Below, in pieces: positions 1 through 64,000 of a stretch of DNA of 64,000 bases (positions are counted from its first letter, which is position 1; every line of letters begins with the position of its first letter). The DNA is from Vibrio sp. YMD68 (GTDB lineage: Bacteria > Pseudomonadota > Gammaproteobacteria > Enterobacterales > Vibrionaceae), in the NCBI RefSeq assembly GCF_029958905.1, contig NZ_CP124613.1, forward strand, positions 496,001 through 560,000, given 5' to 3'. Both the position numbers and the translations under genes were made by a program. The notes under the pieces are model-generated. The model was not told where the DNA came from. It saw nothing but the letters and a program-made list of their open reading frames with translations, and searched no databases.

Positions 1-1
1 C

Positions 2-1645
2 AGTGTGATCACACAAACCGCTGAAGGGTATTTTTCAGTGGCGGATCAAGTCATGAGCCAGCACACGGAGTCTATAGAGCTTAATCAACAGCTTAATAGT
101 GCAAGACAAGTTTTTGTTAAATTTGAAGATTCTTTTCAAAAAGTCACCTTACTGTTGCTAGATAAAGTCAGCAAAAGTCGTTCTCAGAGTAATAAAGTCG
201 ATCGATTAACCAGTGGAATACAGCGAGATCTCAGAACACTACGTGCAGCCAACCCCGATATGGATCTGACTAAGTTAGTGGAAACATTTACCAGTAATGT
301 CAGCCGAGCCAAAGAAGGCATTGGCAGCATAAAAGTCAGTGCGGGAGTCATTGCTCGATTCGAGAAAACGTTGGCGAAACTAGAAGAAGCTGGAGTATCA
401 GAAAAAGGCATGCTGCCACTGATGATTCGTCAGCGCCAACTGCAAAGCGAGATTCGAGGCTTGATTGAGCAAGCTCAGCAGAGTACGCGTGCTATGGAAG
501 CGGAGGTTGAACAGCTTTCAGACATGGCATTGGTCGAAGTCGATTCGGCCAGTTCAGTCACGGCTAAGTCTGTGGAATCTGCGGAAGTTATGATCATCGT
601 TATGACGCTCGCCTCAGCATTTGTTGCAGCAATCATTGGTTATCTAACATCCAGATCGATACATAAACCTCTCTCCTTGATCAATCGGGTATTACGCAAG
701 ATGACACAAGGGGACATGACTCACCATGTGAACTACCAATCAAGTTGTGAATTCGGTGAACTCTCCAATTCCATCGACCAGCTTGTTTCTGAAATGAAAA
801 ACTTACTTTCTCAAATCAACTCGGGCTCTGACAGCTTAGCCGAAGAAGCTCAGAATGCATCACAAATTAGCGATGCCACCATGTCCCGGGTGTCGACGCA
901 GAAACAGCAAATCGATTTAGTGGCAGCCGCTATCTCAGAGATGGAAGTGAGCGTGTCGGAAGTGTTCCGTTCTACCGAGCAATCCCAAGAAGAAGTTAAG
1001 AAAGCCAATACCAGCACGCAAGAGAGCAGAGGGCAGGTTGCCAGCAGTTTAGTGCTGGTTGAAGAGCTGCTTCACTCCATCAATACCGCCGTGGATATTA
1101 CTCACAAGTTAGATGAGTTTAGTAATAACATTGGCAGCATTCTTGATGTGATTCGAGGCATTGCTGAGCAAACTAACTTGCTTGCTTTGAATGCGGCGAT
1201 AGAAGCGGCGAGAGCCGGAGAGCATGGACGCGGCTTTGCTGTCGTAGCCGATGAAGTCAGAACTTTAGCCACAAGAACCCAGCAATCAACCGTTGAAATC
1301 CAGAGGATGATAGAAAGTCTGCAAGAGAGCTCTCAACAAGTGGTGGAGGTTATGAATGAGAGTCAGGACAAAACCAAAGAATGTGTTGAACAAAGTCGAA
1401 TTACCGATGAAACCTTGAAGTCGGTGGCAGAGCGTATGGAATCCATCAATGATATGAGCATGCAAGTGGCTCATGCATCTGAAGAGCAAATAGTGGTCAG
1501 CCGCGATATTGCAAAAACCATCAACGAAATATCGGAAGTGGCGATTGAGACCGAAACAGAAGCGAGAGGCGCATCGTCTGTAAGTGACGTGTTAGCGCAG
1601 CTAGCGCAGCAGCAGCGGACACTGGTTAATAAGTTCAAGTTGTAG
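2..1645 (+). CDS. Methyl-accepting chemotaxis protein, 5' end outside window
   Basis: Inner-membrane chemoreceptor that senses a periplasmic ligand and controls the CheA kinase. The frame is open to the window edge, so the first transmembrane helix and start codon are missing. What remains is a helical periplasmic sensor part, a second membrane helix at about residues 194-214 of the visible protein, a HAMP linker (about 215-268) and the cytoplasmic signalling domain. The highly conserved hairpin tip is clear ([19 protein letters not shown] followed by [12 protein letters not shown], about residues 386-420). The ligand cannot be told from sequence. It lies 38 bp before a sugar-binding protein gene in the same direction, so the two may be functionally linked, but this is inference. 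Confidence 0.95.
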
Positions 1646-1683
1646 CCGTGTGGACGTATAAAAATAAAAAGGAAGGGAGTGTT

Positions 1684-2913
1684 ATGAAATATTTTGGCAA
1701 GCTATGTCTGTTATTTGCGGTTTGTTTTTCCGCAGTAGTACAAAGTGGAACACTGGTTATCGAGAGTTGGCGTGAAGATGGGGAAATTTGGAACAACAAA
1801 ATTATTCCCGCCTTTAATGCCGTCCATCCCAATATTAAAGTCGAATATAAGCATACTGTAGCGACCGAGTATAACGATCAATTGAATGGAAGGCTTGCAG
1901 GGGGTAATGCCGGCGATATTATTACGTGTCGTCCGTTTGATGATTCACTTAAGTTATTTAATGATGGTCATCTGGTGGATTTAACCGACGTTGACGGCAT
2001 GGAAAACTTCCCCTCTTTTGCACAGTCTGCATGGCAAACCGATGATGGAGCCGTGACTTTTTGTTTACCGTTGGCGTCTGTTATTCACGGCTTCTTCTAC
2101 AACAAAACCATCTTCTCTGAGTTAGGCCTTAAAGAACCTCAAACCGTAGAAGAATTTTTCATGGGCTTAGATAAAGTCAAAGCCAGTGGTAAGTATGTTC
2201 CGATTGCCATGGGGACAAAAGACAAATGGGAAGCGGCAACAATGGGCTTTCAAAATATTGGACCTAACTACTGGAATGGTGAAGATGGCCGTTTTGGTTT
2301 GATATCTGGCGAAGGGAAATTGAATGACCCTGAATATCAAGCCGTGTTTGAGCAGTTAGGCCGTTGGGGTGCTTACATGGGAGATGGATATCAAGATCGT
2401 GGTTATACCGATGCAATAGATATGTTTGCTTCTGGTAAAGCGGCGGTTTATCCAGCCGGTTCATGGGATATTTCTGCTTTTAACAGCAAAATCGATTTAG
2501 GGGTGTTTAGACCACCGGTTAAGAACTCAGGCGATGATTGCTTTATCAGTGACCATACTGATATCGGTATTGGGATCAACGCCAACAGTAAAAACTTAGC
2601 GGAAGCACAGACCTTTATAGACTGGATGTCCAGTGAAGAATTCGCCGGCCTCTTTACCAACGCGTTGCCTGGCTTCTTCTCACTATCGAATCACTTTATT
2701 GACGTTGCTGATCCAACAGCAAAAACTATGATCGCTTGGCGTGATACCTGTGACTCGACCATTCGGAACTCTTATCAGATCTTAAACCGTGGCGAACCGA
2801 GTTTAGAGTTGGAAATTTGGGAAACCAGTGTTGGCGTGATTAATGGTTCAATGATGGCTACTGATGCAGCCAACCGTTTACAACAGGGGCTGCAAGGTTG
2901 GTATAAACCTTAG
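1684..2913 (+). CDS. ABC transporter substrate-binding protein, carbohydrate type
   Basis: Periplasmic solute-binding protein of the UgpB/MalE-like family (COG1653), which delivers a sugar or sugar derivative to an ABC importer. A signal peptide is visible at residues 1-20 (MKYFGKLCLLFAVCFSAVVQ), followed by the usual opening strand (GTLVIESWREDGE). I chose ATG 1684 because AAGGAAGGGAG lies just upstream; an earlier in-frame GTG at 1648 would place the signal peptide internally. Length about 409 residues is normal. No permease or ATPase gene follows, so it is an orphan here. It could serve as a ligand-presenting protein for the upstream chemoreceptor, which is a guess from position. Confidence 0.9.
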   Translation: MKYFGKLCLLFAVCFSAVVQSGTLVIESWREDGEIWNNKIIPAFNAVHPNIKVEYKHTVATEYNDQLNGRLAGGNAGDIITCRPFDDSLKLFNDGHLVDLTDVDGMENFPSFAQSAWQTDDGAVTFCLPLASVIHGFFYNKTIFSELGLKEPQTVEEFFMGLDKVKASGKYVPIAMGTKDKWEAATMGFQNIGPNYWNGEDGRFGLISGEGKLNDPEYQAVFEQLGRWGAYMGDGYQDRGYTDAIDMFASGKAAVYPAGSWDISAFNSKIDLGVFRPPVKNSGDDCFISDHTDIGIGINANSKNLAEAQTFIDWMSSEEFAGLFTNALPGFFSLSNHFIDVADPTAKTMIAWRDTCDSTIRNSYQILNRGEPSLELEIWETSVGVINGSMMATDAANRLQQGLQGWYKP

Positions 2914-3057
2914 CGTTAGCGTGAAACTATAGCGTTAGCGTGAAAATTATAGCGTTAGTGTAAAAATTATAACATTAGCGTGAAAACTTTAGCGTTAACC
3001 TTAAAACTTCAGCTTAAGCGTTAAAACGCTAGCCTTAAAAACGTTAGCCCTAAAAAC
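2912..3057. repeat. Degenerate tandem repeat, about 20-bp unit
   Basis: Starting at the stop codon of the binding-protein gene are six to seven direct units of about 20 bp based on AGCGTTAGCGTGAAAACTAT. The first four units (2912-2990) are close copies; the later ones decay progressively towards 3057. The unit has no coding potential that I can see. It fills the first part of a 405-bp gap; beyond it are a terminator and about 200 bp in which I see nothing else except a short repeated GTTGACGAG near 3211-3231. Confidence 0.85.
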
Positions 3058-3082
3058 AGTGACAGAACGCTCCAAACGTTTG

Positions 3083-3113
3083 AAAAGCGATCATTATGAT
3101 CGCTTTTTTTTTG
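3083..3113 (+). terminator. Rho-independent terminator
   Basis: Perfect 7-bp stem GCGATCA (3087-3093) and TGATCGC (3097-3103), 3-nt loop, followed by a run of nine T. It is positioned to end transcription from the binding-protein gene after the repeat tract. Confidence 0.85.
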
Positions 3114-3318
3114 TACTTTATTTGGGTAGAGGATCTCTTTTTAACCATTGGGGCGATGAGAGCTGACATTGTGATGAATGGGTTTGATTAAGTTAGGTGG
3201 CGGCTTTGTGTTGACGAGATGTTGACGAGTGTTCGAAGAGATCTCTGGATACCCGCCACGAAAACAAACACGATAGTCATCAAAGGTTAGTTTATCAAAC
3301 AATGTACGGAGCCATGCT

Positions 3319-4221
3319 ATGAGTGATTGGATAAAATCGGCAGCAGTCGTGATTGCTGTTTCTTCTTCGTTAGTGAATGCGCAAAATGGTCAGTACACAT
3401 CGGATGATTCCGTTATGAACGGTGTCATTACTGAGCAGCGTGCAATGCTTTCAAAGAATACCCAAGGAAAAGGGTTTGGGCCGCAGTCTCCACGCGACCT
3501 TGACCAGAAAGAAGGGAGGAATCAAATAACATTTTCTGCTGCTCCTCCTGCGACTGAAATGAATCTATGTAATATCCATTTTCACAAAAATGCCGAACAC
3601 AAAGGGGGAGAGTTTACTCAATACGCCGGAAATGGCGATGGTCAGGGTTACCTTAGCGGTTATCGATATTCAGGTACGCTGGCACCATCGGAGCGAAAGC
3701 CTGTAAAAGGTGAGGTTTGCCCTAGTTATCCTACTGGGCATACTAAGAATAGTCAGCACAGTGGGTATAGTGGGCTAAGTGTTGGTGATACAATCGAAGT
3801 TCACTATGTGTATTCAACAGCTCAGGTGCAACCGGGAGCAACGTTAGGGGCATGTTTCAATGATGCGATTGGTAACCCGCAGCTTCGTGTTGAAACTCAA
3901 GTCTATGTGCTGGTCAACGATAACAACGCTGGCAATTTTATTGAATTGGCGAGTGTCCAAGAACAGAATGGCAAGTACCAATCTGTGAATATTCCGAGTG
4001 ATACCGGAACACCTATTCAGTACGCCGGTTCGACAACGGGGCCTAACTTCAACGAAAAAGCGTCTCCATTTCAAGTCACATGGAGTGTACGCCCTAAAGT
4101 GGCCAAAGTGGATATTAATAGTGTAGGTCGTTGGTGTGAAAACAATGTCTTTGATGAAGACCATGCTCATGGTGTGCGAAATTTAGTCGTGAATCCTGAT
4201 CTGTTGTCTCCCATGAATTAG
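3319..4221 (+). CDS. Delta-class carbonic anhydrase, secreted
   Basis: Predicted zinc enzyme interconverting CO2 and bicarbonate, in the periplasm or outside the cell. A signal peptide ends near residue 21 (SSLVNA). The recognisable feature is CNIHFHKNAEHKGGEF near residues 83-98, matching the zinc-ligand region of the delta carbonic anhydrase family (PF10563-type) first known from diatoms and also found in marine bacteria. Several cysteines (CNIH, EVCPSY, GACFND, RWCENN) would suit disulfides in an exported protein. Start ATG 3319 follows ACGGAG. It is a single gene, with a terminator upstream and repeats downstream. The assignment rests on motif recognition, not on a search. Confidence 0.75.
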   Translation: MSDWIKSAAVVIAVSSSLVNAQNGQYTSDDSVMNGVITEQRAMLSKNTQGKGFGPQSPRDLDQKEGRNQITFSAAPPATEMNLCNIHFHKNAEHKGGEFTQYAGNGDGQGYLSGYRYSGTLAPSERKPVKGEVCPSYPTGHTKNSQHSGYSGLSVGDTIEVHYVYSTAQVQPGATLGACFNDAIGNPQLRVETQVYVLVNDNNAGNFIELASVQEQNGKYQSVNIPSDTGTPIQYAGSTTGPNFNEKASPFQVTWSVRPKVAKVDINSVGRWCENNVFDEDHAHGVRNLVVNPDLLSPMN

Positions 4222-4276
4222 CCATTGCCTCAATAGTGTGATCTAATTCCACTCGTTCAGATAGCGTTTCATCGAT

Positions 4277-4340
4277 ATATTTAGCGCATTATATTTAACG
4301 CACTGCATTTAACGCATTGTATTTAACCCATTGCACTTAA
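4277..4340. repeat. Short tandem repeat, about 15-bp unit
   Basis: About four degenerate direct units of the form ATTTAACGCATTGT lie between the carbonic anhydrase and GST genes. They share the TTAACGC/GCGTTA core with the 20-bp repeats at 2912-3057 although the period differs. Confidence 0.7.
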
Positions 4341-4372
4341 AGTAAGCGTTATCGCGAAATTGTTATAACTAA

Positions 4373-5110
4373 ATGGAAATGGAAAGACTAAGTGAAACCA
4401 TGAGCAGTCAATTAATTCAAGGCAGTAACAGCAATTCAAGCGTTCAAGCCCCGATACTCTATTCTTTGCAGCACTGTCCATACGCGATGCGGGCACGTAT
4501 CGCCTTGTTTAAATCTCAGAAAACCGTACTAATTAGGGCCGTTAAACTGAACAACAAGCCTAAGGAAATGCTGGTCGCTTCCCCAAAAGGGAGTGTGCCA
4601 GTTTTGGTTGTTAGCGACCGTATTATTCTAGAAGAGAGTTTGGAAGTGATGCTATGGGCTTTGGCTGAAAATGATCCCGATGATCTTCTTCACCATAAGC
4701 AAGAGGCGGCATTGACTCGCATGCATGCATTAATCAGTCTTTTTGAGTCTGAGTTTGTTCCTGCGTTGGAGGCGTATAGCTGTGCTAAGCGATACCATGA
4801 AGACAATCTAGGAGAGTGCCGCCGTCGCTGTGAAGTGGTACTGCAGTCGTTAGAGGATAGACTGACGGAGCATACCTACCTGTTTTCTGACCGAGAAAGC
4901 TTGTTAGATATTGCCGTGATGCCTTTTATTCGTAAGTTTGCTCGAATTGAAAGGCAGTGGTACTTGCAGAGCCCATACCCTAAACTTCGCGATTGGCTTA
5001 ATGGGTATTTACAAAGTGCTATGTTTGCTAAGGTGATGGCAAAACACGAACTGTGGCTAGAGAATCGACAGGATATTTACTTTGGCTACTCCAAAAGCAA
5101 AAAATCTTGA
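4373..5110 (+). CDS. Glutathione S-transferase family protein
   Basis: Cytosolic GST-fold protein of 245 residues. The N-terminal thioredoxin-like domain starts at ILYSLQHCPYAMRARIAL, with a CPYA motif at the position used by glutaredoxin and omega/beta-type GSTs, followed by PKGSVPVLVV (the cis-proline segment) and EESLEVMLWAL (the glutathione-binding loop). A helical C-terminal domain follows (about residues 110-235). Substrate unknown. Starts at 4373, 4379 or 4400 are possible and none has a strong ribosome-binding site. The 3' end overlaps the convergent DUF3565 gene by 25 bp. Confidence 0.8.
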   Translation: MEMERLSETMSSQLIQGSNSNSSVQAPILYSLQHCPYAMRARIALFKSQKTVLIRAVKLNNKPKEMLVASPKGSVPVLVVSDRIILEESLEVMLWALAENDPDDLLHHKQEAALTRMHALISLFESEFVPALEAYSCAKRYHEDNLGECRRRCEVVLQSLEDRLTEHTYLFSDRESLLDIAVMPFIRKFARIERQWYLQSPYPKLRDWLNGYLQSAMFAKVMAKHELWLENRQDIYFGYSKSKKS

Positions 5111-5301
5111 GGGGATCCTGTATCGCATTTTTTGCACTCTAACAAGTAACCCAGCATTGACTGTCTACCCTCTTGAGAGACAACCCACGGTCGGCAGATA
5201 AAGGGAGGATTGTGTCTGACATGCTGGAAATGGCCGCATTCCAACTGAGCAACCCAGTCGTCGTTTTCGTCTTTGTGGTAACCCGTGATGGCTTGTTTCA
5301 T
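5086..5301 (-). CDS. DUF3565 domain protein
   Basis: Small protein of 71 residues of the DUF3565 family, recognised by LECGHFQHVRHNPP and ICRPWVVSQEGR. Conserved C-x-H, histidines and the late CKKC pair suggest a zinc-binding fold; function unknown. It is convergent with the GST gene and their 3' ends overlap by 25 bp. Confidence 0.85.
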   Translation of the reverse strand: MKQAITGYHKDENDDWVAQLECGHFQHVRHNPPFICRPWVVSQEGRQSMLGYLLECKKCDTGSPQDFLLLE

Positions 5302-5428
5302 TTTGTCATTATTGTGTGGTTTGCAGAGAGTGCCAGTTGCAGAACACTGGCACGTTAGAAAGCACTATGTTTAATTGCGGTTATTTTCTACGGTTTTTGG
5401 CTATGCTGCTTTTGGCTATGCTGCATGG

Positions 5429-5463
5429 CCTAAAGCCTAAAGCCTAAAGCCTAAAGCCTAAAG
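5429..5463. repeat. Heptamer tandem repeat (CCTAAAG)x5
   Basis: Five perfect copies of CCTAAAG in a row, just downstream of the RIO kinase stop codon. Immediately before it a 13-bp stretch, TTGGCTATGCTGC, is also directly repeated (about 5396-5424). Noncoding as far as I can see; a length-polymorphic microsatellite. Confidence 0.9.
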
Positions 5464-5470
5464 CGAAAGG

Positions 5471-6355
5471 TTATTCAGACCAGTTAAACTTACTTTCATC
5501 AATGCCTTCTTTTGCTTCTTTGATTCGCTCTCGTCTAAAGCGTTCTTCACTTCTCGCATCATCAATTTCTTTCATGATAGCCGCAAGATCAGCTTCGATA
5601 TCCTGTTCAACGAACGTTCCCGTTAGCTCAGTGTCTGGTTTGAGGTCACCTTTCTCAAAGATAGCCCAGATTTCTTTCGCGTATTCGGTGGTGAGAAGCT
5701 CTGGTGCAAATTGACCGTAGTAATCACGGATATTATTGACATCGCGAGTGAGCATCCATTCAGCATTGTTATTCGCTGCGGCATCAACGGCTTGAGGTAA
5801 ATCAATGATCACTGGACCATATTCATCAACCAATACATTGAACTCGGAGAGATCGCCGTGAATGAGACCTGCACAGAGCATTTTCACCACGTAAGTCATC
5901 ATAACGGCGTGGTCTTCAATGGCTTGTTCGGCAGGCATGACCACATCATTCAGCCTAGGCGCGACGTAACCGTCATCATCGGTCACCAGTTCCATTAGCA
6001 ATACCCCATCGTAACAACCGTAAGGTTCAGGCACTCTTACACCGGCCGCAGCGAGCTTAAACAAAGCATCGACTTCGGCGCTTTGCCATACCTTCTCTTG
6101 CTGATCGCGGCCAAAGCCAGAGCCTTTTTCCATAGCGCGAGCACGGCGGCTGTTTCGGACCTTACGTCCTTCTCGATAAGCCACGGCTTTTTTAAAGCTA
6201 CGTTGAGTCGCTTCCTTATACACTTTGGCACAACGGATCTCTTCACCGCAGCGTACAATGTACACCGAGGCTTCTTTGCCACTCATTAATTGGCTCTGAA
6301 CCTCGTCAACTAAACCGTCGTCGACTAAAGGCTGTATTCTCTTAGGTATTTTCAT
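5471..6355 (-). CDS. RIO1-family serine/threonine protein kinase
   Basis: Bacterial RIO-type atypical kinase of about 294 residues. Visible elements: the nucleotide-binding region MSGKEASVYIVRCGEEIRCAK (with the ATP-binding lysine), the catalytic loop HGDLSEFNVLV and the metal-binding IIDLPQAVD. DLPQ in place of DFG is typical of RIO kinases (usually DFPQ). The N-terminal MKIPKRIQPLVDDGLVDEV fits the family start, so I chose 6355 over an upstream in-frame ATG at 6394. The substrate is unknown. Confidence 0.9.
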   Translation of the reverse strand: MKIPKRIQPLVDDGLVDEVQSQLMSGKEASVYIVRCGEEIRCAKVYKEATQRSFKKAVAYREGRKVRNSRRARAMEKGSGFGRDQQEKVWQSAEVDALFKLAAAGVRVPEPYGCYDGVLLMELVTDDDGYVAPRLNDVVMPAEQAIEDHAVMMTYVVKMLCAGLIHGDLSEFNVLVDEYGPVIIDLPQAVDAAANNNAEWMLTRDVNNIRDYYGQFAPELLTTEYAKEIWAIFEKGDLKPDTELTGTFVEQDIEADLAAIMKEIDDARSEERFRRERIKEAKEGIDESKFNWSE

Positions 6356-6550
6356 AGCGTCGTTATACATTAGTTCGTAGCGAGATGTAATCATAAGGTG
6401 CTAATTAGACGAAAATAGCGACATTTTGCCGAGATATTCATAAGCAGCGTAAGCCACTTGTTGTCTACAAGGCACCTTTCAATTGTTTACAAGGTACCTT
6501 TAAAGCTTAACTCAAATATCCCATCAAGGAAGTGAAAAACCGTGGGCGCT

Positions 6551-7015
6551 TTACACGATGTTATTGATGATGGGGATCTTGAGCAATGGGTCAGGCTCGC
6601 TATCGATAAAGTATGACCACACATGACGGTAGACAGCGTGTTGACCAGGAAATGGCGTTATCTCAATCGCCTCTTCCAGGGTACACCATCGGTATTCGGT
6701 GTGCTCTTCGTTCAATGTCACTGGTTGATCATCGGGGCAATACACGGCAAAAACAGGGATCATCTGAAGCACATTGACGTGAGGCTCATAAAACTTGTCG
6801 ATAAAATGGGCGTTATACAACGTTCTGACCTCGATTTGAGTCTCTTCTTGAAATTCTCTTATGATGGCCTGACACCCGTTTTCACTTCCTTCAATGGACC
6901 CTGCTACATGGCACCAATACCCACCTTTGACGCGTTTCATTAGAAGAATTTTTAGTTGGCCATTCACTTTGGAAATGGCGACCCCTGACACGATGGATGT
7001 ACTGAGCGGTATCAT
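6551..7015 (-). CDS. Nudix hydrolase
   Basis: Hydrolase of nucleoside diphosphate-linked compounds. The Nudix box runs GSIEGSENGCQAIIREF then QEETQI: the G-x5-E-x7-R-E-U-x-E-E core is intact, but the usual glycine near the end is Q. The chosen start, ATG 7015, has AGGAAG five bases upstream; a longer frame begins at 7045. Length 154 residues. The FYEPHVNVLQMIPVFAVYC segment resembles NudB-like dATP pyrophosphatases, but the substrate cannot be assigned. Confidence 0.85.
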   Translation of the reverse strand: MIPLSTSIVSGVAISKVNGQLKILLMKRVKGGYWCHVAGSIEGSENGCQAIIREFQEETQIEVRTLYNAHFIDKFYEPHVNVLQMIPVFAVYCPDDQPVTLNEEHTEYRWCTLEEAIEITPFPGQHAVYRHVWSYFIDSEPDPLLKIPIINNIV

Positions 7016-7226
7016 AGTGCTTCCTATTTTTGTTTTTGCCAACAATCATAGTCACTGGCACCGATGCTATTGTTTGCTGTTGGCATAGTGAATAATGTTA
7101 TCAAACACCACCGATGGTTCGCCAATGTTTTTGAGTACATCAATTTTAAGTATGTCGAGCTAACGTACATCGAGTTCAACAATATCGAATTTTTGATGTA
7201 AATTAGAAATAAAAGAAGGAGAACAA

Positions 7227-7703
7227 ATGGAAGAAATCGTGTTTGCTGGTGGTTGCCTGTGGGGTGTTCAAGAATTTATGAGACATTTACCCGGTGTTGT
7301 TTCTACTGAAGCTGGCAGAGCAAATGGTACCAGCAATACAACCCAAGGCGATTATGATGGGTATGCAGAGTGTGTGAAAACTCAGTTTGATCCATCGATT
7401 GTTTCAGTCACACGATTAATGACTTACTTTTTTGAAATCATCGACCCTTTTAGCGTGAACAAGCAAGGGCAAGACGTGGGTGAAAAGTATCGAACGGGCG
7501 TTTACAGTAAGCACAAAGAACATCTGGACATCGCGCGGAGATACATCAATGCCCAAGAAAATTCAGCGCAAATAGTAATAGAGGTGCTTCCATTATCCAA
7601 CTATGTGAAAAGTGACGAAGAGCATCAAGATCGGTTGACCTTGAGACCGAATGATTACTGCCACATCCCTCAAAATATTCTGCACAAGTACAGAGAATTT
7701 TAA
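7227..7703 (+). CDS. msrA: Peptide methionine sulfoxide reductase (MsrA family)
   Basis: Predicted repair enzyme reducing methionine-(S)-sulfoxide. The catalytic cysteine is Cys10 in FAGGCLWGVQE (the family consensus is GCFWG; here L replaces F). YDGYAECVKTQFDP, FFEIIDPFSVNKQGQDVG and YRTGVY match MsrA blocks. At 158 residues it is a single-domain form with a shortened C-terminus and no obvious resolving-cysteine tail. A clear AGAAGGAG precedes ATG 7227. A weak hairpin, CGGCC/GGCCG (7712-7731), follows the stop. Confidence 0.85.
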   Translation: MEEIVFAGGCLWGVQEFMRHLPGVVSTEAGRANGTSNTTQGDYDGYAECVKTQFDPSIVSVTRLMTYFFEIIDPFSVNKQGQDVGEKYRTGVYSKHKEHLDIARRYINAQENSAQIVIEVLPLSNYVKSDEEHQDRLTLRPNDYCHIPQNILHKYREF

Positions 7704-7973
7704 TGTCTTTCCGGCCTCATTGTTGGGGCCGTATTCATTAATATAATCATCAGCAAAATCTTCCACATGATCAGCAGCACAAGCATCGGAAGCATAACCG
7801 ACCACCGAGTCTTGTTGAACTAATTTCTTGTTATGTTATAACGTATCAATATCTTAATGAATCAATCAAAATTAGCTTGAAATGGCATGGTATTTCCTTA
7901 TGAGTTAGTGGCGTTTCAATAGCGAATACACGTGTCATAGATCCAACAAGCGTGGGTGATAGGAGAATAATCA

Positions 7974-9002
7974 ATGAGTTCTAATCCGCGGCCAATTCGG
8001 TCGGTACCAACGAACATTATCACGGGTTTTTTGGGCGTTGGTAAAACCTCAGCCATTTTAAATCTAATGCGTCACAAACCGGCTGATGAACGTTGGGCTG
8101 TGCTCGTGAATGAATTTGGCGAAATAGGTGTGGATGGCAGCATCATCCAGGGCCAGTACAATGGAGAGAAAAAGGTCTTTATCCGTGAAGTGCCCGGAGG
8201 GTGTATGTGTTGCGCCGCTGGATTGCCCATGCAAATAGCGCTAGCTCAGTTATTGTCTGAAGCGAACCCTGATCGTTTATTCATTGAACCGACGGGGCTT
8301 GGTCACCCTAAAGAGGTACTTCAAGTGTTGTTATCTAAGCATTACCGAGAAGTCCTGTCACTTCAGAAAACCCTGACTCTCGTCGATGCTCGAAAATTGT
8401 CGGATTCACGCTATACCAGCCACGATACCTTTAATCAGCAGATATCCATTGCTGATACTGTCGTCGGTAATAAATTGGATCTTTACCAAGATAGTGATAA
8501 GAAAAGATTGATCGATTACGTTAAGCAGCATGGGCAACCAAATACTCACGTGCTTTTTTCTCAGCATGGGGAAATCGCATGGGAAGAATTTGTCGGGGAA
8601 ACGCAGTTTGGATCATTCCCTTCGCATCAACATGATAATCAGCATAAACATGAACATAAGCATCAACATAGCCATGCTAGGCCCTTGGTGTCAGACACAC
8701 CCATTCCGGAGTCTGGTTTCATCAAAGCCACAAACCAGGGAGAAGGGTTTCAAAGTACCGGCTGGCGATTCTCACCGAGTAAGGTATTCAGTCGAAAGAA
8801 ACTGGCATCTCTACTTATAGGGCTGAAAGCTGAACGGATGAAAGCGGTGTTTATTACTGACCTAGGTGTCTTTGCTTACAACCTAACCGGTGATGATCTG
8901 ACGGAAGTCGAGTTGGATGATGGTCTGGAAAGTCGGATAGAGCTGATCTCTGACCAAATAAATGATTCTCTGGAAGGAAAACTGCTAGCGTGTCTGATGT
9001 GA
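7974..9002 (+). CDS. COG0523 (CobW/YjiA) GTPase, His-rich
   Basis: G3E-family GTPase of 342 residues, a probable metal chaperone or insertase, often for zinc. Walker A GFLGVGKTS (residues 18-26), the metal-binding GGCMCCAAG near residue 77, the EPTGLGHP switch region and the NKLDL base-recognition motif are present. A His-rich loop (HKHEHKHQHSHA, about residues 222-235) separates the GTPase from the C-terminal CobW_C domain. Start ATG 7974 follows GATAGGAG. It stands alone; the secreted carbonic anhydrase 4 kb upstream is also predicted to need zinc, but no direct link is shown. Confidence 0.9.
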   Translation: MSSNPRPIRSVPTNIITGFLGVGKTSAILNLMRHKPADERWAVLVNEFGEIGVDGSIIQGQYNGEKKVFIREVPGGCMCCAAGLPMQIALAQLLSEANPDRLFIEPTGLGHPKEVLQVLLSKHYREVLSLQKTLTLVDARKLSDSRYTSHDTFNQQISIADTVVGNKLDLYQDSDKKRLIDYVKQHGQPNTHVLFSQHGEIAWEEFVGETQFGSFPSHQHDNQHKHEHKHQHSHARPLVSDTPIPESGFIKATNQGEGFQSTGWRFSPSKVFSRKKLASLLIGLKAERMKAVFITDLGVFAYNLTGDDLTEVELDDGLESRIELISDQINDSLEGKLLACLM

Positions 9003-9071
9003 CACACGACTATTGATTGGCGATATACAAATAGAAAAGCCTCTGAAAAAACAAAATAATGGGTGACCCTG

Positions 9072-9103
9072 TTGCAGTTCTTTAATGTTGCAGTTCTTTA
9101 ATG
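9072..9103. repeat. 16-bp tandem duplication
   Basis: TTGCAGTTCTTTAATG occurs twice in tandem (9072-9087, 9088-9103) exactly where the duplicated chitinase tail begins. It looks like a junction scar. Confidence 0.85.
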
Positions 9104-9236
9104 AAAAAAGGCTCCCAATTTTAGGGAGCCATTTATCGATTGCTTACTATGCTAACGCTAAGCGTTCACCATTACTGCGGGTTTAGCCCAAGCGTTTGTA
9201 ACACGAGCTTGAAGTTATCTTGGCGCTCTTTAATGG
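9095..9236 (-). pseudogene. Duplicated 3' end of GH19 chitinase locus
   Basis: This 142-bp segment is nearly identical (two mismatches noticed, at about 9110 and 9161) to 16940-17081, which holds the last 65 bp of the chitinase coding region, its stop codon and its terminator hairpin (GGCTCCC...GGGAGCC). Here it has no upstream coding sequence, so it is a relic. The two copies bracket the orphan-toxin array, implying that the array was built or inserted next to the chitinase with duplication of its tail. Confidence 0.85.
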
Positions 9237-9246
9237 AGAACTAACA

Positions 9247-9374
9247 GGGTCAGGTCTTGCCTTTTGCCTTTTTGATGCGGGTGGTCTAGTTTTTTAGCTA
9301 GGCCATTTTTGTTTTTGGGGTGAAGGGGAGTAGGCTGTAATTCAAATTTATAGCAAAACGCAAGACCTGACCCC
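9247..9374. mobile_element. RAYT-type repeat element, copy A (subfamily 1)
   Basis: About 128 bp. The left end is GGGTCAGGTCTTGCCTTTTG; the right end GCAAAACGCAAGACCTGACC is its reverse complement with one mismatch. Inside, GGTCTAGTTTTTTAGCTAGG can form a hairpin. The arrangement of two REP-like sequences in inverted orientation is that of a REPIN or small MITE moved by a RAYT transposase. Right flank TTTATCTTTC is shared with copy D, and its first eight bases with copy E. Confidence 0.85.
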
Positions 9375-9389
9375 TTTATCTTTCTTGGC

Positions 9390-11006
9390 GTGACCGATGG
9401 TACGATCAATCTTGATACGGGCATGCCTAATTACTCCAGTGTCGATGCCACTAAACTTGCGTCAGGGAACCCAAATATTGGTACGCCATGGCAGAGCTTA
9501 AGCCCAGAAGCTATCTTGCAACAAGTCGGTCACTCAGGTATTCAAGCAGGTGTAGACAGCGCTATTAATGGTACCGATTTCTCGGATGGGTTTGTGAATA
9601 GCCTACGTGGCGGTCTAGCCAATAACGTTGGCGCAATTGCTGCCAATCAAATTGGAGATTGGGGTGTCACTCATGGGTTATCCGAAGGCGGTTTCACTAA
9701 GTCACTGCTTCATGGGGTGAGCCAGGGTGCGGTTGCTGAGCTCGCAGGAGGGGAATTCATAGCTGGAGCCGCTGCGGGTGTTGCAACCGAGCTTGCAGGA
9801 AGTACGCTTGGAAATTCGGGCCTTGAAGAAAAAACACAAGTCGATGTGGCTGGGCTTATTGGCGCAGTCGCGGGGGTTGCAGTAACGGGCGATGCTGAAG
9901 GGGCGTATACTGGGCAGAATGCTGGGGGGATTGTTCATCAGAATAACTACTTGAATCACACAGATATTAAGAATGCATTGAAGGATTTTACCGTATGTAA
10001 TGGTAATACTGAGTGCGAAGTTAAAGTAATTGTAGAAGCGAAGATATTAAGTGAGGACAAAGATACACTCGCTCTATCTGACTGTAGTGAAGGGGACTGT
10101 AAACCCCATAGTCGTGATTTAGCGAATGCCACGTTACCTGATAATGCAGATATCCACTATGAGCTGATAGGCGATAGCCAGCGAGCGCAAGAATTCTACA
10201 ACCTGATGAAAAAGGAAAATACTGACTCACTTGGACCAATGACCGATGCCTCCGTTCAAAATAATCTAACGGATTGGGTTACAGCGATGGGCTTTAGTGA
10301 CGATGTTGCAGATATGGCCGTTGCTGGTACTGGTTTATTCGCGGGAATTCAAAAGAACAGTAAGAAAAACACTTCGGGAAGTAATCAAAACGCGGTTTCT
10401 GATGGAATAAATGGGCCGCCGAAGGTTGATAAGGAATCTGATGCTTTACAAAAACCGTTAACTTCAATTGAAGTTAGAGAGGCTTTAGGAGTTAAGTACG
10501 GTCCTAATAATGTAAAATCAACAACTGTCGCTCTAAATCCTCGACAACGGGTTAACTCCGCAGAAGGAATAGATGTAGTGTACGACTCTTATGGGAATAA
10601 AGGAGTTAAGGTTGTTTTTCAAGATCCTTTGACACTAGAGCGTAAATCAGTAAATGTTGCTTATGATAGCCAACGGGGGTTACCTGTTTTTGATGACCAT
10701 TCGAAGTATACTACGAGTATTGTAAAACCCGACGGATATGAAAATATGAGTTCGAATGCTAGGAAGTCGGCTGAGATGAGAGCTGCGACACGTGACCTTA
10801 GAGATAAAATCAACAGCGGTCAAGTAGATAAAAATCAGTTTACTGAAACCCAGCTTAAATTCATTCAAGCTGGAAAAGAAAGTATTCCTAATTATACATG
10901 GCATCACAATGTACAAAGCTCTCCTAAAAATATGCAACTTATTCCCAAAGCGGTACATGATGCAGTTAAGCATATAGGGGAAGCTAGTTTGAGTGAAGGT
11001 AATTAA
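9390..11006 (+). CDS. Orphan CdiA C-terminal fragment with WHH-type nuclease toxin
   Basis: 538-residue frame that continues open into repeat copy A and has no convincing start (GTG 9390 has no ribosome-binding site). Residues 1-180 are Gly/Ala-rich and resemble the late haemagglutinin region before CDI toxins; HQNNYL near residue 185 stands where CdiA proteins carry the VENNYL pretoxin motif. The tail, YTWHHNVQSSPKNMQLIPK then AVHDAVKHIGE (about 505-531), matches WHH-family HNH/ENDO VII nucleases, predicted DNA-cleaving toxins. The SUKH-type gene directly downstream is the likely immunity gene. Without a secretion N-terminus it is probably silent unless recombined into a full cdiA. Confidence 0.75.
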   Translation: MTDGTINLDTGMPNYSSVDATKLASGNPNIGTPWQSLSPEAILQQVGHSGIQAGVDSAINGTDFSDGFVNSLRGGLANNVGAIAANQIGDWGVTHGLSEGGFTKSLLHGVSQGAVAELAGGEFIAGAAAGVATELAGSTLGNSGLEEKTQVDVAGLIGAVAGVAVTGDAEGAYTGQNAGGIVHQNNYLNHTDIKNALKDFTVCNGNTECEVKVIVEAKILSEDKDTLALSDCSEGDCKPHSRDLANATLPDNADIHYELIGDSQRAQEFYNLMKKENTDSLGPMTDASVQNNLTDWVTAMGFSDDVADMAVAGTGLFAGIQKNSKKNTSGSNQNAVSDGINGPPKVDKESDALQKPLTSIEVREALGVKYGPNNVKSTTVALNPRQRVNSAEGIDVVYDSYGNKGVKVVFQDPLTLERKSVNVAYDSQRGLPVFDDHSKYTTSIVKPDGYENMSSNARKSAEMRAATRDLRDKINSGQVDKNQFTETQLKFIQAGKESIPNYTWHHNVQSSPKNMQLIPKAVHDAVKHIGEASLSEGN

Positions 11007-11486
11007 ATGAGTGTAAGTAATCTCACTGTATTTCATGATTTTGGGGAATGTGATTTGAGTATTCTAGAATCGTTTGAAACTAGATTAGGCATTGAATTTC
11101 CCATGAACTATAAAGAATTCATACAAAAACACAATGGAGCTTCATTGGTAAATGAGTACTTTCGCTTCTTTTGTAAACGTCAAGATGTATTTGATTCAAC
11201 TGGTTTCTACTTCTTGGGTTTTGGCTCAAGTGAAGGTTTGATCTCTTCGATTTTGGATATATTAAATAACCAAGACTACGATGTGTACGGATATGAAGGA
11301 TTGGTTTCATTTGGTAGAAATGGAAGCGGGGATTATGTTTGTTTTGACTATAGGAATATCTCCGTAGGGAGTGAACCGTCAATAATCTTTATGCTGCACG
11401 ATGCTTATGATGAAGATGGTAAAATGACGACCTTTTATGTGGCTGAAAGTTTTGATGTTTTCTGTGGCTTGTTATTTGAACTTTAG
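11007..11486 (+). CDS. SMI1/KNR4 (SUKH) immunity protein
   Basis: 159 residues with the SUKH opening pattern: ILESFETRLGIEFPMNYKEF and a following NGASL, then GFGSSEGLI and LVSFGRNGSGDYVCFDYR. SUKH proteins are common immunity partners of nuclease polymorphic toxins. The ATG directly follows the toxin stop codon (TAA ATG), so the two form one unit. Expected to bind and neutralise the WHH nuclease in the cytoplasm. Confidence 0.85.
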   Translation: MSVSNLTVFHDFGECDLSILESFETRLGIEFPMNYKEFIQKHNGASLVNEYFRFFCKRQDVFDSTGFYFLGFGSSEGLISSILDILNNQDYDVYGYEGLVSFGRNGSGDYVCFDYRNISVGSEPSIIFMLHDAYDEDGKMTTFYVAESFDVFCGLLFEL

Positions 11487-11531
11487 TCGAACACGATCTG
11501 ACCAATAGGGTCAATTAAATAGTGAAATAAC

Positions 11532-11610
11532 GGGGTAAGGTCTCGTCTTTTGCCTTGTTGATAAGGGTGGACAGGTTTGTAGCTAGGCCTTTTTTATTTA
11601 AGGGGGGAAG
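11532..11610. mobile_element. RAYT-type element, copy B, diverged left end
   Basis: GGGGTAAGGTCTCGTCTTTTGCC, about 45 bp, then GTAGCTAGGCC, a diverged version of the left half of the element. It leads directly into a decayed RAYT reading frame at 11611, with AAGGGGGGAAG as its former ribosome-binding site. This suggests that the small elements derive from the ends of a full RAYT unit. Confidence 0.65.
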
Positions 11611-11742
11611 ATGAGCAGACCAAAACGCGTTGAGGATGTAGGTCGCTTGTACTAGGTCATCTCTCGAGGTAAACATGTCATCCTATTTACTTAAAAATAC
11701 CGTTCATCACTTTCTTTGATGTCCTACTTGAAGAAAATAAGA
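11611..11742 (+). pseudogene. Decayed N-terminal remnant of REP-associated (RAYT) transposase
   Basis: Reading from ATG 11611 gives MSRPKRVEDVGRLY, stop, VISRGKHVILFT, stop; after a frame change, HFL then DVLLEENK. This is the start of Y1-type RAYT transposases (pattern M-RP-R-x-x-GxLYHVxSRG...DRxxFL). There are two in-frame stops and at least one frameshift, and the catalytic HUH and tyrosine region is absent, so it cannot work. It lies between element copies B and C. Confidence 0.6.
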
Positions 11743-11877
11743 GGGTCAGGTCTTGCCTTTTGCCTTTTCTTAAGAGTGATCTAGTTTTTTAGCTAGGCCA
11801 TTTTTGTTTAGTGAAGAAGATGAACAGGTTACTATTCTAATTTTACTGGCCGGAAGCAAAACGCAAGACCTGACCCC
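11743..11877. mobile_element. RAYT-type element, copy C (subfamily 2)
   Basis: 135 bp with the same inverted ends as copy A. The interior after GCTAGGCCATTTTTGTTT is different: GTGAAGAAGATGAACAGGTT, then ACTATTCTAATTTTACTGG. It shares this interior and the right flank CATATG with copy G at 63813-63948. The GAAGAAGATGA part aligns with the start-codon region of the RAYT remnant. Confidence 0.85.
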
Positions 11878-11943
11878 ATATGTGGTACTGTTGATACACA
11901 AACCGGCAAAACACAAACCGAATCGGGCAGCATCAGTGCTTCT

Positions 11944-14538
11944 ATGACAGTGTATGGCGCCTCTTCAGGTATTAACTTGAATGCCAGCCTTAATCGAAGT
12001 GAAAGTAAGTCCTCTTCCACCACCCACAATAATAGCCAGTTAAGCGGCGACAAAATCTCGATTACCTCGACGCAAGACACTAACATCAAAGGCGCGAATG
12101 TTGACGCCGACAGCGAGCTTAATGTCACCGTGGGTGGCGACCTTAATATAGCGTCAGTTCAAGATAGACACTCATCCAGCAATAAAGGTGCTGGCGTGAG
12201 CGGTGGAACATCCATGGGAGAAGGCGGTGATGTAACGGGCGCTAATGGCGGTCTAAATGCATCAAATGGCCGAACCAGCAGTAAAGAAACGTTACTGACT
12301 ACCTTAACCTCTGGTGGCAACTCGAACATTACAGTAGCGAACAATACCGATGTGAAAGGTGCACTCATCGGCACCATTGATGGTGAAGGTCAAGACCTCG
12401 GTAATCTCAATCTAGAAACCGATACGTTTACTTTTGCAGACCTGACAAACAGTCACTATGAACAAAACCAAAGTATGGGTATCAACAGTAGTGTGGGCGT
12501 GCAAGGTGGTGATATCAGTGCGGAAAGCAATTCGACCTCGCTCCAATACAGCAATAGCTCGGGATACAGCAAGAGCAAAACGTTAGCGACGGTTGGCGGG
12601 GGTGACTTAACGGTCGATAACCAAGAAGATAGCCATGATCTGACGGCACTCAATCGTGATACTGAAAATACAGAAAAAGACCTGTTTGATGTTGATCGTC
12701 AGCAGGGGAATATTGATGTGACGCTGGATCACCGTTTGTTGAGTGAAGAGGGAAGGGCGCAGATTGGAGAAGATGTAGACCGTTCTATCCTCCTAGGTGA
12801 GGCGCTAGTTGAGCTTTCAACCAAAGACTCAGTGAGTGTAGTGACTAATGCTGAAGATGGGCAAACGGGACTAGGGACACATATACAAAGAAAACAAGAT
12901 TTTTACAGTGCAGCGAAAGAATTTTATAACGACTCTTTAAATGCCAAAAACAGAGATATATTGGCGAACCCAGACAATTACTCTTCTGAGGAAAGGCAAA
13001 ATGCTAATCAAGCAATGATAGATTACATTGCAGCATCAATAGGGGTCGAGCCGTCAGACGTATTGTTAGTGCTAAATGATGAGCGTAAGGGTTTCTATTC
13101 TAATGAAACTGATGATATCTACATTTCAGATAACGCAAGTTCAAACGCACAGGAGACCGTTGCTACGGTTGCTAATGAAGCCAGTCACATGATTGATGCA
13201 CAAGAGTTTGGCACCGAAAACAAGTCAGATATTTATAAAGAGAATCGTGAAGAGTACTCAACAATCATTGATGACGCGTTCGCTGACAAGCTGGGATCAG
13301 ACTATGCGAGCAACGGTTACGACCTCTCTACCATTACTCATCAAAACTCGAATACCCAATTGAATTCAATAACTAACAAGCCAAAACAGGTGGACAGTAC
13401 TTTAACGTCGAATACAAAAACGTACGACAGTTTAGATAAAGAGGAAGGGGCAAACAGCCTTGTTCCCGGAGCCGATCTTGTTCGATGGGTAGCACTAAAA
13501 GGCGAGGTCTCTTTAGCCGAGTTAAGTAGCCAAGACAATGCCCAAGATGAGCGAATAGCGGTATTAACGGGAGAAAAGCTATGGCAGTACGGAGAAGAAG
13601 CGGTAGAGATGGCGCAAAAGATGCCAGCAACTATCGAATATTTGTGGGATAACCCAGAAGAGCTCAAAAAACTCCCTGGTCATGTGCAGCAGGCGATTGT
13701 TAATTATGTAGACAGCTTCGGTAACAACATGGAAGCGATAGCAGAAGGTTTAGTAACAAATGAACCTGAAGCGATTGAAGCCCAAGCCCAAGCGGAATCA
13801 GATCTACTGGCTGACTTAACCACGACTTTTATTGGTGCGGGTATAAGTAAGGTAGCGATTACTGGTGGTAAGCTAGTTGTTAAGAAGACGGCTGGGTTGG
13901 TGGATGATGTGCCGACGGCACAGGCACCGAGTGGGAATGGTAGTCTTGTTGGTGAAGGGGAGTTTGAGGTCTCAAACTCAACCACTCGCATGACAGAACA
14001 CAGAGATAATTTAGATACACGACTAGATGATTATATCTATACCCCAAGTGAGAAAGATAAGAACAATCACACCCAAGTAATTGATGATGTTTATGCCAAG
14101 GCAAAATCACAAGATTGGAAGCAAGATGATCCGAAGAAGCCAGAGGGAAATCTAGCACATACGTTTTATCCTATGGATGAATTGTATTTGCATGGTATAC
14201 CAGGAACATTTGAAAAACTTGTGGGTTTAAAAAAAGGCGATGAATTGTCGAGGTTTGTTACTAAAAGACAAGAACCTGATTGGAACTATGAAATTAACTT
14301 GGATGAAGGTAAATACGTGGCCCCAAATGATGGTACACCATACGACCAAAGGGCGCTACCTGGCGATGAAAATCAGCAAGTCGAGATCCGTTTTCGAGTA
14401 ATAAAAGATTTTGAAGACCCAATTATTAAAAGTAAGATAACAGCGTGGTTTAACACCACTGGTGACACTGGAATTCAGTTGAATACACGAAAAATTAGCG
14501 AAATGGAAGATAATGGCTGGATAGAGGTAATAGAATAA
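11944..14538 (+). CDS. Orphan filamentous haemagglutinin/CdiA fragment with TNT-like toxin
   Basis: 864 residues, open upstream to the end of copy C (11878) without a start signal. Residues 1-240 are Ser/Asn/Gly-rich FHA-type repeats (GDKISITSTQDTNIKGANVD, GGDLNIASVQDR). A middle region has VANEASHMIDAQ (about 410-420), like a zincin site with the first His lost. The last ~95 residues, EGKYVAPNDGTPYDQRALPG ... TAWFNTTGDTGIQLNTR ... DNGWIEVIE, resemble the tuberculosis necrotizing toxin (TNT) NAD-glycohydrolase domain, including the GxQ glutamine. Predicted to destroy NAD in a target cell. The next gene overlaps by 1 nt and should be its immunity gene. Confidence 0.7.
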   Translation: MTVYGASSGINLNASLNRSESKSSSTTHNNSQLSGDKISITSTQDTNIKGANVDADSELNVTVGGDLNIASVQDRHSSSNKGAGVSGGTSMGEGGDVTGANGGLNASNGRTSSKETLLTTLTSGGNSNITVANNTDVKGALIGTIDGEGQDLGNLNLETDTFTFADLTNSHYEQNQSMGINSSVGVQGGDISAESNSTSLQYSNSSGYSKSKTLATVGGGDLTVDNQEDSHDLTALNRDTENTEKDLFDVDRQQGNIDVTLDHRLLSEEGRAQIGEDVDRSILLGEALVELSTKDSVSVVTNAEDGQTGLGTHIQRKQDFYSAAKEFYNDSLNAKNRDILANPDNYSSEERQNANQAMIDYIAASIGVEPSDVLLVLNDERKGFYSNETDDIYISDNASSNAQETVATVANEASHMIDAQEFGTENKSDIYKENREEYSTIIDDAFADKLGSDYASNGYDLSTITHQNSNTQLNSITNKPKQVDSTLTSNTKTYDSLDKEEGANSLVPGADLVRWVALKGEVSLAELSSQDNAQDERIAVLTGEKLWQYGEEAVEMAQKMPATIEYLWDNPEELKKLPGHVQQAIVNYVDSFGNNMEAIAEGLVTNEPEAIEAQAQAESDLLADLTTTFIGAGISKVAITGGKLVVKKTAGLVDDVPTAQAPSGNGSLVGEGEFEVSNSTTRMTEHRDNLDTRLDDYIYTPSEKDKNNHTQVIDDVYAKAKSQDWKQDDPKKPEGNLAHTFYPMDELYLHGIPGTFEKLVGLKKGDELSRFVTKRQEPDWNYEINLDEGKYVAPNDGTPYDQRALPGDENQQVEIRFRVIKDFEDPIIKSKITAWFNTTGDTGIQLNTRKISEMEDNGWIEVIE

Positions 14539-15206
14539 TGACATACACAGGGCTTGAAAAATATTTCTCTGCTACTGCAGATAAATATACGAGTAAAGTA
14601 ATAGAGCGATTCATTACGGCCTTCCAGCCGAGCTATAAGTACGTTCATTTCCCTTGGGAAAGTATTGATAGTGATCACAAGATATCATATGAAAAACTAG
14701 ATTATGGGTATGAAACCTATGTGGTCAAACAAGGTAAGCGCGAATTAATTGCTTCTGCATTTATCACATACTTTGTCGTTTTATGGGTGATGCATGAGTA
14801 TTCCGAAAGCCACCCATTGCCATGTAAAGCGAAAACGTGGAAAGACAAAGAAGACTTTCACAAAGCGTTTTTAATATTTAACCGCGAGCTCAAAACTTAT
14901 GAGCAATATCGTCAGGCGCTCTACGATTTTTGTACCACAACCGACAAAGGGCGGTTACGACGTGAATTTATTTTCAGCCAAGAAATGTTTGATGGTCACC
15001 AGTCTATGCAAAAAGAAAATTGGGGAGTCCCGGTAGAAAGGGGGATAACTCAACGTGAACGCATCGAACTCATCAATGGTGTATTTCATATTACTCATGC
15101 CGACAGAGGGGCTGTTACAAGTGTCGATCTCGTTTATGATGCGGAATTGTTTTATAAAACCCGTTTAAGTACTTTTATGCGTTTGTTATTTATATCGAAA
15201 AACTAA
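14538..15206 (+). CDS. Probable immunity protein for TNT-like toxin
   Basis: 222 residues, not a family I recognise. Its start overlaps the toxin stop (TAATG), the standard layout for toxin and immunity genes. A hydrophobic stretch, LIASAFITYFVVLWVM (about residues 70-88), could be a buried helix or a membrane anchor; the rest is charged and aromatic. Function is inferred only from position. Confidence 0.6.
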   Translation: MTYTGLEKYFSATADKYTSKVIERFITAFQPSYKYVHFPWESIDSDHKISYEKLDYGYETYVVKQGKRELIASAFITYFVVLWVMHEYSESHPLPCKAKTWKDKEDFHKAFLIFNRELKTYEQYRQALYDFCTTTDKGRLRREFIFSQEMFDGHQSMQKENWGVPVERGITQRERIELINGVFHITHADRGAVTSVDLVYDAELFYKTRLSTFMRLLFISKN

Positions 15207-15207
15207 C

Positions 15208-15329
15208 GGGGTCAGGTCTTGCCTTTTGCCTTTTTGACGAAGTGGTCTGGTTTTTTAGCTAGGCCATTTTTGGGGTGAAGGGGAGTAGGCTGTAATTCAA
15301 ACTTATAGCAAAACGCAAGACCTGACCCC
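15208..15329. mobile_element. RAYT-type element, copy D (subfamily 1)
   Basis: About 122 bp, close to copies A and E internally (GGGGTGAAGGGGAGTAGGCT). The right terminus TGACCCCTTTATCTTT is duplicated in tandem (about 15323-15354), a slippage-type scar at the junction with the next toxin fragment. Confidence 0.85.
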
Positions 15330-15337
15330 TTTATCTT

Positions 15338-15877
15338 TTGACCCCTTTATCTTTCCAAAATGGAGACCCAGCAAAGACAGTGTTGGATGAGTCTGTTAGT
15401 CGAACAGCTTGGCCTGCCGCTCCTGCATGGAAAGAAGGAACGGAAGTTACTTATAGAAAAATTACTGAACCTGAAGAATTTTATATGGTTATTAATGATA
15501 AGCAGCTAGAGGCTATGACAAAAGCTTTAGAAAAAGGAGATCAGAGTGGAGCCATATCAAAGCTAGGAGCATTTGCCACGAAAAACAAAATTGAAACAGA
15601 GTCAGAGCTAAGAAACTTGCTTGCAGTTAGACCAGATTGGAAACCTTCAGATAAAGGGCTACATCGTATAAAAATAACATTAACAAACGTCGAAATTCGA
15701 GAGAGCACGATTGGGAAAATGGCTGTACCTGACGGTACAATAACAAATGGAGTTCCAAATATAGATACTGTATTGACTGGTGGTGGCCATCAAATACAGT
15801 TTGTGAATAGCCCTAAGGCAAACCAGAATCAGAATATTGATATAGACCTAACTGAAGTGAAGGACCTACTACAATGA
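15338..15877 (+). CDS. Orphan polymorphic-toxin C-terminal fragment, family unknown
   Basis: About 179 residues in frame from a TTG inside the duplicated repeat end (reads LTPLSFQNGDP), with no ribosome-binding site, so it is a displaced toxin tail rather than a stand-alone gene. The core WKEGTEVTYRKITEPEEFYM, followed by a helical part (about residues 45-95) and DTVLTGGGHQIQFVNSP near the C-terminus, is not a family I can name. The single Arg-rich start and late Q could fit an ADP-ribosyltransferase-like or RNase fold, but that is speculation. The following gene overlaps by 4 nt. Confidence 0.55.
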   Translation: MTPLSFQNGDPAKTVLDESVSRTAWPAAPAWKEGTEVTYRKITEPEEFYMVINDKQLEAMTKALEKGDQSGAISKLGAFATKNKIETESELRNLLAVRPDWKPSDKGLHRIKITLTNVEIRESTIGKMAVPDGTITNGVPNIDTVLTGGGHQIQFVNSPKANQNQNIDIDLTEVKDLLQ

Positions 15878-16416
15878 TTAAGAAAATTAGAATGGTATAT
15901 AGCAACTACATTTCCGATAATGGTGAAGTGGTAACTGCCAGGGATTTCGGTATGGCTACACGGGAGGAGGTTAGAAAAGACAAAAAAAACCTTAAACCCT
16001 ACCCCCATAGCAAACCTTTGGGGAGCTTCTGGATTTTGGACGATTGTAGCCCTGTTAACTTTACTCCTAGTTTACAACAAAACTTATCTATTAATGTACT
16101 CGAAGATAGAAGTGGAGTTCTAGTCATTCATGATGTTAATGAAGAAGTGACTGACTGTCCATTCCTCCCCCCCCCAAATAATGCGGCAGTGTTTAATGCT
16201 GACGGTTCACTACGGTTTGTCTTACAAAATCCATTAACTAGTGTCCCAGGCGAGTTGAACTTTTTTAGAGCGGATTCAGTCAAGAAAGAAAATGGTGAAT
16301 ACGGTTTAGGTATATGTATAGCAGTAGCACGAGGTCAAGGACTTGAGTGTTTTCATGTCGATGGTACAACGCCAGATTTAACAACTGTCATTCGTTTTTC
16401 TAAGCCAAACATATAG
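15874..16416 (+). CDS. Probable immunity protein of cassette 3
   Basis: 180 residues; ATGA overlap with the toxin fragment stop codon. Mostly beta-type pattern (GSFWILDDCSPVNFTPS, LVIHDVNEEVTDCPFLPPP, LRFVLQNPL). A run of eight C at about 16168-16175 encodes the triple proline and could be prone to slippage. No family recognised; the immunity role is inferred from position. Confidence 0.55.
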   Translation: MIKKIRMVYSNYISDNGEVVTARDFGMATREEVRKDKKNLKPYPHSKPLGSFWILDDCSPVNFTPSLQQNLSINVLEDRSGVLVIHDVNEEVTDCPFLPPPNNAAVFNADGSLRFVLQNPLTSVPGELNFFRADSVKKENGEYGLGICIAVARGQGLECFHVDGTTPDLTTVIRFSKPNI

Positions 16417-16433
16417 AAGAGCAACAGCCAACA

Positions 16434-16574
16434 GGGTCAGGTCTTGCCTTTTGCCATTTTGATGAAGTGGTCTAGTTTTTTAGCTAGGCCATTTTTGGGG
16501 TGAAGGGGAGTAGGCTGTAATTCAAATTTATAGCAAAACGCAAGACCTGCCCCCTTTATCCAAGACCTGACCCC
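16434..16574. mobile_element. RAYT-type element, copy E (subfamily 1)
   Basis: The element ends at about 16553, then its last 20 bp (CAAGACCTGMCCCCTTTATC) are repeated in tandem to 16580. The first copy of the end reads CTGCCCCC, the second CTGACCCC. The right flank leads directly into a toxin stump. Confidence 0.85.
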
Positions 16575-16575
16575 T

Positions 16576-16635
16576 TTATCTTATTATATTAAGCCTGAGA
16601 ATATTCTGACTGAAGAATTAAAGTTCGAGAAATAA
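16576..16635 (+). pseudogene. Stump of a toxin C-terminus (cassette 4)
   Basis: In the frame entered from repeat copy E the DNA reads LSYYIKPENILTEELKFEK, then stop. This looks like the last ~19 residues of another toxin, everything before having been replaced by the element. It is followed after four bases by a small gene, so the toxin/immunity order is kept even though the toxin is gone. Confidence 0.5.
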
Positions 16636-16639
16636 ATAT

Positions 16640-16900
16640 ATGAAATTTGAAGATACAACTTTTAACAAAGAGCATCGTTTTTCAATTGGTATTGAAAAGG
16701 TGTCAGGTAGGTTTTATTTATCAATCCCTGTAAGTAATTGGATAGTTGATTATGAAGAGTATTATGAAATAGATTTTAATCAATATGAGGCGTATCAATT
16801 AGAACCTTGTTTAGCTAAAGAGTTTGCAGAAAAGTGCCGAAGAAGACAGTGTGATAAATTATTGATAGTTAAACCAGGTAAAAACAGGGGTATAGCTTAA
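16640..16900 (+). CDS. Small probable immunity protein (cassette 4)
   Basis: 86 residues: MKFEDTTFNKEHRFSIGIEK, a strand-rich acidic middle (WIVDYEEYYEIDFNQYEAY) and a basic CRRRQCDKLLIVKPGKN tail. Not a family I recognise. Position after a toxin stump suggests a surviving immunity gene. AT-rich compared with the chromosomal neighbours, as expected of an exchanged cassette. Confidence 0.5.
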   Translation: MKFEDTTFNKEHRFSIGIEKVSGRFYLSIPVSNWIVDYEEYYEIDFNQYEAYQLEPCLAKEFAEKCRRRQCDKLLIVKPGKNRGIA

Positions 16901-16930
16901 AAACAAATAACAAGCTAATAGTAAACTAAC

Positions 16931-16943
16931 GGGGTCAGGTCTT
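16931..16943. mobile_element. RAYT-type element, copy F, truncated left tip
   Basis: CTAACGGGGTCAGGTCT is the left tip of a subfamily 1 element with its usual CTAAC flank, cut off and joined directly to the 142-bp chitinase tail duplication (16940-17081). Confidence 0.7.
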
Positions 16944-16948
16944 TAATG

Positions 16949-16976
16949 AAAAAAAGCTCCCAATTTTAGGGAGCCA
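16949..16976 (-). terminator. Terminator of the chitinase gene
   Basis: Stem GCTCCC (956-961) / GGGAGC (969-974) with a run of seven A on the plus-strand left side, i.e. a T-run for leftward transcripts, 40 bp past the chitinase stop codon at 17017. Confidence 0.8.
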
Positions 16977-17016
16977 TTTATCGATTGCTTACTATGCTAA
17001 CGCTAAGCGTTGACCA

Positions 17017-17892
17017 TTACTGCGGGTTTAGCCCAAGCGTTTGTAACACGAGCTTGAAGTTATCTTGGCGCTCTTTAATGGCATGAACATCGCCACTAAC
17101 CGGACAAGTACTGTCAGGGCAGCCTCGGTTAACTATGCCCGATACGGCATCGATAAATGCGGTACCGTTAAGGCCACCATCAACGTATGCCTTCAGTTCT
17201 GCGTGATAGTTCCAATCTGCATAGGCACCACCTTCATCGTTGTAGGCCTGAACAGAAGTAACCCAATAGAATAGACCAGCAATCCACTTAATCTCTCGGT
17301 TTTCTTCTGAGCTACAAATTAGCCCAGGGTTCGAACAAAAATCGAGATCGGCATACAATGGACTTGTTGGTGGCGCTTCCACAGTGACGCCGTTGACTGT
17401 TGTACCAACGGTGCCAGGGTCAACATGAGAGCGTCCCATGAAGTGGTTCAATGTACCGAAGTTTTGACGACCAGTAGTTTGAATAACACCACGACCCCAC
17501 CAGCCACAACCTTCGACTGTGCCGTTAGTATCGGTACCATCCCAAATGAACTTACCAGCTTTTTGTTCTTCGTAGACTTTACATTCGTCACGTTCCCAAA
17601 CTTGCTTGGAAGAGTCGATTGCAGTTGGTACATCCATACAGTGACCATCGTTTGTCCAGCGGCCCACGTTGCCATTTACTAACAGACCTTGCTCTTCAAA
17701 CACAGAGTCTGGAGCGGCAAAGATAGGAGCAGGTGCGCCATACCATTTGGCATTAGTGATTGCACTGACTTCCATTTTCGGGTCGCGAGGACAAGAGTAA
17801 GGGTGGTCGACGCCAGTGACTGGGTCCATGCCGTAATCAGCGTATTTCTGATCCAATTGTAGCGCGACATTTATTTTGCGAACGATTGACAC
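17017..17892 (-). pseudogene. GH19 chitinase, C-terminal part cut off by prophage
   Basis: From 17852 leftward this is the C-terminal 278 codons of the chitinase whose N-terminal part is at 49507-51265. It contains the second half of the GH19 catalytic domain (GRGVIQTTGRQNFGTLNHFM) and a cysteine-rich end. The first ~13 residues of the frame (MSIVRKINVAL) come from prophage end DNA, so there is no native start. Joining 51265-49507 to 17852-17017 gives 2595 nt, exactly 865 codons, across the shared sequence Q-L-D-Q at the junction. The gene is broken in this genome. Confidence 0.9.
17853..17857. repeat. 5-bp target-site duplication, left copy (CCAAT)
   Basis: CCAAT precedes the first prophage base (TGT at 17858). 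The same five bases follow the last prophage base at 49507-49511. A 5-bp duplication is the Mu-type signature. Confidence 0.9.
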
Positions 17893-17936
17893 TTAGTTTT
17901 GAGAAAAAATTTCACCTAAATTAACACTTAATTCTG
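17858..17936. other. Prophage left end with probable transposase sites
   Basis: Terminal sequence TGTAGCGCGACATTTATTTTG, then two direct copies of ACACTTA(G/A)TT(T/C)TG at 17889-17901 and 17924-17936, spaced 35 bp. Mu-type ends carry several transposase-binding sites, and these repeats are candidates. The right end shows the inverted terminal copy at 49483-49506. Confidence 0.65.
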
Positions 17937-17964
17937 GGAATTATTTTTAATGAAATTATCACAA

Positions 17965-17993
17965 AGAAGGAGGACTCGTTGTCCTCCTTTTAA
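17965..17993. terminator. Terminator at end of prophage late operon
   Basis: Perfect 9-bp stem AAGGAGGAC (17967-17975) / GTCCTCCTT (17981-17989), 5-nt loop, downstream of the endolysin gene stop (18039) for leftward transcription. The T-run is short on both strands. Confidence 0.65.
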
Positions 17994-18038
17994 ATACCTG
18001 TTTAATGCTCATTCAAACTGACTTAAATTGTCTGTTGA

Positions 18039-18869
18039 CTACTTATTGTAAATCTCTCGATCTATTGTTGACCACGTTGCTGAGCCACAAATACCATCAC
18101 CTACTAAGTGCAATCTTCGTTGAAGTGATATCAGTGCTTGTTTTGTCTTATTACCAAACGCACCATCGACGGTTACACCTAGAAGTATTTGTAGCTCACG
18201 TGTGTCGTTGCAGTTTTTTATGCCGTACTGGATGGTTCGACGCTCTATAGACTCTCCAGTTGCTAATCGAATTGCTTGCTCAAAGGCCATGCTATGAGCG
18301 GCAATTTCAATGGCTTTGTCTGTTCCGTTAATGATGCGTCTAGCGTTAATGTAATCTGGCTCAGGTGAATCCAGATAATCACTCATCTTGCGTCCTGTGA
18401 ACCATCCATCAATCATACCACTCATCGTGATTTGAGCGCTGTTAGCGGCTGATAGTGCTAAGTCAGGAACCTGAACAAAGTCAATGTGGCCTCGCTCTAA
18501 GGTATTCATATCTCGCACGACATCTATGGCTTTAGCGTAATTCTCAAGCCAGGTGATTTGTACGTAGCCACGTCCATAATACGTCTGTCCCGTTTCTGGG
18601 TTGGGCTCTCCGTAAGGTCGCCCTTTACCCTTGCCGTACTCTTCGATAGGTTTCATGGTGTAAGCCGTTTCGTGATAGACCGTGGCAAGGACATAAGCCA
18701 AATAACTGATAGGAAAATTCTCGCTTAAGACATTTCGTTTTAACATCGCTAAAGCGGAAAATAGGAGCAAAGCCGTGCGTTGGGTATTGTTGAGCTTACC
18801 TTTAAATAAAAGCGCAGCACAGCGGTTTAAATAGGCTTTTTTTGAAAATGGGGTGCATTGGCAAGGCAT
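18039..18869 (-). CDS. Phage endolysin, GH19-like with peptidoglycan-binding domain
   Basis: About 276 residues. The GH19/lysozyme-like domain has VYHETAYTMKPIEEYGKGKG with the catalytic HET glutamate and YYGRGYVQITWLENYAKA, typical of phage GH19-like endolysins. The C-terminal ~75 residues (LQILLGVTVDGAFGNKTKQA) form a PG_binding_1 repeat. Degrades peptidoglycan at lysis. I chose ATG 18869, one base after the gpD stop codon, rather than the in-frame 18962 start that would lie deep within gpD. It is the last gene before the left end. Confidence 0.85.
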   Translation of the reverse strand: MPCQCTPFSKKAYLNRCAALLFKGKLNNTQRTALLLFSALAMLKRNVLSENFPISYLAYVLATVYHETAYTMKPIEEYGKGKGRPYGEPNPETGQTYYGRGYVQITWLENYAKAIDVVRDMNTLERGHIDFVQVPDLALSAANSAQITMSGMIDGWFTGRKMSDYLDSPEPDYINARRIINGTDKAIEIAAHSMAFEQAIRLATGESIERRTIQYGIKNCNDTRELQILLGVTVDGAFGNKTKQALISLQRRLHLVGDGICGSATWSTIDREIYNK

Positions 18870-18870
18870 G

Positions 18871-19851
18871 TTATTTCTCCTTTGGGGTTGCAGTTGCAGT
18901 AGTAGTGAATACGTTCTCAGCCCCAATCTGATGAGTGACAGATTCTGCATCCCAATCGCCATTATAGCCCTCGCGATGATTCTTGATTGAAACCGAGCTC
19001 TCTGAGACGAGATCTGGCGTTCCTGGTAAGTTGAGCGTCAATGTGGCTTTTTGCCTGCCAAGTTGTGCAAGCTTTCCTTTGGCATGATTCAACGCTGCAA
19101 CTTCATCACCAAAGTTGCCAGAAAGGGTGTAAATCGGCTCACCGTTACCAGCATGAACGCTTTGCCTGCTTTGAGTGGTCTCGTCATACCAATGCGCGAC
19201 TACGCTGTTGTAGTTTTGACGCTCTTGAATACTCAAGGTACAAGTAAAGTCGCTTTTTGATTGCCTATCTAACTTTAGGTGGTAGGTGTCGTTATTATTT
19301 AATGTTTTAGCGATGGCGGCTGGCTTAACGATTAAGTGACCGGCCAGCGGCTTGACAAGTGCGTCATGCTCTTTGGCTACGCGTATCAGCATTGCCATGT
19401 CAGACTCACTCACCTGGTCAATGTGAGGGATAGAGGCGTTGATTAGGTCAGGGTGCACTTTAGCGATGTAACCATGACGCTCTGCCACAATGCGCGTTAA
19501 AGCGTCTAATGTTGTTGGGCCATAAGTCGCATCATTGGGGGCCATGAGACTTTGTTTAAAGTCAGCCGCTTGCGCTGTGACAGTGTACGTGCCAGCTAAC
19601 TCGTCTAGGTCGATTTTATTGCATTGGTAAGTGCCAAAAGGCCGTAAATCATGCTCATACCCAAGGTAAACATCAAGCCAACTTCCGGTGTCAATGAGTG
19701 CAAGGTTTTGTTTGCTGTCATCGAGAACGAGCACGCATTTGTCTGAGTGGCGACCACGTTCATCAGTGATAGTGAGCGAGACTAAATACGGTTGCCAATT
19801 GGGTGTTACGTCCTTGCCTTGATGCAGGATCCTAAAGAATGCTTTTTCCAT
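18871..19851 (-). CDS. D: Phage tail protein D (late control D family)
   Basis: 326 residues, P2 gpD family: the baseplate hub component under the spike, equivalent to T4 gp27. The start FFRILHQGKDVTPNWQPYLV and TITDERGRHSD fit the family. Last in the tail gene order U-X-D as in P2. Confidence 0.88.
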   Translation of the reverse strand: MEKAFFRILHQGKDVTPNWQPYLVSLTITDERGRHSDKCVLVLDDSKQNLALIDTGSWLDVYLGYEHDLRPFGTYQCNKIDLDELAGTYTVTAQAADFKQSLMAPNDATYGPTTLDALTRIVAERHGYIAKVHPDLINASIPHIDQVSESDMAMLIRVAKEHDALVKPLAGHLIVKPAAIAKTLNNNDTYHLKLDRQSKSDFTCTLSIQERQNYNSVVAHWYDETTQSRQSVHAGNGEPIYTLSGNFGDEVAALNHAKGKLAQLGRQKATLTLNLPGTPDLVSESSVSIKNHREGYNGDWDAESVTHQIGAENVFTTTATATPKEK

Positions 19852-19854
19852 GAT

Positions 19855-20070
19855 TTAGCCTAAGAGCTGTACGGTGGAATGGGTGGATGAGGCTGGCATA
19901 TCAGGAAGATAGACCTTCACGTCAACGGGTAACACTGGACCGTACTCGGCTAAGTGGCGATTACGTTCATCTTTCAGTACCGTCTCCAGTGCTCCCTCTC
20001 GATAGCCATAATGCTTGTACACTATCCAATCCAAACACACGGCCTCAGTGGTGATATATACGTTATTCAT
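19855..20070 (-). CDS. X: Phage tail protein X
   Basis: 71 residues starting MNNVYITTEAVCLDWIVYKHYG, P2 gpX (LysM-like tail protein). The reading frame can be extended upstream, but the ATG at 20070 overlaps the end of gpU in the compact way seen throughout this operon. C-terminal LPVDVKVYLPDMP is typical. Confidence 0.85.
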   Translation of the reverse strand: MNNVYITTEAVCLDWIVYKHYGYREGALETVLKDERNRHLAEYGPVLPVDVKVYLPDMPASSTHSTVQLLG

Positions 20071-20461
20071 CAGGCAGCTCCGAGATAGAGAGATTGAACT
20101 CAATTTTTCTGGGTGTGCCATCACGAAGAAAATAGGTATTCGTTTCTTCCAATGTTTCCAGGAACCAGGAGCCATGAAACTGGCCATACTTTTGATTGCC
20201 GCTGACAAGCAGAAAAGGCTTGCCGTCTTTGCCTTGCTCGCGCAGTGTTGGCATCAGATTCAAGTCAGCCGTTACCTTGGGATAGAACGTACCATTGAGC
20301 GTGATACTGTCTGCTTCTGCTCCTAGAAATTGCGCAGTACTCTTTAACATATGACGCTGGCGCTTACCCCAGCGAAACTGTGTACGTCTCACGAGTTGCT
20401 GATATTGAGCCGTTGACACCGAAAAAGGAAAGTCGCCCAGTTGCAACATAATATCGCTCAT
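20063..20461 (-). CDS. U: Phage tail protein U
   Basis: 132 residues, P2 gpU family tail terminator protein: MLQLGDFPFSVSTAQYQQLV, RRTQFRWGKRQR and GTFYPKVTADL. Its start overlaps the tape measure stop by 4 nt. Confidence 0.88.
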   Translation of the reverse strand: MSDIMLQLGDFPFSVSTAQYQQLVRRTQFRWGKRQRHMLKSTAQFLGAEADSITLNGTFYPKVTADLNLMPTLREQGKDGKPFLLVSGNQKYGQFHGSWFLETLEETNTYFLRDGTPRKIEFNLSISELPDE

Positions 20462-22359
20462 AATGAAATGTCTCCTAAGCGTGAGGTGAGTTGGTCGTTC
20501 ATCTCGCGCTTGTAACGCTCTAATTCTTGCCTTACAACTCTACGTACTTCGTGCTCATCCCCGTTTTCTATCGTGATAGGGATAACAGGAGCAGCTACAT
20601 CGATGCTGATGTCGACGTGTTTGCGGTTGCTGGTTACGGGTTTATAAGAGGTGTAAGTGTTCGTTTGGGGGGCTTGCCCACCAATATGATAGTTGTACGG
20701 CTCGACTTCTGAGCTTTTCTGAGTATTGGTCTCGCTGCTTGAACCGGTGACTTTATTCCATAACCAGCTCAAACCAGACACCTTGGCGATGCCCTTAAGT
20801 AAAGACATCACCGTACTTCCAATCGCATCAAATAGCTTTCGTGCAGGCTCCCACTTCTTGTATAAGGTCACGCCCAACGTGACCAGTGCTGCGCCCCCGG
20901 CCACCATCAAGCCAATCGGGTTGGCAGCGGCAATGGCGGTCAATCCCACGGCCAGTCCTTTGCCTAAGGTGATCACTGTCATCAGTGATTGACCAAAACG
21001 TATCACGCCTGTGGTTAAGGTGAGTAAGCCACCGACCACTTTCACTGCACCAAGGCCAGCAATCACATAGCCGAGAGTGTCTGCATTATCGGCTACCCAG
21101 GCAATGCTTCCTGCAACTCTGGTTCCCCATAGCGTGATAGTCGCTTGGTTTTCAGAGACCCAGCTTGTAACGCGAGTAAATACAGACGTAAAGGTCGGCA
21201 GTAATTGAATGAGCAATTGATTTTTCATGCCTGCAAACGTTGTGGTGACGTCTAACAGGCGATCGTTATATTCTTCGGCTTGTCTTGCGCTCTTTTCGTC
21301 AAAGACATTACCTGTACGTTTGGCGTCTTCTCGTAGTTGTTGTAAGCCTTTCGAACCATCTTTGAGCATATTGACCATGGCAACCCCTTCAGAATCGAAT
21401 AGTTTCATGGCTAAGCGAACTCTGTCTGAAGGTTTTTCAACCCCGGCCATGGCATCAGCGATGGAGTGGAGTTGTTCGTCGGGCTTTAATGAATTTAGAT
21501 AGGTCGCACTGAGCCCTAGCTCATTTAACGCTGCAACGGCTTCACCTGTACCATTGGCCGCTTCCGAGATACGACGTGTTGACCGCTGCATGGCCATGCG
21601 TGTCTGCTCAATCGAAAGGCCGCTGCGCTTTGCGGCGTAGTCAAGTTCTTGTACTGCGGTCACCGATAAGCCAAGTTTGTCGGCGTGCTTTTGAGCAGAG
21701 TCGAGACTAGAAGCTAAGTTATTGGTCAGTTTAAACACGCCGACACTGGCAAGGGAGGCCGCTCCTGCGGCTCTGACACCCCATTTTTGGACTGTCATTA
21801 ACCCAGCTTTTGTTTCTCCCAAAGCCTGGTTATAAGCTTTTTGCTGTTTTGCGGCAATCGTGGCTCTACCTTGTTGGAGCTTAAGTTGATATTGCTGGGC
21901 TTTGAGAGTGCTGTTTACGGTAGATGCCTGGCGCTGTAGGTGCTTTTGTTCGGCTGTGAGCTTTTTGGTGTCGATGCCTGAGCGCACTAATTCTGAGCGA
22001 GTTTGTTGCAAGCTTTGGCGTTGCTCTTGCTGGACTTTCTTTAGTGCCACCATTCGCGTGCGTGCCACTTCGAAGCTTTTGGTCAGTGCTTTGGTTGGCT
22101 TGTCTGTTGACTTGATTTCTTTTGCTAATCGGTTAAGGGTTTGCTGCTGAGATTCAATCGCTCGATTAGTATCAAGAGAGCGCTTTTTCATCTCTTGAAA
22201 AAGCGTCATCTTGCTTGATGTGGCATTGAGTTTTGTTAATGCGCTATTCGTACTGGAGACTTGAACATTGAAAGAGTTGGTGTCTTTAGCAGCTTGTTTC
22301 AGTGGGGTAGACGCTTGGTTTGTGAGTTTAAGCACCATGCTCGCTGTTAAGTTGCTCAT
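20458..22359 (-). CDS. T: Phage tail tape measure protein
   Basis: 633 residues. The N-terminal ~180 residues are Gln/Lys/Ala-rich coiled coil (LKQAAKDTNSFNVQVSSTN, then many QQ repeats), followed by the conserved KLGLSVTAVQELDYAAKRSG tape-measure segment, two hydrophobic stretches (about 430-500; AIAAANPIGLMVAGGAALVT) and a polar C-terminus. It sets tail length. It is shorter than P2 gpT, implying a shorter tail. Its start overlaps the end of the E' frame. Confidence 0.9.
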   Translation of the reverse strand: MSNLTASMVLKLTNQASTPLKQAAKDTNSFNVQVSSTNSALTKLNATSSKMTLFQEMKKRSLDTNRAIESQQQTLNRLAKEIKSTDKPTKALTKSFEVARTRMVALKKVQQEQRQSLQQTRSELVRSGIDTKKLTAEQKHLQRQASTVNSTLKAQQYQLKLQQGRATIAAKQQKAYNQALGETKAGLMTVQKWGVRAAGAASLASVGVFKLTNNLASSLDSAQKHADKLGLSVTAVQELDYAAKRSGLSIEQTRMAMQRSTRRISEAANGTGEAVAALNELGLSATYLNSLKPDEQLHSIADAMAGVEKPSDRVRLAMKLFDSEGVAMVNMLKDGSKGLQQLREDAKRTGNVFDEKSARQAEEYNDRLLDVTTTFAGMKNQLLIQLLPTFTSVFTRVTSWVSENQATITLWGTRVAGSIAWVADNADTLGYVIAGLGAVKVVGGLLTLTTGVIRFGQSLMTVITLGKGLAVGLTAIAAANPIGLMVAGGAALVTLGVTLYKKWEPARKLFDAIGSTVMSLLKGIAKVSGLSWLWNKVTGSSSETNTQKSSEVEPYNYHIGGQAPQTNTYTSYKPVTSNRKHVDISIDVAAPVIPITIENGDEHEVRRVVRQELERYKREMNDQLTSRLGDISL

Positions 22360-22561
22360 ATCTAGCCTTCGCTCGTTGCTGCCAATCGTAAATTTCCCCT
22401 AGTGACATTCGGTCCATTTCACTAGGGGACCAATGGAAAATCGTGGCAATATCTGCGTACCACTCTTCTATTCGCTCTGGGGTGACGATGTCGATTCTTC
22501 CATCAGAAACGCTGAGACTTGTGGCAAGTCCTCTGAGAAAAAAAGCGTTAACGCCTCGCAC
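22328..22561 (-). CDS. Tail assembly chaperone E' extension, made by -1 frameshift
   Basis: This frame overlaps the 3' end of gene E and has no start codon of its own that fits. Its body, TPERIEEWYADIATIFHWSP then SEMDRMSLGEIYDWQQRAKA, is the P2 GpE' type. It is expected as the C-terminal part of a frameshift fusion with E produced at the slippery site at 22537-22543. It ends inside the first codons of the tape measure gene. Confidence 0.75.
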   Translation of the reverse strand: MRGVNAFFLRGLATSLSVSDGRIDIVTPERIEEWYADIATIFHWSPSEMDRMSLGEIYDWQQRAKARYEQLNSEHGA

Positions 22562-22779
22562 AGTTTACGAATGTCACAGGGATGCACTTCATCCAATTCG
22601 GCTTTCGTTAGAGGTGAGATGCGAGTCAGTAGTTCAAACACCTCATCCATATCTAAATTATCGAGTGCCTTGAAAGAAAGACCACGATAATCCCCACCTA
22701 ATGGCTTGCGTAAAGTGACTTCTTTCATGCCGTTGACCGGATACGTAAACGGCACGGTGCGTTTTTCTAGTTGTGGCAT
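22468..22779 (-). CDS. E: Tail assembly chaperone E
   Basis: 103 residues, P2 GpE/phage_TAC family: FTYPVNGMKEVTLRKPLGGD and DMDEVFELLTRISPLTKAEL. Lies between the tail tube and tape measure genes, the universal place of tail assembly chaperones, and contains a slippery run near its end for -1 frameshifting into E'. Confidence 0.85.
   Translation of the reverse strand: MPQLEKRTVPFTYPVNGMKEVTLRKPLGGDYRGLSFKALDNLDMDEVFELLTRISPLTKAELDEVHPCDIRKLCEALTLFFSEDLPQVSAFLMEESTSSPQSE
22537..22543 (-). promoter_or_regulatory. Slippery heptamer T-TTT-TTC for -1 frameshift
   Basis: On the coding (minus) strand the E frame reads ACG CTT TTT TTC TCA. The T TTT TTC heptamer fits the X XXY YYZ rule for -1 slippage and leads into the E' frame. 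P2 uses the closely similar T TTT TTG at the same place. Confidence 0.75.
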
Positions 22780-22781
22780 AG

Positions 22782-23282
22782 TTAAACTCCTAATGCGTCA
22801 CGAATTGACTTTGTGATATCGACACCGTTAGATCGAACTACGCCCGTTTCATTGCTGACATAAAACGTTTCTTTGTTGTCAATGTAGTAGGCGTAAAAAT
22901 CCAGGTTAACGATAAATTTGTTGGTGTATTCAGCGCCACCGGCGGTAAAAGTGGAAGGCTCCATACTCTTCCATGTGCCGTTGGCTTTAATTTCGATTTT
23001 TTGCGTCGTCCCTTTTTCTGTCACCGCACCACGAATGGTGATAGGCTCCTCGCTCGCGGCAGGGTTACCCACGTAACCGACCATCTTTGGGCATGGGTCA
23101 CGAAAGGTCATTTCAAGGTTCATCGCTAAAAGTCTTAAAATCTCTTCGGTTTCCATCGCCATACCAGCGGTGTTGAAGGTTTCGGTTGCCCACTCAATAT
23201 TGGGCAGGGTCACTTCTGATGCCTTGCCAAAGAAAGAGGTTTCTCCAGCAAATACGTTGATGTCTCGTAATACTTTGGCCAT
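22782..23282 (-). CDS. FII: Phage major tail tube protein
   Basis: 166 residues, P2 gpFII family: VLRDINVFAGETSFFGKASE at the start and TNKFIVNLDFYAYYIDNKE late. Forms the inner tail tube. Two bases separate it from gene E. Confidence 0.92.
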   Translation of the reverse strand: MAKVLRDINVFAGETSFFGKASEVTLPNIEWATETFNTAGMAMETEEILRLLAMNLEMTFRDPCPKMVGYVGNPAASEEPITIRGAVTEKGTTQKIEIKANGTWKSMEPSTFTAGGAEYTNKFIVNLDFYAYYIDNKETFYVSNETGVVRSNGVDITKSIRDALGV

Positions 23283-23292
23283 GACACGCCCC

Positions 23293-24777
23293 TTACGCTG
23301 CGTAGTCGGCTAGAACTTCATTATAGCCGTTGTGGTTAATGTGTTGACGGAAGACTAAGCGCTCTGCAACGCCGAAGAATTGCAGTTCATAGTTCCAATA
23401 GATTTTGCCGCTTCGAATGGTTTCATCGTCATTAAGCTCTGTGTCTAACCATACTCTGCCTCCGCGCAGAACACCGCGCTTAACCAGACGGCGGATCAAC
23501 CCATCAATACGGTCTGTGATGGTACCCACATAAGGCTTAGTGATATTACGGTCGACATAATCAAGGTGAGCGAGCTCAATACTTTCACCGACCACAAATC
23601 GTATGCGCTCTTGGTTAAAGAACTTGTGATTGGTTAAGCGGTTGCCCCACAGGAAATGCTTACCGTCACGGGCGTTAAAAACGGTTACGTCTTTTTCGTT
23701 GTAAAGGTTTGCCGTTGACAAGGGATCACCGCTAATCCAATCGACTTCTGGCGTGATACCATTGATGAAAATTTGGCGGTTTGACGGCGATTGCCAGTAA
23801 CCATACTCAGCATCACAACGCAAAATGTGACCAAGAACCGTGGCGCTGTTGGGACGAATGCGAGTGATACCGTCAGTCCCTATGAGTTTCACCTTTGGAT
23901 GGACATAGTAGCTATTGGTATAAGCTCGACCTTCTGCAACCACATCCTCAAACGATTGCTTTGACCCTTCGATGATGCAGTGTGCTTTTAATCGTCTCGC
24001 GACCGCTTCCATCGCCCAACCTACGCCCGGCAGTGAAGAGTATTCTGGGACCGTAATAAGGCGGGGTTTGATGCCAATTTTGCTGCCTGCAAGCAGAAGA
24101 GATTGTAAGCCTGAGTGTTGATTGTTCTCATCCACTGTACCAATGATGTTGCTAATGAGTTGTGCCTGATCTTCACTATCCTCAACACGTACCACGACAA
24201 CCATGCCCATTTTTTGCTGCGCCATTTCTGTCAAGGCGGTTTTTAATGTTCCGCCGTCGCCTGCCATAGCGATTTGCTTTTTCTGATAGACAAGTACAGG
24301 CTCACCCAATGGAAAAGCCTCGTCTTGGCCGCCCGACAGGTAAGTTTGAGGCTCAACTGGCATTAAACCACTGCCGTTAGAGGTGGTGGTTGCAACAAGC
24401 AAAGCACTCGCGTCATCGTCCGTGCTCAAGGCGGTAATGATATCCGATGCTGAGGCATTGAGATCACCATTCGCATCCGTTCCTAATGTCACGGTAATCG
24501 CTTGACCAATCACTTTGACACCAGTTGTAACCGAAGGACCACCTCCTGCGAGCAGTTCCATGCTAATGCCGTTGCCTTGGGTATTGGCATCGATAGCCTC
24601 AAGCTTTAAGTCGTTGCTATTGGCAACCGAGCCTAGCTCTAACGTAGCTTTCATTGCCGCTTGCGCATTAGGGGCAGTGACTATCATTGCTCCCACAGAG
24701 GCTCTAACGACTTCAATCGGTCCATCACCGTCATCAAGGTAGACCGTTTCCGTCCCATGTAAATATTCTTCAGTCAT
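23293..24777 (-). CDS. FI: Phage contractile tail sheath protein
   Basis: About 494 residues, P2 gpFI family. The conserved core includes GVGWAMEAVARRLKAHCIIE, YYVHPKVKLIGTDGITRIRPNSA split across the 290-320 region, and C-terminal RQHINHNGYNEVLADYAA. An Ala/Gly/Asn-rich insertion (about residues 50-140; LEAIDANTQGNGISMELLAG) forms an extra surface domain. Start ATG 24777 is preceded by GGAGG and overlaps the end of the preceding gene; a longer frame to 24921 exists but lies within that gene. Confidence 0.92.
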   Translation of the reverse strand: MTEEYLHGTETVYLDDGDGPIEVVRASVGAMIVTAPNAQAAMKATLELGSVANSNDLKLEAIDANTQGNGISMELLAGGGPSVTTGVKVIGQAITVTLGTDANGDLNASASDIITALSTDDDASALLVATTTSNGSGLMPVEPQTYLSGGQDEAFPLGEPVLVYQKKQIAMAGDGGTLKTALTEMAQQKMGMVVVVRVEDSEDQAQLISNIIGTVDENNQHSGLQSLLLAGSKIGIKPRLITVPEYSSLPGVGWAMEAVARRLKAHCIIEGSKQSFEDVVAEGRAYTNSYYVHPKVKLIGTDGITRIRPNSATVLGHILRCDAEYGYWQSPSNRQIFINGITPEVDWISGDPLSTANLYNEKDVTVFNARDGKHFLWGNRLTNHKFFNQERIRFVVGESIELAHLDYVDRNITKPYVGTITDRIDGLIRRLVKRGVLRGGRVWLDTELNDDETIRSGKIYWNYELQFFGVAERLVFRQHINHNGYNEVLADYAA

Positions 24778-25318
24778 CATTGCCTCCAGGCACTGTCGGA
24801 AATTGAGGGGTATAATGAGCCAGCTCTTCGGCTGACGCGAATTCGATAAATTGAGAGACGGCTCTGCGCCATCGAATGACAGGACCGACTTGCTCACTGT
24901 AAGCGGTGGCTTTTGCCACAAGTGTTTCGCAAAATCGTTGTTTGTTTTCGCCTTGAGCTAATATGGTGTCGACCATCGGTGTAGGCGCAGCCTTATCCAA
25001 AAGGTATGCTTTCGCTTCTTGAGTCTGTACCGGCCATGAATCGATTTCTGAGCGAGGATATTGATCTGACAGTGGTGCTAGAGCTCTTTCGACTTCAGCA
25101 ATCATCGCATCTATACAGTTTTTCTGAGCCATAGCTAATGTTGGGAGCACGGATTCTTCAATTAGATGACCATAATTTTCAACGCAATAATCATACTTTT
25201 CTTTTGTACTTTGGCTAAACATTGGCGAGTTATGCAAATTCTCTTGAGAGCCGTCTTTGTATAGGCAAAGTAGGGTTTTACTATCTATTTGCTGGATCTG
25301 AATCGGGACTTTCATCAT
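24770..25318 (-). CDS. Probable tail fibre assembly protein (G position)
   Basis: About 182 residues (MMKVPIQIQQIDSK...). The motif YPRSEIDSWPVQTQEAKAYL is that of phage tail-fibre assembly or DUF4376-like proteins. It follows the fibre gene with an ATGA overlap, where P2 has gpG. Likely chaperones the fibre. Confidence 0.65.
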   Translation of the reverse strand: MMKVPIQIQQIDSKTLLCLYKDGSQENLHNSPMFSQSTKEKYDYCVENYGHLIEESVLPTLAMAQKNCIDAMIAEVERALAPLSDQYPRSEIDSWPVQTQEAKAYLLDKAAPTPMVDTILAQGENKQRFCETLVAKATAYSEQVGPVIRWRRAVSQFIEFASAEELAHYTPQFPTVPGGNDD

Positions 25319-26106
25319 TTCAAATTCCAATAATTTTTTTGGGTTAAAGTAGGAGAGCAATTAACGCTCATCAACTTCGATGTTTTGTTTAATACGCTGA
25401 TGCTTCTTGCATTACTTGGTAAAATATACATAGGTAGCGAATCTCTTGCGTACCAGTTACAAATCGATACACCGTCAGCATCAAAACAGGTTAAGAGCAT
25501 GTACTCATTGGGTAAAGCTGAGAAAGAAATACCCAGCGAGAGACAGGTGGCATAAGAGTCAACGGGTAGGTCTCCGCTGATTGAAGCATCTGGTTGAAGC
25601 GTTCCATAAAGGATGTTGCCTATAGACTCCATTTTTCCTGGTGTGTTTTCTTTTACATACTCCATCGTCGCATAGACCGTTGACTCGTCAATGATGATGC
25701 TGATATTGTCCGCCGATTCTACTGCTTTAATAAACCGCACTGTCAGTTCATCTGGAGAGCCTTCTGAGACCTCAGCCTTATAAGCCAGTGGCATTTTAGC
25801 GATAGCAAAAAGATCACCGTCGATATCATACAAGCCGCCTTCTCGGATAAAGAACCCTCCCTTATCAATCGGAATCGTCATCTGCATCAAAACCTGATGG
25901 TTTGCATCACCGATAACATCGAAATGTTCGATAACGCCACGGTAACACTCATTTTTTAGCTCAGTCTCTTCTCCTGTCGGCTCATAATGAGCACCATTAC
26001 CATCACCAACCGCCATTTCTACTAGCTCTATAACGGTCTGATTTGCGATGGCATCAGCCAGTTTAGCTGCGCCAACGTCAGTCAATTTGCAATAAAATGT
26101 CGCCAT
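25315..26106 (-). CDS. Phage tail fibre protein (H-like)
   Basis: 263 residues. The N-terminal 150 match the P2 gpH baseplate-attachment region (ATFYCKLTDVGAAKLADAIA, then VEMAVGDGNGAHYEPTG and PIDKGGFFIREGGLYDIDGD). The C-terminal ~100 residues are unlike known fibres to my eye and should determine host binding. It is short for a fibre, so the receptor-binding part is compact. Confidence 0.85.
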   Translation of the reverse strand: MATFYCKLTDVGAAKLADAIANQTVIELVEMAVGDGNGAHYEPTGEETELKNECYRGVIEHFDVIGDANHQVLMQMTIPIDKGGFFIREGGLYDIDGDLFAIAKMPLAYKAEVSEGSPDELTVRFIKAVESADNISIIIDESTVYATMEYVKENTPGKMESIGNILYGTLQPDASISGDLPVDSYATCLSLGISFSALPNEYMLLTCFDADGVSICNWYARDSLPMYILPSNARSISVLNKTSKLMSVNCSPTLTQKNYWNLK

Positions 26107-26729
26107 TATCCGCTTACCTGTATTACTCTTCGCATTTCAAATAAGGCGGCAATTTTTATTTCGCCGCTCACGTTCGGTTTGTTAGTTAACGCAGCATCTT
26201 TAATCGTTAATACACGGGTTTGGTGAGCTAATAGTCCTAAGGAAATTTTTCCACGGCTTAGCACAGCGTAGGACAAAGCCACAATATGACTGCGTAGATT
26301 TTTTGTGTTGTTGATGAGGCGATAGATCTGCTGCTTTGTGTCTTGATCTAGCGTATCATCAGTGACGTTGACATCAGCTCGAAATGTAAATGGGGGACCT
26401 TTGGGCTCCTCCTCCCACCATTCGATGATTTGTACAGGCCTATCAACCGCTAGAAGTGCTGACTCCAAGGCTGCGCGCGTTCCCTTAATTCGATTAATCC
26501 ATGGTAACGAGGCGACATACTGACGTTTTTGTGACTCACTCCACTCATCATCCCACTCTCTCGCACGCATCGCCCACGCTAACCAGGGCAGCCAATCAAT
26601 GGGACAATTCCATGGATCCCAAAGCGATTTCACATCCGATATAGGGACATCCTCAATCGCGGCCATCGCCTTATCTAAAGCGTGAAGCAAACGACTTGCA
26701 TGAGGGGGAAGCAGACTTTGACGGCTCAT
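26106..26729 (-). CDS. I: Phage tail protein I
   Basis: 207 residues, P2 gpI baseplate wedge family: SLLPPHASRLLHALDKAMAA and CPIDWLPWLAWAMRAREWDD. ATG 26729 overlaps the gpJ stop as ATGA. Confidence 0.9.
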   Translation of the reverse strand: MSRQSLLPPHASRLLHALDKAMAAIEDVPISDVKSLWDPWNCPIDWLPWLAWAMRAREWDDEWSESQKRQYVASLPWINRIKGTRAALESALLAVDRPVQIIEWWEEEPKGPPFTFRADVNVTDDTLDQDTKQQIYRLINNTKNLRSHIVALSYAVLSRGKISLGLLAHQTRVLTIKDAALTNKPNVSGEIKIAALFEMRRVIQVSG

Positions 26730-27877
26730 GTCAATCGCTCCCATTGTTTTTGCTCACCGTTGTATACAAGATATACATATTGATTTGGCAACAAAGAGTA
26801 AGCTTGGATGTTGCCAACTGTAGAAACGAGCTGCCAACCAAATTGACTCTCATTAGACAGGCGAACTGAAAAACCATGTCGTAACCACGACTGGTGTCCT
26901 GACATATCGATTGACGCAGCACTACCGACATCAACCAACACAAGATTAGTGCGTTCGTCACTTCTATCCAGTGTGTATTGTGTGCTGTTTACTTCACGTC
27001 GCTCATACTCACTATCCGGTGGTGGTTGTCCTTCTTGATAGTACTTAACTTCAATCGCTATCAATTCACATCTTGGGATCTTGCCATCCGATGGCACAAT
27101 ATCGATATCAGGTAGGACACTGGTTACTCGTACAACGCCGGACGTATGTGCGGCTTTTACCAATTGAGATCGAGCAACAATTTGATTAAATAATTCGGTT
27201 TCCTCGACATAGTCAGTAACTCGCTTTAGCGCTGCTTCGCGCACGATGTCTAACGATGCCCCTTTTTGCACTTCTAAATCCAGTAACACGGCGTAGTCTA
27301 CAATTTGAGCCGCAACCGCAAACACGCTATCGGTCAACGGTCGACGCTCTTTATCGGATAGGTAGTCTGAGACAATATCAAGCAGCTCTTGCGTGGGAAT
27401 ACCATCGCCTTCTGTCGATAGAATCGCGACATGCACCACTCCTGGTTCAGGAGAAAAGGCGGACGCACTTGCTACGCGCACATCAGCACTTAATGCATGA
27501 AACACATATGCTTCTTCTGGACCTGCAGTACTAAACCCTTCTGGTGATAACAGTAGACGCTCTCGATAGCGATCATCATCTTCTGACTCTAAACGCCATA
27601 CCTTGTAGTACGTGATGCCTATCAGATCCAAAGCCGCGCCACTGGCTTTTGTGATGAACAACTCTTCAGATTGGCGGTCGAAATCCTCACGTAAGATAAG
27701 CTCGCGGTACGCACCGGCATTCGTCACCCAACTAGCAGGATTGCTGTCCGACTCATCCAGTTCAATGCCTTCTTCTTGCTGAATATATTGATAACGTTGC
27801 GCTTTAATCTCGTCTAAGCTCAACGTATTAAAAAAAGGGGGACTAGGGTATTGGCTCAAATCGATTAAATCTTTCAT
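26726..27877 (-). CDS. J: Phage baseplate assembly protein J
   Basis: 383 residues, gpJ/gp47-like baseplate wedge: MKDLIDLSQYPSPPFFNTLS, SGAALDLIGITYYKVWRLES, RYRERLLLSPEGFSTAGPEE. Starts at 27877 as ATGA with the W stop codon. The C-terminal ~100 residues (from YYQEGQPPPDSEYE) look like an added domain with a Trp/Gly-rich end not seen in short gpJ. Confidence 0.9.
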   Translation of the reverse strand: MKDLIDLSQYPSPPFFNTLSLDEIKAQRYQYIQQEEGIELDESDSNPASWVTNAGAYRELILREDFDRQSEELFITKASGAALDLIGITYYKVWRLESEDDDRYRERLLLSPEGFSTAGPEEAYVFHALSADVRVASASAFSPEPGVVHVAILSTEGDGIPTQELLDIVSDYLSDKERRPLTDSVFAVAAQIVDYAVLLDLEVQKGASLDIVREAALKRVTDYVEETELFNQIVARSQLVKAAHTSGVVRVTSVLPDIDIVPSDGKIPRCELIAIEVKYYQEGQPPPDSEYERREVNSTQYTLDRSDERTNLVLVDVGSAASIDMSGHQSWLRHGFSVRLSNESQFGWQLVSTVGNIQAYSLLPNQYVYLVYNGEQKQWERLT

Positions 27878-28215
27878 ATCGTTGTCCCCAATGTGACGAG
27901 TTCTGTGCCTAAATAAGTGCCATCGCATTCGATTTCAACACGATCATTTTCAATCGTAACGATTCGTATGATGGATAACTCAAAATCATCCAAACCATGA
28001 CCGACGTTAGAAACGGCTTCTGCTACCATCATATAAACGCGCATAAACCACGTTGGATCCGAATTTCTGTCCACCTCGTCAACCAAATTACCTCCGTAGC
28101 CTCGCGCGCACACCACCTGACCCTTATACGTGCGCATCACATCATCAAAGCGCTGCTTTAAATAGGGTAATCCGGTGATGATGTCACCTGTGTCTCTGTG
28201 CATACCTATTTTCAT
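27874..28215 (-). CDS. W: Phage baseplate protein W (gp25-like)
   Basis: 113 residues, GPW/gp25 family wedge protein: IGMHRDTGDIITGLPYLKQR, then a PTWFMRVYMMVAEAV helix. The order V-W-J-I is that of P2. Confidence 0.9.
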   Translation of the reverse strand: MKIGMHRDTGDIITGLPYLKQRFDDVMRTYKGQVVCARGYGGNLVDEVDRNSDPTWFMRVYMMVAEAVSNVGHGLDDFELSIIRIVTIENDRVEIECDGTYLGTELVTLGTTI

Positions 28216-28220
28216 ATCGT

Positions 28221-28904
28221 CTACTGCTTCTGGTTTGCTGGGCCTGTTACTGGATTGCCGTTGTTGTGGTCGTGGGTGTTATAAATCTCACGGTCTTCTG
28301 ACATGGTTCGTGTTGGATCGCTGATTGATGCTGCACTCGATAGAGCGCCCATGCTCATCGTCGTCCCGCCGATAAATGCATCACTTTCTATCTCTGCACT
28401 ACCGCCAATCCAGACATTCCCAGTGAGGTTCAAATCCTGCGCGTCAATATTGAATGTGGTGGTCGTCAAGTTGACGCTTTCGGGTATCGTAATCTCTGCC
28501 ACTGCCCCTTCTGGCAGTGTTAAGGTCATTTTTTTACTTTGACGGTGGTAACTCATTAACGCGCCTTCTGACCACTGCGTGAAACACAACTCTGGATCAA
28601 CAGAAGGGGCACCACCTTTAAAATAGGTTGCGGGAACGACCACTCCCATCGTTAAATCGCCATTCGAAATGACACATACAGGCTCACCTACCTCAGGAAA
28701 CCACCACGTTTTTCCATGTTTGCCATTTCGAATTCCGATAGGACTCAGCCATTCCGTGAGCATGGGCTTTTCATCTGAGCCGTAATTCACGATCAAAGCC
28801 GGCTTCTGGGGAGCGATGGCATGAACTCGACCACGGACGAATACCTGACGCATCATTTGCTCGAGCTTTGATAGCCTTTCTAATAGGTTATCAATCACGT
28901 CCAT
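28221..28904 (-). CDS. V: Phage baseplate spike protein V
   Basis: 227 residues, gpV family: an OB-fold (VRGRVHAIAPQKPALIVNYG, EWLSPIGIRNGKHGKTWWFP) and a repetitive beta-helix (about residues 125-205) ending in YNTHDHNNGNPVTGP, where an HxH pair may bind the iron ion found at the P2 spike tip. Confidence 0.9.
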   Translation of the reverse strand: MDVIDNLLERLSKLEQMMRQVFVRGRVHAIAPQKPALIVNYGSDEKPMLTEWLSPIGIRNGKHGKTWWFPEVGEPVCVISNGDLTMGVVVPATYFKGGAPSVDPELCFTQWSEGALMSYHRQSKKMTLTLPEGAVAEITIPESVNLTTTTFNIDAQDLNLTGNVWIGGSAEIESDAFIGGTTMSMGALSSAASISDPTRTMSEDREIYNTHDHNNGNPVTGPANQKQ

Positions 28905-29490
28905 CGGCTAAATCACCCACTTCAATACGCACATGACCCTCACCAATCGAGTCGTAGCTTTCTCGATACTCTGGTGCGGTTTCACCAATCTCTGGCGCGT
29001 CATGTAAGAACGCCTCAACCGCAATCACTTCTCCTGGTGGCCAGTCACTCTCGCCAAGCTGAACAGGCTGATTGAACGTCACGGTCCAAATGCCTAATCC
29101 TTGTTTATCAAAGGCGGGGCTAAAGGCATTTTCAGAACTTTCAAACCGCACCTCATCGAGCCCATCTATGTTCCAGTTGTGACCATGACCTAATACCGAG
29201 ATCTGGTCGGCGATATCTTCTGCCGTCACCGTTCGTTTTTGACGTCGACCTTCATCAGCGATGCAGAAAAACACAATGCGACTCGATACGGCCACTTGAC
29301 CAAAATCGACTTGGTCACTGTTGTTTGGTCGCTTAGCAAGGCTCGCAACAAAAACCGCAGGGCACGTGAACGACACGCGCTTTTCAGCGCCTGATTGAAA
29401 CTGACCTGCGTAACGCTCAACCGTGCGCAGCTCCGGCATTTCAGTCTTGATGCACTCAACAATGCCGTCAATCAGCTCTTTGTTATTCAT
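28891..29490 (-). CDS. Mu gp37-like phage protein
   Basis: About 199 residues (MNNKELIDGIVECIKTEMPE; later FFCIADEGRRQKRTVTAEDI and FEVGD-type end). Resembles the Mu gp37/DUF1834 head-tail connection family by sequence style and position between gpG and the baseplate block. The C-terminal ~45 residues extend beyond the usual length. Confidence 0.6.
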   Translation of the reverse strand: MNNKELIDGIVECIKTEMPELRTVERYAGQFQSGAEKRVSFTCPAVFVASLAKRPNNSDQVDFGQVAVSSRIVFFCIADEGRRQKRTVTAEDIADQISVLGHGHNWNIDGLDEVRFESSENAFSPAFDKQGLGIWTVTFNQPVQLGESDWPPGEVIAVEAFLHDAPEIGETAPEYRESYDSIGEGHVRIEVGDLADGRD

Positions 29491-29932
29491 TGCCAAACCC
29501 TGCAACCATGTATCTCAATGCGATATCACCGAGAATTTGTTCATCACTCTTGTTTAAACCCAGGTACTCACGCGCATCAATGGTGACACTGCGATGTCGA
29601 CCTGCTTTACCACCGAGTTGATGTATCGCTGCATAAACCACATTGCTGCCCCATTCAACACTGCTAGGCAGCGTGTTATGTGTGATGGAATGACGAAGCC
29701 TGCCGCTATCTTGCAGTGTCTTTCCGCCTTCAAGCATGGCTCTGATGCTGGGTATCCACGAGATACCATCAGGGCCGCGCTCAGAGTTAAAACGCAAAAT
29801 GGTTTGGTTCACCATGGCCGCGCCCATTTCATCAAGCATGTCTTGTGGTGACTCCAAGCGCATTAACAGTCCATTTAATGCCTGTTCAATCGGACTTAAA
29901 TCGCCCTGCAAAACCAGTTGCACGCCAGCCAT
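29483..29932 (-). CDS. Phage virion morphogenesis protein (Mu gpG-like)
   Basis: 149 residues, PF05069-type: PIEQALNGLLMRLESPQDML, GISWIPSI, GGKTLQDSGRLRHSITHN, VVYAAIHQLGGKAGR and REYLGL are all clear. Helps join head and tail. The start overlaps the stop of the DUF1320 gene (TGATG). Confidence 0.88.
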   Translation of the reverse strand: MAGVQLVLQGDLSPIEQALNGLLMRLESPQDMLDEMGAAMVNQTILRFNSERGPDGISWIPSIRAMLEGGKTLQDSGRLRHSITHNTLPSSVEWGSNVVYAAIHQLGGKAGRHRSVTIDAREYLGLNKSDEQILGDIALRYMVAGFGNE

Positions 29933-30477
29933 CAGTACGAGCTCCAATCTATGCTGCTGTTCGCTGTATGTGCGACACGCCTGTGGTTGTGATAACGCAC
30001 CTTTTCACTTTGCACGCCTAGCTCGACCTTGCCGACAGCCACATCACTGAGCCATTTACGAGCGGCTTTTGCTCGCTCTTCAATGGTCTCCTGTGATAAC
30101 GAGGCACGACTTGCGATGCGCTCTCTGGCAATGTCACCGACCATTTCCGGCAGCGTGGTTTCTTTCAAAAGTGCCGCTACAAATTGGCCATCTTTCATGC
30201 GGTGGCCATATTGCTTAAGCAAGTAGCCATCGGCTTCACGGCTTGCAGCATTAATCGCCACCTTGATGTTGTCTAACGCTGACTCAGCCGCAGCTAACTC
30301 TTCATCGCTATACTCTGGCTCGATATGAGTTGAAGGCGGCTCTTGGTCAATGAGCGCAACGTAGTAGAGCAAGTCACCCGTAATTAAATCTGGATCATGA
30401 GGTGCACGTGGCTCAGTGATGTCGGCCATGTGGTCGCTACCGTAGAACTCGCACATTTGTGCACCTGTGCAGTACAT
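29932..30477 (-). CDS. DUF1320 (Mu gp36-like) protein
   Basis: 181 residues. MYCTGAQMCEFYGSDHM, ALDNIKVAINAASREADGYL and RERIASRASLSQETIEERAK mark the DUF1320 family of Mu-type phages, probably a head-tail adaptor. Confidence 0.85.
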   Translation of the reverse strand: MYCTGAQMCEFYGSDHMADITEPRAPHDPDLITGDLLYYVALIDQEPPSTHIEPEYSDEELAAAESALDNIKVAINAASREADGYLLKQYGHRMKDGQFVAALLKETTLPEMVGDIARERIASRASLSQETIEERAKAARKWLSDVAVGKVELGVQSEKVRYHNHRRVAHTANSSIDWSSY

Positions 30478-30492
30478 AGACTTTCTCCAGAT

Positions 30493-30876
30493 TTACTCTT
30501 TGTTGAAGCTTTCCCAAGCCTCGTTACGATTAGCAGCCGAGATGGGTTGACCAATGAGTCCTTCTAAAACTTCGGTCTTCGGTGCCCCAGAGCTGATATA
30601 CAACTCTTTGTTGTCTTTATCTAAGGTCGCAAACACCTCGTGTAATTTCTCTGTCAACTCGGGACCACTTAGGGGTAGCTTTTCTTCCGTGTCTGTTGAA
30701 GTGTTATGGACTGATTCAGGCGAAGCCTTAGCATCTAGATGCGGAATGATGAGCGGTGGACGTGAGGTTAAAATCCCGCGTGCCTCTTCATCCGTTAGCT
30801 CTATCACCTCACCCACACGGACGATACCGCCACGTCGAAAAATCTGACCGATCACTTTATAAGGTTTGGTTTTCAT
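30493..30876 (-). CDS. Mu gp35-like phage protein
   Basis: 127 residues: YKVIGQIFRRGGIVRVGEVI with DEEARGIL at the N-terminus, an acidic linker, and a C-terminal NRNEAWESFNKE helix. Position between capsid and gp36 and the two-part layout suit the Mu gp35/HI1506 family. Exact role unknown. Confidence 0.6.
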   Translation of the reverse strand: MKTKPYKVIGQIFRRGGIVRVGEVIELTDEEARGILTSRPPLIIPHLDAKASPESVHNTSTDTEEKLPLSGPELTEKLHEVFATLDKDNKELYISSGAPKTEVLEGLIGQPISAANRNEAWESFNKE

Positions 30877-30911
30877 AGTGTGTTCCTATTACCAAAGGTG
30901 AAGGGGGAGCC

Positions 30912-31853
30912 TTAGCTCGCTCCCATAATGAGAAAACCCGCTTGCATCGAGGTTAGGTATGGTCGACGACTCGTTTCCGTCGGATACAACCAGGCATCAC
31001 AACTTTTATCGAACCATGCCTGCTCAACCACTGGATGACCTTTACGGTTGTAGGTATATCCATACGATGGGTTATCGATGAACGCAGATTCGCCTTGAGG
31101 GACAAACGCCAACACAGTACCGCCAGCCCAAACGTCTGCCATCTCTGATGAATCGTGTGAGGCTGCGTAAACCGATTTACCGACGACCACGGTATCGAGT
31201 TGAAGGTATCGCGCGGCCATCGCTTCGGTGATTGAGTCAGCGTTGGTGTACTTAAACTGGCTTTTCACCACATTGTTGTTACAAAATGCCAACCAGTCTT
31301 CGGGAGAGAAATGCGCGACGTTTCCGTCGATACCACATTTACGACGGATCGCTTCTTTACCGGCATCAAACACTTTTTTAGGATCGACATCTGGGTCAAT
31401 GAACTTACTGCCTGGCGCCAGAGTGACCTGATTCTCAGGCTCATAGTTAGCAGGGTTCATGGCCAGCTCAGCCTGTTGGATCTCCAAAATGAGATCGAGC
31501 TGATACATCACATTATGAGTCGCTCGGATGCCATGAGACTTACCAGGCATTGCGTCGGTTTCGTCAATCCACTCTTTCGGCACTTTGCCATTGAGCTTGT
31601 CGTCCCATAAAGCGATTGGCTCAGAGGCGTAGCCATACTGCATGCTGGCTATTTGTGCTCCAGGAGCACGACGAGTCGCCTCTTTGATATCGACGTGTTT
31701 ACTCTTGTCAAATTTAATGACCTTACCGCCCCGTTTAGGACACTCCACCATAGGAAACAGTACTTTTCCGGTAAAGCCTGGTGTGGCGTAATCTAACGCG
31801 ACTTTAGACAGAACCGGGTCGACGACGCGGGCCTGTTGTGAATTCATAGGCAT
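30912..31853 (-). CDS. Phage major capsid protein
   Basis: 313 residues. VLSKVALDYATPGFTGKVLF, CPKRGGKVIKFDKS, a central HK97-like spine-helix region (YQLDLILEIQQAELAMNPAN) and TNADSITEAMAARYLQLDTV fit major capsid proteins of Mu-like and related phages. AAGGAG is seven bases before ATG 31853. Follows protease/scaffold and decoration genes as expected. Confidence 0.8.
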   Translation of the reverse strand: MPMNSQQARVVDPVLSKVALDYATPGFTGKVLFPMVECPKRGGKVIKFDKSKHVDIKEATRRAPGAQIASMQYGYASEPIALWDDKLNGKVPKEWIDETDAMPGKSHGIRATHNVMYQLDLILEIQQAELAMNPANYEPENQVTLAPGSKFIDPDVDPKKVFDAGKEAIRRKCGIDGNVAHFSPEDWLAFCNNNVVKSQFKYTNADSITEAMAARYLQLDTVVVGKSVYAASHDSSEMADVWAGGTVLAFVPQGESAFIDNPSYGYTYNRKGHPVVEQAWFDKSCDAWLYPTETSRRPYLTSMQAGFLIMGAS

Positions 31854-31888
31854 GTTTTTCTCCTTACTTCAAAATTCGTTCTTGGCCG

Positions 31889-32227
31889 TTACTTGGTCTG
31901 ATAAACCAAGATACGTGGACAGTCGCCAGGCTCAGCATCTTCAAATGCACGACCGACTGCTTTACCAGCGCCGGAAAACTTAACAACGGTTCCACCATCA
32001 CCCACTTCCAACTCATCTCCTTCAGAGAAAGCACCCGACGCATACGCTTGCGTATCACCAGATATAGCCACTGAAACAGGCTCATCTGTGCCATCTGTTC
32101 GGACAACACCCCAAACGTCATCCCCGCTATCCGCTTGGGTTCGATTGACATTCATGAAATAACCCGAGGTCACCTTACCTATACAGGTAAACGTTAAATT
32201 TGTTACTGCTCGCTCTAATCCAGGCAT
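31889..32227 (-). CDS. Probable capsid decoration protein
   Basis: 112 residues, a small beta-rich protein (VTNLTFTCIGKVTSGYFMNV ... GAGKAVGRAFEDAEPGDCPR) like DUF2190-type capsid cement proteins, located between protease and capsid. ATG 32227 lies six bases after AAGGAG. Confidence 0.6.
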   Translation of the reverse strand: MPGLERAVTNLTFTCIGKVTSGYFMNVNRTQADSGDDVWGVVRTDGTDEPVSVAISGDTQAYASGAFSEGDELEVGDGGTVVKFSGAGKAVGRAFEDAEPGDCPRILVYQTK

Positions 32228-32237
32228 CACGGTCTCC

Positions 32238-33398
32238 TTATTCGTCCAGTGCTAACACAGCGTTCACGTACGATGTGCCAGGATGTTGTTTTTGGTACTC
32301 CAAAGCTTTTTGGTGTAGCTTCGCATCGTCTGGATCGACCGCTTCACCGGTTGGCGATTGATACTGAAGTTGACCTTGTGGTGACTCATGGTTTGACTCA
32401 CCGATTGGGACTTGTTTGCCAAAGCTCATCAACAAACGTTTGAGATAGTCACGTGGGGTTTCTTTTTTGGTTTCACCGGCATTACCAACGGAAAACTCAA
32501 ATACACTGGATTCATCCCCTGGTAAGGTCGACATGAATTCCACCATGCCTTTGGCCTGAGCTGGCGTCAGCGCACCACGTTTGAGCGCGTCATCGACCAC
32601 GACTTGGCTCTCTGCGACTCGCTGTTGAAAGCTGGAGGTTTTTAATTGCGCTTTTAATAGAGCATTTTCGTTTTCAAGGCGCTCTTGCTCTTCTTTAGTC
32701 ATGTCAGACTCCTGGTGATTTTCATTATGTCCGGAAGAGAAAGCCGAGCTTGACTCCGGTTCACTTAACAGTTTTTCCGCTTCACGAGAGAGGGTTTCGA
32801 TTTGGTAAGACGGCATGACTTCATTGGCTTTTTCGATGCCGTCTTCTTCAATGATTTGCTCTCTCTGGCCTCTGAAGAGATTCGCGAGGGCATTGAGTGC
32901 CCAACCGATAGAGCGGTGGCTATGGGAGAATTCGAAAGTATCCATGCCTTGCTCAAAAGCCATTGCGTTGTCATCACTTGAAAACTCAATGTCTTTTAGG
33001 CCAGAGACGGCAGGGGCCATCGCACCGAGAAAGCCAACGTGGTTGAGTTTGAAACCGCCTTTTCCATCGGGCTCAATGGAGATAGAGCGTTTACGATAGC
33101 GTTTTTCCTGAACGGCTTTTTCGAACTCAGACACCACATCTTTAAAGCGGCCTTGTAGGACATCACCTTGACGGCGCAGTTGGTGTGTCCAGCCAAACGC
33201 TGGTGCGCAATCTTTAGGGTGTCCGACGACAATTGGCGCAGGGTCTTGCGCGTTATGGTTTGAGACGATTGAATCGAGATCTTCATGGGTGAAGTTTTGA
33301 GTGCGACCCTTAGAGTCGGTTTGCTTACCGGATTTGAACAGGTCAATCCAGCTATCAAAGCCTTTAGATTTATCGGTTGGTTTTGGCATAACACCCAT
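32238..33398 (-). CDS. Phage head maturation protease with scaffold (Mu gpI/Z-like)
   Basis: 386 residues. The N-terminal ~135 form the protease (PIVVGHPKDCAPAFGWTHQL with a histidine typical of the gpI family, RKRSISIEPDGKG with the serine). After an acidic linker comes the coiled-coil scaffold (KEEQERLENENALLKAQLKT, about residues 230-270). A start at 33389 (MPKPTDKSK) is equally possible. First gene of the leftward late block. Confidence 0.85.
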   Translation of the reverse strand: MGVMPKPTDKSKGFDSWIDLFKSGKQTDSKGRTQNFTHEDLDSIVSNHNAQDPAPIVVGHPKDCAPAFGWTHQLRRQGDVLQGRFKDVVSEFEKAVQEKRYRKRSISIEPDGKGGFKLNHVGFLGAMAPAVSGLKDIEFSSDDNAMAFEQGMDTFEFSHSHRSIGWALNALANLFRGQREQIIEEDGIEKANEVMPSYQIETLSREAEKLLSEPESSSAFSSGHNENHQESDMTKEEQERLENENALLKAQLKTSSFQQRVAESQVVVDDALKRGALTPAQAKGMVEFMSTLPGDESSVFEFSVGNAGETKKETPRDYLKRLLMSFGKQVPIGESNHESPQGQLQYQSPTGEAVDPDDAKLHQKALEYQKQHPGTSYVNAVLALDE

Positions 33399-33505
33399 CG
33401 CTTTTTAAAGTGGAATAGAAACGAATTGGGTGTTATTTTGTATTGGCGGTGAGTATTAGTTCAGGCTTTAATAATTGGGTGCTAGCCGTGCTCTCTTTCT
33501 AGACA
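33399..33505. other. Probable promoter region of leftward late block
   Basis: About 110 bp between the repressor terminator and the protease gene. It must hold the leftward late promoter if the tail block is transcribed separately, but I see no convincing -35/-10 pair; activation by a Mor/C-type protein would fit weak elements. Confidence 0.35.
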
Positions 33506-33530
33506 TAAAAAAAGCCAGCCTCCTGGCTGA
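33506..33530 (-). terminator. Terminator of the repressor transcript
   Basis: Stem AGCCAG (33513-33518) / CTGGCT (33523-33528), loop CCTC, with a run of seven to eight A on the plus-strand left, which gives the T-run for leftward transcripts from the repressor. Confidence 0.8.
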
Positions 33531-33733
33531 CTTCTTCAAAATACAAAAACGCGCTGTAAGCGATTCTAAGCGGCTTTCTTCCTTCCTAGCTCCAACGCCT
33601 CAAAAACATTTCTATCTCTTCTCGTAAATGGGCGTTTAATGCCTTAATTTGGACGCCTACACAAAAGAGCCCACGCAAGTGTTGTCGATTTCCTCAACCT
33701 CTCTAACATTGAACCAAAGAAGGGTTGACACGC

Positions 33734-34633
<900 letters not shown>

Positions 34634-34648
34634 ATAACCTCACAAATT

Positions 34649-34703
34649 CACATTTAGATGTTGACGACCCCGTAAATGTGATCAATACTTTTACCGTCAA
34701 CAT
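34649..34703. promoter_or_regulatory. Divergent operator/promoter between repressor and early genes
   Basis: Two nested inverted repeats: CACATTTA (34649-34656) with TAAATGTG (34673-34680), and ATGTTGACG (34658-34666) with CGTCAACAT (34695-34703). TTGACG at 34661-34666 and AATACT at 34684-34689, 17 bp apart, could be the rightward early promoter, so repressor binding would cover it. Confidence 0.65.
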
Positions 34704-34749
34704 ACAAATAATCTCTAATATTCACACATATAACATAAGCGAGGCTGAA

Positions 34750-34983
34750 ATGACATCACAAAGAAAGTCCAGCCGGACATTTAAAACGACACTATCAAAA
34801 ATTTATGACGCTGAACTCACGTTAAAAGACGTCGCTGATGAGGTCGATATGAGCGCGACTCAAGCCTATAACGCCATCAATAAATGGTTTGGTCGCACAG
34901 GCAACCCTAGAGGCAAAACACGCAAGCTGTTTAAGCGCATTGAAGAGATCACAGGTGATCGCATTTATACAGAAGCGGCATGA
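34750..34983 (+). CDS. Ner-like early DNA-binding regulator
   Basis: 77 residues. LTLKDVADEVDMSATQAYNA is a helix-turn-helix, followed by NKWFGRTGNPRGKTRKLFKR. First rightward gene opposite the repressor, the place of Mu ner, which turns down early and repressor promoters. ATG 34750 follows GCGAGGCTGA; an upstream in-frame ATG at 34678 lies in the promoter. Confidence 0.7.
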   Translation: MTSQRKSSRTFKTTLSKIYDAELTLKDVADEVDMSATQAYNAINKWFGRTGNPRGKTRKLFKRIEEITGDRIYTEAA

Positions 34984-35003
34984 GGTGTCGTTAGGAGCTA
35001 GCT

Positions 35004-35273
35004 ATGAACGCTAAGTACATCAAGCATAAATTCAATGTATCAGAGCAAAAAATTAACTTGATTTTAAGTCTCTTAGATCACGATGAACGCCATGCTCTTT
35101 GTCTGCACCTTGTTCTCGAACAGATGAAAGACACTTACCGCAAGCTTGGTGGCACGAAAAAGTTAGGAAAGGGGCACATAAAATACTGCTTTGCTTTACC
35201 TAAGAGTCAACATTTGGAAAAAGCTGACTTTGTGGTTTTCGTGCAAACCCGCGAAAAAGACTTAGAGATATGA
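35004..35273 (+). CDS. Small phage early protein, unknown
   Basis: 89 residues with TAGGAGC before the ATG. A helical N-half (VSEQKINLILSLLDHDERHA) and basic middle (LGGTKKLGKGHIKY); no family recognised. Overlaps the next gene by ATGA. Confidence 0.6.
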   Translation: MNAKYIKHKFNVSEQKINLILSLLDHDERHALCLHLVLEQMKDTYRKLGGTKKLGKGHIKYCFALPKSQHLEKADFVVFVQTREKDLEI

Positions 35274-36334
35274 GCAATAGAAAACAATGGTGGGAAACCA
35301 CGGAAGAGGCAGAGTTCACGATGAGTACAGACAATCAAGAATTAATACATGACCACGATGATCACAGTGTCCAAGAGTTTTACACGCTCGTAGGTAGACA
35401 CTCTGGTTTGGACTTTATGACTCAAGTTGGCCACGTGGCGGTCATTTCTACGTACAAAAAACTAAAAGAATCAGGCATTTGGAAAAACCAAAAAATTCAC
35501 ACTGACCACGGTGCGGTCATTTTAACTAGCTGGGACTTGGTTTGCGAGCACATTTTCAAAAAGTCGAAAAGCTATGTGAATGAGCAAATACAAAATCTAA
35601 ATATCTTTGGTGAGGCTCTTATTGAAGCAACTGAGAGTGCAGGTGTTGGAATATCAATATTGCGCCTAGCACGCAAACTCGAACCAGAGAAACTAGAACA
35701 CATCCGCGAAGAGGTCGCGCAATGTAAAAAGCCTACCGAGGTGAAAAAGCTTTTTGAAGAAACCGTCACCGAACTGCAACGCCAGCTCGATGAGCAAAAG
35801 GACAACAGTGAGCAGATTCAAAATGATTTGGAGCAGCGCATTGAACACGAAAAAGCCCTTACTGCAAAGTGGAATGCAAAGTTTCGCATTGCTCAAAAAG
35901 ATAAAGAAAACAAATACAGTAAAGACTGGCATCCCGCCATTGCCCGCGTTCGCTATTTATCTGCCTACGCCAGTGAGCAGTGTCGCATCGCTCTTCATGG
36001 AATGTATGGACTTGTCAATGACATTCAAGCTCTACAAGCACAAGAAGACATCTCTTCTGATGATTATCAAGCTGGGTTAGATGCCGTTGTTCTTATCGCT
36101 GAAACTATGTTGGCTGAATGCACTTCGCTTTCTCGTCACTTAACACAGCGCATTCCAGGGATAGAGCTCGCTAACCAAAGCGAGACCCTTTTCAAGTACA
36201 CCGATGATGAAGAGGCTCGGCTGAGAGACTTACGCAGGGTGTTACAAAACAATGCTAAATCAGCACTAAAAGCAGACAACGCGAAGATTCTAAAAGGTCA
36301 AACAGGACCACAACCTGAGATTGAGGATGAATGA
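35270..36334 (+). CDS. Phage early protein with coiled coil, unknown
   Basis: 354 residues. The centre (about 165-225; FEETVTELQRQLDEQKDNSE and on) is a long coiled coil, with a C-terminal helical region. The N-terminal part (HVAVISTYKKLKESGIWKNQ, SWDLVCEHIFKKSKSYVNEQ) resembles DUF3102-like or replication-associated phage proteins. Role unknown; translationally coupled to both neighbours. Confidence 0.6.
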   Translation: MSNRKQWWETTEEAEFTMSTDNQELIHDHDDHSVQEFYTLVGRHSGLDFMTQVGHVAVISTYKKLKESGIWKNQKIHTDHGAVILTSWDLVCEHIFKKSKSYVNEQIQNLNIFGEALIEATESAGVGISILRLARKLEPEKLEHIREEVAQCKKPTEVKKLFEETVTELQRQLDEQKDNSEQIQNDLEQRIEHEKALTAKWNAKFRIAQKDKENKYSKDWHPAIARVRYLSAYASEQCRIALHGMYGLVNDIQALQAQEDISSDDYQAGLDAVVLIAETMLAECTSLSRHLTQRIPGIELANQSETLFKYTDDEEARLRDLRRVLQNNAKSALKADNAKILKGQTGPQPEIEDE

Positions 36335-36915
36335 TGCACACCAATGATACCAGCGAACTATTTTTAGCTAACGAGATGCCTTCTAGTTACATAGATTCAG
36401 TACTGACTGAGTACGGTCTACTTGTTCAAAAAAGACATCAGCTAACTCAACTTATTCTTGACTGCATCCCCAGCAAGTTTAGTGCCTCTTATGAAGTTGT
36501 TAAAAGAGATGTACTAGCAGGAAAGTATGGTAAGGACACGAAATTGATGGCTCTATCTATTGGACGCAAAGGTCAGTTTCCTTCTTTATCAAGCATCCAC
36601 AGATGGAAAGAAAATAATGAATATGAAAAGGCAGCACTTCTATTAGTCAGTGGTCACGCTCAAAAAGTGTATGAAATTAGAGGGGTAGATTTTGCGGAGT
36701 TCTGTTGCCCCAGCTGTCAAGTCCAATTAAAAGCATACCGAAACTCTCATGACGTCGATATCGAAAGTAACGAAAGCTGTCGGAGTTGCGGTGAAACTAT
36801 TGGTCTGTTAGCGAAAAAGAATCATGGTCAGATTGTAGTAAGAGATTTACAACACAGATCAAAAGCATTCCCTAAAACTTTTTCTTTTATGCAGCGCATG
36901 TGCATGGTGAAGTGA
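36331..36915 (+). CDS. Transposase N-domain paralogue with zinc ribbon
   Basis: 194 residues. Residues 45-95 (VKRDVLAGKYGKDTKLMALS, IGRKGQFPSLSSIHRWKENN) align with the N-terminal domain of the transposase two genes on (VRREIMSGALGESVRKAVKA, LGRDGSFPSSSTVANWVKAY). The C-terminal part has CCPSC and CRSC pairs about 40 residues apart, a zinc ribbon. So it looks like a DNA-binding domain duplicated from the transposase and fused to a zinc module; it may bind the same end or enhancer sites. Not a named family to me. Confidence 0.7.
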   Translation: MMHTNDTSELFLANEMPSSYIDSVLTEYGLLVQKRHQLTQLILDCIPSKFSASYEVVKRDVLAGKYGKDTKLMALSIGRKGQFPSLSSIHRWKENNEYEKAALLLVSGHAQKVYEIRGVDFAEFCCPSCQVQLKAYRNSHDVDIESNESCRSCGETIGLLAKKNHGQIVVRDLQHRSKAFPKTFSFMQRMCMVK

Positions 36916-36922
36916 GGTTTTT

Positions 36923-38569
36923 ATGACTGTATTAATTCAAACATCCAACACCGAGATAAGCGTAAACAGTGAGCTGCACAACATTGTGCCAGAGCGCAAG
37001 GTAGTCGCACAAAACCGTTACGCGCTGGTATCGAAAATTGAAACCAAAATGAAGGAAGGACTCACCGAGGCATTAGCGTATCACTTTGTGCGTCGTGAAA
37101 TCATGAGCGGTGCGTTGGGGGAGTCGGTTCGTAAAGCGGTGAAAGCACTCGGCCGTGACGGCTCATTTCCTTCTAGCTCGACCGTGGCGAACTGGGTAAA
37201 GGCTTATCGTGAGGGGGGCATCGCTGCACTGGCACCAAAACACACCGGACGCCGTAAGAAGGCGCAAGGTTGGGAACTTCGCGCGCAGCAGCTTTATCTT
37301 CAAACCAGTAAGCCGTCGATGGCAGCGGTGGCTCGTAAGCTTCGTGAAGATGAAAATTTCACCTGCACTGACCGTCAAGTGCGTCATTACTTAAACAATT
37401 TGCCAAGCATTAACCAACACCCAAACCGCTTAGGTCGCAAGTTGTATAACGGCAGTCATGCCCACTATAAGCCCCGCACCACAAACGGCATTGAGGTGGG
37501 TGACATCTACATGGCCGATGGTCACACGATGGATGTGTATCTCGCTCATCCTGAGACTGGAGACTTATGGCGTGCTGAGCTGATTATCTGGATGGACGTG
37601 CGCAGCCGCTTCATTGTGGGCTGGGAGCTGACTGACTTTGAAAGTGCCGCGAATACCTTCAACTCATTGGTGCGCACTCTCACCAACCATGACCATGTGC
37701 CCGCAGTGATTTATATCGATAACGGCTGCGGCTATAAAAACCGCCTTGTGTGTGATGCTACAGCAGGGTTATACGCTCGAATGGATTTGTCTGTGCTGTT
37801 TGCTATCCCTGGCAACGCAAAAGCCAAAGGCCAGATTGAACGCTGGTTTCGCACTATGGAGGAGGACTTCTCAAAAATGGAGTTTCCTCGCTTTTATTGC
37901 GGCGCTGACCAAGCCGATGAAGTGCGCACTCGATTGGTGATGGAGGTCAAGCGTGCCAACAAGCAAGGTAAACCATCGCCTCTGCCCACCATCTTCGAGT
38001 GGCGAGAGAAGTTTGAGCACTGGCTCACCAAGTATCACAACAGGCCACACCCAGAGCTGAAACACACCACGCCCGCTGCAATGTTTGACTCGTTACGTCG
38101 CACGCCCGTTAACACGGACTTATGCGAGCTCATGAAGCGTCAGGAAAAGCGTAAGGTGGCACGCGGCATGGTGCGTTTGCACAACCGTGTTTATCGCCAT
38201 GAGGCACTCTTAGCCCACAACGGTCAGGAAGTGATTGTGGCCTTTGATTGGTGGAACGATGAGCAAGTGACTATCCGCACCTCAGAGCAAGTACTGGTGT
38301 GTGATGCACCACTGATTGAACGCGCTGCCGTTGTCTCGACCTCCTTTATGCAAGATGCCAAAGACAAGCAGTTAGTCGGTCAAACGCGCCGTCTACAAGT
38401 GAAACTTGGTGAGATAGAAGCGCGCAATCGTCAAGCGCTGACTCACGATGAGCAGCTTCATCATATTAATGAGTTGACCATTGAAGGTGACTACACACTT
38501 ATCGAAGACGATAGCCAAGTGCAAGGCGATGACGATGACTTGTTCGCACTTTGGATGGACGAGCAATAA
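36923..38569 (+). CDS. A: Mu-like transposase A (DDE)
   Basis: 548 residues. N-terminal DNA-binding domain (about 25-125), DDE integrase core with Asp in YMADGHTMDVYL, Asp in YIDNGCGYKN and Glu in KAKGQIERWFRTMEEDF, then a Mu-type C-terminal domain (MVRLHNRVYRHEALLAHNGQ) and an acidic tail that would contact B. Carries out integration and replicative transposition using the 17858 and 49506 ends. Confidence 0.95.
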   Translation: MTVLIQTSNTEISVNSELHNIVPERKVVAQNRYALVSKIETKMKEGLTEALAYHFVRREIMSGALGESVRKAVKALGRDGSFPSSSTVANWVKAYREGGIAALAPKHTGRRKKAQGWELRAQQLYLQTSKPSMAAVARKLREDENFTCTDRQVRHYLNNLPSINQHPNRLGRKLYNGSHAHYKPRTTNGIEVGDIYMADGHTMDVYLAHPETGDLWRAELIIWMDVRSRFIVGWELTDFESAANTFNSLVRTLTNHDHVPAVIYIDNGCGYKNRLVCDATAGLYARMDLSVLFAIPGNAKAKGQIERWFRTMEEDFSKMEFPRFYCGADQADEVRTRLVMEVKRANKQGKPSPLPTIFEWREKFEHWLTKYHNRPHPELKHTTPAAMFDSLRRTPVNTDLCELMKRQEKRKVARGMVRLHNRVYRHEALLAHNGQEVIVAFDWWNDEQVTIRTSEQVLVCDAPLIERAAVVSTSFMQDAKDKQLVGQTRRLQVKLGEIEARNRQALTHDEQLHHINELTIEGDYTLIEDDSQVQGDDDDLFALWMDEQ

Positions 38570-38574
38570 AAAAA

Positions 38575-38590
38575 AGGGGCCTAAGCCCCC
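38575..38590. terminator. GC hairpin between A and B genes
   Basis: GGGGCC TAA GCCCC hairpin right after the transposase stop, preceded by eight A. On the plus strand no T-run follows, so for rightward transcription it may act as an attenuator or mRNA-processing site rather than a full terminator. Confidence 0.45.
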
Positions 38591-38664
38591 TCCACAACCC
38601 ACAGGATAGTTTGGGACGCCCCCCCGACACCATCCCCAAGTAAGAAGTATAAGGATAATGAAAG

Positions 38665-39672
38665 ATGAACCTAGAATCAAACCCAATCGATATTAACTGG
38701 CCAACGCACTACAACAGTGACGATGTGGCTATGTGTGAAACTATTTTACGCTGGATTGAGAGTCGTGAGCAGAGCCAGAGCTGGCTAGCCAAGCGTGCGC
38801 GAATGAGTGCTTCTTTGGTGAACCAGGTACTCAAAGGCAAATACGGTAATGAGCGCGGCTCTTCACCGACCACTCACATCGTAAAGATGCACCAAACTAT
38901 CACCCACTTTGAAGAAACCGAAGAACGTGTACCTGTCGTCCAAACCTCCGTGTTTAAGCTAGCCCAGCTCTGCTGCAACGCTGTTCGTACTGACCGCACT
39001 ATGGGCGCGTTTACAGGCATTGTTGGTACAGGAAAAACTTTCGCGCTCAAGCATTATGTCTCTACCCACCCGAACACCTACATGTTGCGTGGTCGCCGTG
39101 GACTCAATGCGCCCGCACTTATCAAGCGCCTTATCTCGTTAACAGGTACACACATCGACAAAGGTGCACAGCTTGATGACAAGTTTGATGCGCTCATCGA
39201 TGCGCTGGCAGAGACCGATTCACTGTTGATAGTGGATGAAGCAGAAAACATCACGGATATGGCACTGCACTACATCCGCACCTTACATGATGAAACTGGT
39301 GTGGGCGTGGTTCTGGCAGGGACTGAAGACCTACTCGGGAAGGTGATGCCAGAGTCGTCCATTTTCCACCAAATCGGCTCTCGTATCACATTCAAGCCTG
39401 CAACCATTCGCGGCATCACTCGCAACGATGCCGACCAGGTCGCCTTGGCCAGTTTCAAAGGGGAGTTAGACAGTGAGGTTCTTGATGCAATGTGGACCTA
39501 TAGCGCGGGCTCAATTCGTCAGTTAACCAAAGCCATTATCCCCCATGTGAAGCGATTTGCTCACGGTAAGGGGCAGGAGCTGAACGCTGAGCTTATTCAC
39601 AAGATAGCCAAACAGGTACTCAACCTTGCCCCTGCCAGTGGCGTTCGCCGCAGTGTTCAGGAGGTGCGCTAA
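38665..39672 (+). CDS. B: Mu-like transposition ATPase B
   Basis: 335 residues. N-terminal HTH (WLAKRARMSASLVNQVLKGK, about 35-55), AAA+ core with Walker A GIVGTGKTF and Walker B LLIVDEAE, and the AGTEDLLG sensor region. Selects target DNA and activates A. GATGAACC start region is preceded by AAGGATAATGAAAG. Confidence 0.92.
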   Translation: MNLESNPIDINWPTHYNSDDVAMCETILRWIESREQSQSWLAKRARMSASLVNQVLKGKYGNERGSSPTTHIVKMHQTITHFEETEERVPVVQTSVFKLAQLCCNAVRTDRTMGAFTGIVGTGKTFALKHYVSTHPNTYMLRGRRGLNAPALIKRLISLTGTHIDKGAQLDDKFDALIDALAETDSLLIVDEAENITDMALHYIRTLHDETGVGVVLAGTEDLLGKVMPESSIFHQIGSRITFKPATIRGITRNDADQVALASFKGELDSEVLDAMWTYSAGSIRQLTKAIIPHVKRFAHGKGQELNAELIHKIAKQVLNLAPASGVRRSVQEVR

Positions 39673-39941
39673 TGAGCATCAAGCAAAGTCATCAATTATC
39701 CGAGGCCCTGCAAAAGCTGAGAAAGCTCAATGCTCACATCATTGGCTTTCGTATCGCAGCTAGAGGTCGGTGTCCTGTGGTGTACATCCAAAAGCCAAGC
39801 CACTTATGGCTTATCAATCAAGCGCAGGTTTTACGCGAAACACCCGTCGTGCGCTGGTATGAAGTCTCTTTTTATCTATGCAGCGCCCGTTGGTTTGAGC
39901 GTTGTACTTCCAATCAACAACAACGAGGAAAAGCCTCATGA
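39672..39941 (+). CDS. Small phage early protein, unknown
   Basis: 89 residues; ATG overlaps the B stop codon (TAATG). Basic, with VVYIQKPSHLWLINQAQVLR. Similar small proteins sit after B in other transposable phages; no function known to me. Confidence 0.6.
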   Translation: MSIKQSHQLSEALQKLRKLNAHIIGFRIAARGRCPVVYIQKPSHLWLINQAQVLRETPVVRWYEVSFYLCSARWFERCTSNQQQRGKAS

Positions 39942-40573
39942 GTAAAGAAACCGAAACAAAAAAATTAAAACGTCCAGAAGCACCTGAAGGGTTTGTGTAC
40001 AACGCCGACGGTGACCTGATTGCAATGAAAAACATCCCTGCATCAGAGCTTCGCAAAGATGCTTTTGTGAAAGGTTTAGTGGCACAGGTAAAAGAACACA
40101 GCAACAAGCTAAAGGTGTTTAAACAAGACATTATCAAAGCATTTGAAACGTTCAGAGAAGAGATGCTGGAGCAGTACGATACGAAACTTCACTCTCGCGG
40201 CTCTGGTGAGAATGTCACGGCATTCAGCTTTGATGGTAAGTATAAAATCACGTACAAGACCGATAAGTTAAAGTCATTAGGCCCAGAGCACGATGCAGCC
40301 AGACAACTGGCTCGTGACTATTACGACTCACAGAAAAACGACCTGCCTCATGATGTGCTGTTAGCGGTCCAAGACTTCTTTGTTAAAGATGCCTCGGTCG
40401 CTCAGACCATCAAATTCATAGGCATGGGTTTTCAAGACCCCCTTCTGCTTAAAGCGCAGGAGGCAGCCAAGGATGCGCTGCTTGTTATTGGCAGTAAGTG
40501 TTACTTCAACTTTTACGAACGTGACGAAGAAGGCGCTTATCAGCAGGTACACCTCAATTTTTCGAAGCTGTAG
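39938..40573 (+). CDS. DUF3164 phage protein
   Basis: 211 residues from ATG 39938 (ATGA overlap). PEGFVYNADGDLIAMKNIPA, a long helical middle and KYKITYKTDKLKSLGPEH mark DUF3164, common in the early region of Mu-like phages. Function unknown. Confidence 0.85.
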   Translation: MSKETETKKLKRPEAPEGFVYNADGDLIAMKNIPASELRKDAFVKGLVAQVKEHSNKLKVFKQDIIKAFETFREEMLEQYDTKLHSRGSGENVTAFSFDGKYKITYKTDKLKSLGPEHDAARQLARDYYDSQKNDLPHDVLLAVQDFFVKDASVAQTIKFIGMGFQDPLLLKAQEAAKDALLVIGSKCYFNFYERDEEGAYQQVHLNFSKL

Positions 40574-40575
40574 CT

Positions 40576-40683
40576 ATGAAGAAACGCACGAAGACTCGCC
40601 AGAGAATTAAGCGTCTCTGGCACTTTTACCAAAACAAAAGGAAAAATCATCATGATGGATTGCAGCACAGGTCGACTCATTGA
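40576..40683 (+). CDS. Possible 35-residue basic peptide
   Basis: Starts two bases after the DUF3164 stop: MKKRTKTRQRIKRLWHFYQN and 15 more residues. Very basic. The DNA also forms a hairpin (CCAGAGA/TCTCTGG, about 40591-40612), so it may be a spacer structure instead of a gene. Confidence 0.25.
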   Translation: MKKRTKTRQRIKRLWHFYQNKRKNHHDGLQHRSTH

Positions 40684-40891
40684 ACTAATTGGTAACCCTA
40701 AAGAAATCACTGAACTTAAAGCCAAGTTTGAAAAACAAAACCGACGTCCACTATTAAAGCTCACAGAAGAGCAAGCCACTGAGTTAGCGCCACTTGAGCC
40801 ATACAAGCGCAAAGGACGAATGCGAAACAAACCGTGTCCATGTGGCAGTGGCAATAAGTTTAAAGATTGTTGCTGGGCCAAATACCTTTAA
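40652..40891 (+). CDS. SEC-C zinc-motif protein
   Basis: 79 residues ending RNKPCPCGSGNKFKDCCW, the SEC-C metal-binding motif that also ends SecA. The N-terminal part is charged and helical. Common as an accessory gene in Mu-like phages; role unknown. Confidence 0.75.
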   Translation: MMDCSTGRLIELIGNPKEITELKAKFEKQNRRPLLKLTEEQATELAPLEPYKRKGRMRNKPCPCGSGNKFKDCCWAKYL

Positions 40892-40904
40892 CTTCGGAGG
40901 CACT

Positions 40905-41237
40905 ATGACTCGAACTGAACGCGTATTACTGATGCTAGAGCATAGTGCTGTACCTATGTATCTGGAGCCAAATATGAACCTTGACCAACTACTAAAAAAT
41001 ATCTCGTTTCACTCAGAGCATGACCGTGCAGAGTTCTTGAGTCGTCTTGCGTTACTAGGCGAGCACGTTGCCTTCATGCCTAAATCCCTTACGCCTGAAA
41101 TGCGTCAAGCGCGTGAGCACGTCATTGCTCATAGCCATATCGCAACGAGCATTCGACAGTTAAATGAGCAAATTTATCAACGTTACGTTGACGTTGCTTC
41201 GCTTTCTGTCAGCTCTCAACACATTGGTAAACAGTGA
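40905..41237 (+). CDS. Small phage early protein, unknown
   Basis: 110 residues from ATG 40905, which has CGGAGG upstream; a longer frame would start inside the SEC-C gene. Helical (NLDQLLKNISFHSEHDRAEF). Not recognised. Confidence 0.6.
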   Translation: MTRTERVLLMLEHSAVPMYLEPNMNLDQLLKNISFHSEHDRAEFLSRLALLGEHVAFMPKSLTPEMRQAREHVIAHSHIATSIRQLNEQIYQRYVDVASLSVSSQHIGKQ

Positions 41238-41261
41238 CGCACAACAAGAGGTTTTTAAATC

Positions 41262-41963
41262 ATGGATAAGAAAAAAAAGATCGAGAAAATCAAAAAGCTA
41301 CTCAAACTGTCCGAGTCATCGAATCAGCATGAGGCCGCGCTCGCATTGGGGCGTGCTCAAGCCTTGATGAAAGAGCTAGGGTTGACAAGCGAAAGCCCAC
41401 AGCTAAGTGATGTGCAAGAGGAAAGCATATTTAGCGCCATTAAGTCCAAAACGCCAGCAAGTTATATCGTTGGGCTGATATCAACGATTGCCAGTGCGTT
41501 TGGTTGTCATCCTCATATAAGCCGCCATTTAACTCTTGGACGGATCAATGTGGTGTTTACTGGCCATAATGAACGCCCAGAACTCGCGGCTTATACCTAT
41601 GATGTGCTCGAACGCCAGCTCATGAAAGCGCGAAAAGCGTTTTTATCCACACTGAACAAGCGCAACAAGCAAAGTACTAAAACCGCCAGAGCCGATGTGT
41701 TTTGTAACGCTTGGGTTTATGCCGTACATGACAAAGTCACCGCATTTGCCTTGACCGAAGATGAAAGCCGCCAGATTGAAATCTATCGTCAAGAGCAACA
41801 CCCAGATTTAGTCACAACGAAAGGAAGAGAAGTATCCAATAAACACCTTCGAGGGGGACAGGATGCAGCAGCAATGGCGGGGTATCTATCAGGTAAGGAT
41901 GCGCACCTTCATCAAGGGATGCATGGTCAAGAGCAAACCAAATTAGAACACAACGGAGGCTAA
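41262..41963 (+). CDS. DUF2786 phage protein
   Basis: 233 residues. KIEKIKKLLKLSESSNQHEA and ALGRAQALMKELGL are the DUF2786 domain; the C-terminal half (FTGHNERPELAAYTYDVLER) is the usual partner domain. The KGREVSNKHLRGG and AGYLSGKDAHLHQGM tail is typical of phage versions. Function unknown. Confidence 0.85.
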   Translation: MDKKKKIEKIKKLLKLSESSNQHEAALALGRAQALMKELGLTSESPQLSDVQEESIFSAIKSKTPASYIVGLISTIASAFGCHPHISRHLTLGRINVVFTGHNERPELAAYTYDVLERQLMKARKAFLSTLNKRNKQSTKTARADVFCNAWVYAVHDKVTAFALTEDESRQIEIYRQEQHPDLVTTKGREVSNKHLRGGQDAAAMAGYLSGKDAHLHQGMHGQEQTKLEHNGG

Positions 41964-41964
41964 T

Positions 41965-42390
41965 ATGAACCGCAAAACTGCATACGTTCAACTGGGTATT
42001 GCCAGCAAGTTTTTTTCCGATGATGACGAGTATCGAGCTTTTCTCTCTCGTTATGGGGCGAAAAAAAAAGGCGAGCGAGTCTCTGCAAGCACAATGAGCC
42101 TCGCTCAGTTGATGCAGGCTTGTCATGAGTGCAAGCGCCTGGGTTTTATTAAGTTCGTGTCGAAAGGTAAAAAGCGTCAGAGTCACTCTGGTCAGGCCAA
42201 AAAGTGTTACGCCTTATGGTGCGAGCTTCATCAGCAAGGTGCCGTGGACAACAAACGCTGGCAAGCCATGGAAGCGTGGGCCGTAAAACATTTAGGGCTC
42301 ATATCAGAACGAACCTCACTCGATGAGGCAACGTCTTACGAGTGGAACCTATGTATAGAGGGGTTAAAACAATGGCTGAGACGACTTTGA
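41965..42390 (+). CDS. GemA/gp16-like regulatory protein
   Basis: 141 residues of the Mu GemA (DUF1018) type: YVQLGIASKFFSDDDEYRAF, LMQACHECKRLGF, and C-terminal EWNLCIEGLKQWLRRL. In Mu, gemA and mor are co-transcribed, as here (overlap of 19 bp with mor). Confidence 0.85.
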   Translation: MNRKTAYVQLGIASKFFSDDDEYRAFLSRYGAKKKGERVSASTMSLAQLMQACHECKRLGFIKFVSKGKKRQSHSGQAKKCYALWCELHQQGAVDNKRWQAMEAWAVKHLGLISERTSLDEATSYEWNLCIEGLKQWLRRL

Positions 42391-42755
42391 ATGACCTACT
42401 ACCCAATGGTGCGCTGGAGCTTATAGAACTTATCGGTGAAGGTAATACGCTTGCCTTGGTCAAAGAGTTTGGTGGATTGCCCGTGTATATCCCTGGTAAG
42501 GCGCATGATACCCATCATCTGTGTGATATTGTAACGGTTGACGCGCTAAAAAAATTGGTGGCACAATATGGTGGCACCAAGTTGAATGTACCGCGATGCC
42601 CAAAACTGAATCACTTGTTGATCATTAAAATGCACGATAGAGACGGACTCTCTTTTGCAAAAATCGCGAAAGCTTTGAACTATACCAAGAGCTGGGTTGA
42701 GATGGTTTACTACCAACATCGTTCCAATAACGACACACAACACACTCTCTTCTAA
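42372..42755 (+). CDS. mor: Mor-type middle transcription activator
   Basis: 127 residues of the Mor/C family. LVKEFGGLPVYIPGKAHDTH is the dimer region; GLSFAKIAKALNYTKSWVEM is the helix-turn-helix. Activates middle or late phage promoters. No separate C gene was found, so Mor may drive both late blocks. Confidence 0.88.
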   Translation: MAETTLNDLLPNGALELIELIGEGNTLALVKEFGGLPVYIPGKAHDTHHLCDIVTVDALKKLVAQYGGTKLNVPRCPKLNHLLIIKMHDRDGLSFAKIAKALNYTKSWVEMVYYQHRSNNDTQHTLF

Positions 42756-42827
42756 ATTAGTTGGGTACTGAATTCCCTCTTTAATCTCTCCAAAATAGTC
42801 ATTAAAACAAGCATGAACGAGGTTTTA

Positions 42828-43331
42828 ATGGCTTACCGTCAAGAAGTCAAAGACGCACTTCGAGCCAAGTATATCGGCGGGCTATCGTTGCCCGCCGCTG
42901 CCACTTACTACTCTGTGACTTATCCAACAGCACAGCGTTGGAAGCGTGATGCCAAGCAGTCTGGTGATGATTGGGATAAGCTGCGCACTGCCCAGCAAAT
43001 GGGCTCCACCGCTGAAAACAGCATTGCTCAATCGACGTTATCTCAGTTTCTACGCATCTTTCAGGAAACGTTAGACGACATCGAGCGCAGTACGAAGTTT
43101 AGTGCTGAAGATAAGGTCAAGTTGCTTTCTTCCCTATCGGATACTTATGCAAAAGTCTCTAAAGCTGCTGGGCGCGTTGACCCGTCGTCGTGGGAGCTGT
43201 CTTTAGTTTTAGATGTGATGCACAAATACGGTGAGTTTGCCCAAAGCCATTATCCTGAGTTCTATGCCGAGTTTCTCAATATCCATCACCACTTTGGTAA
43301 AGAAATAGGCAATCACTATGGCAACAAATAA
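42828..43331 (+). CDS. DUF1804 protein, probable small terminase
   Basis: 167 residues. AYRQEVKDALRAKYIGGLSL with an HTH (PAAATYYSVTYPTAQRWKRD), then a helical body. DUF1804 proteins sit before the large terminase in Mu-like phages and are thought to be the small subunit. ATG 42828 follows ACGAGG. Confidence 0.75.
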   Translation: MAYRQEVKDALRAKYIGGLSLPAAATYYSVTYPTAQRWKRDAKQSGDDWDKLRTAQQMGSTAENSIAQSTLSQFLRIFQETLDDIERSTKFSAEDKVKLLSSLSDTYAKVSKAAGRVDPSSWELSLVLDVMHKYGEFAQSHYPEFYAEFLNIHHHFGKEIGNHYGNK

Positions 43332-43340
43332 GGGACTCTC

Positions 43341-43973
43341 ATGAAAGCAAGATATTCAGATATCCGTTCAACCCTTCGCACGGGGGACATCGTGCTTTTC
43401 TCAGGAAAGGGCATCGTGTCGACAGGCATTAAACGGGGTCAGGCGCTGCTGGCACGCTTCATGGGAAATCGTGGCGAAAAAAACTGGAAATGGTCACACA
43501 TCGGCATCGTATTGAAATTACCAGCGTATGACACCGTGATGCTATGGGAATCAACCACGTTATCAAACATTCGATGTGTTGAGCTAGGGCGTCAACATAA
43601 AGGCGTGCAGCTTGTCCCTCTCTCAGAACGAATAGCTTCATACGATGGTGAGGTTTGCATTCGTCAATTGACCAGCGATATCCCTGAGTTACAAAGAATC
43701 GTTGCCTTAAGTGGGCTAAGAGAAAAGCTAAAAGGTGCACCTTATGAGAAAAGCACCTGGCAACTGATCAAGTCGGCCTATAAAGGCCCTTTCGGCCGCA
43801 ACAAAAAAGATCTCTCTTCCGTGTTTTGCTCTGAGTTAGTGGCAGAAGCATACCAAGAGCTTGGATTACTTTGCCGAACGCCACCGAGTAACGAGTATAG
43901 CCCAGCATGTTTTGCTGACCCTCAACTCACTCTCAACGAGGCTCAACTAGGGCCGAGGATCTTATTATGTTAA
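43341..43973 (+). CDS. Permuted papain-like (YiiX/NlpC-P60) cysteine hydrolase
   Basis: 210 residues. LRTGDIVLFSGKGIVSTGIK with WSHIGIVLKL (catalytic His) and VFCSELVAEAYQELGL (catalytic Cys) define the circularly permuted papain fold. Located between small terminase and a membrane protein, where many Mu-like phages place lysis functions, so an accessory cell-wall or lipid hydrolase is likely. No signal peptide seen. Confidence 0.7.
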   Translation: MKARYSDIRSTLRTGDIVLFSGKGIVSTGIKRGQALLARFMGNRGEKNWKWSHIGIVLKLPAYDTVMLWESTTLSNIRCVELGRQHKGVQLVPLSERIASYDGEVCIRQLTSDIPELQRIVALSGLREKLKGAPYEKSTWQLIKSAYKGPFGRNKKDLSSVFCSELVAEAYQELGLLCRTPPSNEYSPACFADPQLTLNEAQLGPRILLC

Positions 43974-44449
43974 GAGCACCATTTGGACTGCATACCGCTA
44001 ACTGCTTAACACTATTGATCGTGTGTACGCTCGTTGTTGCATTTTCTGAGCGGCACCTTTATCAAGCTCCCACCTTATGGACATTCGTATTTGCTCTAAT
44101 GCTTGGGGCTATCTTCGTTCTGTGGGGATTATTGCGTAATCTGCTTGATGAAGCACTGATGTTACCGATTGGCTTGGCCGTCATGGGAATATTATTCATT
44201 GATGATAGAAACGCATTAGCTTCAACTGTGGGTTACGCTTTGAGTTTGCATTATGCCTTATTTAACCTTGTGAGTGGTCGCCTTGCTTCGAAAATGCTTA
44301 AGTCCAGCCTGCTATCTATTACCACCGTTGTCGCTCTGAAATGGTTAATGGTAGACATGGATGACGTAATACGATCTGGCATCGTTTTGGTTGGGGTTTT
44401 ATGTCCGGTTTTATTGTCGTACGAAAGGATGAGAAAGCATTATGAGTGA
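43967..44449 (+). CDS. Membrane protein, possible holin
   Basis: 160 residues with four to five hydrophobic helices (LTLLIVCTLVVAF, LWTFVFALMLGAIFVLWGLL, MLPIGLAVMGILFI, and two more C-terminal). Overlaps the neighbours on both sides. Could be a holin or antiholin by position; no named family. Confidence 0.6.
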   Translation: MLRAPFGLHTANCLTLLIVCTLVVAFSERHLYQAPTLWTFVFALMLGAIFVLWGLLRNLLDEALMLPIGLAVMGILFIDDRNALASTVGYALSLHYALFNLVSGRLASKMLKSSLLSITTVVALKWLMVDMDDVIRSGIVLVGVLCPVLLSYERMRKHYE

Positions 44450-44822
44450 ACTCGAGAGCATACGGCGACATCAGCTAAAGCAAGATGAAAGCCTAGCGCG
44501 ACAAAGTGAAAGGTTAGCCGTTCATGAGCAAATTATTGAACGATTGGCGAAAAATGAACATCGTATGACAGAGCTGATTTATGGAGTACATGAACAAAAT
44601 ACCTCAGTGAAACTGCTCGCTCGTGAAGTGACAGGGTGCCAGAATTCCGTTGAAAAACTCACGAATCAAGTCAGTACCCTGCAAACCTGGCATGACAATG
44701 TGCAGGGTGCGAAAAGTACGTCAACCTGGCTAGTACGCTATGGACCAACACTATGGAAACTCATAGCGGCGATGGTTGTGTTTGCACTGATAGCAGAGCG
44801 CTATATTGGAACGGGCGGATGA
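44442..44822 (+). CDS. Coiled-coil protein with C-terminal membrane anchor
   Basis: 126 residues: heptad-like charged helix (about 1-95) and a C-terminal transmembrane segment (LWKLIAAMVVFALIAERYI). Resembles XhlA-like or spanin-associated phage lysis proteins in layout. Function inferred. Confidence 0.55.
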   Translation: MSELESIRRHQLKQDESLARQSERLAVHEQIIERLAKNEHRMTELIYGVHEQNTSVKLLAREVTGCQNSVEKLTNQVSTLQTWHDNVQGAKSTSTWLVRYGPTLWKLIAAMVVFALIAERYIGTGG

Positions 44823-46471
44823 AGGGATACAAAAAGCTTAGTCAGCGTGAGTATGAAAAGGAGCTAGAAGCTCAGTACCAAGCTCATCTGCAGCTGATTG
44901 AAACCGAGTGTAAAAGTTTTAAGGTCAACAAGGCTGAGAGCAAAAAACGCGTTCTGCAATGCAACGATGTGGAGACGGGATTCCGTTTCTTCTGTATGAC
45001 CTATTTTCCTCACATCATGACTAAAGACCCCTCAGCTTTTCATGAGTGGTGTTTTCAGCACCTTCCCGCTGTGGTTTATACCCCTGGAGGACAAAAGCAG
45101 GGTCTTGCAGCGCCGAGGGGGGAAGCAAAGTCGACATACGTGACAGTGCTGTTTAATCTCTATTGCACCCTCCTTGAACTCAAGTGGTATACCATCATTA
45201 TCATGGAGACCAATGAGCAGTCTGCTGAAAAACTGGCTCAGATTAAAGCTGAGCTCATCGCTAACCCGAGACTGGGTGCTGACTTTCCTCATTCCACTGG
45301 CCAAGGTCCGACATGGGCAATGAATGAGATCATCACCGCCAACAACCGCAAGATTGTCGCCGGTGGTATTAAGATGAAACGTGGCCGTAATCATGGCCAT
45401 CACAGACCTGATTTACTTCTTCTTGATGATCTAGAAAATGATGAAAACGTTAAGTCTAAAGAGTTTCGAGACAAGCTGGAGAATTGGCTGAAGAAAACGG
45501 CATTCAAGTATGGTCCACCCGATGGCTCTATGGACATTTTCTATGCGGGAACCGTTCTGCACTATGATAGCGTGCTCAATCGTTTCATGAAAAAGCCGAC
45601 TTGGAAGAAAAGAGCTGTGATTTTCAAAGCGATCATTGAATGGCCTAAACGCATGGATCTATGGGAAGCCTGGGAGGAAATCCTACTCAATGATGACGAT
45701 GGTGAAGACAAAGCTTGGATGTTCTATTGCCAACGTAAAAAGGAAATGGATGAAGGTGCGATTGTTTCTTGGCCAGCGATGCGCTCACTTTACCAACTTA
45801 TGCTTGAACGCAGTGAAGATCACGAAGCCTTTGAGTCGGAATTTCAAAACACGCCAGGTAACGCTGAAGACCAGCCGTTTAAAGAGATTCGATTTTGGGT
45901 TCATCCCGATCCGCAGTGGGTCTTTTATGGAGCATGTGACCCAGCACTTGGAAAAAACAAAAAAGCCTGCCCCGCGGCAGTATTAGTAGGTGGTATTAAC
46001 CTTAACGCTAAGCGTCCTACGCTTAATGTCATTGAAGCTGATATAGCGCGAATGACACCCACGGTCACCATGCACAAAATCATCGAATTTCAAAAAGAGT
46101 ACCACTGCATGGTTTTTGGTGTGGAATCGATAGGATTTCAGGACTTTATGCGCACTGAACTGATTGGACTCGGTCAAGAGATGCGTGTGCCTGTCCCAGC
46201 GCGTGCGGTTATGCCAACAGGACCAATGTCCGATAAAGACTTACGCATCATGAGCTTAGAGCCTCATGTCCGAAATGGACTTATCTTGCTGCATCGCAAT
46301 TTAACCACATTGACTGAACAAATGCGTTATTACCCAGAATCGACATACAAAGATGGGCCCGATTGCCTGCACATGTTATGGACATTAGCAATGAGCGGAG
46401 CCAGAGGTATTCCCAGAGTGTTAAGCGGTGGTCGCTCAAGATTAACGATTGATAACAGGATGCCGAGATGA
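44819..46471 (+). CDS. Terminase large subunit (Mu gp28-like)
   Basis: 550 residues. ATPase Walker A-like GLAAPRGEAKSTYVTVLF and Walker B DLLLLDDLEND; C-terminal nuclease with GACDPALGKNKK (acidic catalytic site) and VFGVESIGFQDFM. Packages DNA by headful including host flanks, as in Mu. Start at 44819 as ATGA with the preceding stop. Confidence 0.9.
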   Translation: MKGYKKLSQREYEKELEAQYQAHLQLIETECKSFKVNKAESKKRVLQCNDVETGFRFFCMTYFPHIMTKDPSAFHEWCFQHLPAVVYTPGGQKQGLAAPRGEAKSTYVTVLFNLYCTLLELKWYTIIIMETNEQSAEKLAQIKAELIANPRLGADFPHSTGQGPTWAMNEIITANNRKIVAGGIKMKRGRNHGHHRPDLLLLDDLENDENVKSKEFRDKLENWLKKTAFKYGPPDGSMDIFYAGTVLHYDSVLNRFMKKPTWKKRAVIFKAIIEWPKRMDLWEAWEEILLNDDDGEDKAWMFYCQRKKEMDEGAIVSWPAMRSLYQLMLERSEDHEAFESEFQNTPGNAEDQPFKEIRFWVHPDPQWVFYGACDPALGKNKKACPAAVLVGGINLNAKRPTLNVIEADIARMTPTVTMHKIIEFQKEYHCMVFGVESIGFQDFMRTELIGLGQEMRVPVPARAVMPTGPMSDKDLRIMSLEPHVRNGLILLHRNLTTLTEQMRYYPESTYKDGPDCLHMLWTLAMSGARGIPRVLSGGRSRLTIDNRMPR

Positions 46472-47964
46472 TTTCAGATAAAGATAAACGCAAACTGGCG
46501 AGCAGTGTGATGTCGGCAGGTTTGTTGTCCGGTAGAGGCAATGATCCGGCTTTTTATGCAGGACTGAGTGTTATGCCAAACCCTGACTATACATTACGAA
46601 TGTTGGGCAAAGCACAGGCAACCTACGATGCCATCATGGCTGATAGTCATGTTATAGGTGAAATTCGAGCAGTGCGCTCAGGCCTACTCGGGTTTGATAG
46701 ACAGCTAAAGCCTGGTGACGACTCAAAAGAAGCGCAACAAGCTTTTGAACTGTGCCAGATGTGGATGAGAAAACGCCCAGCTCCTGGCAAGCTATGGAAT
46801 GATGTGACTTGGAATATGGGTGAAGCGGTCTTTCGAGGTATGCGAGGTCATGAGTTGGAATGGATGCTCATGGACGGTTACTTGTTACCTAAGCGTGTGA
46901 TTGATGTTCCTAATCGCCGCTTGGTGTATACCGCCGACAATGAGCTTAGATTACTCACTAGGGCTAACCCTTATCAAGGTGAAGAAGTGCCGGACAAGCG
47001 ATTTTTGATCACTCGCCACATGCACGACAGCGATAATCCATATGGGGTTGCCTTATTGAGTAGTTGCTTCTGGCCGTATACGTTTAAGCATGGTGGCTTT
47101 CGGATGTTCTATAAGTTCTGTGAGCGCTTTGGTATGCCTTGGCCAATCGGTAAATATCCGCAAGGCACCTTACCTGAAGAGCAACAAGAGTTGCTTGATG
47201 CGCTGCTGACCCTTCGAGAGGATGGTGCAGCCGCTATACCTGACGGAGATAAGATTGAGCTTTTGGAAGTGACGGCATCGGGTAGCACGTTACCTCAAAA
47301 AGTCATTATTGATGTATGTAACCGTGAGATGTCGAAAGCACTAACTTCACAGACTTTAGCCACAGAACAAACGCAGAATGGCTCTAGAGCGGCCTCAGAA
47401 ACGGCTTTAAAGCGCGAGGGGATGGTGACTGAATCAGACCGTCGTATTATCGAAGCCAGTTACGACCAAATGTTTTCGTGGATCACCGAATTCAACATTG
47501 GTCCAGATGTCCCCCCCCCTACGATGCGGCTAGTGAAAAGACATAAACCCACATCCGATATGGCGAGTATTCTTACTCAGGCTGCGAAACTGTCTGACAA
47601 AATCCCGGTCTCTGAGGTGCATGACAAGCTCGGTATTCGCCAGGCAAACCAAGGTGAAGATACTGTTAAGCTGCAAGTGGACACGCCATCGATGGTGACA
47701 CCCACAGTCAGCGCGTTCAGTGCACCGACCTCAAAAGAGAGTCAAACACCATCAAGCCAGCTTGATAATACGCTAGAAGAGGATTATATCGAGCCGCTTT
47801 ATCAAATGCTGCTTCGTTACGAAAAGGATGGGAAAACTCTTAAGACTTTTATGGATGACTTACCGACACTGTTTGCTCAGTTGGACGATGATTCTACTCA
47901 GAGTCTTATCAGTGCTGTATTTGAAAGGTACTTTACTCAAGGAATGAGTGATGTCGGACGTTAA
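46468..47964 (+). CDS. Portal protein (Mu gp29-like, DUF935)
   Basis: 498 residues. MWTRKR-type region WMRKRPAPGKLWNDVTWNMG, FYKFCERFGMPWPIGKYPQG and TSQTLATEQTQNGSRAASET are characteristic of DUF935 portals. Overlaps terminase (ATGA) and MuF. Confidence 0.92.
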   Translation: MISDKDKRKLASSVMSAGLLSGRGNDPAFYAGLSVMPNPDYTLRMLGKAQATYDAIMADSHVIGEIRAVRSGLLGFDRQLKPGDDSKEAQQAFELCQMWMRKRPAPGKLWNDVTWNMGEAVFRGMRGHELEWMLMDGYLLPKRVIDVPNRRLVYTADNELRLLTRANPYQGEEVPDKRFLITRHMHDSDNPYGVALLSSCFWPYTFKHGGFRMFYKFCERFGMPWPIGKYPQGTLPEEQQELLDALLTLREDGAAAIPDGDKIELLEVTASGSTLPQKVIIDVCNREMSKALTSQTLATEQTQNGSRAASETALKREGMVTESDRRIIEASYDQMFSWITEFNIGPDVPPPTMRLVKRHKPTSDMASILTQAAKLSDKIPVSEVHDKLGIRQANQGEDTVKLQVDTPSMVTPTVSAFSAPTSKESQTPSSQLDNTLEEDYIEPLYQMLLRYEKDGKTLKTFMDDLPTLFAQLDDDSTQSLISAVFERYFTQGMSDVGR

Positions 47965-49177
47965 CGTGGCGAGTGTGCCTCATGTTGAAGCTACTGAGGT
48001 AATGCTCAAGAAACTCAATATTCCTACCCGACATTGGGATGACATGTTGGGTGCGCCTCGAGCAAGGGGCTTCGCAGTTGCTGGAGCCACAAAAATGAGT
48101 TTATTAAAGGACCTTCATGATGCATTGAATGAGGCGCTGAGCCAGGGAAAAACCATCACTGATTTTAGAAAAGCTTTTGATGAAACTGTGCTGTCTCATG
48201 GTTGGACTTATAACGGAAAGCGTGGCTGGCGCACCAAGGTGATTTTTAATAATAATTTAAATAGTGCGTATAGCGCTGGGCGCTGGCAACAGTTCGAGCG
48301 CCAGAAGAAAAATCGCCCTTATCTAACTTATATGACTGTCGGTGATGATAGGGTTCGTGATGAACACGATAAATGGCGATATTTGACACTGCCCATTGAT
48401 GATCCGTTTTGGGATACATACATGCCTCCCAATGACTTTGGATGTCGGTGCTACGTATTGAGTAAGTCCGAAGATGATATCAACCGTGAAAATCTAACCA
48501 TCAGCCACTCTCCAGAAATAAAAACTAGCGAGCGAATCAATACTCGTACAGGGGAATTATATGGGGAAGTTGCTGAAGGTGTTGGTGTTGGTTGGGACTA
48601 TAATGTAGGTAAGGTGTGGTTGGGGCCAGATAATTCACTCGGTGAGTACATTGCGTCAATGCCAGAGGTGTATCGCAAAGAGGTTCTATCCCAAAATAAA
48701 GCGTATATTAGCCAGCTTTCAAAGTACTTTAACACCTGGTCGACGCCAGTCATTGATGGCACAGCTCGCGGTAAGGCCACCAGTGTTGGGTTATTGAGTG
48801 TCTCTGCGTTTGAGAAAGTACAGTCAAAGTCTGCCACGATTTTTATTGATGACTGGCGCTTAAAGCGAATGAGTCGAGAGCTCAAGAGAGCCAAGTCGAT
48901 TGACCTACCTAAAGAAGTCTTGCAAGACATTCCCGGAGCACTAGACAATGCCGTTGCGATATTGCTGGATAAACGCCAAGTCCAAAAAGGAAGAACAACT
49001 TTGGTTTACGTGATTAAACTAGAAGGTCAAAAGAATAAATACGGAAAGCTGATAGTGGATATCAATTATCAGAGTAAGACGGGCTTTAAGGGAAACGGGG
49101 TCGTATCTGGAAGTGTTGTCTCGAAACTAAGTTTACAGGACTCATCAGTTTACGAAGTGATTGAGGGTAGTTTATAA
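47951..49177 (+). CDS. MuF head protein with C-terminal nuclease-like (PBECR-type) domain
   Basis: 408 residues. The N-terminal ~180 are the MuF domain (WRTKVIFNNNLNSAYSAGRW, TVGDDRVRDEHDKW, PPNDFGCRCYVLS). The C-terminal ~130 residues (TIFIDDWRLKRMSRELKRAK ... LVYVIKLEGQKNKYGKLIVD) look like the PBECR/barnase-EndoU-like domains often fused to MuF, which may be injected with phage DNA and act as toxins or anti-host nucleases. ATG 47951 has AAGGAATGA upstream. It is the last gene before the right end; in Mu, G and I would follow. Confidence 0.85.
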   Translation: MSDVNVASVPHVEATEVMLKKLNIPTRHWDDMLGAPRARGFAVAGATKMSLLKDLHDALNEALSQGKTITDFRKAFDETVLSHGWTYNGKRGWRTKVIFNNNLNSAYSAGRWQQFERQKKNRPYLTYMTVGDDRVRDEHDKWRYLTLPIDDPFWDTYMPPNDFGCRCYVLSKSEDDINRENLTISHSPEIKTSERINTRTGELYGEVAEGVGVGWDYNVGKVWLGPDNSLGEYIASMPEVYRKEVLSQNKAYISQLSKYFNTWSTPVIDGTARGKATSVGLLSVSAFEKVQSKSATIFIDDWRLKRMSRELKRAKSIDLPKEVLQDIPGALDNAVAILLDKRQVQKGRTTLVYVIKLEGQKNKYGKLIVDINYQSKTGFKGNGVVSGSVVSKLSLQDSSVYEVIEGSL

Positions 49178-49482
49178 TCATGTTGTGGCTGACATTGTTG
49201 GAAAGCTGTCCAACTTATTATCCTGTCCTAGCAGCAGCGAAATACGATGAGGAATTCAGCGCCCTCCAGCCACATTAAATTCAGATTTAACGATCGATAA
49301 ATGGGGATTTAAGAAGTAATTAATTGCGAGAAAAGTAGATCATTTTGGTGCTTTTAGTGATAAATTATTTTTGAATTTAAGGAAAAATTTCCAGAATTAA
49401 ATGTTCTATTAGTAACTACTGTTAAACCGTTCTAAGCCTTACCCACTCTAGTCTGAGCCTAAATTTTCATACCTCTCTTATT
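49178..49482. other. Noncoding right end of prophage
   Basis: About 305 bp from the MuF stop to the right terminal repeat. A small inverted repeat, TTGGA/TCCAA, is near 49197-49213. No gene of the mom/com or invertase type found at the Mu right end is present. Confidence 0.6.
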
Positions 49483-49506
49483 TTTCATAATAAATGTCAC
49501 CCCACA
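49483..49506. other. Prophage right terminal inverted repeat
   Basis: Reads CATAATAAATGTCACCCCACA on the plus strand; its reverse complement TGTGGGGTGACATTTATT matches the left end TGTAGCGCGACATTTATT at 14-15 of 18 bases. Confidence 0.85.
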
Positions 49507-49511
49507 CCAAT
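49507..49511. repeat. 5-bp target-site duplication, right copy (CCAAT)
   Basis: Matches 17853-17857 and is followed by chitinase coding sequence TGACCACAGC. Confidence 0.9.
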
Positions 49512-51265
49512 TGACCACAGCTTGCTGTCATTGGGTAGTTTACCGGTGCACCGTATCTCACTTCAGACCAGTTATTCTCATCACAAGCGTTGTAACGAAT
49601 AGTCTCTTGCATACTTTGAGAAAGGAACGCGGCAATGGCGACTTTTGCATACATTTTGTTGGTTGCTTCGTCTGCTGTGTCATCGATTAACCAGAACGTA
49701 TTGCCTGCAACGCCAACATTGTGCATTGAGTTTAATCCCGCTAAGAAGTCGGCCCATTTATACACTGTAGAAGGTACCCACTGTGACTGCGCAGTTTCAA
49801 AGAGGAACGCTTGATTGTTCATTGCTGATTCGGCGCTAGCAAGATCAGTGTTGAGAGAGGTAAGGCGTGTTAATGGGCCATTTGCCACATTCTCACCAAC
49901 ATAATAAAGCGGTACCGTCGCGCCTTGATAGCGTGCAATTTTATCGCTTAAATCGGCGCTATCAGTATCGAATAATACAGCGAAGACATTGCTGCTTGCC
50001 GCTTTACGTATTTTGCTCTCGCCTGACGTATTACCCATGAAGTAACTGGCAGCCTGCTCGGTTGAAATTGATGATAGAAGTGCAGGTGTTTGAATATGGT
50101 CACTCACTTGCTTTACATATTCCAGAGCGTAATGCCATTGCTCATCGCTTAATGCAGGAGAAGCACTTGATTTAGTAAAAGCGATGAAATCAGCTTTGGT
50201 CAGTGAATCGGCTTTATAAAGCTCAAAGCTAGAAAGCAGATCCGATGTTGATGAAGACGCAGCATTCCAAACGGCACGTTTACCTGAATGGGTATTGTAA
50301 GCGAAATCGCCGATGCTTAACGACCAACCGAACGTGGCTTGGGGTGCCAACGTTGAGATAACGAGATTGTGTGCTTGAGCCCAACCTTGTACGTCATCAG
50401 TTAGTGCGTTGATTTCGTTGATGTCAATTTGGCTGCCAGTGGCGTCGATGGCGGCAATTAAAGCTTGTTTGACGGCAACAACACCAAGAGATTGTCCTTT
50501 GTCTGCTGTGGCCACATCTAGTACATCACCATTTAAGATGATAGAGGTTGAGCCTAACAAATCAACGGTATCAATCAGTGCAATAAAGGCATTGGTTAGT
50601 TTAGTGGTGTCAGCTAAGTCTTGGCTACCCAGCGTATCAATCGCTTGTGTAGCTGGCGCATCCAATGTGGCTGGGCCTGCTGCGACGAAGTGACTTGGCC
50701 AACCGCTGACTTCAAGTCTTACTGGATCCATAGGATTTGGCAGTGAAAGCAGCGGCGCAGTACCTGGAGGTGTGTTGTCACAGTTTACGTGCAATGCCCA
50801 GCTTCCGTCACTTCCTGGCGTAGATGATGTCCACCAATTGGCAGCATAGGCAATGTTTTCATTAACCATGATGTCGCCGGCTGAAGCGTGATCGCTGCGG
50901 GTCCAATTTGGGTAAACGTTGAATTCTGCACAAATACCAACGGCTGGGCCCGGATCGGGAGTTGGATCCGGCGTTGGATCCGGTGTCGGATCTGGGTCAG
51001 GAGTGGGCTCAGGATCGGGTGTAGGGTCAGGGTCTGGCGTTGTACCACTGATCAGTTTCCACGGAGAATCCCACTCGTTTGCATAGTTGTCTGTTGGACT
51101 TTGTCCTGCGTTCGTCCACCATTTGGCTTCGTAGGTTTGTCCGTCTATCGTTACTTGAGCACCACCAGAATACGTTTTAGTGACATCGTATGGTTCAGCT
51201 GCGTATAAGTGACCACTCAGCGCGATACACGCTAAGGTAGCCGCTATCTTGTTCATCCTAAACAT

Positions 51266-51692
51266 AAATATTCCTTTCAGTTTGTTTCATTCTTATGTCT
51301 GTTTCACGTAAATTTTGTTGTAGGTCGTGATCAATGTAAGAAAATAATCACTTAAAAATAAGTTAGCAGTTGCGAACACAGCTATTGCATATTTTGCGGA
51401 TAAACACCCTTATATGCGGCTGACGTCACTCAGATTTGAAAGATTTTCTCTAAGTTCTTAATAGTTGTGAAATAACTGTTAAATTGGTTCAATTTTCGTC
51501 ACGGGGTTTGGAATGGAAAAACGCTTGGTTTGACATCACTATTATGAAATTCAGGGTGAATTTTAATGGCAAGTATATGAGAGTAAATGCAAAAAGTAGG
51601 CTATCCTGAACGCTTACTCACGTTATGGATGACGTTATGATCAAGCCACCAAAGGTTGTTTCACTGCTTGTAAAAATATGACCCCGTATACG
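51266..51692. other. Gap upstream of chitinase
   Basis: About 425 AT-rich bases holding the leftward chitinase promoter region. No reading frame or strong hairpin recognised; a specific promoter could not be chosen with confidence. Confidence 0.5.
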
Positions 51693-51718
51693 GAAAAGCC
51701 TCCGAGTTGAGGAGGCTA
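51693..51718 (-). terminator. Terminator of copper operon
   Basis: Stem AGCCTCC (51697-51703) / GGAGGCT (51711-51717), 7-nt loop, with AAAA on the plus-strand left giving a T-run for leftward transcripts ending after the cupredoxin gene. Confidence 0.8.
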
Positions 51719-51785
51719 AATTCAGTGGGCAACGACAGCTTTCGCTTTTGGCTATGTTTATATCTATGGTGCGTTGAATTTGAGA

Positions 51786-52289
51786 TTAGAGTGTGATTTT
51801 TTTAACCATGCCCGCTTCTGCGTGGCCTGGAATATTACAGGCAAACTCTACCTTGTTGTCACCGTGGAAATGCCATAACAGTTGTTTTGCTTTGCCCGGT
51901 TTAACGGTGACCGCATTGTCTGAATCGTGATCATGACTGCCCATGGATTTCATCATCTCACGGTGTTCAAGCTGTTCGCTTGCCGATCCGATGGTAAATT
52001 CATGGTCGATTTTACCGGTATTCAACACAACAAACTGAACAACGTCATTAGGCTCAATAGTGATGTCTTTTTTAAATTGAATCGTCATATCGTCTGCCAG
52101 TAAAACATGAACGACTTTATCTGGTTTTGCACCTTGAGCGGGCATCCCAACCGCTGACATTCCTTCCATCATCATATTACTGTGATCCATCGTGCCATGG
52201 TCCATCTTACTGTGGTCCATCGTCTCGGCCAATACGGTTGGTGTGTTCAATAACAGTGATATGGCTACTAGGCTCAGTGTTGTTTTCAT
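51786..52289 (-). CDS. Periplasmic cupredoxin (copper resistance)
   Basis: 167 residues: signal peptide ending near VLA, a Met/His copper-binding repeat (MDHSKMDHGTMDHSNMM), then a blue-copper domain with ligands His in GKIDHEFTIG, and Cys-His-Met in FACNIPGHAEAGMVKK. Probably binds or oxidises Cu(I) in the periplasm beside the Cus pump. 67 bp downstream of cusA, with AAAGGACA before ATG. Confidence 0.9.
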   Translation of the reverse strand: MKTTLSLVAISLLLNTPTVLAETMDHSKMDHGTMDHSNMMMEGMSAVGMPAQGAKPDKVVHVLLADDMTIQFKKDITIEPNDVVQFVVLNTGKIDHEFTIGSASEQLEHREMMKSMGSHDHDSDNAVTVKPGKAKQLLWHFHGDNKVEFACNIPGHAEAGMVKKITL

Positions 52290-52356
52290 TTTAATGTCCT
52301 TTCATATAGGTCGCTTAGCCAGTATGACTAAGCGAGTGTGTGGGAGTGAATATTGA

Positions 52357-55300
52357 TTAGGTGTTGTCACTGATTTCACGACGTTTCCACAACATGAAAA
52401 CAGCAGGAAGAACCAGTAATGTCAGTAAGAGTGCAGACGTCATACCGCCGATCATTGGCGCCGCGATACGCTGCATCACTGAGGATCCCGTGCCTGCCCC
52501 ATACATGATGGGAATAAGACCAATGATCACGGTTAATACGGTCATCATGACTGGGCGAACTCTTAATCCAGCGCCTTCTCGAATAGCGTCAAGCAGGTCA
52601 TTCATCGACAGGGATTGGTTATTTTCTTTTGCGTCTAACTTTTTGTAATGCCACGCTTGATTGAGGTACACCAACATGATCACACCAATTTCAACCGCGA
52701 CCCCGGCCAACGCAATGAAGCCAACGCCAACACCGATAGAGAAGTTAAACCCAAGCTGGTACATGAGCCAAATGCCTCCTACCATCGCGAGAGGCAGCGT
52801 CCCCATGATGATCAACACTTCACCTATGCGTCGGAAACTCAAATACAGCAACAACATAATGATGGCGAGAGTCACAGGCACGACGACACTTAAGCGCTCT
52901 TTCGCACGCTCCATGTATTCGTATTGACCAGACCACGCAAGCGAGTAACCGGTGGGTAAATCTAACTGCGCGGCAACCACTTGTTTCGCTTCCTGGACAT
53001 AGGATCCTAAGTCTCGCCCCTCTATATCAACGAATACCCAACCATTCGGGCGAGCGTTTTCGGTCTTGATCATCGGAGGACCATCTTCATAGCGAATGTC
53101 AGCGACATCAGCAAGCGCGATACGAGCCCCATTCGGTGTCACTAAAGGGAGGCTTTGCAATTTGACGACGGAGTTTCGATAGTCTTGAGGATAACGAACG
53201 TTAATCGGGTAACGCTCCAAACCTTCCACTGTTTCACCGACATTCATTCCTCCTACCGCTGTAGAGATGACTTGCTGAATGTCTTTGATGTTGAGGCCGT
53301 ATCGTGCTGCGGCTTTTCGTTTGATATCGATGGTGACATAACGTCCGCCAGCAACACGCTCTGCATACACCGAAGCCGTGCCGCTGATTTGATTTAAGAT
53401 TGGCTCTAGTTCTAAGCCTATTTGTTCAATGACCTTGAGATCTGAGCCTGCGATTTTAATGCCTATCGGGGTCTTAATACCGGTCGCTAGCATGTCAATT
53501 CTGGTCTTTATGGGCATAACCCAAGCATTGGTTAAACCGGGGAAATTGATCAGATCATTGAATTCTTTACGCAGCGACTCTGGTGTGACTCCTTCACGCC
53601 ATTGATCGCGAGGAATAAACTGAATCGTGGTTTCAATCATGGTCAGCGGCGCGGGGTCGGTCGCGGTGTCTGCTCTTCCCACTTTTCCCCAAACCGTTTT
53701 CACCTCGGGTACGGTTTTGATCAGTTTGTTCGTTTGTTGCAGAAGCTCTCGTGCCTTACCTATGGATATACCGGGATAAGTTGTCGGCATATACATTAGA
53801 TCGCCTTCATCAAGTGGGGGAATAAACTCACTCCCGATTTTGCTGAGCGGATAATACGCCGAGCCCATCAGCGCAATAGCAATAACGATCATCGTTTTTG
53901 GATAAGTCAGACTGACAGTTAAAAGCGGGCGATACAATGCCACTAAGGAACGGTTGACCGGGTTTTTATGCTCGGGAAGGATATTACCTCGAATAAAGTA
54001 ACCCATTAATACCGGTACCAATGTAATCGCTAGCCCTGCGGAAGCTGCCATAGCATACGTTTTGGTAAAGGCGAGGGGCGAGAACATTTTCCCTTCTTGT
54101 CCTTCAAGAGCAAAGACCGGAACGAAGCTCAATGTAATGATCAGTAACGAGAAAAACAGTGGAGCACCGACTTCTTCTGCGGCTTTACCAATCACTTGCC
54201 ATCGATTCTTATCGGTTAAAGGGGTGCGCTCTATATGTTTATGCACATTCTCTATCATGACGATAGCGCCATCGACCATCGCGCCAATCGCTATGGCGAT
54301 GCCCCCTAATGACATAATGTTGGCGTTGATACCTTGCCAATGCATGACAATAAAGGCAGAAAGGATTCCGACCGGTAAGCTCAGAGCGATAACCAACGAA
54401 GAACGTAGGTGAAATAAGAACAGGGCGCAGACAACCGCGACGACAATAAACTCTTCGGCAAGCTTGTGCCATAAGTTCTCGACAGCGTCATCGATCAGTG
54501 TCGAACGATCGTAGGTAGCAACAATTTCCACACCGTCAGGCAAGCTATTTTGTAGCTCCGTCAGCTTGGTTTTGACATCATCAATGACCTTGCTGGCATT
54601 CTCACCAAAGCGCATGACGATGACGCCACCTACAGCTTCACCTTCGCCATTAAACTCTGAAATACCACGGCGCATTTGCGGCCCAAGGTTAATGTCGGCG
54701 ATGTCGCCTAGCAATAGGGGAGTGCCTTTGTCGGTCACTTTCAAAGGCAACGATTGAATGTCTTCTATGCTGGTGAGGTAACCTGAAGTGCGCACCATGT
54801 GTTCGGCCTCGGCCACTTCAATCACCGATGCGCCCGTCTCTTGGTTGCCATTTTGAATGGCCATGTTGACCTGTTGCAGAGTCAGATCATAGGCGCGTAG
54901 CTTAGCCGGGTCGATTTGAACTTGATACTGCTTCACCATGCCCCCGACGGTAGCGATTTCAGACACACCGGCGACGGTTTGCAATTCATATTTTAGAAAC
55001 CAATCTTGAATACTGCGTAATTGAGCCAGATCGTGTTGTCCGGTTTTGTCTTGCAAGACATAGCTGTAGATCCAGCCAACCCCTGTCGCATCCGGCCCTA
55101 GAGTTGGTTTAGCACTCGATGGTAAGCTAGGTGCCACCTGGCTCAAATATTCCAAAACACGTGAGCGAGCCCAGTACATATCGGTGTCATCATTAAAAAT
55201 GATATACACGTAAGAATCCCCAAAGAACGAGTAGCCACGCACGGTTTCAGCACCAGGCACCGCTAACATCGCCGTGGTCAGCGGATAAGTGACTTGGTCC

Positions 55301-55485
55301 TCCACAACTTGTGGTGCTTGTCCTGGGTAGCTGGTTTTAATGATCACCTGCACATCGGAAAGGTCGGGCAGCGCGTCAACGGGGGTATTTTTAACGCTGT
55401 ATAACCCACCTAAGGTGAGCGCAACCGTTGCCACCAAAACGAGGAACCGGTTACTGATAGACCAGCGGATGATGGCATTGATCAT
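52357..55485 (-). CDS. cusA: CusA/CzcA-type heavy-metal RND efflux permease
   Basis: 1042 residues, inner-membrane proton-driven pump with twelve helices and two large periplasmic loops. SNRFLVLVATVALTLGGLYS is helix 1; GTPLLLGDIADINLGPQMRR and GGIAIAIGAMVDGAIVMIEN (helix 4 motif) are typical HME-RND sequences. Methionines in the periplasmic part favour Cu(I)/Ag(I). Starts as ATGA with the cusB stop. Confidence 0.93.
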   Translation of the reverse strand: MINAIIRWSISNRFLVLVATVALTLGGLYSVKNTPVDALPDLSDVQVIIKTSYPGQAPQVVEDQVTYPLTTAMLAVPGAETVRGYSFFGDSYVYIIFNDDTDMYWARSRVLEYLSQVAPSLPSSAKPTLGPDATGVGWIYSYVLQDKTGQHDLAQLRSIQDWFLKYELQTVAGVSEIATVGGMVKQYQVQIDPAKLRAYDLTLQQVNMAIQNGNQETGASVIEVAEAEHMVRTSGYLTSIEDIQSLPLKVTDKGTPLLLGDIADINLGPQMRRGISEFNGEGEAVGGVIVMRFGENASKVIDDVKTKLTELQNSLPDGVEIVATYDRSTLIDDAVENLWHKLAEEFIVVAVVCALFLFHLRSSLVIALSLPVGILSAFIVMHWQGINANIMSLGGIAIAIGAMVDGAIVMIENVHKHIERTPLTDKNRWQVIGKAAEEVGAPLFFSLLIITLSFVPVFALEGQEGKMFSPLAFTKTYAMAASAGLAITLVPVLMGYFIRGNILPEHKNPVNRSLVALYRPLLTVSLTYPKTMIVIAIALMGSAYYPLSKIGSEFIPPLDEGDLMYMPTTYPGISIGKARELLQQTNKLIKTVPEVKTVWGKVGRADTATDPAPLTMIETTIQFIPRDQWREGVTPESLRKEFNDLINFPGLTNAWVMPIKTRIDMLATGIKTPIGIKIAGSDLKVIEQIGLELEPILNQISGTASVYAERVAGGRYVTIDIKRKAAARYGLNIKDIQQVISTAVGGMNVGETVEGLERYPINVRYPQDYRNSVVKLQSLPLVTPNGARIALADVADIRYEDGPPMIKTENARPNGWVFVDIEGRDLGSYVQEAKQVVAAQLDLPTGYSLAWSGQYEYMERAKERLSVVVPVTLAIIMLLLYLSFRRIGEVLIIMGTLPLAMVGGIWLMYQLGFNFSIGVGVGFIALAGVAVEIGVIMLVYLNQAWHYKKLDAKENNQSLSMNDLLDAIREGAGLRVRPVMMTVLTVIIGLIPIMYGAGTGSSVMQRIAAPMIGGMTSALLLTLLVLPAVFMLWKRREISDNT

Positions 55486-57233
55486 TGTCGGCCTCCTTTG
55501 CTCTCTAGCGCTTTGAGCGCGTAATCTGAACCTTGTTTAATGACGAGAAACCGAACCGACTGCCCTTCAATAAACCCAGACAAGTCAACGCCTTCTTCTA
55601 CAGAGAAATTCATTTCTCCCGCTTGCCATTGCCACGCTTCTACTGGCGTGTGTTTGAGTGTGACCATACCAAAATCAGGCATAAGCATCGTAATATCACC
55701 TTCTACCCAAACTTCATTGATGGTGATGGCGCTAGTAGTGTTCAAATCGATGATTTCATATTGACCTGACTCGTTTTTTTGCATTTCAAAATCAATCCCT
55801 TGGCCTACTTTTAAAGCGGACATATCAATCGTTTGAGCAAGGTTGAAATCCATGGTCATACCGGGCCAGTTCCACTCCGGTACGGGTTGATGATTGATGG
55901 TTAGCATGTTGTGGTCGGCCATGACATTGGTAATTTCTCCCGTTGTCCATACCGTCGGTTGCGTGGATTCAACGCCATTAATGCGAGATAAATCCGCAGA
56001 TAAACTGGATTCTGAATCGAGCATAAAGTGTGCTGATGTCACGACGCGATCCTGTTCCGTTAATCCCGCTAACACTTCGATGCGGTCACCCGCTTCGCGT
56101 CCGGTGTCAATACGGGCAGATCGGTATTTCCCCTCGCCTAATGCAAGAACGATACGGCTCATTCCACCGGAACGAATGACTGACGAACGTGGAATCGTTA
56201 AAACGCTTTCATTGGTCACGGGCTGAAGGGCAATATTGGCAAACATGTTTGGTTTGAGTTCGCCGTTAGGGTTGGAAAACTTTAAACGCACGCGCAACGT
56301 TCGAGTTTTGGGATCGAGAATGGGGTACACATAGTCGATTTTGCCTTGCCAGGTTTTTCCAGAAATTGCATCTAGCGTCATCGTGGCATCACTGCCTGCA
56401 ATCATCCATTCAGCCTGACGCTCAAACACTTCGGCATCGACCCATACTTCATCAATGGGCCCCGCGCTGATAACAGATTGCGCTGGAGAGATGTAACCAC
56501 CTTCACGGATATTGAGGCTAGCGATGACACCGTGAGCGACCGCTTTGATGTCGATGGTTTGCGACGCTTTCCCACTGCTGACGATCTGTTTTATTTGCGC
56601 GCGATCAACGCCAAGAGAAATCAGACGTTCAGTAGCACCATTGACGAGCCCTCGACGCCCCGATTGGTATGCGCTCAGTAATTCTTCTTGCGCTTTAACA
56701 AGATCAGGAGAGTAAAACGTAAATAACACTTCCCCTTTATTAACGCGTTCTCCGACGGCATTGATATAGAGTTTTTCAACCCAACCCGCAGTACGTACGT
56801 TGGTTTGCCATAACAAACTTTCATCAAAAGCCACATAGCCGACGGTTTCAATGCGCGGCTCCAGTGGCTCCATTGTTGCGATCTCTGTCTTTACGCCAAG
56901 GTTATTTTCTACCGCTGAATCAATCGTTACGGTACCAGGCTTATCATTGTTTGCTGTGCCATCGTCGGCATAGACGGGGACTAAATCCATGCCCATCGGG
57001 GATTTTCCGGGCTTATCACGTTGATAATTGGGATCCATGGGCGCTACCCAATATAAAGGCTCATTGCTGCTTGTTGCGGTTGAGTCTGACATCACTTTGT
57101 CATTAGGATCGGTCTTACCATGAACCGCCATATCATGACCGTTTGAAACATGTGACTGCAAATACTGGCTGCCTGCATATCCAATGACGCCACCCACCAA
57201 TAATGCTACTAGGGTTAGTTTTACGGTTTTCAT
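55482..57233 (-). CDS. cusB: CusB membrane fusion protein with two C-terminal CusF-like domains
   Basis: 583 residues. N-terminal anchor helix, heavy-metal-binding segment YWVAPMDPNYQRDKPGKSPM (about 60-85), then the adaptor body (VNKGEVLFTFYSPDLVKAQE). The last ~150 residues hold two CusF-like beta-barrels: the first has INHQPVPEWNWPGMTMDFN, with the Trp and Met ligands of CusF; the second, LKHTPVEAWQWQAGEMNFSV, has lost one Met and the Pro-Gly-Met pattern. So the metallochaperone is fused to the adaptor. Confidence 0.92.
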   Translation of the reverse strand: MKTVKLTLVALLVGGVIGYAGSQYLQSHVSNGHDMAVHGKTDPNDKVMSDSTATSSNEPLYWVAPMDPNYQRDKPGKSPMGMDLVPVYADDGTANNDKPGTVTIDSAVENNLGVKTEIATMEPLEPRIETVGYVAFDESLLWQTNVRTAGWVEKLYINAVGERVNKGEVLFTFYSPDLVKAQEELLSAYQSGRRGLVNGATERLISLGVDRAQIKQIVSSGKASQTIDIKAVAHGVIASLNIREGGYISPAQSVISAGPIDEVWVDAEVFERQAEWMIAGSDATMTLDAISGKTWQGKIDYVYPILDPKTRTLRVRLKFSNPNGELKPNMFANIALQPVTNESVLTIPRSSVIRSGGMSRIVLALGEGKYRSARIDTGREAGDRIEVLAGLTEQDRVVTSAHFMLDSESSLSADLSRINGVESTQPTVWTTGEITNVMADHNMLTINHQPVPEWNWPGMTMDFNLAQTIDMSALKVGQGIDFEMQKNESGQYEIIDLNTTSAITINEVWVEGDITMLMPDFGMVTLKHTPVEAWQWQAGEMNFSVEEGVDLSGFIEGQSVRFLVIKQGSDYALKALESKGGRQ

Positions 57234-57234
57234 A

Positions 57235-58665
57235 TTAATGACTTCCTAATATTTTCTGTTGGTTTGCATGGTTTGCATGGTTTGCAAGTGGCTGGAGTTG
57301 TGGTTGTTCAACGGCATAATCAAATCCACCCAATAGATAGGCAAGATCACTATTGGTGATATTGATATCGGCGATTAAACGCCATTGCTCTAGTTCGAGC
57401 GCGAGTTCATCACGCGCGGCATTGATGACATCGTTAAACTGTGACGTATTATTTTGATAGCCTCGTTCGACGGCTTTTGTGCGGGATCTGGCGTGATTGA
57501 GTAAGGTGGATTGGTAACGCTCTAGACGCTGCTCAAGATTATTTTTGTCCACAAGCAGGGTGTTCACTTTGGCATTCATTTGCGCGAGCAAGACGTCTCT
57601 GTTTGACTTAGCCGCAACCACTTGATATTGAGCCGCAGCATGACTGCGATCTTGTCGATCTTCAGTAAATAGGGGGATATCCATGGTCAGGTAAGCACTG
57701 ACTAAATCAGAGGCTGGCTCACCGCCCATACCATTGGCTTGTCGATATCCATACATGACTTCGACGCCAAATTTTGGTGAATACGCTTCTTCGGCAATCG
57801 CCACTTGGGTTTGATTGGTATGGATTTGAGCATCGGCCATTTTTACCATGGGGTGCGACATTAATAGGGGGTAATACTCGGCATGACTATTTGAGCTTAA
57901 AGACTGATTTAATAATGCCCAATCCAACTCAAGGGTAGCCGCTACATCCGAATTTTGACGCAACCACTGTGGTCCTAACCATTCCGATAATTGCGCCAGG
58001 ATACGCTGTTGCATTTGTGTATTGGTGTGCAGTTTTTCATCGAATCGGCTGACTTGGAGTTGAGCATTGAGGAGATCTTGAGCGTCACTTTGACCAATGG
58101 AGTAATTGGTTTTAATAAAGTGTTCCATCTCACGCAGTAAGTTCTGGTTTTCTAAAAGAACGCGGTTGGCTTGTTGCAGGTAGCCAAGTTCTAGCCAGAG
58201 CTTCGTCATGGTATTCGCGACTTCAAGCTCACGAGCGGTGACTTTAAGCGCGATACCATCGGCTTGTTGATTCGCTTTCTTTTGCTGTAACTCTAAGGTG
58301 GCTCCACGTCCAAATTCTTGCATTAAGCCGACAGATATATTTGTCATTGGATCCTCGTCGAAGCGAAAACTATCAACAGGCATGCCGCCTATCCCAAATT
58401 TCAGTTTTGGATCCATTAAGGTGGTGCTTGCAATACCGGTTTCACGCATCGATTGAGATTGAGCTGAGTATTGTTCTCGACTGGCATCTCGACTCAATGC
58501 TGCATTAATGAGCGTATAAAGCTGTGTAGTCGAGGCTGCAATATCTTCAATACGGTTATTTTCGTGAGCCAACGTTAATGTCGGCAATACCGCTACGCTT
58601 GTTGTAATGCAAAGGCCAAAGACTTTGGATAAACCAAAACCATTTAATTTTATATTCACAATCAT
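57235..58665 (-). CDS. cusC: CusC-type outer-membrane efflux protein
   Basis: 476 residues, TolC-like family. Signal peptide ends near TLAHENN; the two long helical repeats (RETGIASTTLMDPKLKFGIG; RSRTKAVERGYQNNTSQFND) form the outer-membrane tunnel. One base separates it from cusB. Confidence 0.9.
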   Translation of the reverse strand: MIVNIKLNGFGLSKVFGLCITTSVAVLPTLTLAHENNRIEDIAASTTQLYTLINAALSRDASREQYSAQSQSMRETGIASTTLMDPKLKFGIGGMPVDSFRFDEDPMTNISVGLMQEFGRGATLELQQKKANQQADGIALKVTARELEVANTMTKLWLELGYLQQANRVLLENQNLLREMEHFIKTNYSIGQSDAQDLLNAQLQVSRFDEKLHTNTQMQQRILAQLSEWLGPQWLRQNSDVAATLELDWALLNQSLSSNSHAEYYPLLMSHPMVKMADAQIHTNQTQVAIAEEAYSPKFGVEVMYGYRQANGMGGEPASDLVSAYLTMDIPLFTEDRQDRSHAAAQYQVVAAKSNRDVLLAQMNAKVNTLLVDKNNLEQRLERYQSTLLNHARSRTKAVERGYQNNTSQFNDVINAARDELALELEQWRLIADINITNSDLAYLLGGFDYAVEQPQLQPLANHANHANQQKILGSH

Positions 58666-58760
58666 TATCCATTGTGGGCGTTAAAAAACGCATAGACAGA
58701 CCCCAAGATTTCAGGGTTCTCGTTACTCTGAACTAGGGAAAATAGTGGTGATCTATAAAA

Positions 58761-59249
58761 TTAAAGGGAAGGCGGGCGAAGAAGCGTCTCTGATCGCGTC
58801 ATTTTGTCACCAATATGGATGGACTGGTGCAACGCAAGAGTGGGTGAAAAAGTACTGAATAATAAACTACTGGAGAGCGGGTAAGAAAAACTTGAACAAA
58901 GTGACAGGCAACAAGTATGAGGGCCGTTATTGTTTTCGTCACAATGGTCATTTTGGGCTGAGGTTATTTCTTTATCGACGGCCGACTTTGAGTGATCTGG
59001 TGCGTGATGGTGACTCTCGTCATGACGTTTTTCACTGACCTCTTCAGCACCATGTAAACCTATCATGTCCATTTTAGCGAGTTTGTTGTGATTAACTTCT
59101 GAGGACGTGATGGTATGAGTAGGTTGCGAATTGCTCGTGACCATGACCGGCGAACTTGACACATAGCTAGACATCAATATTGCAACAATACTGAGTAACA
59201 CAATGAATGTGTTTTTTATTGAGTGAGTCATAGCATACGAGTTTGTCAT
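58761..59249 (-). CDS. Small exported Cys/His-rich protein of copper operon
   Basis: 162 residues: hydrophobic N-terminal signal (NTFIVLLSIVAILMSSYVSS), a His/Asp-rich middle (RHDESHHHAPDHSK) and HCDENNNGPHTCCLSLCSSF, suitable for metal binding. 95 bp upstream of cusC in the same direction, so probably the first gene of the copper operon. No named family; resembles small proteins often found before cus genes. Confidence 0.65.
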   Translation of the reverse strand: MTNSYAMTHSIKNTFIVLLSIVAILMSSYVSSSPVMVTSNSQPTHTITSSEVNHNKLAKMDMIGLHGAEEVSEKRHDESHHHAPDHSKSAVDKEITSAQNDHCDENNNGPHTCCLSLCSSFSYPLSSSLLFSTFSPTLALHQSIHIGDKMTRSETLLRPPSL

Positions 59250-59432
59250 AGCAATGCACTTTAATCCTTACCCTTGGGGTAAGGTCAATGGGTTTTTGAA
59301 AAACTTCCGCTGCAGTAGCACTGCGAATGTGTCCAGTATCGTTAACCTGATTGGAATATGTGATTATCGCAACATTTGACCCTACGTGTTTTGCTATTTC
59401 TACCTAAAAATTAGCAACTGATAATTAGCCTC

Positions 59433-59471
59433 AAACAAACAAAGATGGCGAGAGGCCAGCTTTGTTTGTTT
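59433..59471 (-). terminator. Long hairpin terminator after the DUF4198 gene
   Basis: AAACAAACAAAG (59433-59444) pairs with CTTTGTTTGTTT (59460-59471), extended inside by TGGC/GCCA. T-rich 3' arm in the leftward sense; 24 bp past the stop at 59495. Confidence 0.7.
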
Positions 59472-59494
59472 AAGCCATAATTCGTATTAACCAA

Positions 59495-60277
59495 TTACAA
59501 GTCTTGAGCTTCAATCCAAAGAACCGCATCCTGAGAAAGCTCTTTGCCTTTGAACTCAATATCCGGACCAGACCCCAAACAAGCGAAGCCCCACTTACCC
59601 GCTTTAGGAATACCGAAAGTGAACATCCCGTTATCGTCAGTAATCGCTACGAGAGCAGATGCAGGAGCCTCGCGATAACTGCCTTTAAATGCGTTAGCCT
59701 TTGAGTCGATATCGGAGTTAATAAATTCAATTTCACACTCAACCCCCGATTTTGGCTTACCTTCAGAAAGAAGCTGCCCTGTAAAAGTACTGCCCGCGAT
59801 AACTTGATATGGCTTGTTCTTAGGAACGATTTCTGTTTTCAGGCCAATTGGAACATCCCAACCCGTTGGCAGACCACCTTTGTTGATGTAACGCTTTGTG
59901 ATCTGTTGGATATAAATGTCTTCACCACCTTCATAATATGGCGCAGGCACTAAACCAAAGATGTAATCTCCGTTACGCTTAGCTTTATAGTCAGCCTTGA
60001 AAGCGTCAGCCGTATTATCGTGACCAGTCCAGGTTATTTTTTTTAGTTCTTTTAGAAGATCCGTTTTCTTATCTTTGAACATTACGAAGAACTGTTCAGG
60101 CTGTCCCATGTTCATGACATGCCCATTGTCCATTGGGTGACCGAACACAAGTTTCATATCAAGAGTTGTCGGTTTTTCCAGCTGAGATGTTGGAGTGTAC
60201 ATCAACTGAAAATGTGCGTGAGACGCTGCAGAAAGAGTCAGTGCAGCAGCACCTGCAAGTAGTGCGATTTTTTTCAT
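59495..60277 (-). CDS. DUF4198 periplasmic protein
   Basis: 260 residues with a signal peptide (KKIALLAGAAALTLSAASHA, cleavage before HFQLM). HFQLMYTPTSQLEKPTTLDM and FGHPMDNGHVMNM with several His/Met are typical of DUF4198, a family tied to metal uptake. The beta-sandwich end (DDNGMFTFGIPKAGKWGFAC) is also usual. Its shared promoter region with feoAB suggests a part in iron handling, which is inferred. Confidence 0.85.
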   Translation of the reverse strand: MKKIALLAGAAALTLSAASHAHFQLMYTPTSQLEKPTTLDMKLVFGHPMDNGHVMNMGQPEQFFVMFKDKKTDLLKELKKITWTGHDNTADAFKADYKAKRNGDYIFGLVPAPYYEGGEDIYIQQITKRYINKGGLPTGWDVPIGLKTEIVPKNKPYQVIAGSTFTGQLLSEGKPKSGVECEIEFINSDIDSKANAFKGSYREAPASALVAITDDNGMFTFGIPKAGKWGFACLGSGPDIEFKGKELSQDAVLWIEAQDL

Positions 60278-60303
60278 TTCTTTTTCCCTAAAATTAACAA
60301 CAA

Positions 60304-60615
60304 TTATTCAACGATATCTTTACCGCTGATCTCAATCGAATGACCCGGACCAGCATTAAATTGGACTTTGTAATCACCCAGTGGCTTGTTAAATTCAAAC
60401 TCACCATCTTCATTTATTTCACTTTTAATTAGCTCCTTGTCTGAGGCATCCACAACCGTCATAGCGACCCCCGCTGCTGATGAACCATCTGAAAAGCCAC
60501 CTTCACAAAGAACGGTTCCATCACTGTTGTCGTAACAGGAAAATAGAGGGGTATGGGCTAATACCTGACCGCTAAATAAAGCAGCGGCAATAAGAGGCAT
60601 AATGAATTTATCCAT
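60304..60615 (-). CDS. Small periplasmic protein, co-transcribed with DUF4198
   Basis: 103 residues: signal peptide ending VLAH, two Cys (SCYDNSDGTVLCEGGFSDGS) and a transthyretin-like end (EDGEFEFNKPLGDYKVQFNA). First gene of the leftward unit 26 bp before the DUF4198 gene. Possibly a metal-binding partner. Confidence 0.7.
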   Translation of the reverse strand: MDKFIMPLIAAALFSGQVLAHTPLFSCYDNSDGTVLCEGGFSDGSSAAGVAMTVVDASDKELIKSEINEDGEFEFNKPLGDYKVQFNAGPGHSIEISGKDIVE

Positions 60616-60752
60616 GGTTGTTCCTTAATAGTAAATTGCTGGCTGTCACTCTATTCCATCGTATGAATGCTCAAGTACAGGCCCGAAGTGCGACCTATTC
60701 TAACTATTACCGATATGAATAAAAGTAGTTCTTATTATCATTTGTACTTATA

Positions 60753-60766
60753 TTGATTGAGATCAA
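60753..60766. promoter_or_regulatory. FNR box
   Basis: TTGATTGAGATCAA is a perfect match to TTGAT-N4-ATCAA. It lies 91 bp upstream of feoA. Anaerobic activation of ferrous iron uptake by FNR is well established in E. coli. Confidence 0.8.
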
Positions 60767-60771
60767 TTTGT

Positions 60772-60786
60772 TGATAATAATTATCA
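60772..60786. promoter_or_regulatory. Fur box
   Basis: TGATAATAATTATCA is a perfect 7-1-7 palindrome, the core Fur site. Centred between feoA and the divergent small periplasmic gene, five bases after the FNR box, so both units are probably iron-repressed. Confidence 0.85.
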
Positions 60787-60856
60787 TTAGCGCTGTATTC
60801 TAACGGATGGGTCCGCTACTCTGATCAACAAATCTTAGGCTAATGATTTAAAGTAA

Positions 60857-61090
60857 ATGAACATACAATTGTCAGAATTAAAACCTGGTGAAAAGGGGGT
60901 TATCCTTTCCCACCATGCGGAAGGTGTAGTGAGGCAACGCTTATTGGACCTAGGTTTGATACCAGAAATGGAATTAGAATTGGTACGTTATGCTCCTATG
61001 GGTGACCCACTAGAAATACGAGTAGGCTTAACAAACGTGGTGATCAGAGTTAAAGAAGCTGAAACTGTAATTGTTGACTGTTATAGATAA
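60857..61090 (+). CDS. feoA: Ferrous iron transport protein FeoA
   Basis: 77 residues, SH3-like FeoA: LSELKPGEKGVILSHHAEGV, RQRLLDLGLIPEMELELVRY, GDPLEIRVG. Small cytosolic partner of FeoB. Directly before feoB. Confidence 0.93.
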   Translation: MNIQLSELKPGEKGVILSHHAEGVVRQRLLDLGLIPEMELELVRYAPMGDPLEIRVGLTNVVIRVKEAETVIVDCYR

Positions 61091-61112
61091 AAAACCTGTC
61101 AGAGTGTATTCG

Positions 61113-63614
61113 ATGAACAAACAAAAAATCTTATTGGCAGGACAACAAAATGCTGGTAAGTCCACTATCTTTAACATGCTATCCGGCGCTCGCCAGCATG
61201 TTGCAAACTACCCCGGTGTCACCGTTGATAAAAAAACCGGCTATTTTTCCAACAAAAATGGCTCATATCAGCTGATTGATCTTCCCGGCACATATAGCCT
61301 AACCAGTTTTTCACTCGAGGAACGAGTGGCACGACGTGCGCTACGTGAAGAGCATGCTGATGTCATATTAAATATCATCGATGCCGCGAATATTCATCGC
61401 TCTCTCCATCTTACTCTGCAACTAATGGAGTTAGAGCTGCCTGTTGCCATTGCACTTAATATGATGGATGTTGCTGAGTCAGAAGGTCTGAGTATTGATT
61501 CGGCCAAACTCGCTAAAGAGCTTAACACGCCAGTCATAAAGTGCATCGGACGACAAGGTAAAGGGGTGTCTGAAATATCTGACGCAGTCACACATGTAAC
61601 CAATAGCAATTTTACAATTCCCCACCCAAAACTTGAAGGTTCAATAACGGCTATCTCTGCCCTGTTAAAAAAAATGGAACTGAAAGAAGCTCCAGCTCTG
61701 CGCTGGCTATCAATGAGGTTGCTAGAACAAGATAGAGAGGCGATAGTATGGCTATCTGAAGCGATAGATGAAAGGTGCTTCGAATTACTTCAAAATACAA
61801 TATCTGATGAGCGAGAAAAAATCGCAGACATGCTGACTGTGGGTATCAATGATTACGTTATCGCTCAAAGGCAACTTGTCGTGAAAGCGTTGCTTTCCAC
61901 CTGCGTCCAGTTTACTCATAGAGATACTGATGAAAAGACTTTGACACAAAAGCTTGACCGTATCGTATTAAGTAAACTGGGGGCACCAATCTGCCTAATT
62001 TGTACGATATTTATTATTTATCAGTGTGCCATCGTTTACGGTTATGAGCTCACTAACTACTGGTGGCCTTACCTTGCCTCAATGAGAGAGCTGATTGCCG
62101 GATTACTTCCTGAAGCGGGGTTCCTGTATGACCCTTACGCTCGTTCTCTTGGCTTATGGCTCGTAGACTCTGCCAATACCCTTCTCAACTATATCCCTAT
62201 CTTTCTAATATTATTTGCCATGATTGCGATACTGGAAGACTCTGGTTATATGGCACGCATCGCGTTTATCTGTGACAAAATGCTAAGTAAGTTTGGCTTG
62301 CACGGTCAAAGTACATTGCCTATGATTCTGGCCGGTGTTTTTGCTGGCGGTTGTGCGGTACCTGGTATTATGGCAACCAAAGGTATTCCTGACAACAGAG
62401 CCAGATTGGCGACGATTCTGACTGTTCCGTATATGAACTGCCTCGCTAAAGTACCTTTATATACTCTACTCTTAGGGCTATTTTTTGTAGAAAATAAATC
62501 TCTAATGACTTTCTACATCTCTACTATCTCTATTATTGCCGCGTTACTAGTTGCAAAACTACTGACAAAGACCGTACTTCGCCGTACTGAAACCGCCCCG
62601 TTTATTATGGAGCTACCAAGGTACAACCTACCAACCGTTCGTAGTGTGGTGACTCGTTCTCTTGAGCGTACATGGATGTATGTGCGTAAGGTAGGTACGA
62701 TAGTATTGGCTGTATCCACCGTTATTTTTGTGCTTCTTCAATTCCCGGGAGTTCCAGAGCCTGAGAGGTTAGAGTTTCAGGCCCAGGCGGAACGTGCAGT
62801 TGTCACATTTGAAAAGAAAATTGCCAAGACAAGTTATGCAGGGAAGTTTGATGACACTTCTCTACCAGAGCTCGTTAACTTCTATACCGATTATAAGCGT
62901 GCAAAACTGAACGCTTCCGGTGCTGCTGGTTCAAAGAAAGTCAATCAGACATTTACTAATCGAAACGCAGCGTTCTTTACTATTGTCAGGCCAGCAAAGG
63001 GAGATAAAGAAGCTAAAACGGTCAACAAAGCACTGAGAAAACTGGCATCAACGCGTAAAATGCTTCGTCGCCAGATGAAAGAACGCAGATTGGAAGCCTC
63101 ACTGCTGGGGAGTTTTGGCCGCTCTATTGAGCCTGTCACTAAGTATGCTGGTTTTGACTGGAAAGTGAATATTGCACTCTTCTCTTCCTTTGTTGCACGA
63201 GAAAGCAGCGTCGCAACATTGAGTGTGCTGTTTCAACAAGATGAAGATAGTAATAAAAAACTCGAAGAGCGTATGGCCGACTCAAACGAGCTGGCTGCCC
63301 ATGGTGAAGTAATGGCGGTTGCACTGATTTTATTCTTTATTCTTTATCCTCCATGCCTTGCAACCGTGATGATGATTAAAGTACAAACTGGTAAGTATAA
63401 ATGGATGTTACTGTCTATCGTTCTGCCCACCTTGATAGGTTTCACTGTCTCAACAATCGTCTACACATTGGGTACAAAGTTTAATATGAGTGGCATTGAA
63501 CTAATGACACTTACTTACTTTAGCGGGCTAATACTCTTACTGCTCTTAGGCTTGAAAGATTGGATAAGGCTGAAAATGCTGCCCGCCGAAATCTTAATAA
63601 AAAACATAACGTGA
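61113..63614 (+). CDS. feoB: Ferrous iron transporter FeoB
   Basis: About 833 residues. N-terminal G-domain: G1 GQQNAGKST, G3 DLPGTYS, G4 ALNMMDVAE; then the guanine-dissociation-inhibitor region and the membrane part with the Gate motifs (GVFAGGCAVPGIMATKGIPD; VARESSVATLSVLFQ). About 95 extra residues (about 555-645; basic, LRKLASTRKMLRRQMKERRL) sit in a loop between membrane helices. GQQNAGKST in place of GNPNSGKTT is unusual. Start 61113 matches the G-domain start; a longer frame begins inside feoA. Confidence 0.92.
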   Translation: MNKQKILLAGQQNAGKSTIFNMLSGARQHVANYPGVTVDKKTGYFSNKNGSYQLIDLPGTYSLTSFSLEERVARRALREEHADVILNIIDAANIHRSLHLTLQLMELELPVAIALNMMDVAESEGLSIDSAKLAKELNTPVIKCIGRQGKGVSEISDAVTHVTNSNFTIPHPKLEGSITAISALLKKMELKEAPALRWLSMRLLEQDREAIVWLSEAIDERCFELLQNTISDEREKIADMLTVGINDYVIAQRQLVVKALLSTCVQFTHRDTDEKTLTQKLDRIVLSKLGAPICLICTIFIIYQCAIVYGYELTNYWWPYLASMRELIAGLLPEAGFLYDPYARSLGLWLVDSANTLLNYIPIFLILFAMIAILEDSGYMARIAFICDKMLSKFGLHGQSTLPMILAGVFAGGCAVPGIMATKGIPDNRARLATILTVPYMNCLAKVPLYTLLLGLFFVENKSLMTFYISTISIIAALLVAKLLTKTVLRRTETAPFIMELPRYNLPTVRSVVTRSLERTWMYVRKVGTIVLAVSTVIFVLLQFPGVPEPERLEFQAQAERAVVTFEKKIAKTSYAGKFDDTSLPELVNFYTDYKRAKLNASGAAGSKKVNQTFTNRNAAFFTIVRPAKGDKEAKTVNKALRKLASTRKMLRRQMKERRLEASLLGSFGRSIEPVTKYAGFDWKVNIALFSSFVARESSVATLSVLFQQDEDSNKKLEERMADSNELAAHGEVMAVALILFFILYPPCLATVMMIKVQTGKYKWMLLSIVLPTLIGFTVSTIVYTLGTKFNMSGIELMTLTYFSGLILLLLLGLKDWIRLKMLPAEILIKNIT

Positions 63615-63775
63615 TGCCTATGTACGAGCAAACTATAAACTTTTGGGATATTGCCATCGTCGCTATCATCGTTGGAGGCGCGGCGTATTTCATTTACCGT
63701 AAAGTGTTTAAAAAGAAAAACGCTTGTGGTGGCGGTTGCGATTCGTGTCCCAGCTCATTAAAGAAAAACAACTAG
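63614..63775 (+). CDS. FeoB-associated Cys-rich membrane protein
   Basis: 53 residues: one membrane helix (FWDIAIVAIIVGGAAYFIYR) then KNACGGGCDSCPSS with four clustered cysteines. ATG overlaps the feoB stop (TGATG). Such peptides replace FeoC in some feo operons. Confidence 0.9.
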   Translation: MPMYEQTINFWDIAIVAIIVGGAAYFIYRKVFKKKNACGGGCDSCPSSLKKNN

Positions 63776-63812
63776 ATATTGTGGGAAACTTACCTAGATT
63801 TATAAAATGAAT

Positions 63813-63948
63813 GGGGTCAGATCTTGCCTTTTGCCTTTTCAAAGAGAGTGGCCCAGTCATTAGCTAGGCCATGTTTGTTTAGTGAAGAAGATGAACACGT
63901 TACTATTCTAATTTTACTCGCTGGAAGCAAAACGCAAGACCTGACCCC
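63813..63948. mobile_element. RAYT-type element, copy G (subfamily 2)
   Basis: 136 bp, nearly identical to copy C, with GGGGTCAGATCTTGC and GCAAGACCTGACCCC ends, located after the feo operon and far from the toxin array. Shows that the element family is dispersed in the genome. The rest of 63776-64000 shows nothing else. Confidence 0.85.
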
Positions 63949-64000
63949 ATATGAACTTGTATGTACTTACGATTAAGTAGACATGCTAGCAACGATTGGT

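What the first reader, a model, noticed from the sequence alone, without database searches (positions are those of the whole stretch)
9095..17081. Array of orphan CdiA toxin/immunity cassettes separated by RAYT-type repeat elements
Three toxin C-termini and one toxin stump, each followed at 0-4 bp by an immunity-type gene, lie head to tail. Each toxin frame is entered directly from the right end of a GGGGTCAGGTCTTGC element, and each immunity gene is followed closely by the left end of the next one. No TPS domain, TpsB/CdiB or promoter is present. The repeats therefore act as cassette borders, giving shared homology through which a silent toxin module could be swapped onto a full cdiA elsewhere. 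Orphan cdiA-CT/cdiI modules are known; borders made of RAYT/REPIN elements, working like a cassette library, are to my knowledge not well described.
Basis: partly seen in the sequence, partly recalled or inferred. Interest (0 to 1): 0.85.

Follow-up and report, generated by a model that had tools for sequence, protein, structure and literature searches.

The report
Toxin-immunity cassettes bordered by transposon ends
In a Vibrio-group bacterium, four toxin/antidote gene modules stand in a row with copies of one small transposon-like element between them, and related species carry such elements around the same or similar modules, which suggests that these elements help antidote and toxin genes to spread and collect.

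Summary
Four modules lie head to tail between same-oriented elements of about 140 bp: DNase-type CdiA-CT + SUKH, TNT-type CT + immunity, a 5'-truncated CT + immunity, and a toxin stump + immunity. The elements are miniature forms of a RAYT transposon of this genome. A 146-bp direct repeat encloses the array. The elements really are module borders: the TNT module occurs in 2 of 329 family genomes, here and in Vibrio amylolyticus, each time between these elements, at different loci; an LE-parDE-LE-RAYT unit sits at unrelated loci in three species, 94-96% identical, starting at the element end. The swap-library idea is not supported here: no second homologue of the CdiA fragments, variable borders in CdiA, toxins eroded while immunity genes stay open. 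I favour an element-bounded array kept mainly for immunity. RAYT catalysis is inferred, not shown; many such elements stand beside ordinary genes. New variant of a known kind.

The parts
9091..9236 (.). left copy of the 146-bp direct repeat (3' end and terminator of the GH19-like gene fragment)
   Evidence: 98% identical to 16936-17081
9239..9382 (+). element 1 (LE-RE, RAYT-derived miniature element)
   Evidence: 97% to an element in the V. amylolyticus array
9390..11006 (+). cassette 1: CdiA C-terminal fragment, DUF637 plus Colicin-DNase/WHH nuclease
   Evidence: Pfam
11007..11486 (+). cassette 1 immunity gene, SUKH-1/SMI1-KNR4 family
   Evidence: Pfam
11530..11720 (+). degenerate LE followed by a relic of the RAYT gene start
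   Evidence: tblastn 11611-11673, 62% over 21 aa, E 0.018
11734..11882 (+). element 2
   Evidence: 89% to the element in front of the same toxin in V. amylolyticus
11896..14538 (+). cassette 2: CdiA fragment (Fil_haemagg_2) plus TNT-type toxin domain (from about 13990)
   Evidence: Pfam; first 295 residues 77% to residues 2056-2370 of a full CdiA in G196
14538..15206 (+). cassette 2 immunity gene; its stop codon lies in the flank of the LE
15200..15340 (+). element 3
15335..15877 (+). cassette 3: CdiA-CT fragment, entered inside a stretch conserved upstream in homologues
   Evidence: 72% to residues 683-855 of an 855-aa CdiA fragment in another genus
15874..16416 (+). cassette 3 immunity gene
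   Evidence: 71% to the paired gene in L173
16425..16582 (+). element 4 (with a repeated RE end)
16571..16633 (+). cassette 4: toxin stump, about the last 19 residues
   Evidence: frame reading; resemblance to the end of a Rahnella CdiA-type gene judged by eye
16640..16900 (+). cassette 4 immunity gene
   Evidence: homologues behind CdiA- or Rhs-type genes in two records
16931..16942 (+). partial LE joined to the right copy of the direct repeat
16936..17081 (.). right copy of the 146-bp direct repeat, continuous with the GH19-like gene fragment

Best explanation
The array is a set of toxin/immunity modules bounded by ends of a RAYT-family (HUH, Y1) transposon. A module becomes mobile when one element copy lies behind its immunity gene and another end becomes joined somewhere in the toxin gene; the stretch between same-oriented elements then behaves as a unit that can be placed next to an existing element, so single elements separate the modules. 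Further joins and deletions at element ends erode toxins from the 5' side; selection keeps the immunity gene, so the array serves mainly as an immunity collection. Shown: kinship of elements and RAYT, a module shared between species at different loci and element-bounded in both, one orientation, and one LE-parDE-RAYT unit at three unrelated loci. Inferred: RAYT catalysis, a circular or single-strand intermediate, growth by insertion or recombination at an existing element, and the immunity benefit.
For: RAYT: NCBIfam REP_Tyr_transpos 83.3 bits, cut-off 80; Pfam Y1_Tnp 60.7 bits, cut-off 23. The RAYT leader is the LE of the elements. TNT module: 2 of 329 family genomes, 100% in protein, 98.3% in DNA over 1279 aligned columns that include about 50 bp of element; different loci, and the GH19 site of V. 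amylolyticus has a 915-aa frame, no cassette match and no element end. LE-parDE-LE-RAYT unit: about 890 bp, 94-96% in three species; on both strands only element repeats match besides it in the 8-15 kb compared. V. amylolyticus also has AHH + Imm11 between elements with a full RAYT behind, at the start of another contig (that the two contigs adjoin is not shown). One orientation: 4 of 4 complete elements plus two LE remnants in the array, 3 of 3 on C2, 5 LE ends in L117 and 2 in L120. RAYT relic between cassettes 1 and 2. Hand count of gene-bearing segments between element ends in Vibrio genomes: 10 of 25 hold a recognised toxin/immunity or TA module (see full report).
Against: No excision, circle or empty site was seen. 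Both borders of the TNT module differ between the two genomes, so it did not simply move with fixed ends. The right end of the parDE unit is cut inside RAYT in two of three genomes. Many elements stand beside ordinary genes, and 15 of 25 counted segments hold no recognised module. Of five full RAYTs at 74% or more, three lie next to toxin/TA modules, two do not. A CT3 array in another genus has no element. The count is not independent (three parDE copies, two TNT copies) and has no control set. Immunity function and expression are untested.
Confidence: 0.55

Rival explanations
1. Graveyard: an ordinary orphan CDI array or former cdi locus into which a miniature element inserted repeatedly, with deletions at element ends; the elements had no role in bringing the modules.
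For: Orphan arrays without elements exist (L173; Poole 2011, passages, which also report orphan modules interrupted by IS and transposon genes). Toxins are eroded; the GH19-like gene is a fragment. Elements are also common beside ordinary genes.
Against: All elements of the array share one orientation. The same TNT module is element-bounded at a different locus in another species. The parDE unit has an element end as its left limit at three loci. Elements also bound Fic and AHH/Imm11 modules.
Confidence: 0.25
2. Recombination at shared elements: modules arrive by transformation and homologous or homology-facilitated recombination, the elements being only dispersed homology, as in displacement models for Vibrio T6SS immunity arrays.
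For: Direct repeats at both arrays of this genome (146 bp here; 368 aligned columns at 94.6% on C2) fit integration of a repeat-bearing molecule. Kirchberger 2017 (passages) describes immunity arrays by displacement and frequent recombination in V. cholerae.
Against: The displacement model leaves immunity genes behind an effector locus; none is seen in the window stretch studied. The sharp LE start of the parDE unit at unrelated loci is hard to get by homology alone.
Confidence: 0.15
3. The first reader's silent cassette library that is swapped onto a full cdiA.
For: In G196 (full cdiBAI) and V. pacinii (cdiA frame of at least 2181 aa) an element lies 25-26 nt behind the immunity-type gene; the CdiA part of cassette 2 is 77% identical to the G196 CdiA.
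Against: No second homologue of the CdiA fragments in this genome; no element near the toxin junction in those cdiA genes; variable borders; cassettes 3 and 4 have truncated toxins.
Confidence: 0.05

Closest known systems
Orphan cdiA-CT/cdiI arrays (Poole et al. 2011, PMC3150448, passages read)
   Same: Toxin C-termini mostly without starts, each followed by an immunity gene, variable lengths of CdiA sequence, arrays
   Different: Those in the passages lie behind cdiBAI loci; here no such locus was found and each module is bordered by one element family
T6SS immunity gene arrays of V. cholerae (Kirchberger et al. 2017, PMC5361080, passages read)
   Same: Vibrio, rows of immunity genes with displaced effectors
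   Different: Tied to T6SS clusters and explained by displacement without specific integration sites; no element borders in the passages read
rAID arrays of Bacteroidales (described in PMC12247911, passages read)
   Same: Arrays of co-oriented orphan immunity genes, conserved intergenic motifs, a recombinase gene, SUKH immunity
   Different: A tyrosine recombinase rather than a HUH Y1 enzyme; T6SS rather than CdiA/Rhs; no toxin pieces mentioned in the passages read
bcpAIOB composite transposon/translocatable unit of Burkholderia thailandensis (PMC6350997, passages read)
   Same: CDI genes carried between element copies; a unit that inserts next to an existing copy
   Different: ~210 kb, IS2-like elements, complete CDI operon, shown by experiment
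RAYT/REPIN (TnpA-REP) systems (PMC6006769, passages read)
   Same: Y1 HUH enzyme and miniature palindromic elements related to the ends of its locus
   Different: [quoted passage not shown] here gene modules lie between the elements and one unit with RAYT and parDE is at several loci

Membership tests
RAYT (REP-associated tyrosine transposase) | Match to the family model over its cut-off | tested here: met
   NF047646 83.3 bits, cut-off 80; Y1_Tnp 60.7 bits, cut-off 23
RAYT (REP-associated tyrosine transposase) | Short palindromic elements related to the ends of the RAYT locus in the same genome | tested here: met
   RAYT leader equals the LE of the elements; the three folded elements pair end to end over 14-15 bp, z -3.7 to -4.1
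RAYT (REP-associated tyrosine transposase) | GT[AG]G tetranucleotide at the foot of the hairpin (canonical REPs) | tested here: not met
   LE flanks of the window elements read CTAAC, CCAAC or ATAAG before the GGG; among 29 distinct LE flanks GTAG stands there only at the RAYT locus. So the window copies are not filed as canonical REPs
Orphan cdiA-CT/cdiI module | CdiA C-terminal fragment followed by an immunity gene, no TPS domain | tested here: met
   for cassettes 1-3; cassette 4 has only a stump and a CdiI/RhsI-like gene
Orphan cdiA-CT/cdiI module | Functional toxin/immunity pair | not testable with these tools
   needs co-expression
Composite transposon / translocatable unit | Module between same-oriented copies of one element | tested here: met
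Composite transposon / translocatable unit | Same unit with the same ends at different sites | tested here: inconclusive
   Met on the left end for the parDE unit, right end cut inside RAYT in two of three; the TNT module has different borders in the two genomes
Composite transposon / translocatable unit | Transposase-dependent movement or circle | not testable with these tools
   needs experiment
Integron | IntI integrase and attC sites | not tested
   No search for IntI or attC was run

The most novel reading that the evidence does not exclude
A RAYT works as an integron-like collector: its element ends take up and add toxin-immunity, toxin-antitoxin and defence modules one after another, forming arrays with a RAYT close by (as in V. 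amylolyticus), and spread them among marine and sediment bacteria. A sediment gammaproteobacterium contig, where one segment between element motifs holds a ParDE pair and the next a HepT-like gene and an MqsA-type antitoxin gene, would be another case.
Probability: 0.22. Interest if true: 0.9.

Novelty: new variant of a known kind. Interest (0 to 1): 0.66.

Why it matters
How orphan toxin/immunity modules move between loci and species is not settled. RAYTs are described as domesticated transposases (abstract start of PMC8266576 in the listing) and REPtrons as not transposing as a unit (PMC6006769, passages). Here one RAYT subfamily and its miniature elements border such modules in several species, so a defined enzyme, defined ends and defined modules can be tested.

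Tried and rejected
Swap library: rejected for this genome (above). Tandem copying of one local element: rejected as the sole cause; elements of the array fall in different subfamilies (1, 3, 4 against 2; identities). Ancestral site: of 20 fetched GH19 neighbourhoods (two with under 1.1 kb downstream) 2 have cobW near the gene with another gene between; no clean empty site was found. Whole-genome TPS search: uninformative. PDB sequence searches for three toxin domains: no match at the limits used. Plasmid searches: I2 no match; RAYT one Legionella record at 56.5%. Papers: ten searches, several listing only part of the papers found (25 of 108, 10 of 94, 10 of 67); nothing in the listings or passages seen described RAYT-bordered toxin/immunity cassettes; the library holds open-licence papers only. 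No structure was predicted.
Full report
What is there. The window is C1:496001-560000 of a 4.85-Mb genome in three contigs. Between a cobW-type gene (7974-9002) and a 3' fragment of a GH19-like gene (17017-17892, minus) lie four modules. Coordinates and distances are, domains. Each toxin frame starts at the right end (RE) of an element and each immunity gene ends 1-45 nt before a left end (LE), the one after cassette 1 being degenerate.

The elements. Four complete elements (about 140 bp), a degenerate LE and a partial LE stand in one orientation. The three that I folded as single strands pair end to end with z-scores of -3.7 to -4.1. The genome has one full RAYT gene at C1:1175640-1176467, over the NCBIfam cut-off. 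Its leader is the same LE, and three 5' partial RAYT copies stand in tandem before it, each with an LE. The window elements are therefore miniature forms of that transposon. A relic of the RAYT start lies between cassettes 1 and 2 (weak, E 0.018, but in the expected place behind a degenerate LE). The GTAG foot of canonical REPs is absent from the window copies, so I do not call them canonical REPs.

The same module and elements elsewhere. The element-end motif is in 43 of 227 genus genomes, with none for the reversed control; this genome has 22 places, V. amylolyticus 14. The TNT toxin occurs in 2 of 329 family genomes searched: here and in V. amylolyticus, identical in protein, 98.3% in DNA over 1279 aligned columns that include about 50 bp of element. 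There it stands in another array with further small unannotated genes between elements; at the start of another contig an AHH nuclease + Imm11 pair lies between elements, followed by a full RAYT; that the contigs adjoin is not shown. Both junctions of the TNT module differ: here 2.1 kb of CdiA sequence precede the toxin domain, there the last CCCC of the RE stands 11 nt before the toxin's ATG; here the flank of the LE supplies the immunity stop codon, there the LE stands 18 nt behind it. Element ends were thus joined to this module more than once, or the joins were changed later.

A moving unit. An LE-parDE-LE-RAYT(5') stretch of about 890 bp is 94-96% identical in this genome, in G166 and in V. 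amylolyticus; on both strands nothing else but element repeats matches in the 14, 15 and 8 kb compared. Homology starts at the LE. In G166 the RAYT is full; in the other two it is cut. This is my best evidence that an element end bounds a mobile unit with a toxin-antitoxin passenger (ParE over its Pfam cut-off in the G166 copy).

Second array in this genome. On C2 a Fic-type gene lies between two elements, followed by a repeat of the 3' end of the neighbouring DUF2798 gene (Pfam), a third element, and a Gabija helicase gene (GajB model 638 bits) with only a short frame before it. The direct repeat, element included, is 368 aligned columns at 94.6%. The window array likewise lies between 146-bp repeats of the GH19 gene end at 98%. 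I cannot say whether this comes from integration of a repeat-bearing circle or from template switching.

cdiA loci elsewhere. In G196 a locus of cdiB (ShlB and POTRA_2), cdiA (2724 aa, FHA N-terminal domain) and an immunity-type gene is followed 26 nt later by an LE; its CdiA is 77% identical to the CdiA part of cassette 2. In V. pacinii a full RAYT transposon begins 25 nt behind the immunity-type gene of a cdiA frame of at least 2181 aa whose start lies outside the fetched stretch. Modules could thus be picked up from loci that already have an element behind the immunity gene. Neither has an element near the toxin junction.

How common is the link? By hand, and the fetched loci, I listed gene-bearing segments between two element ends 250-3600 bp apart in Vibrio genomes, RAYT segments left out: 8 in this genome, 5 in V. 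amylolyticus, 1 in G166, 1 in V. pacinii, 3 in G024, 3 in G138, and four with weaker end matches (two in G099, one in G138, one in G225). Ten of the 25 carry recognised modules: the four here, TNT and AHH/Imm11 in V. amylolyticus, Fic, and three parDE copies. Fifteen do not: a gene fragment, a lipoprotein-like gene, chemotaxis, transport and metabolic genes, and unannotated small genes (two are copies of one DUF5992-like gene of G024, below the Pfam cut-off). The entries are not independent, 43 genomes carry the motif but not all places were fetched, and there is no matched control. Of five full RAYTs at 74% identity or more, three lie next to toxin or TA modules (V. amylolyticus, G166, V. pacinii) and two do not (own genome, G215). 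Many single elements have ordinary neighbours. Outside Vibrio (32 stretches, Vibrio included), a sediment gammaproteobacterium contig has one segment with a ParDE pair and the next with a HepT-like gene and an MqsA-type antitoxin (a RelE match beside it is below the cut-off); a Syntrophus bin has an AbiEii gene next to an element and a Pseudoalteromonas contig a Scabin-like gene between a RAYT and another element end; the Legionella, Limnohabitans and Aminicenantes stretches show ordinary neighbours by eye.

Reading. That element ends border modules, and that one such unit has moved, is well supported; the enzyme's part is inference. Cassettes 1 and 2 keep their matched toxin domains, 3 is entered inside a conserved stretch, 4 has about 19 residues left, yet all four immunity ORFs are open. 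This fits retention for immunity, as discussed for orphan CDI modules (PMC3150448, passages) and for V. cholerae T6SS arrays (PMC5361080, passages); function was not tested. The swap-library idea lacks its acceptor: both CdiA fragments find only themselves in the genome. A more divergent cdiA is not excluded, since the TPS search had silent controls.

Novelty. Orphan arrays, immunity arrays, a CDI composite transposon and RAYT elements are each known. Their combination, one RAYT element family bordering CdiA, parDE and Fic modules in several species, I did not find in ten paper searches of an open-licence library, part of whose hits were listed. I rate it a new variant of a known kind.

Noticed in passing
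window 2901-3043: Tandem units of about 20 bp directly behind ORF 1648-2913.
   Followed up: no
window 17017-17892 (minus): 3' fragment of a GH19-like gene (class recalled and by neighbours, no Pfam hit); residues 12-291 match frames of mostly 870-1240 aa in 57 other of 227 genomes, and it is the only match in this genome.
   Followed up: partly
L027 3638-5834 (own genome C1:1175.6-1177.8k): RAYT gene preceded by three tandem 5' partial copies, each led by its own LE, with junctions at different RAYT positions.
   Followed up: partly
L028 7614-11214 (own genome C2): Fic-type gene and a Gabija GajB gene with only a short upstream tail beside elements, with a repeated 3' end of a DUF2798 gene.
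   Followed up: partly
L167 4639-7159 (JAMCWB010000063.1): Sediment gammaproteobacterium contig: a ParDE pair in one segment between element motifs, a HepT-like gene and an MqsA-type antitoxin in the next.
   Followed up: partly
L146 689-2401 (Pseudoalteromonas sp. S16_S37) and L150 1986-3357 (Syntrophus bin): Scabin-like gene between a RAYT and another element end; AbiEii gene (and a sub-cut-off AbiEi match) next to an element.
   Followed up: partly
L186 1149-6141 (V. pacinii) and L189 6298-7692 (G138): GajA and HipA_C-domain genes on either side of elements; a PtuA-model ATPase about 400 bp from an element.
   Followed up: no
L178 2525-3409 and L029 7137-8252: An element end stands behind a lysR-type gene in two species, 2 nt and about 170-190 nt away; the two LysR proteins are 73% identical: possibly a preferred site.
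   Followed up: partly
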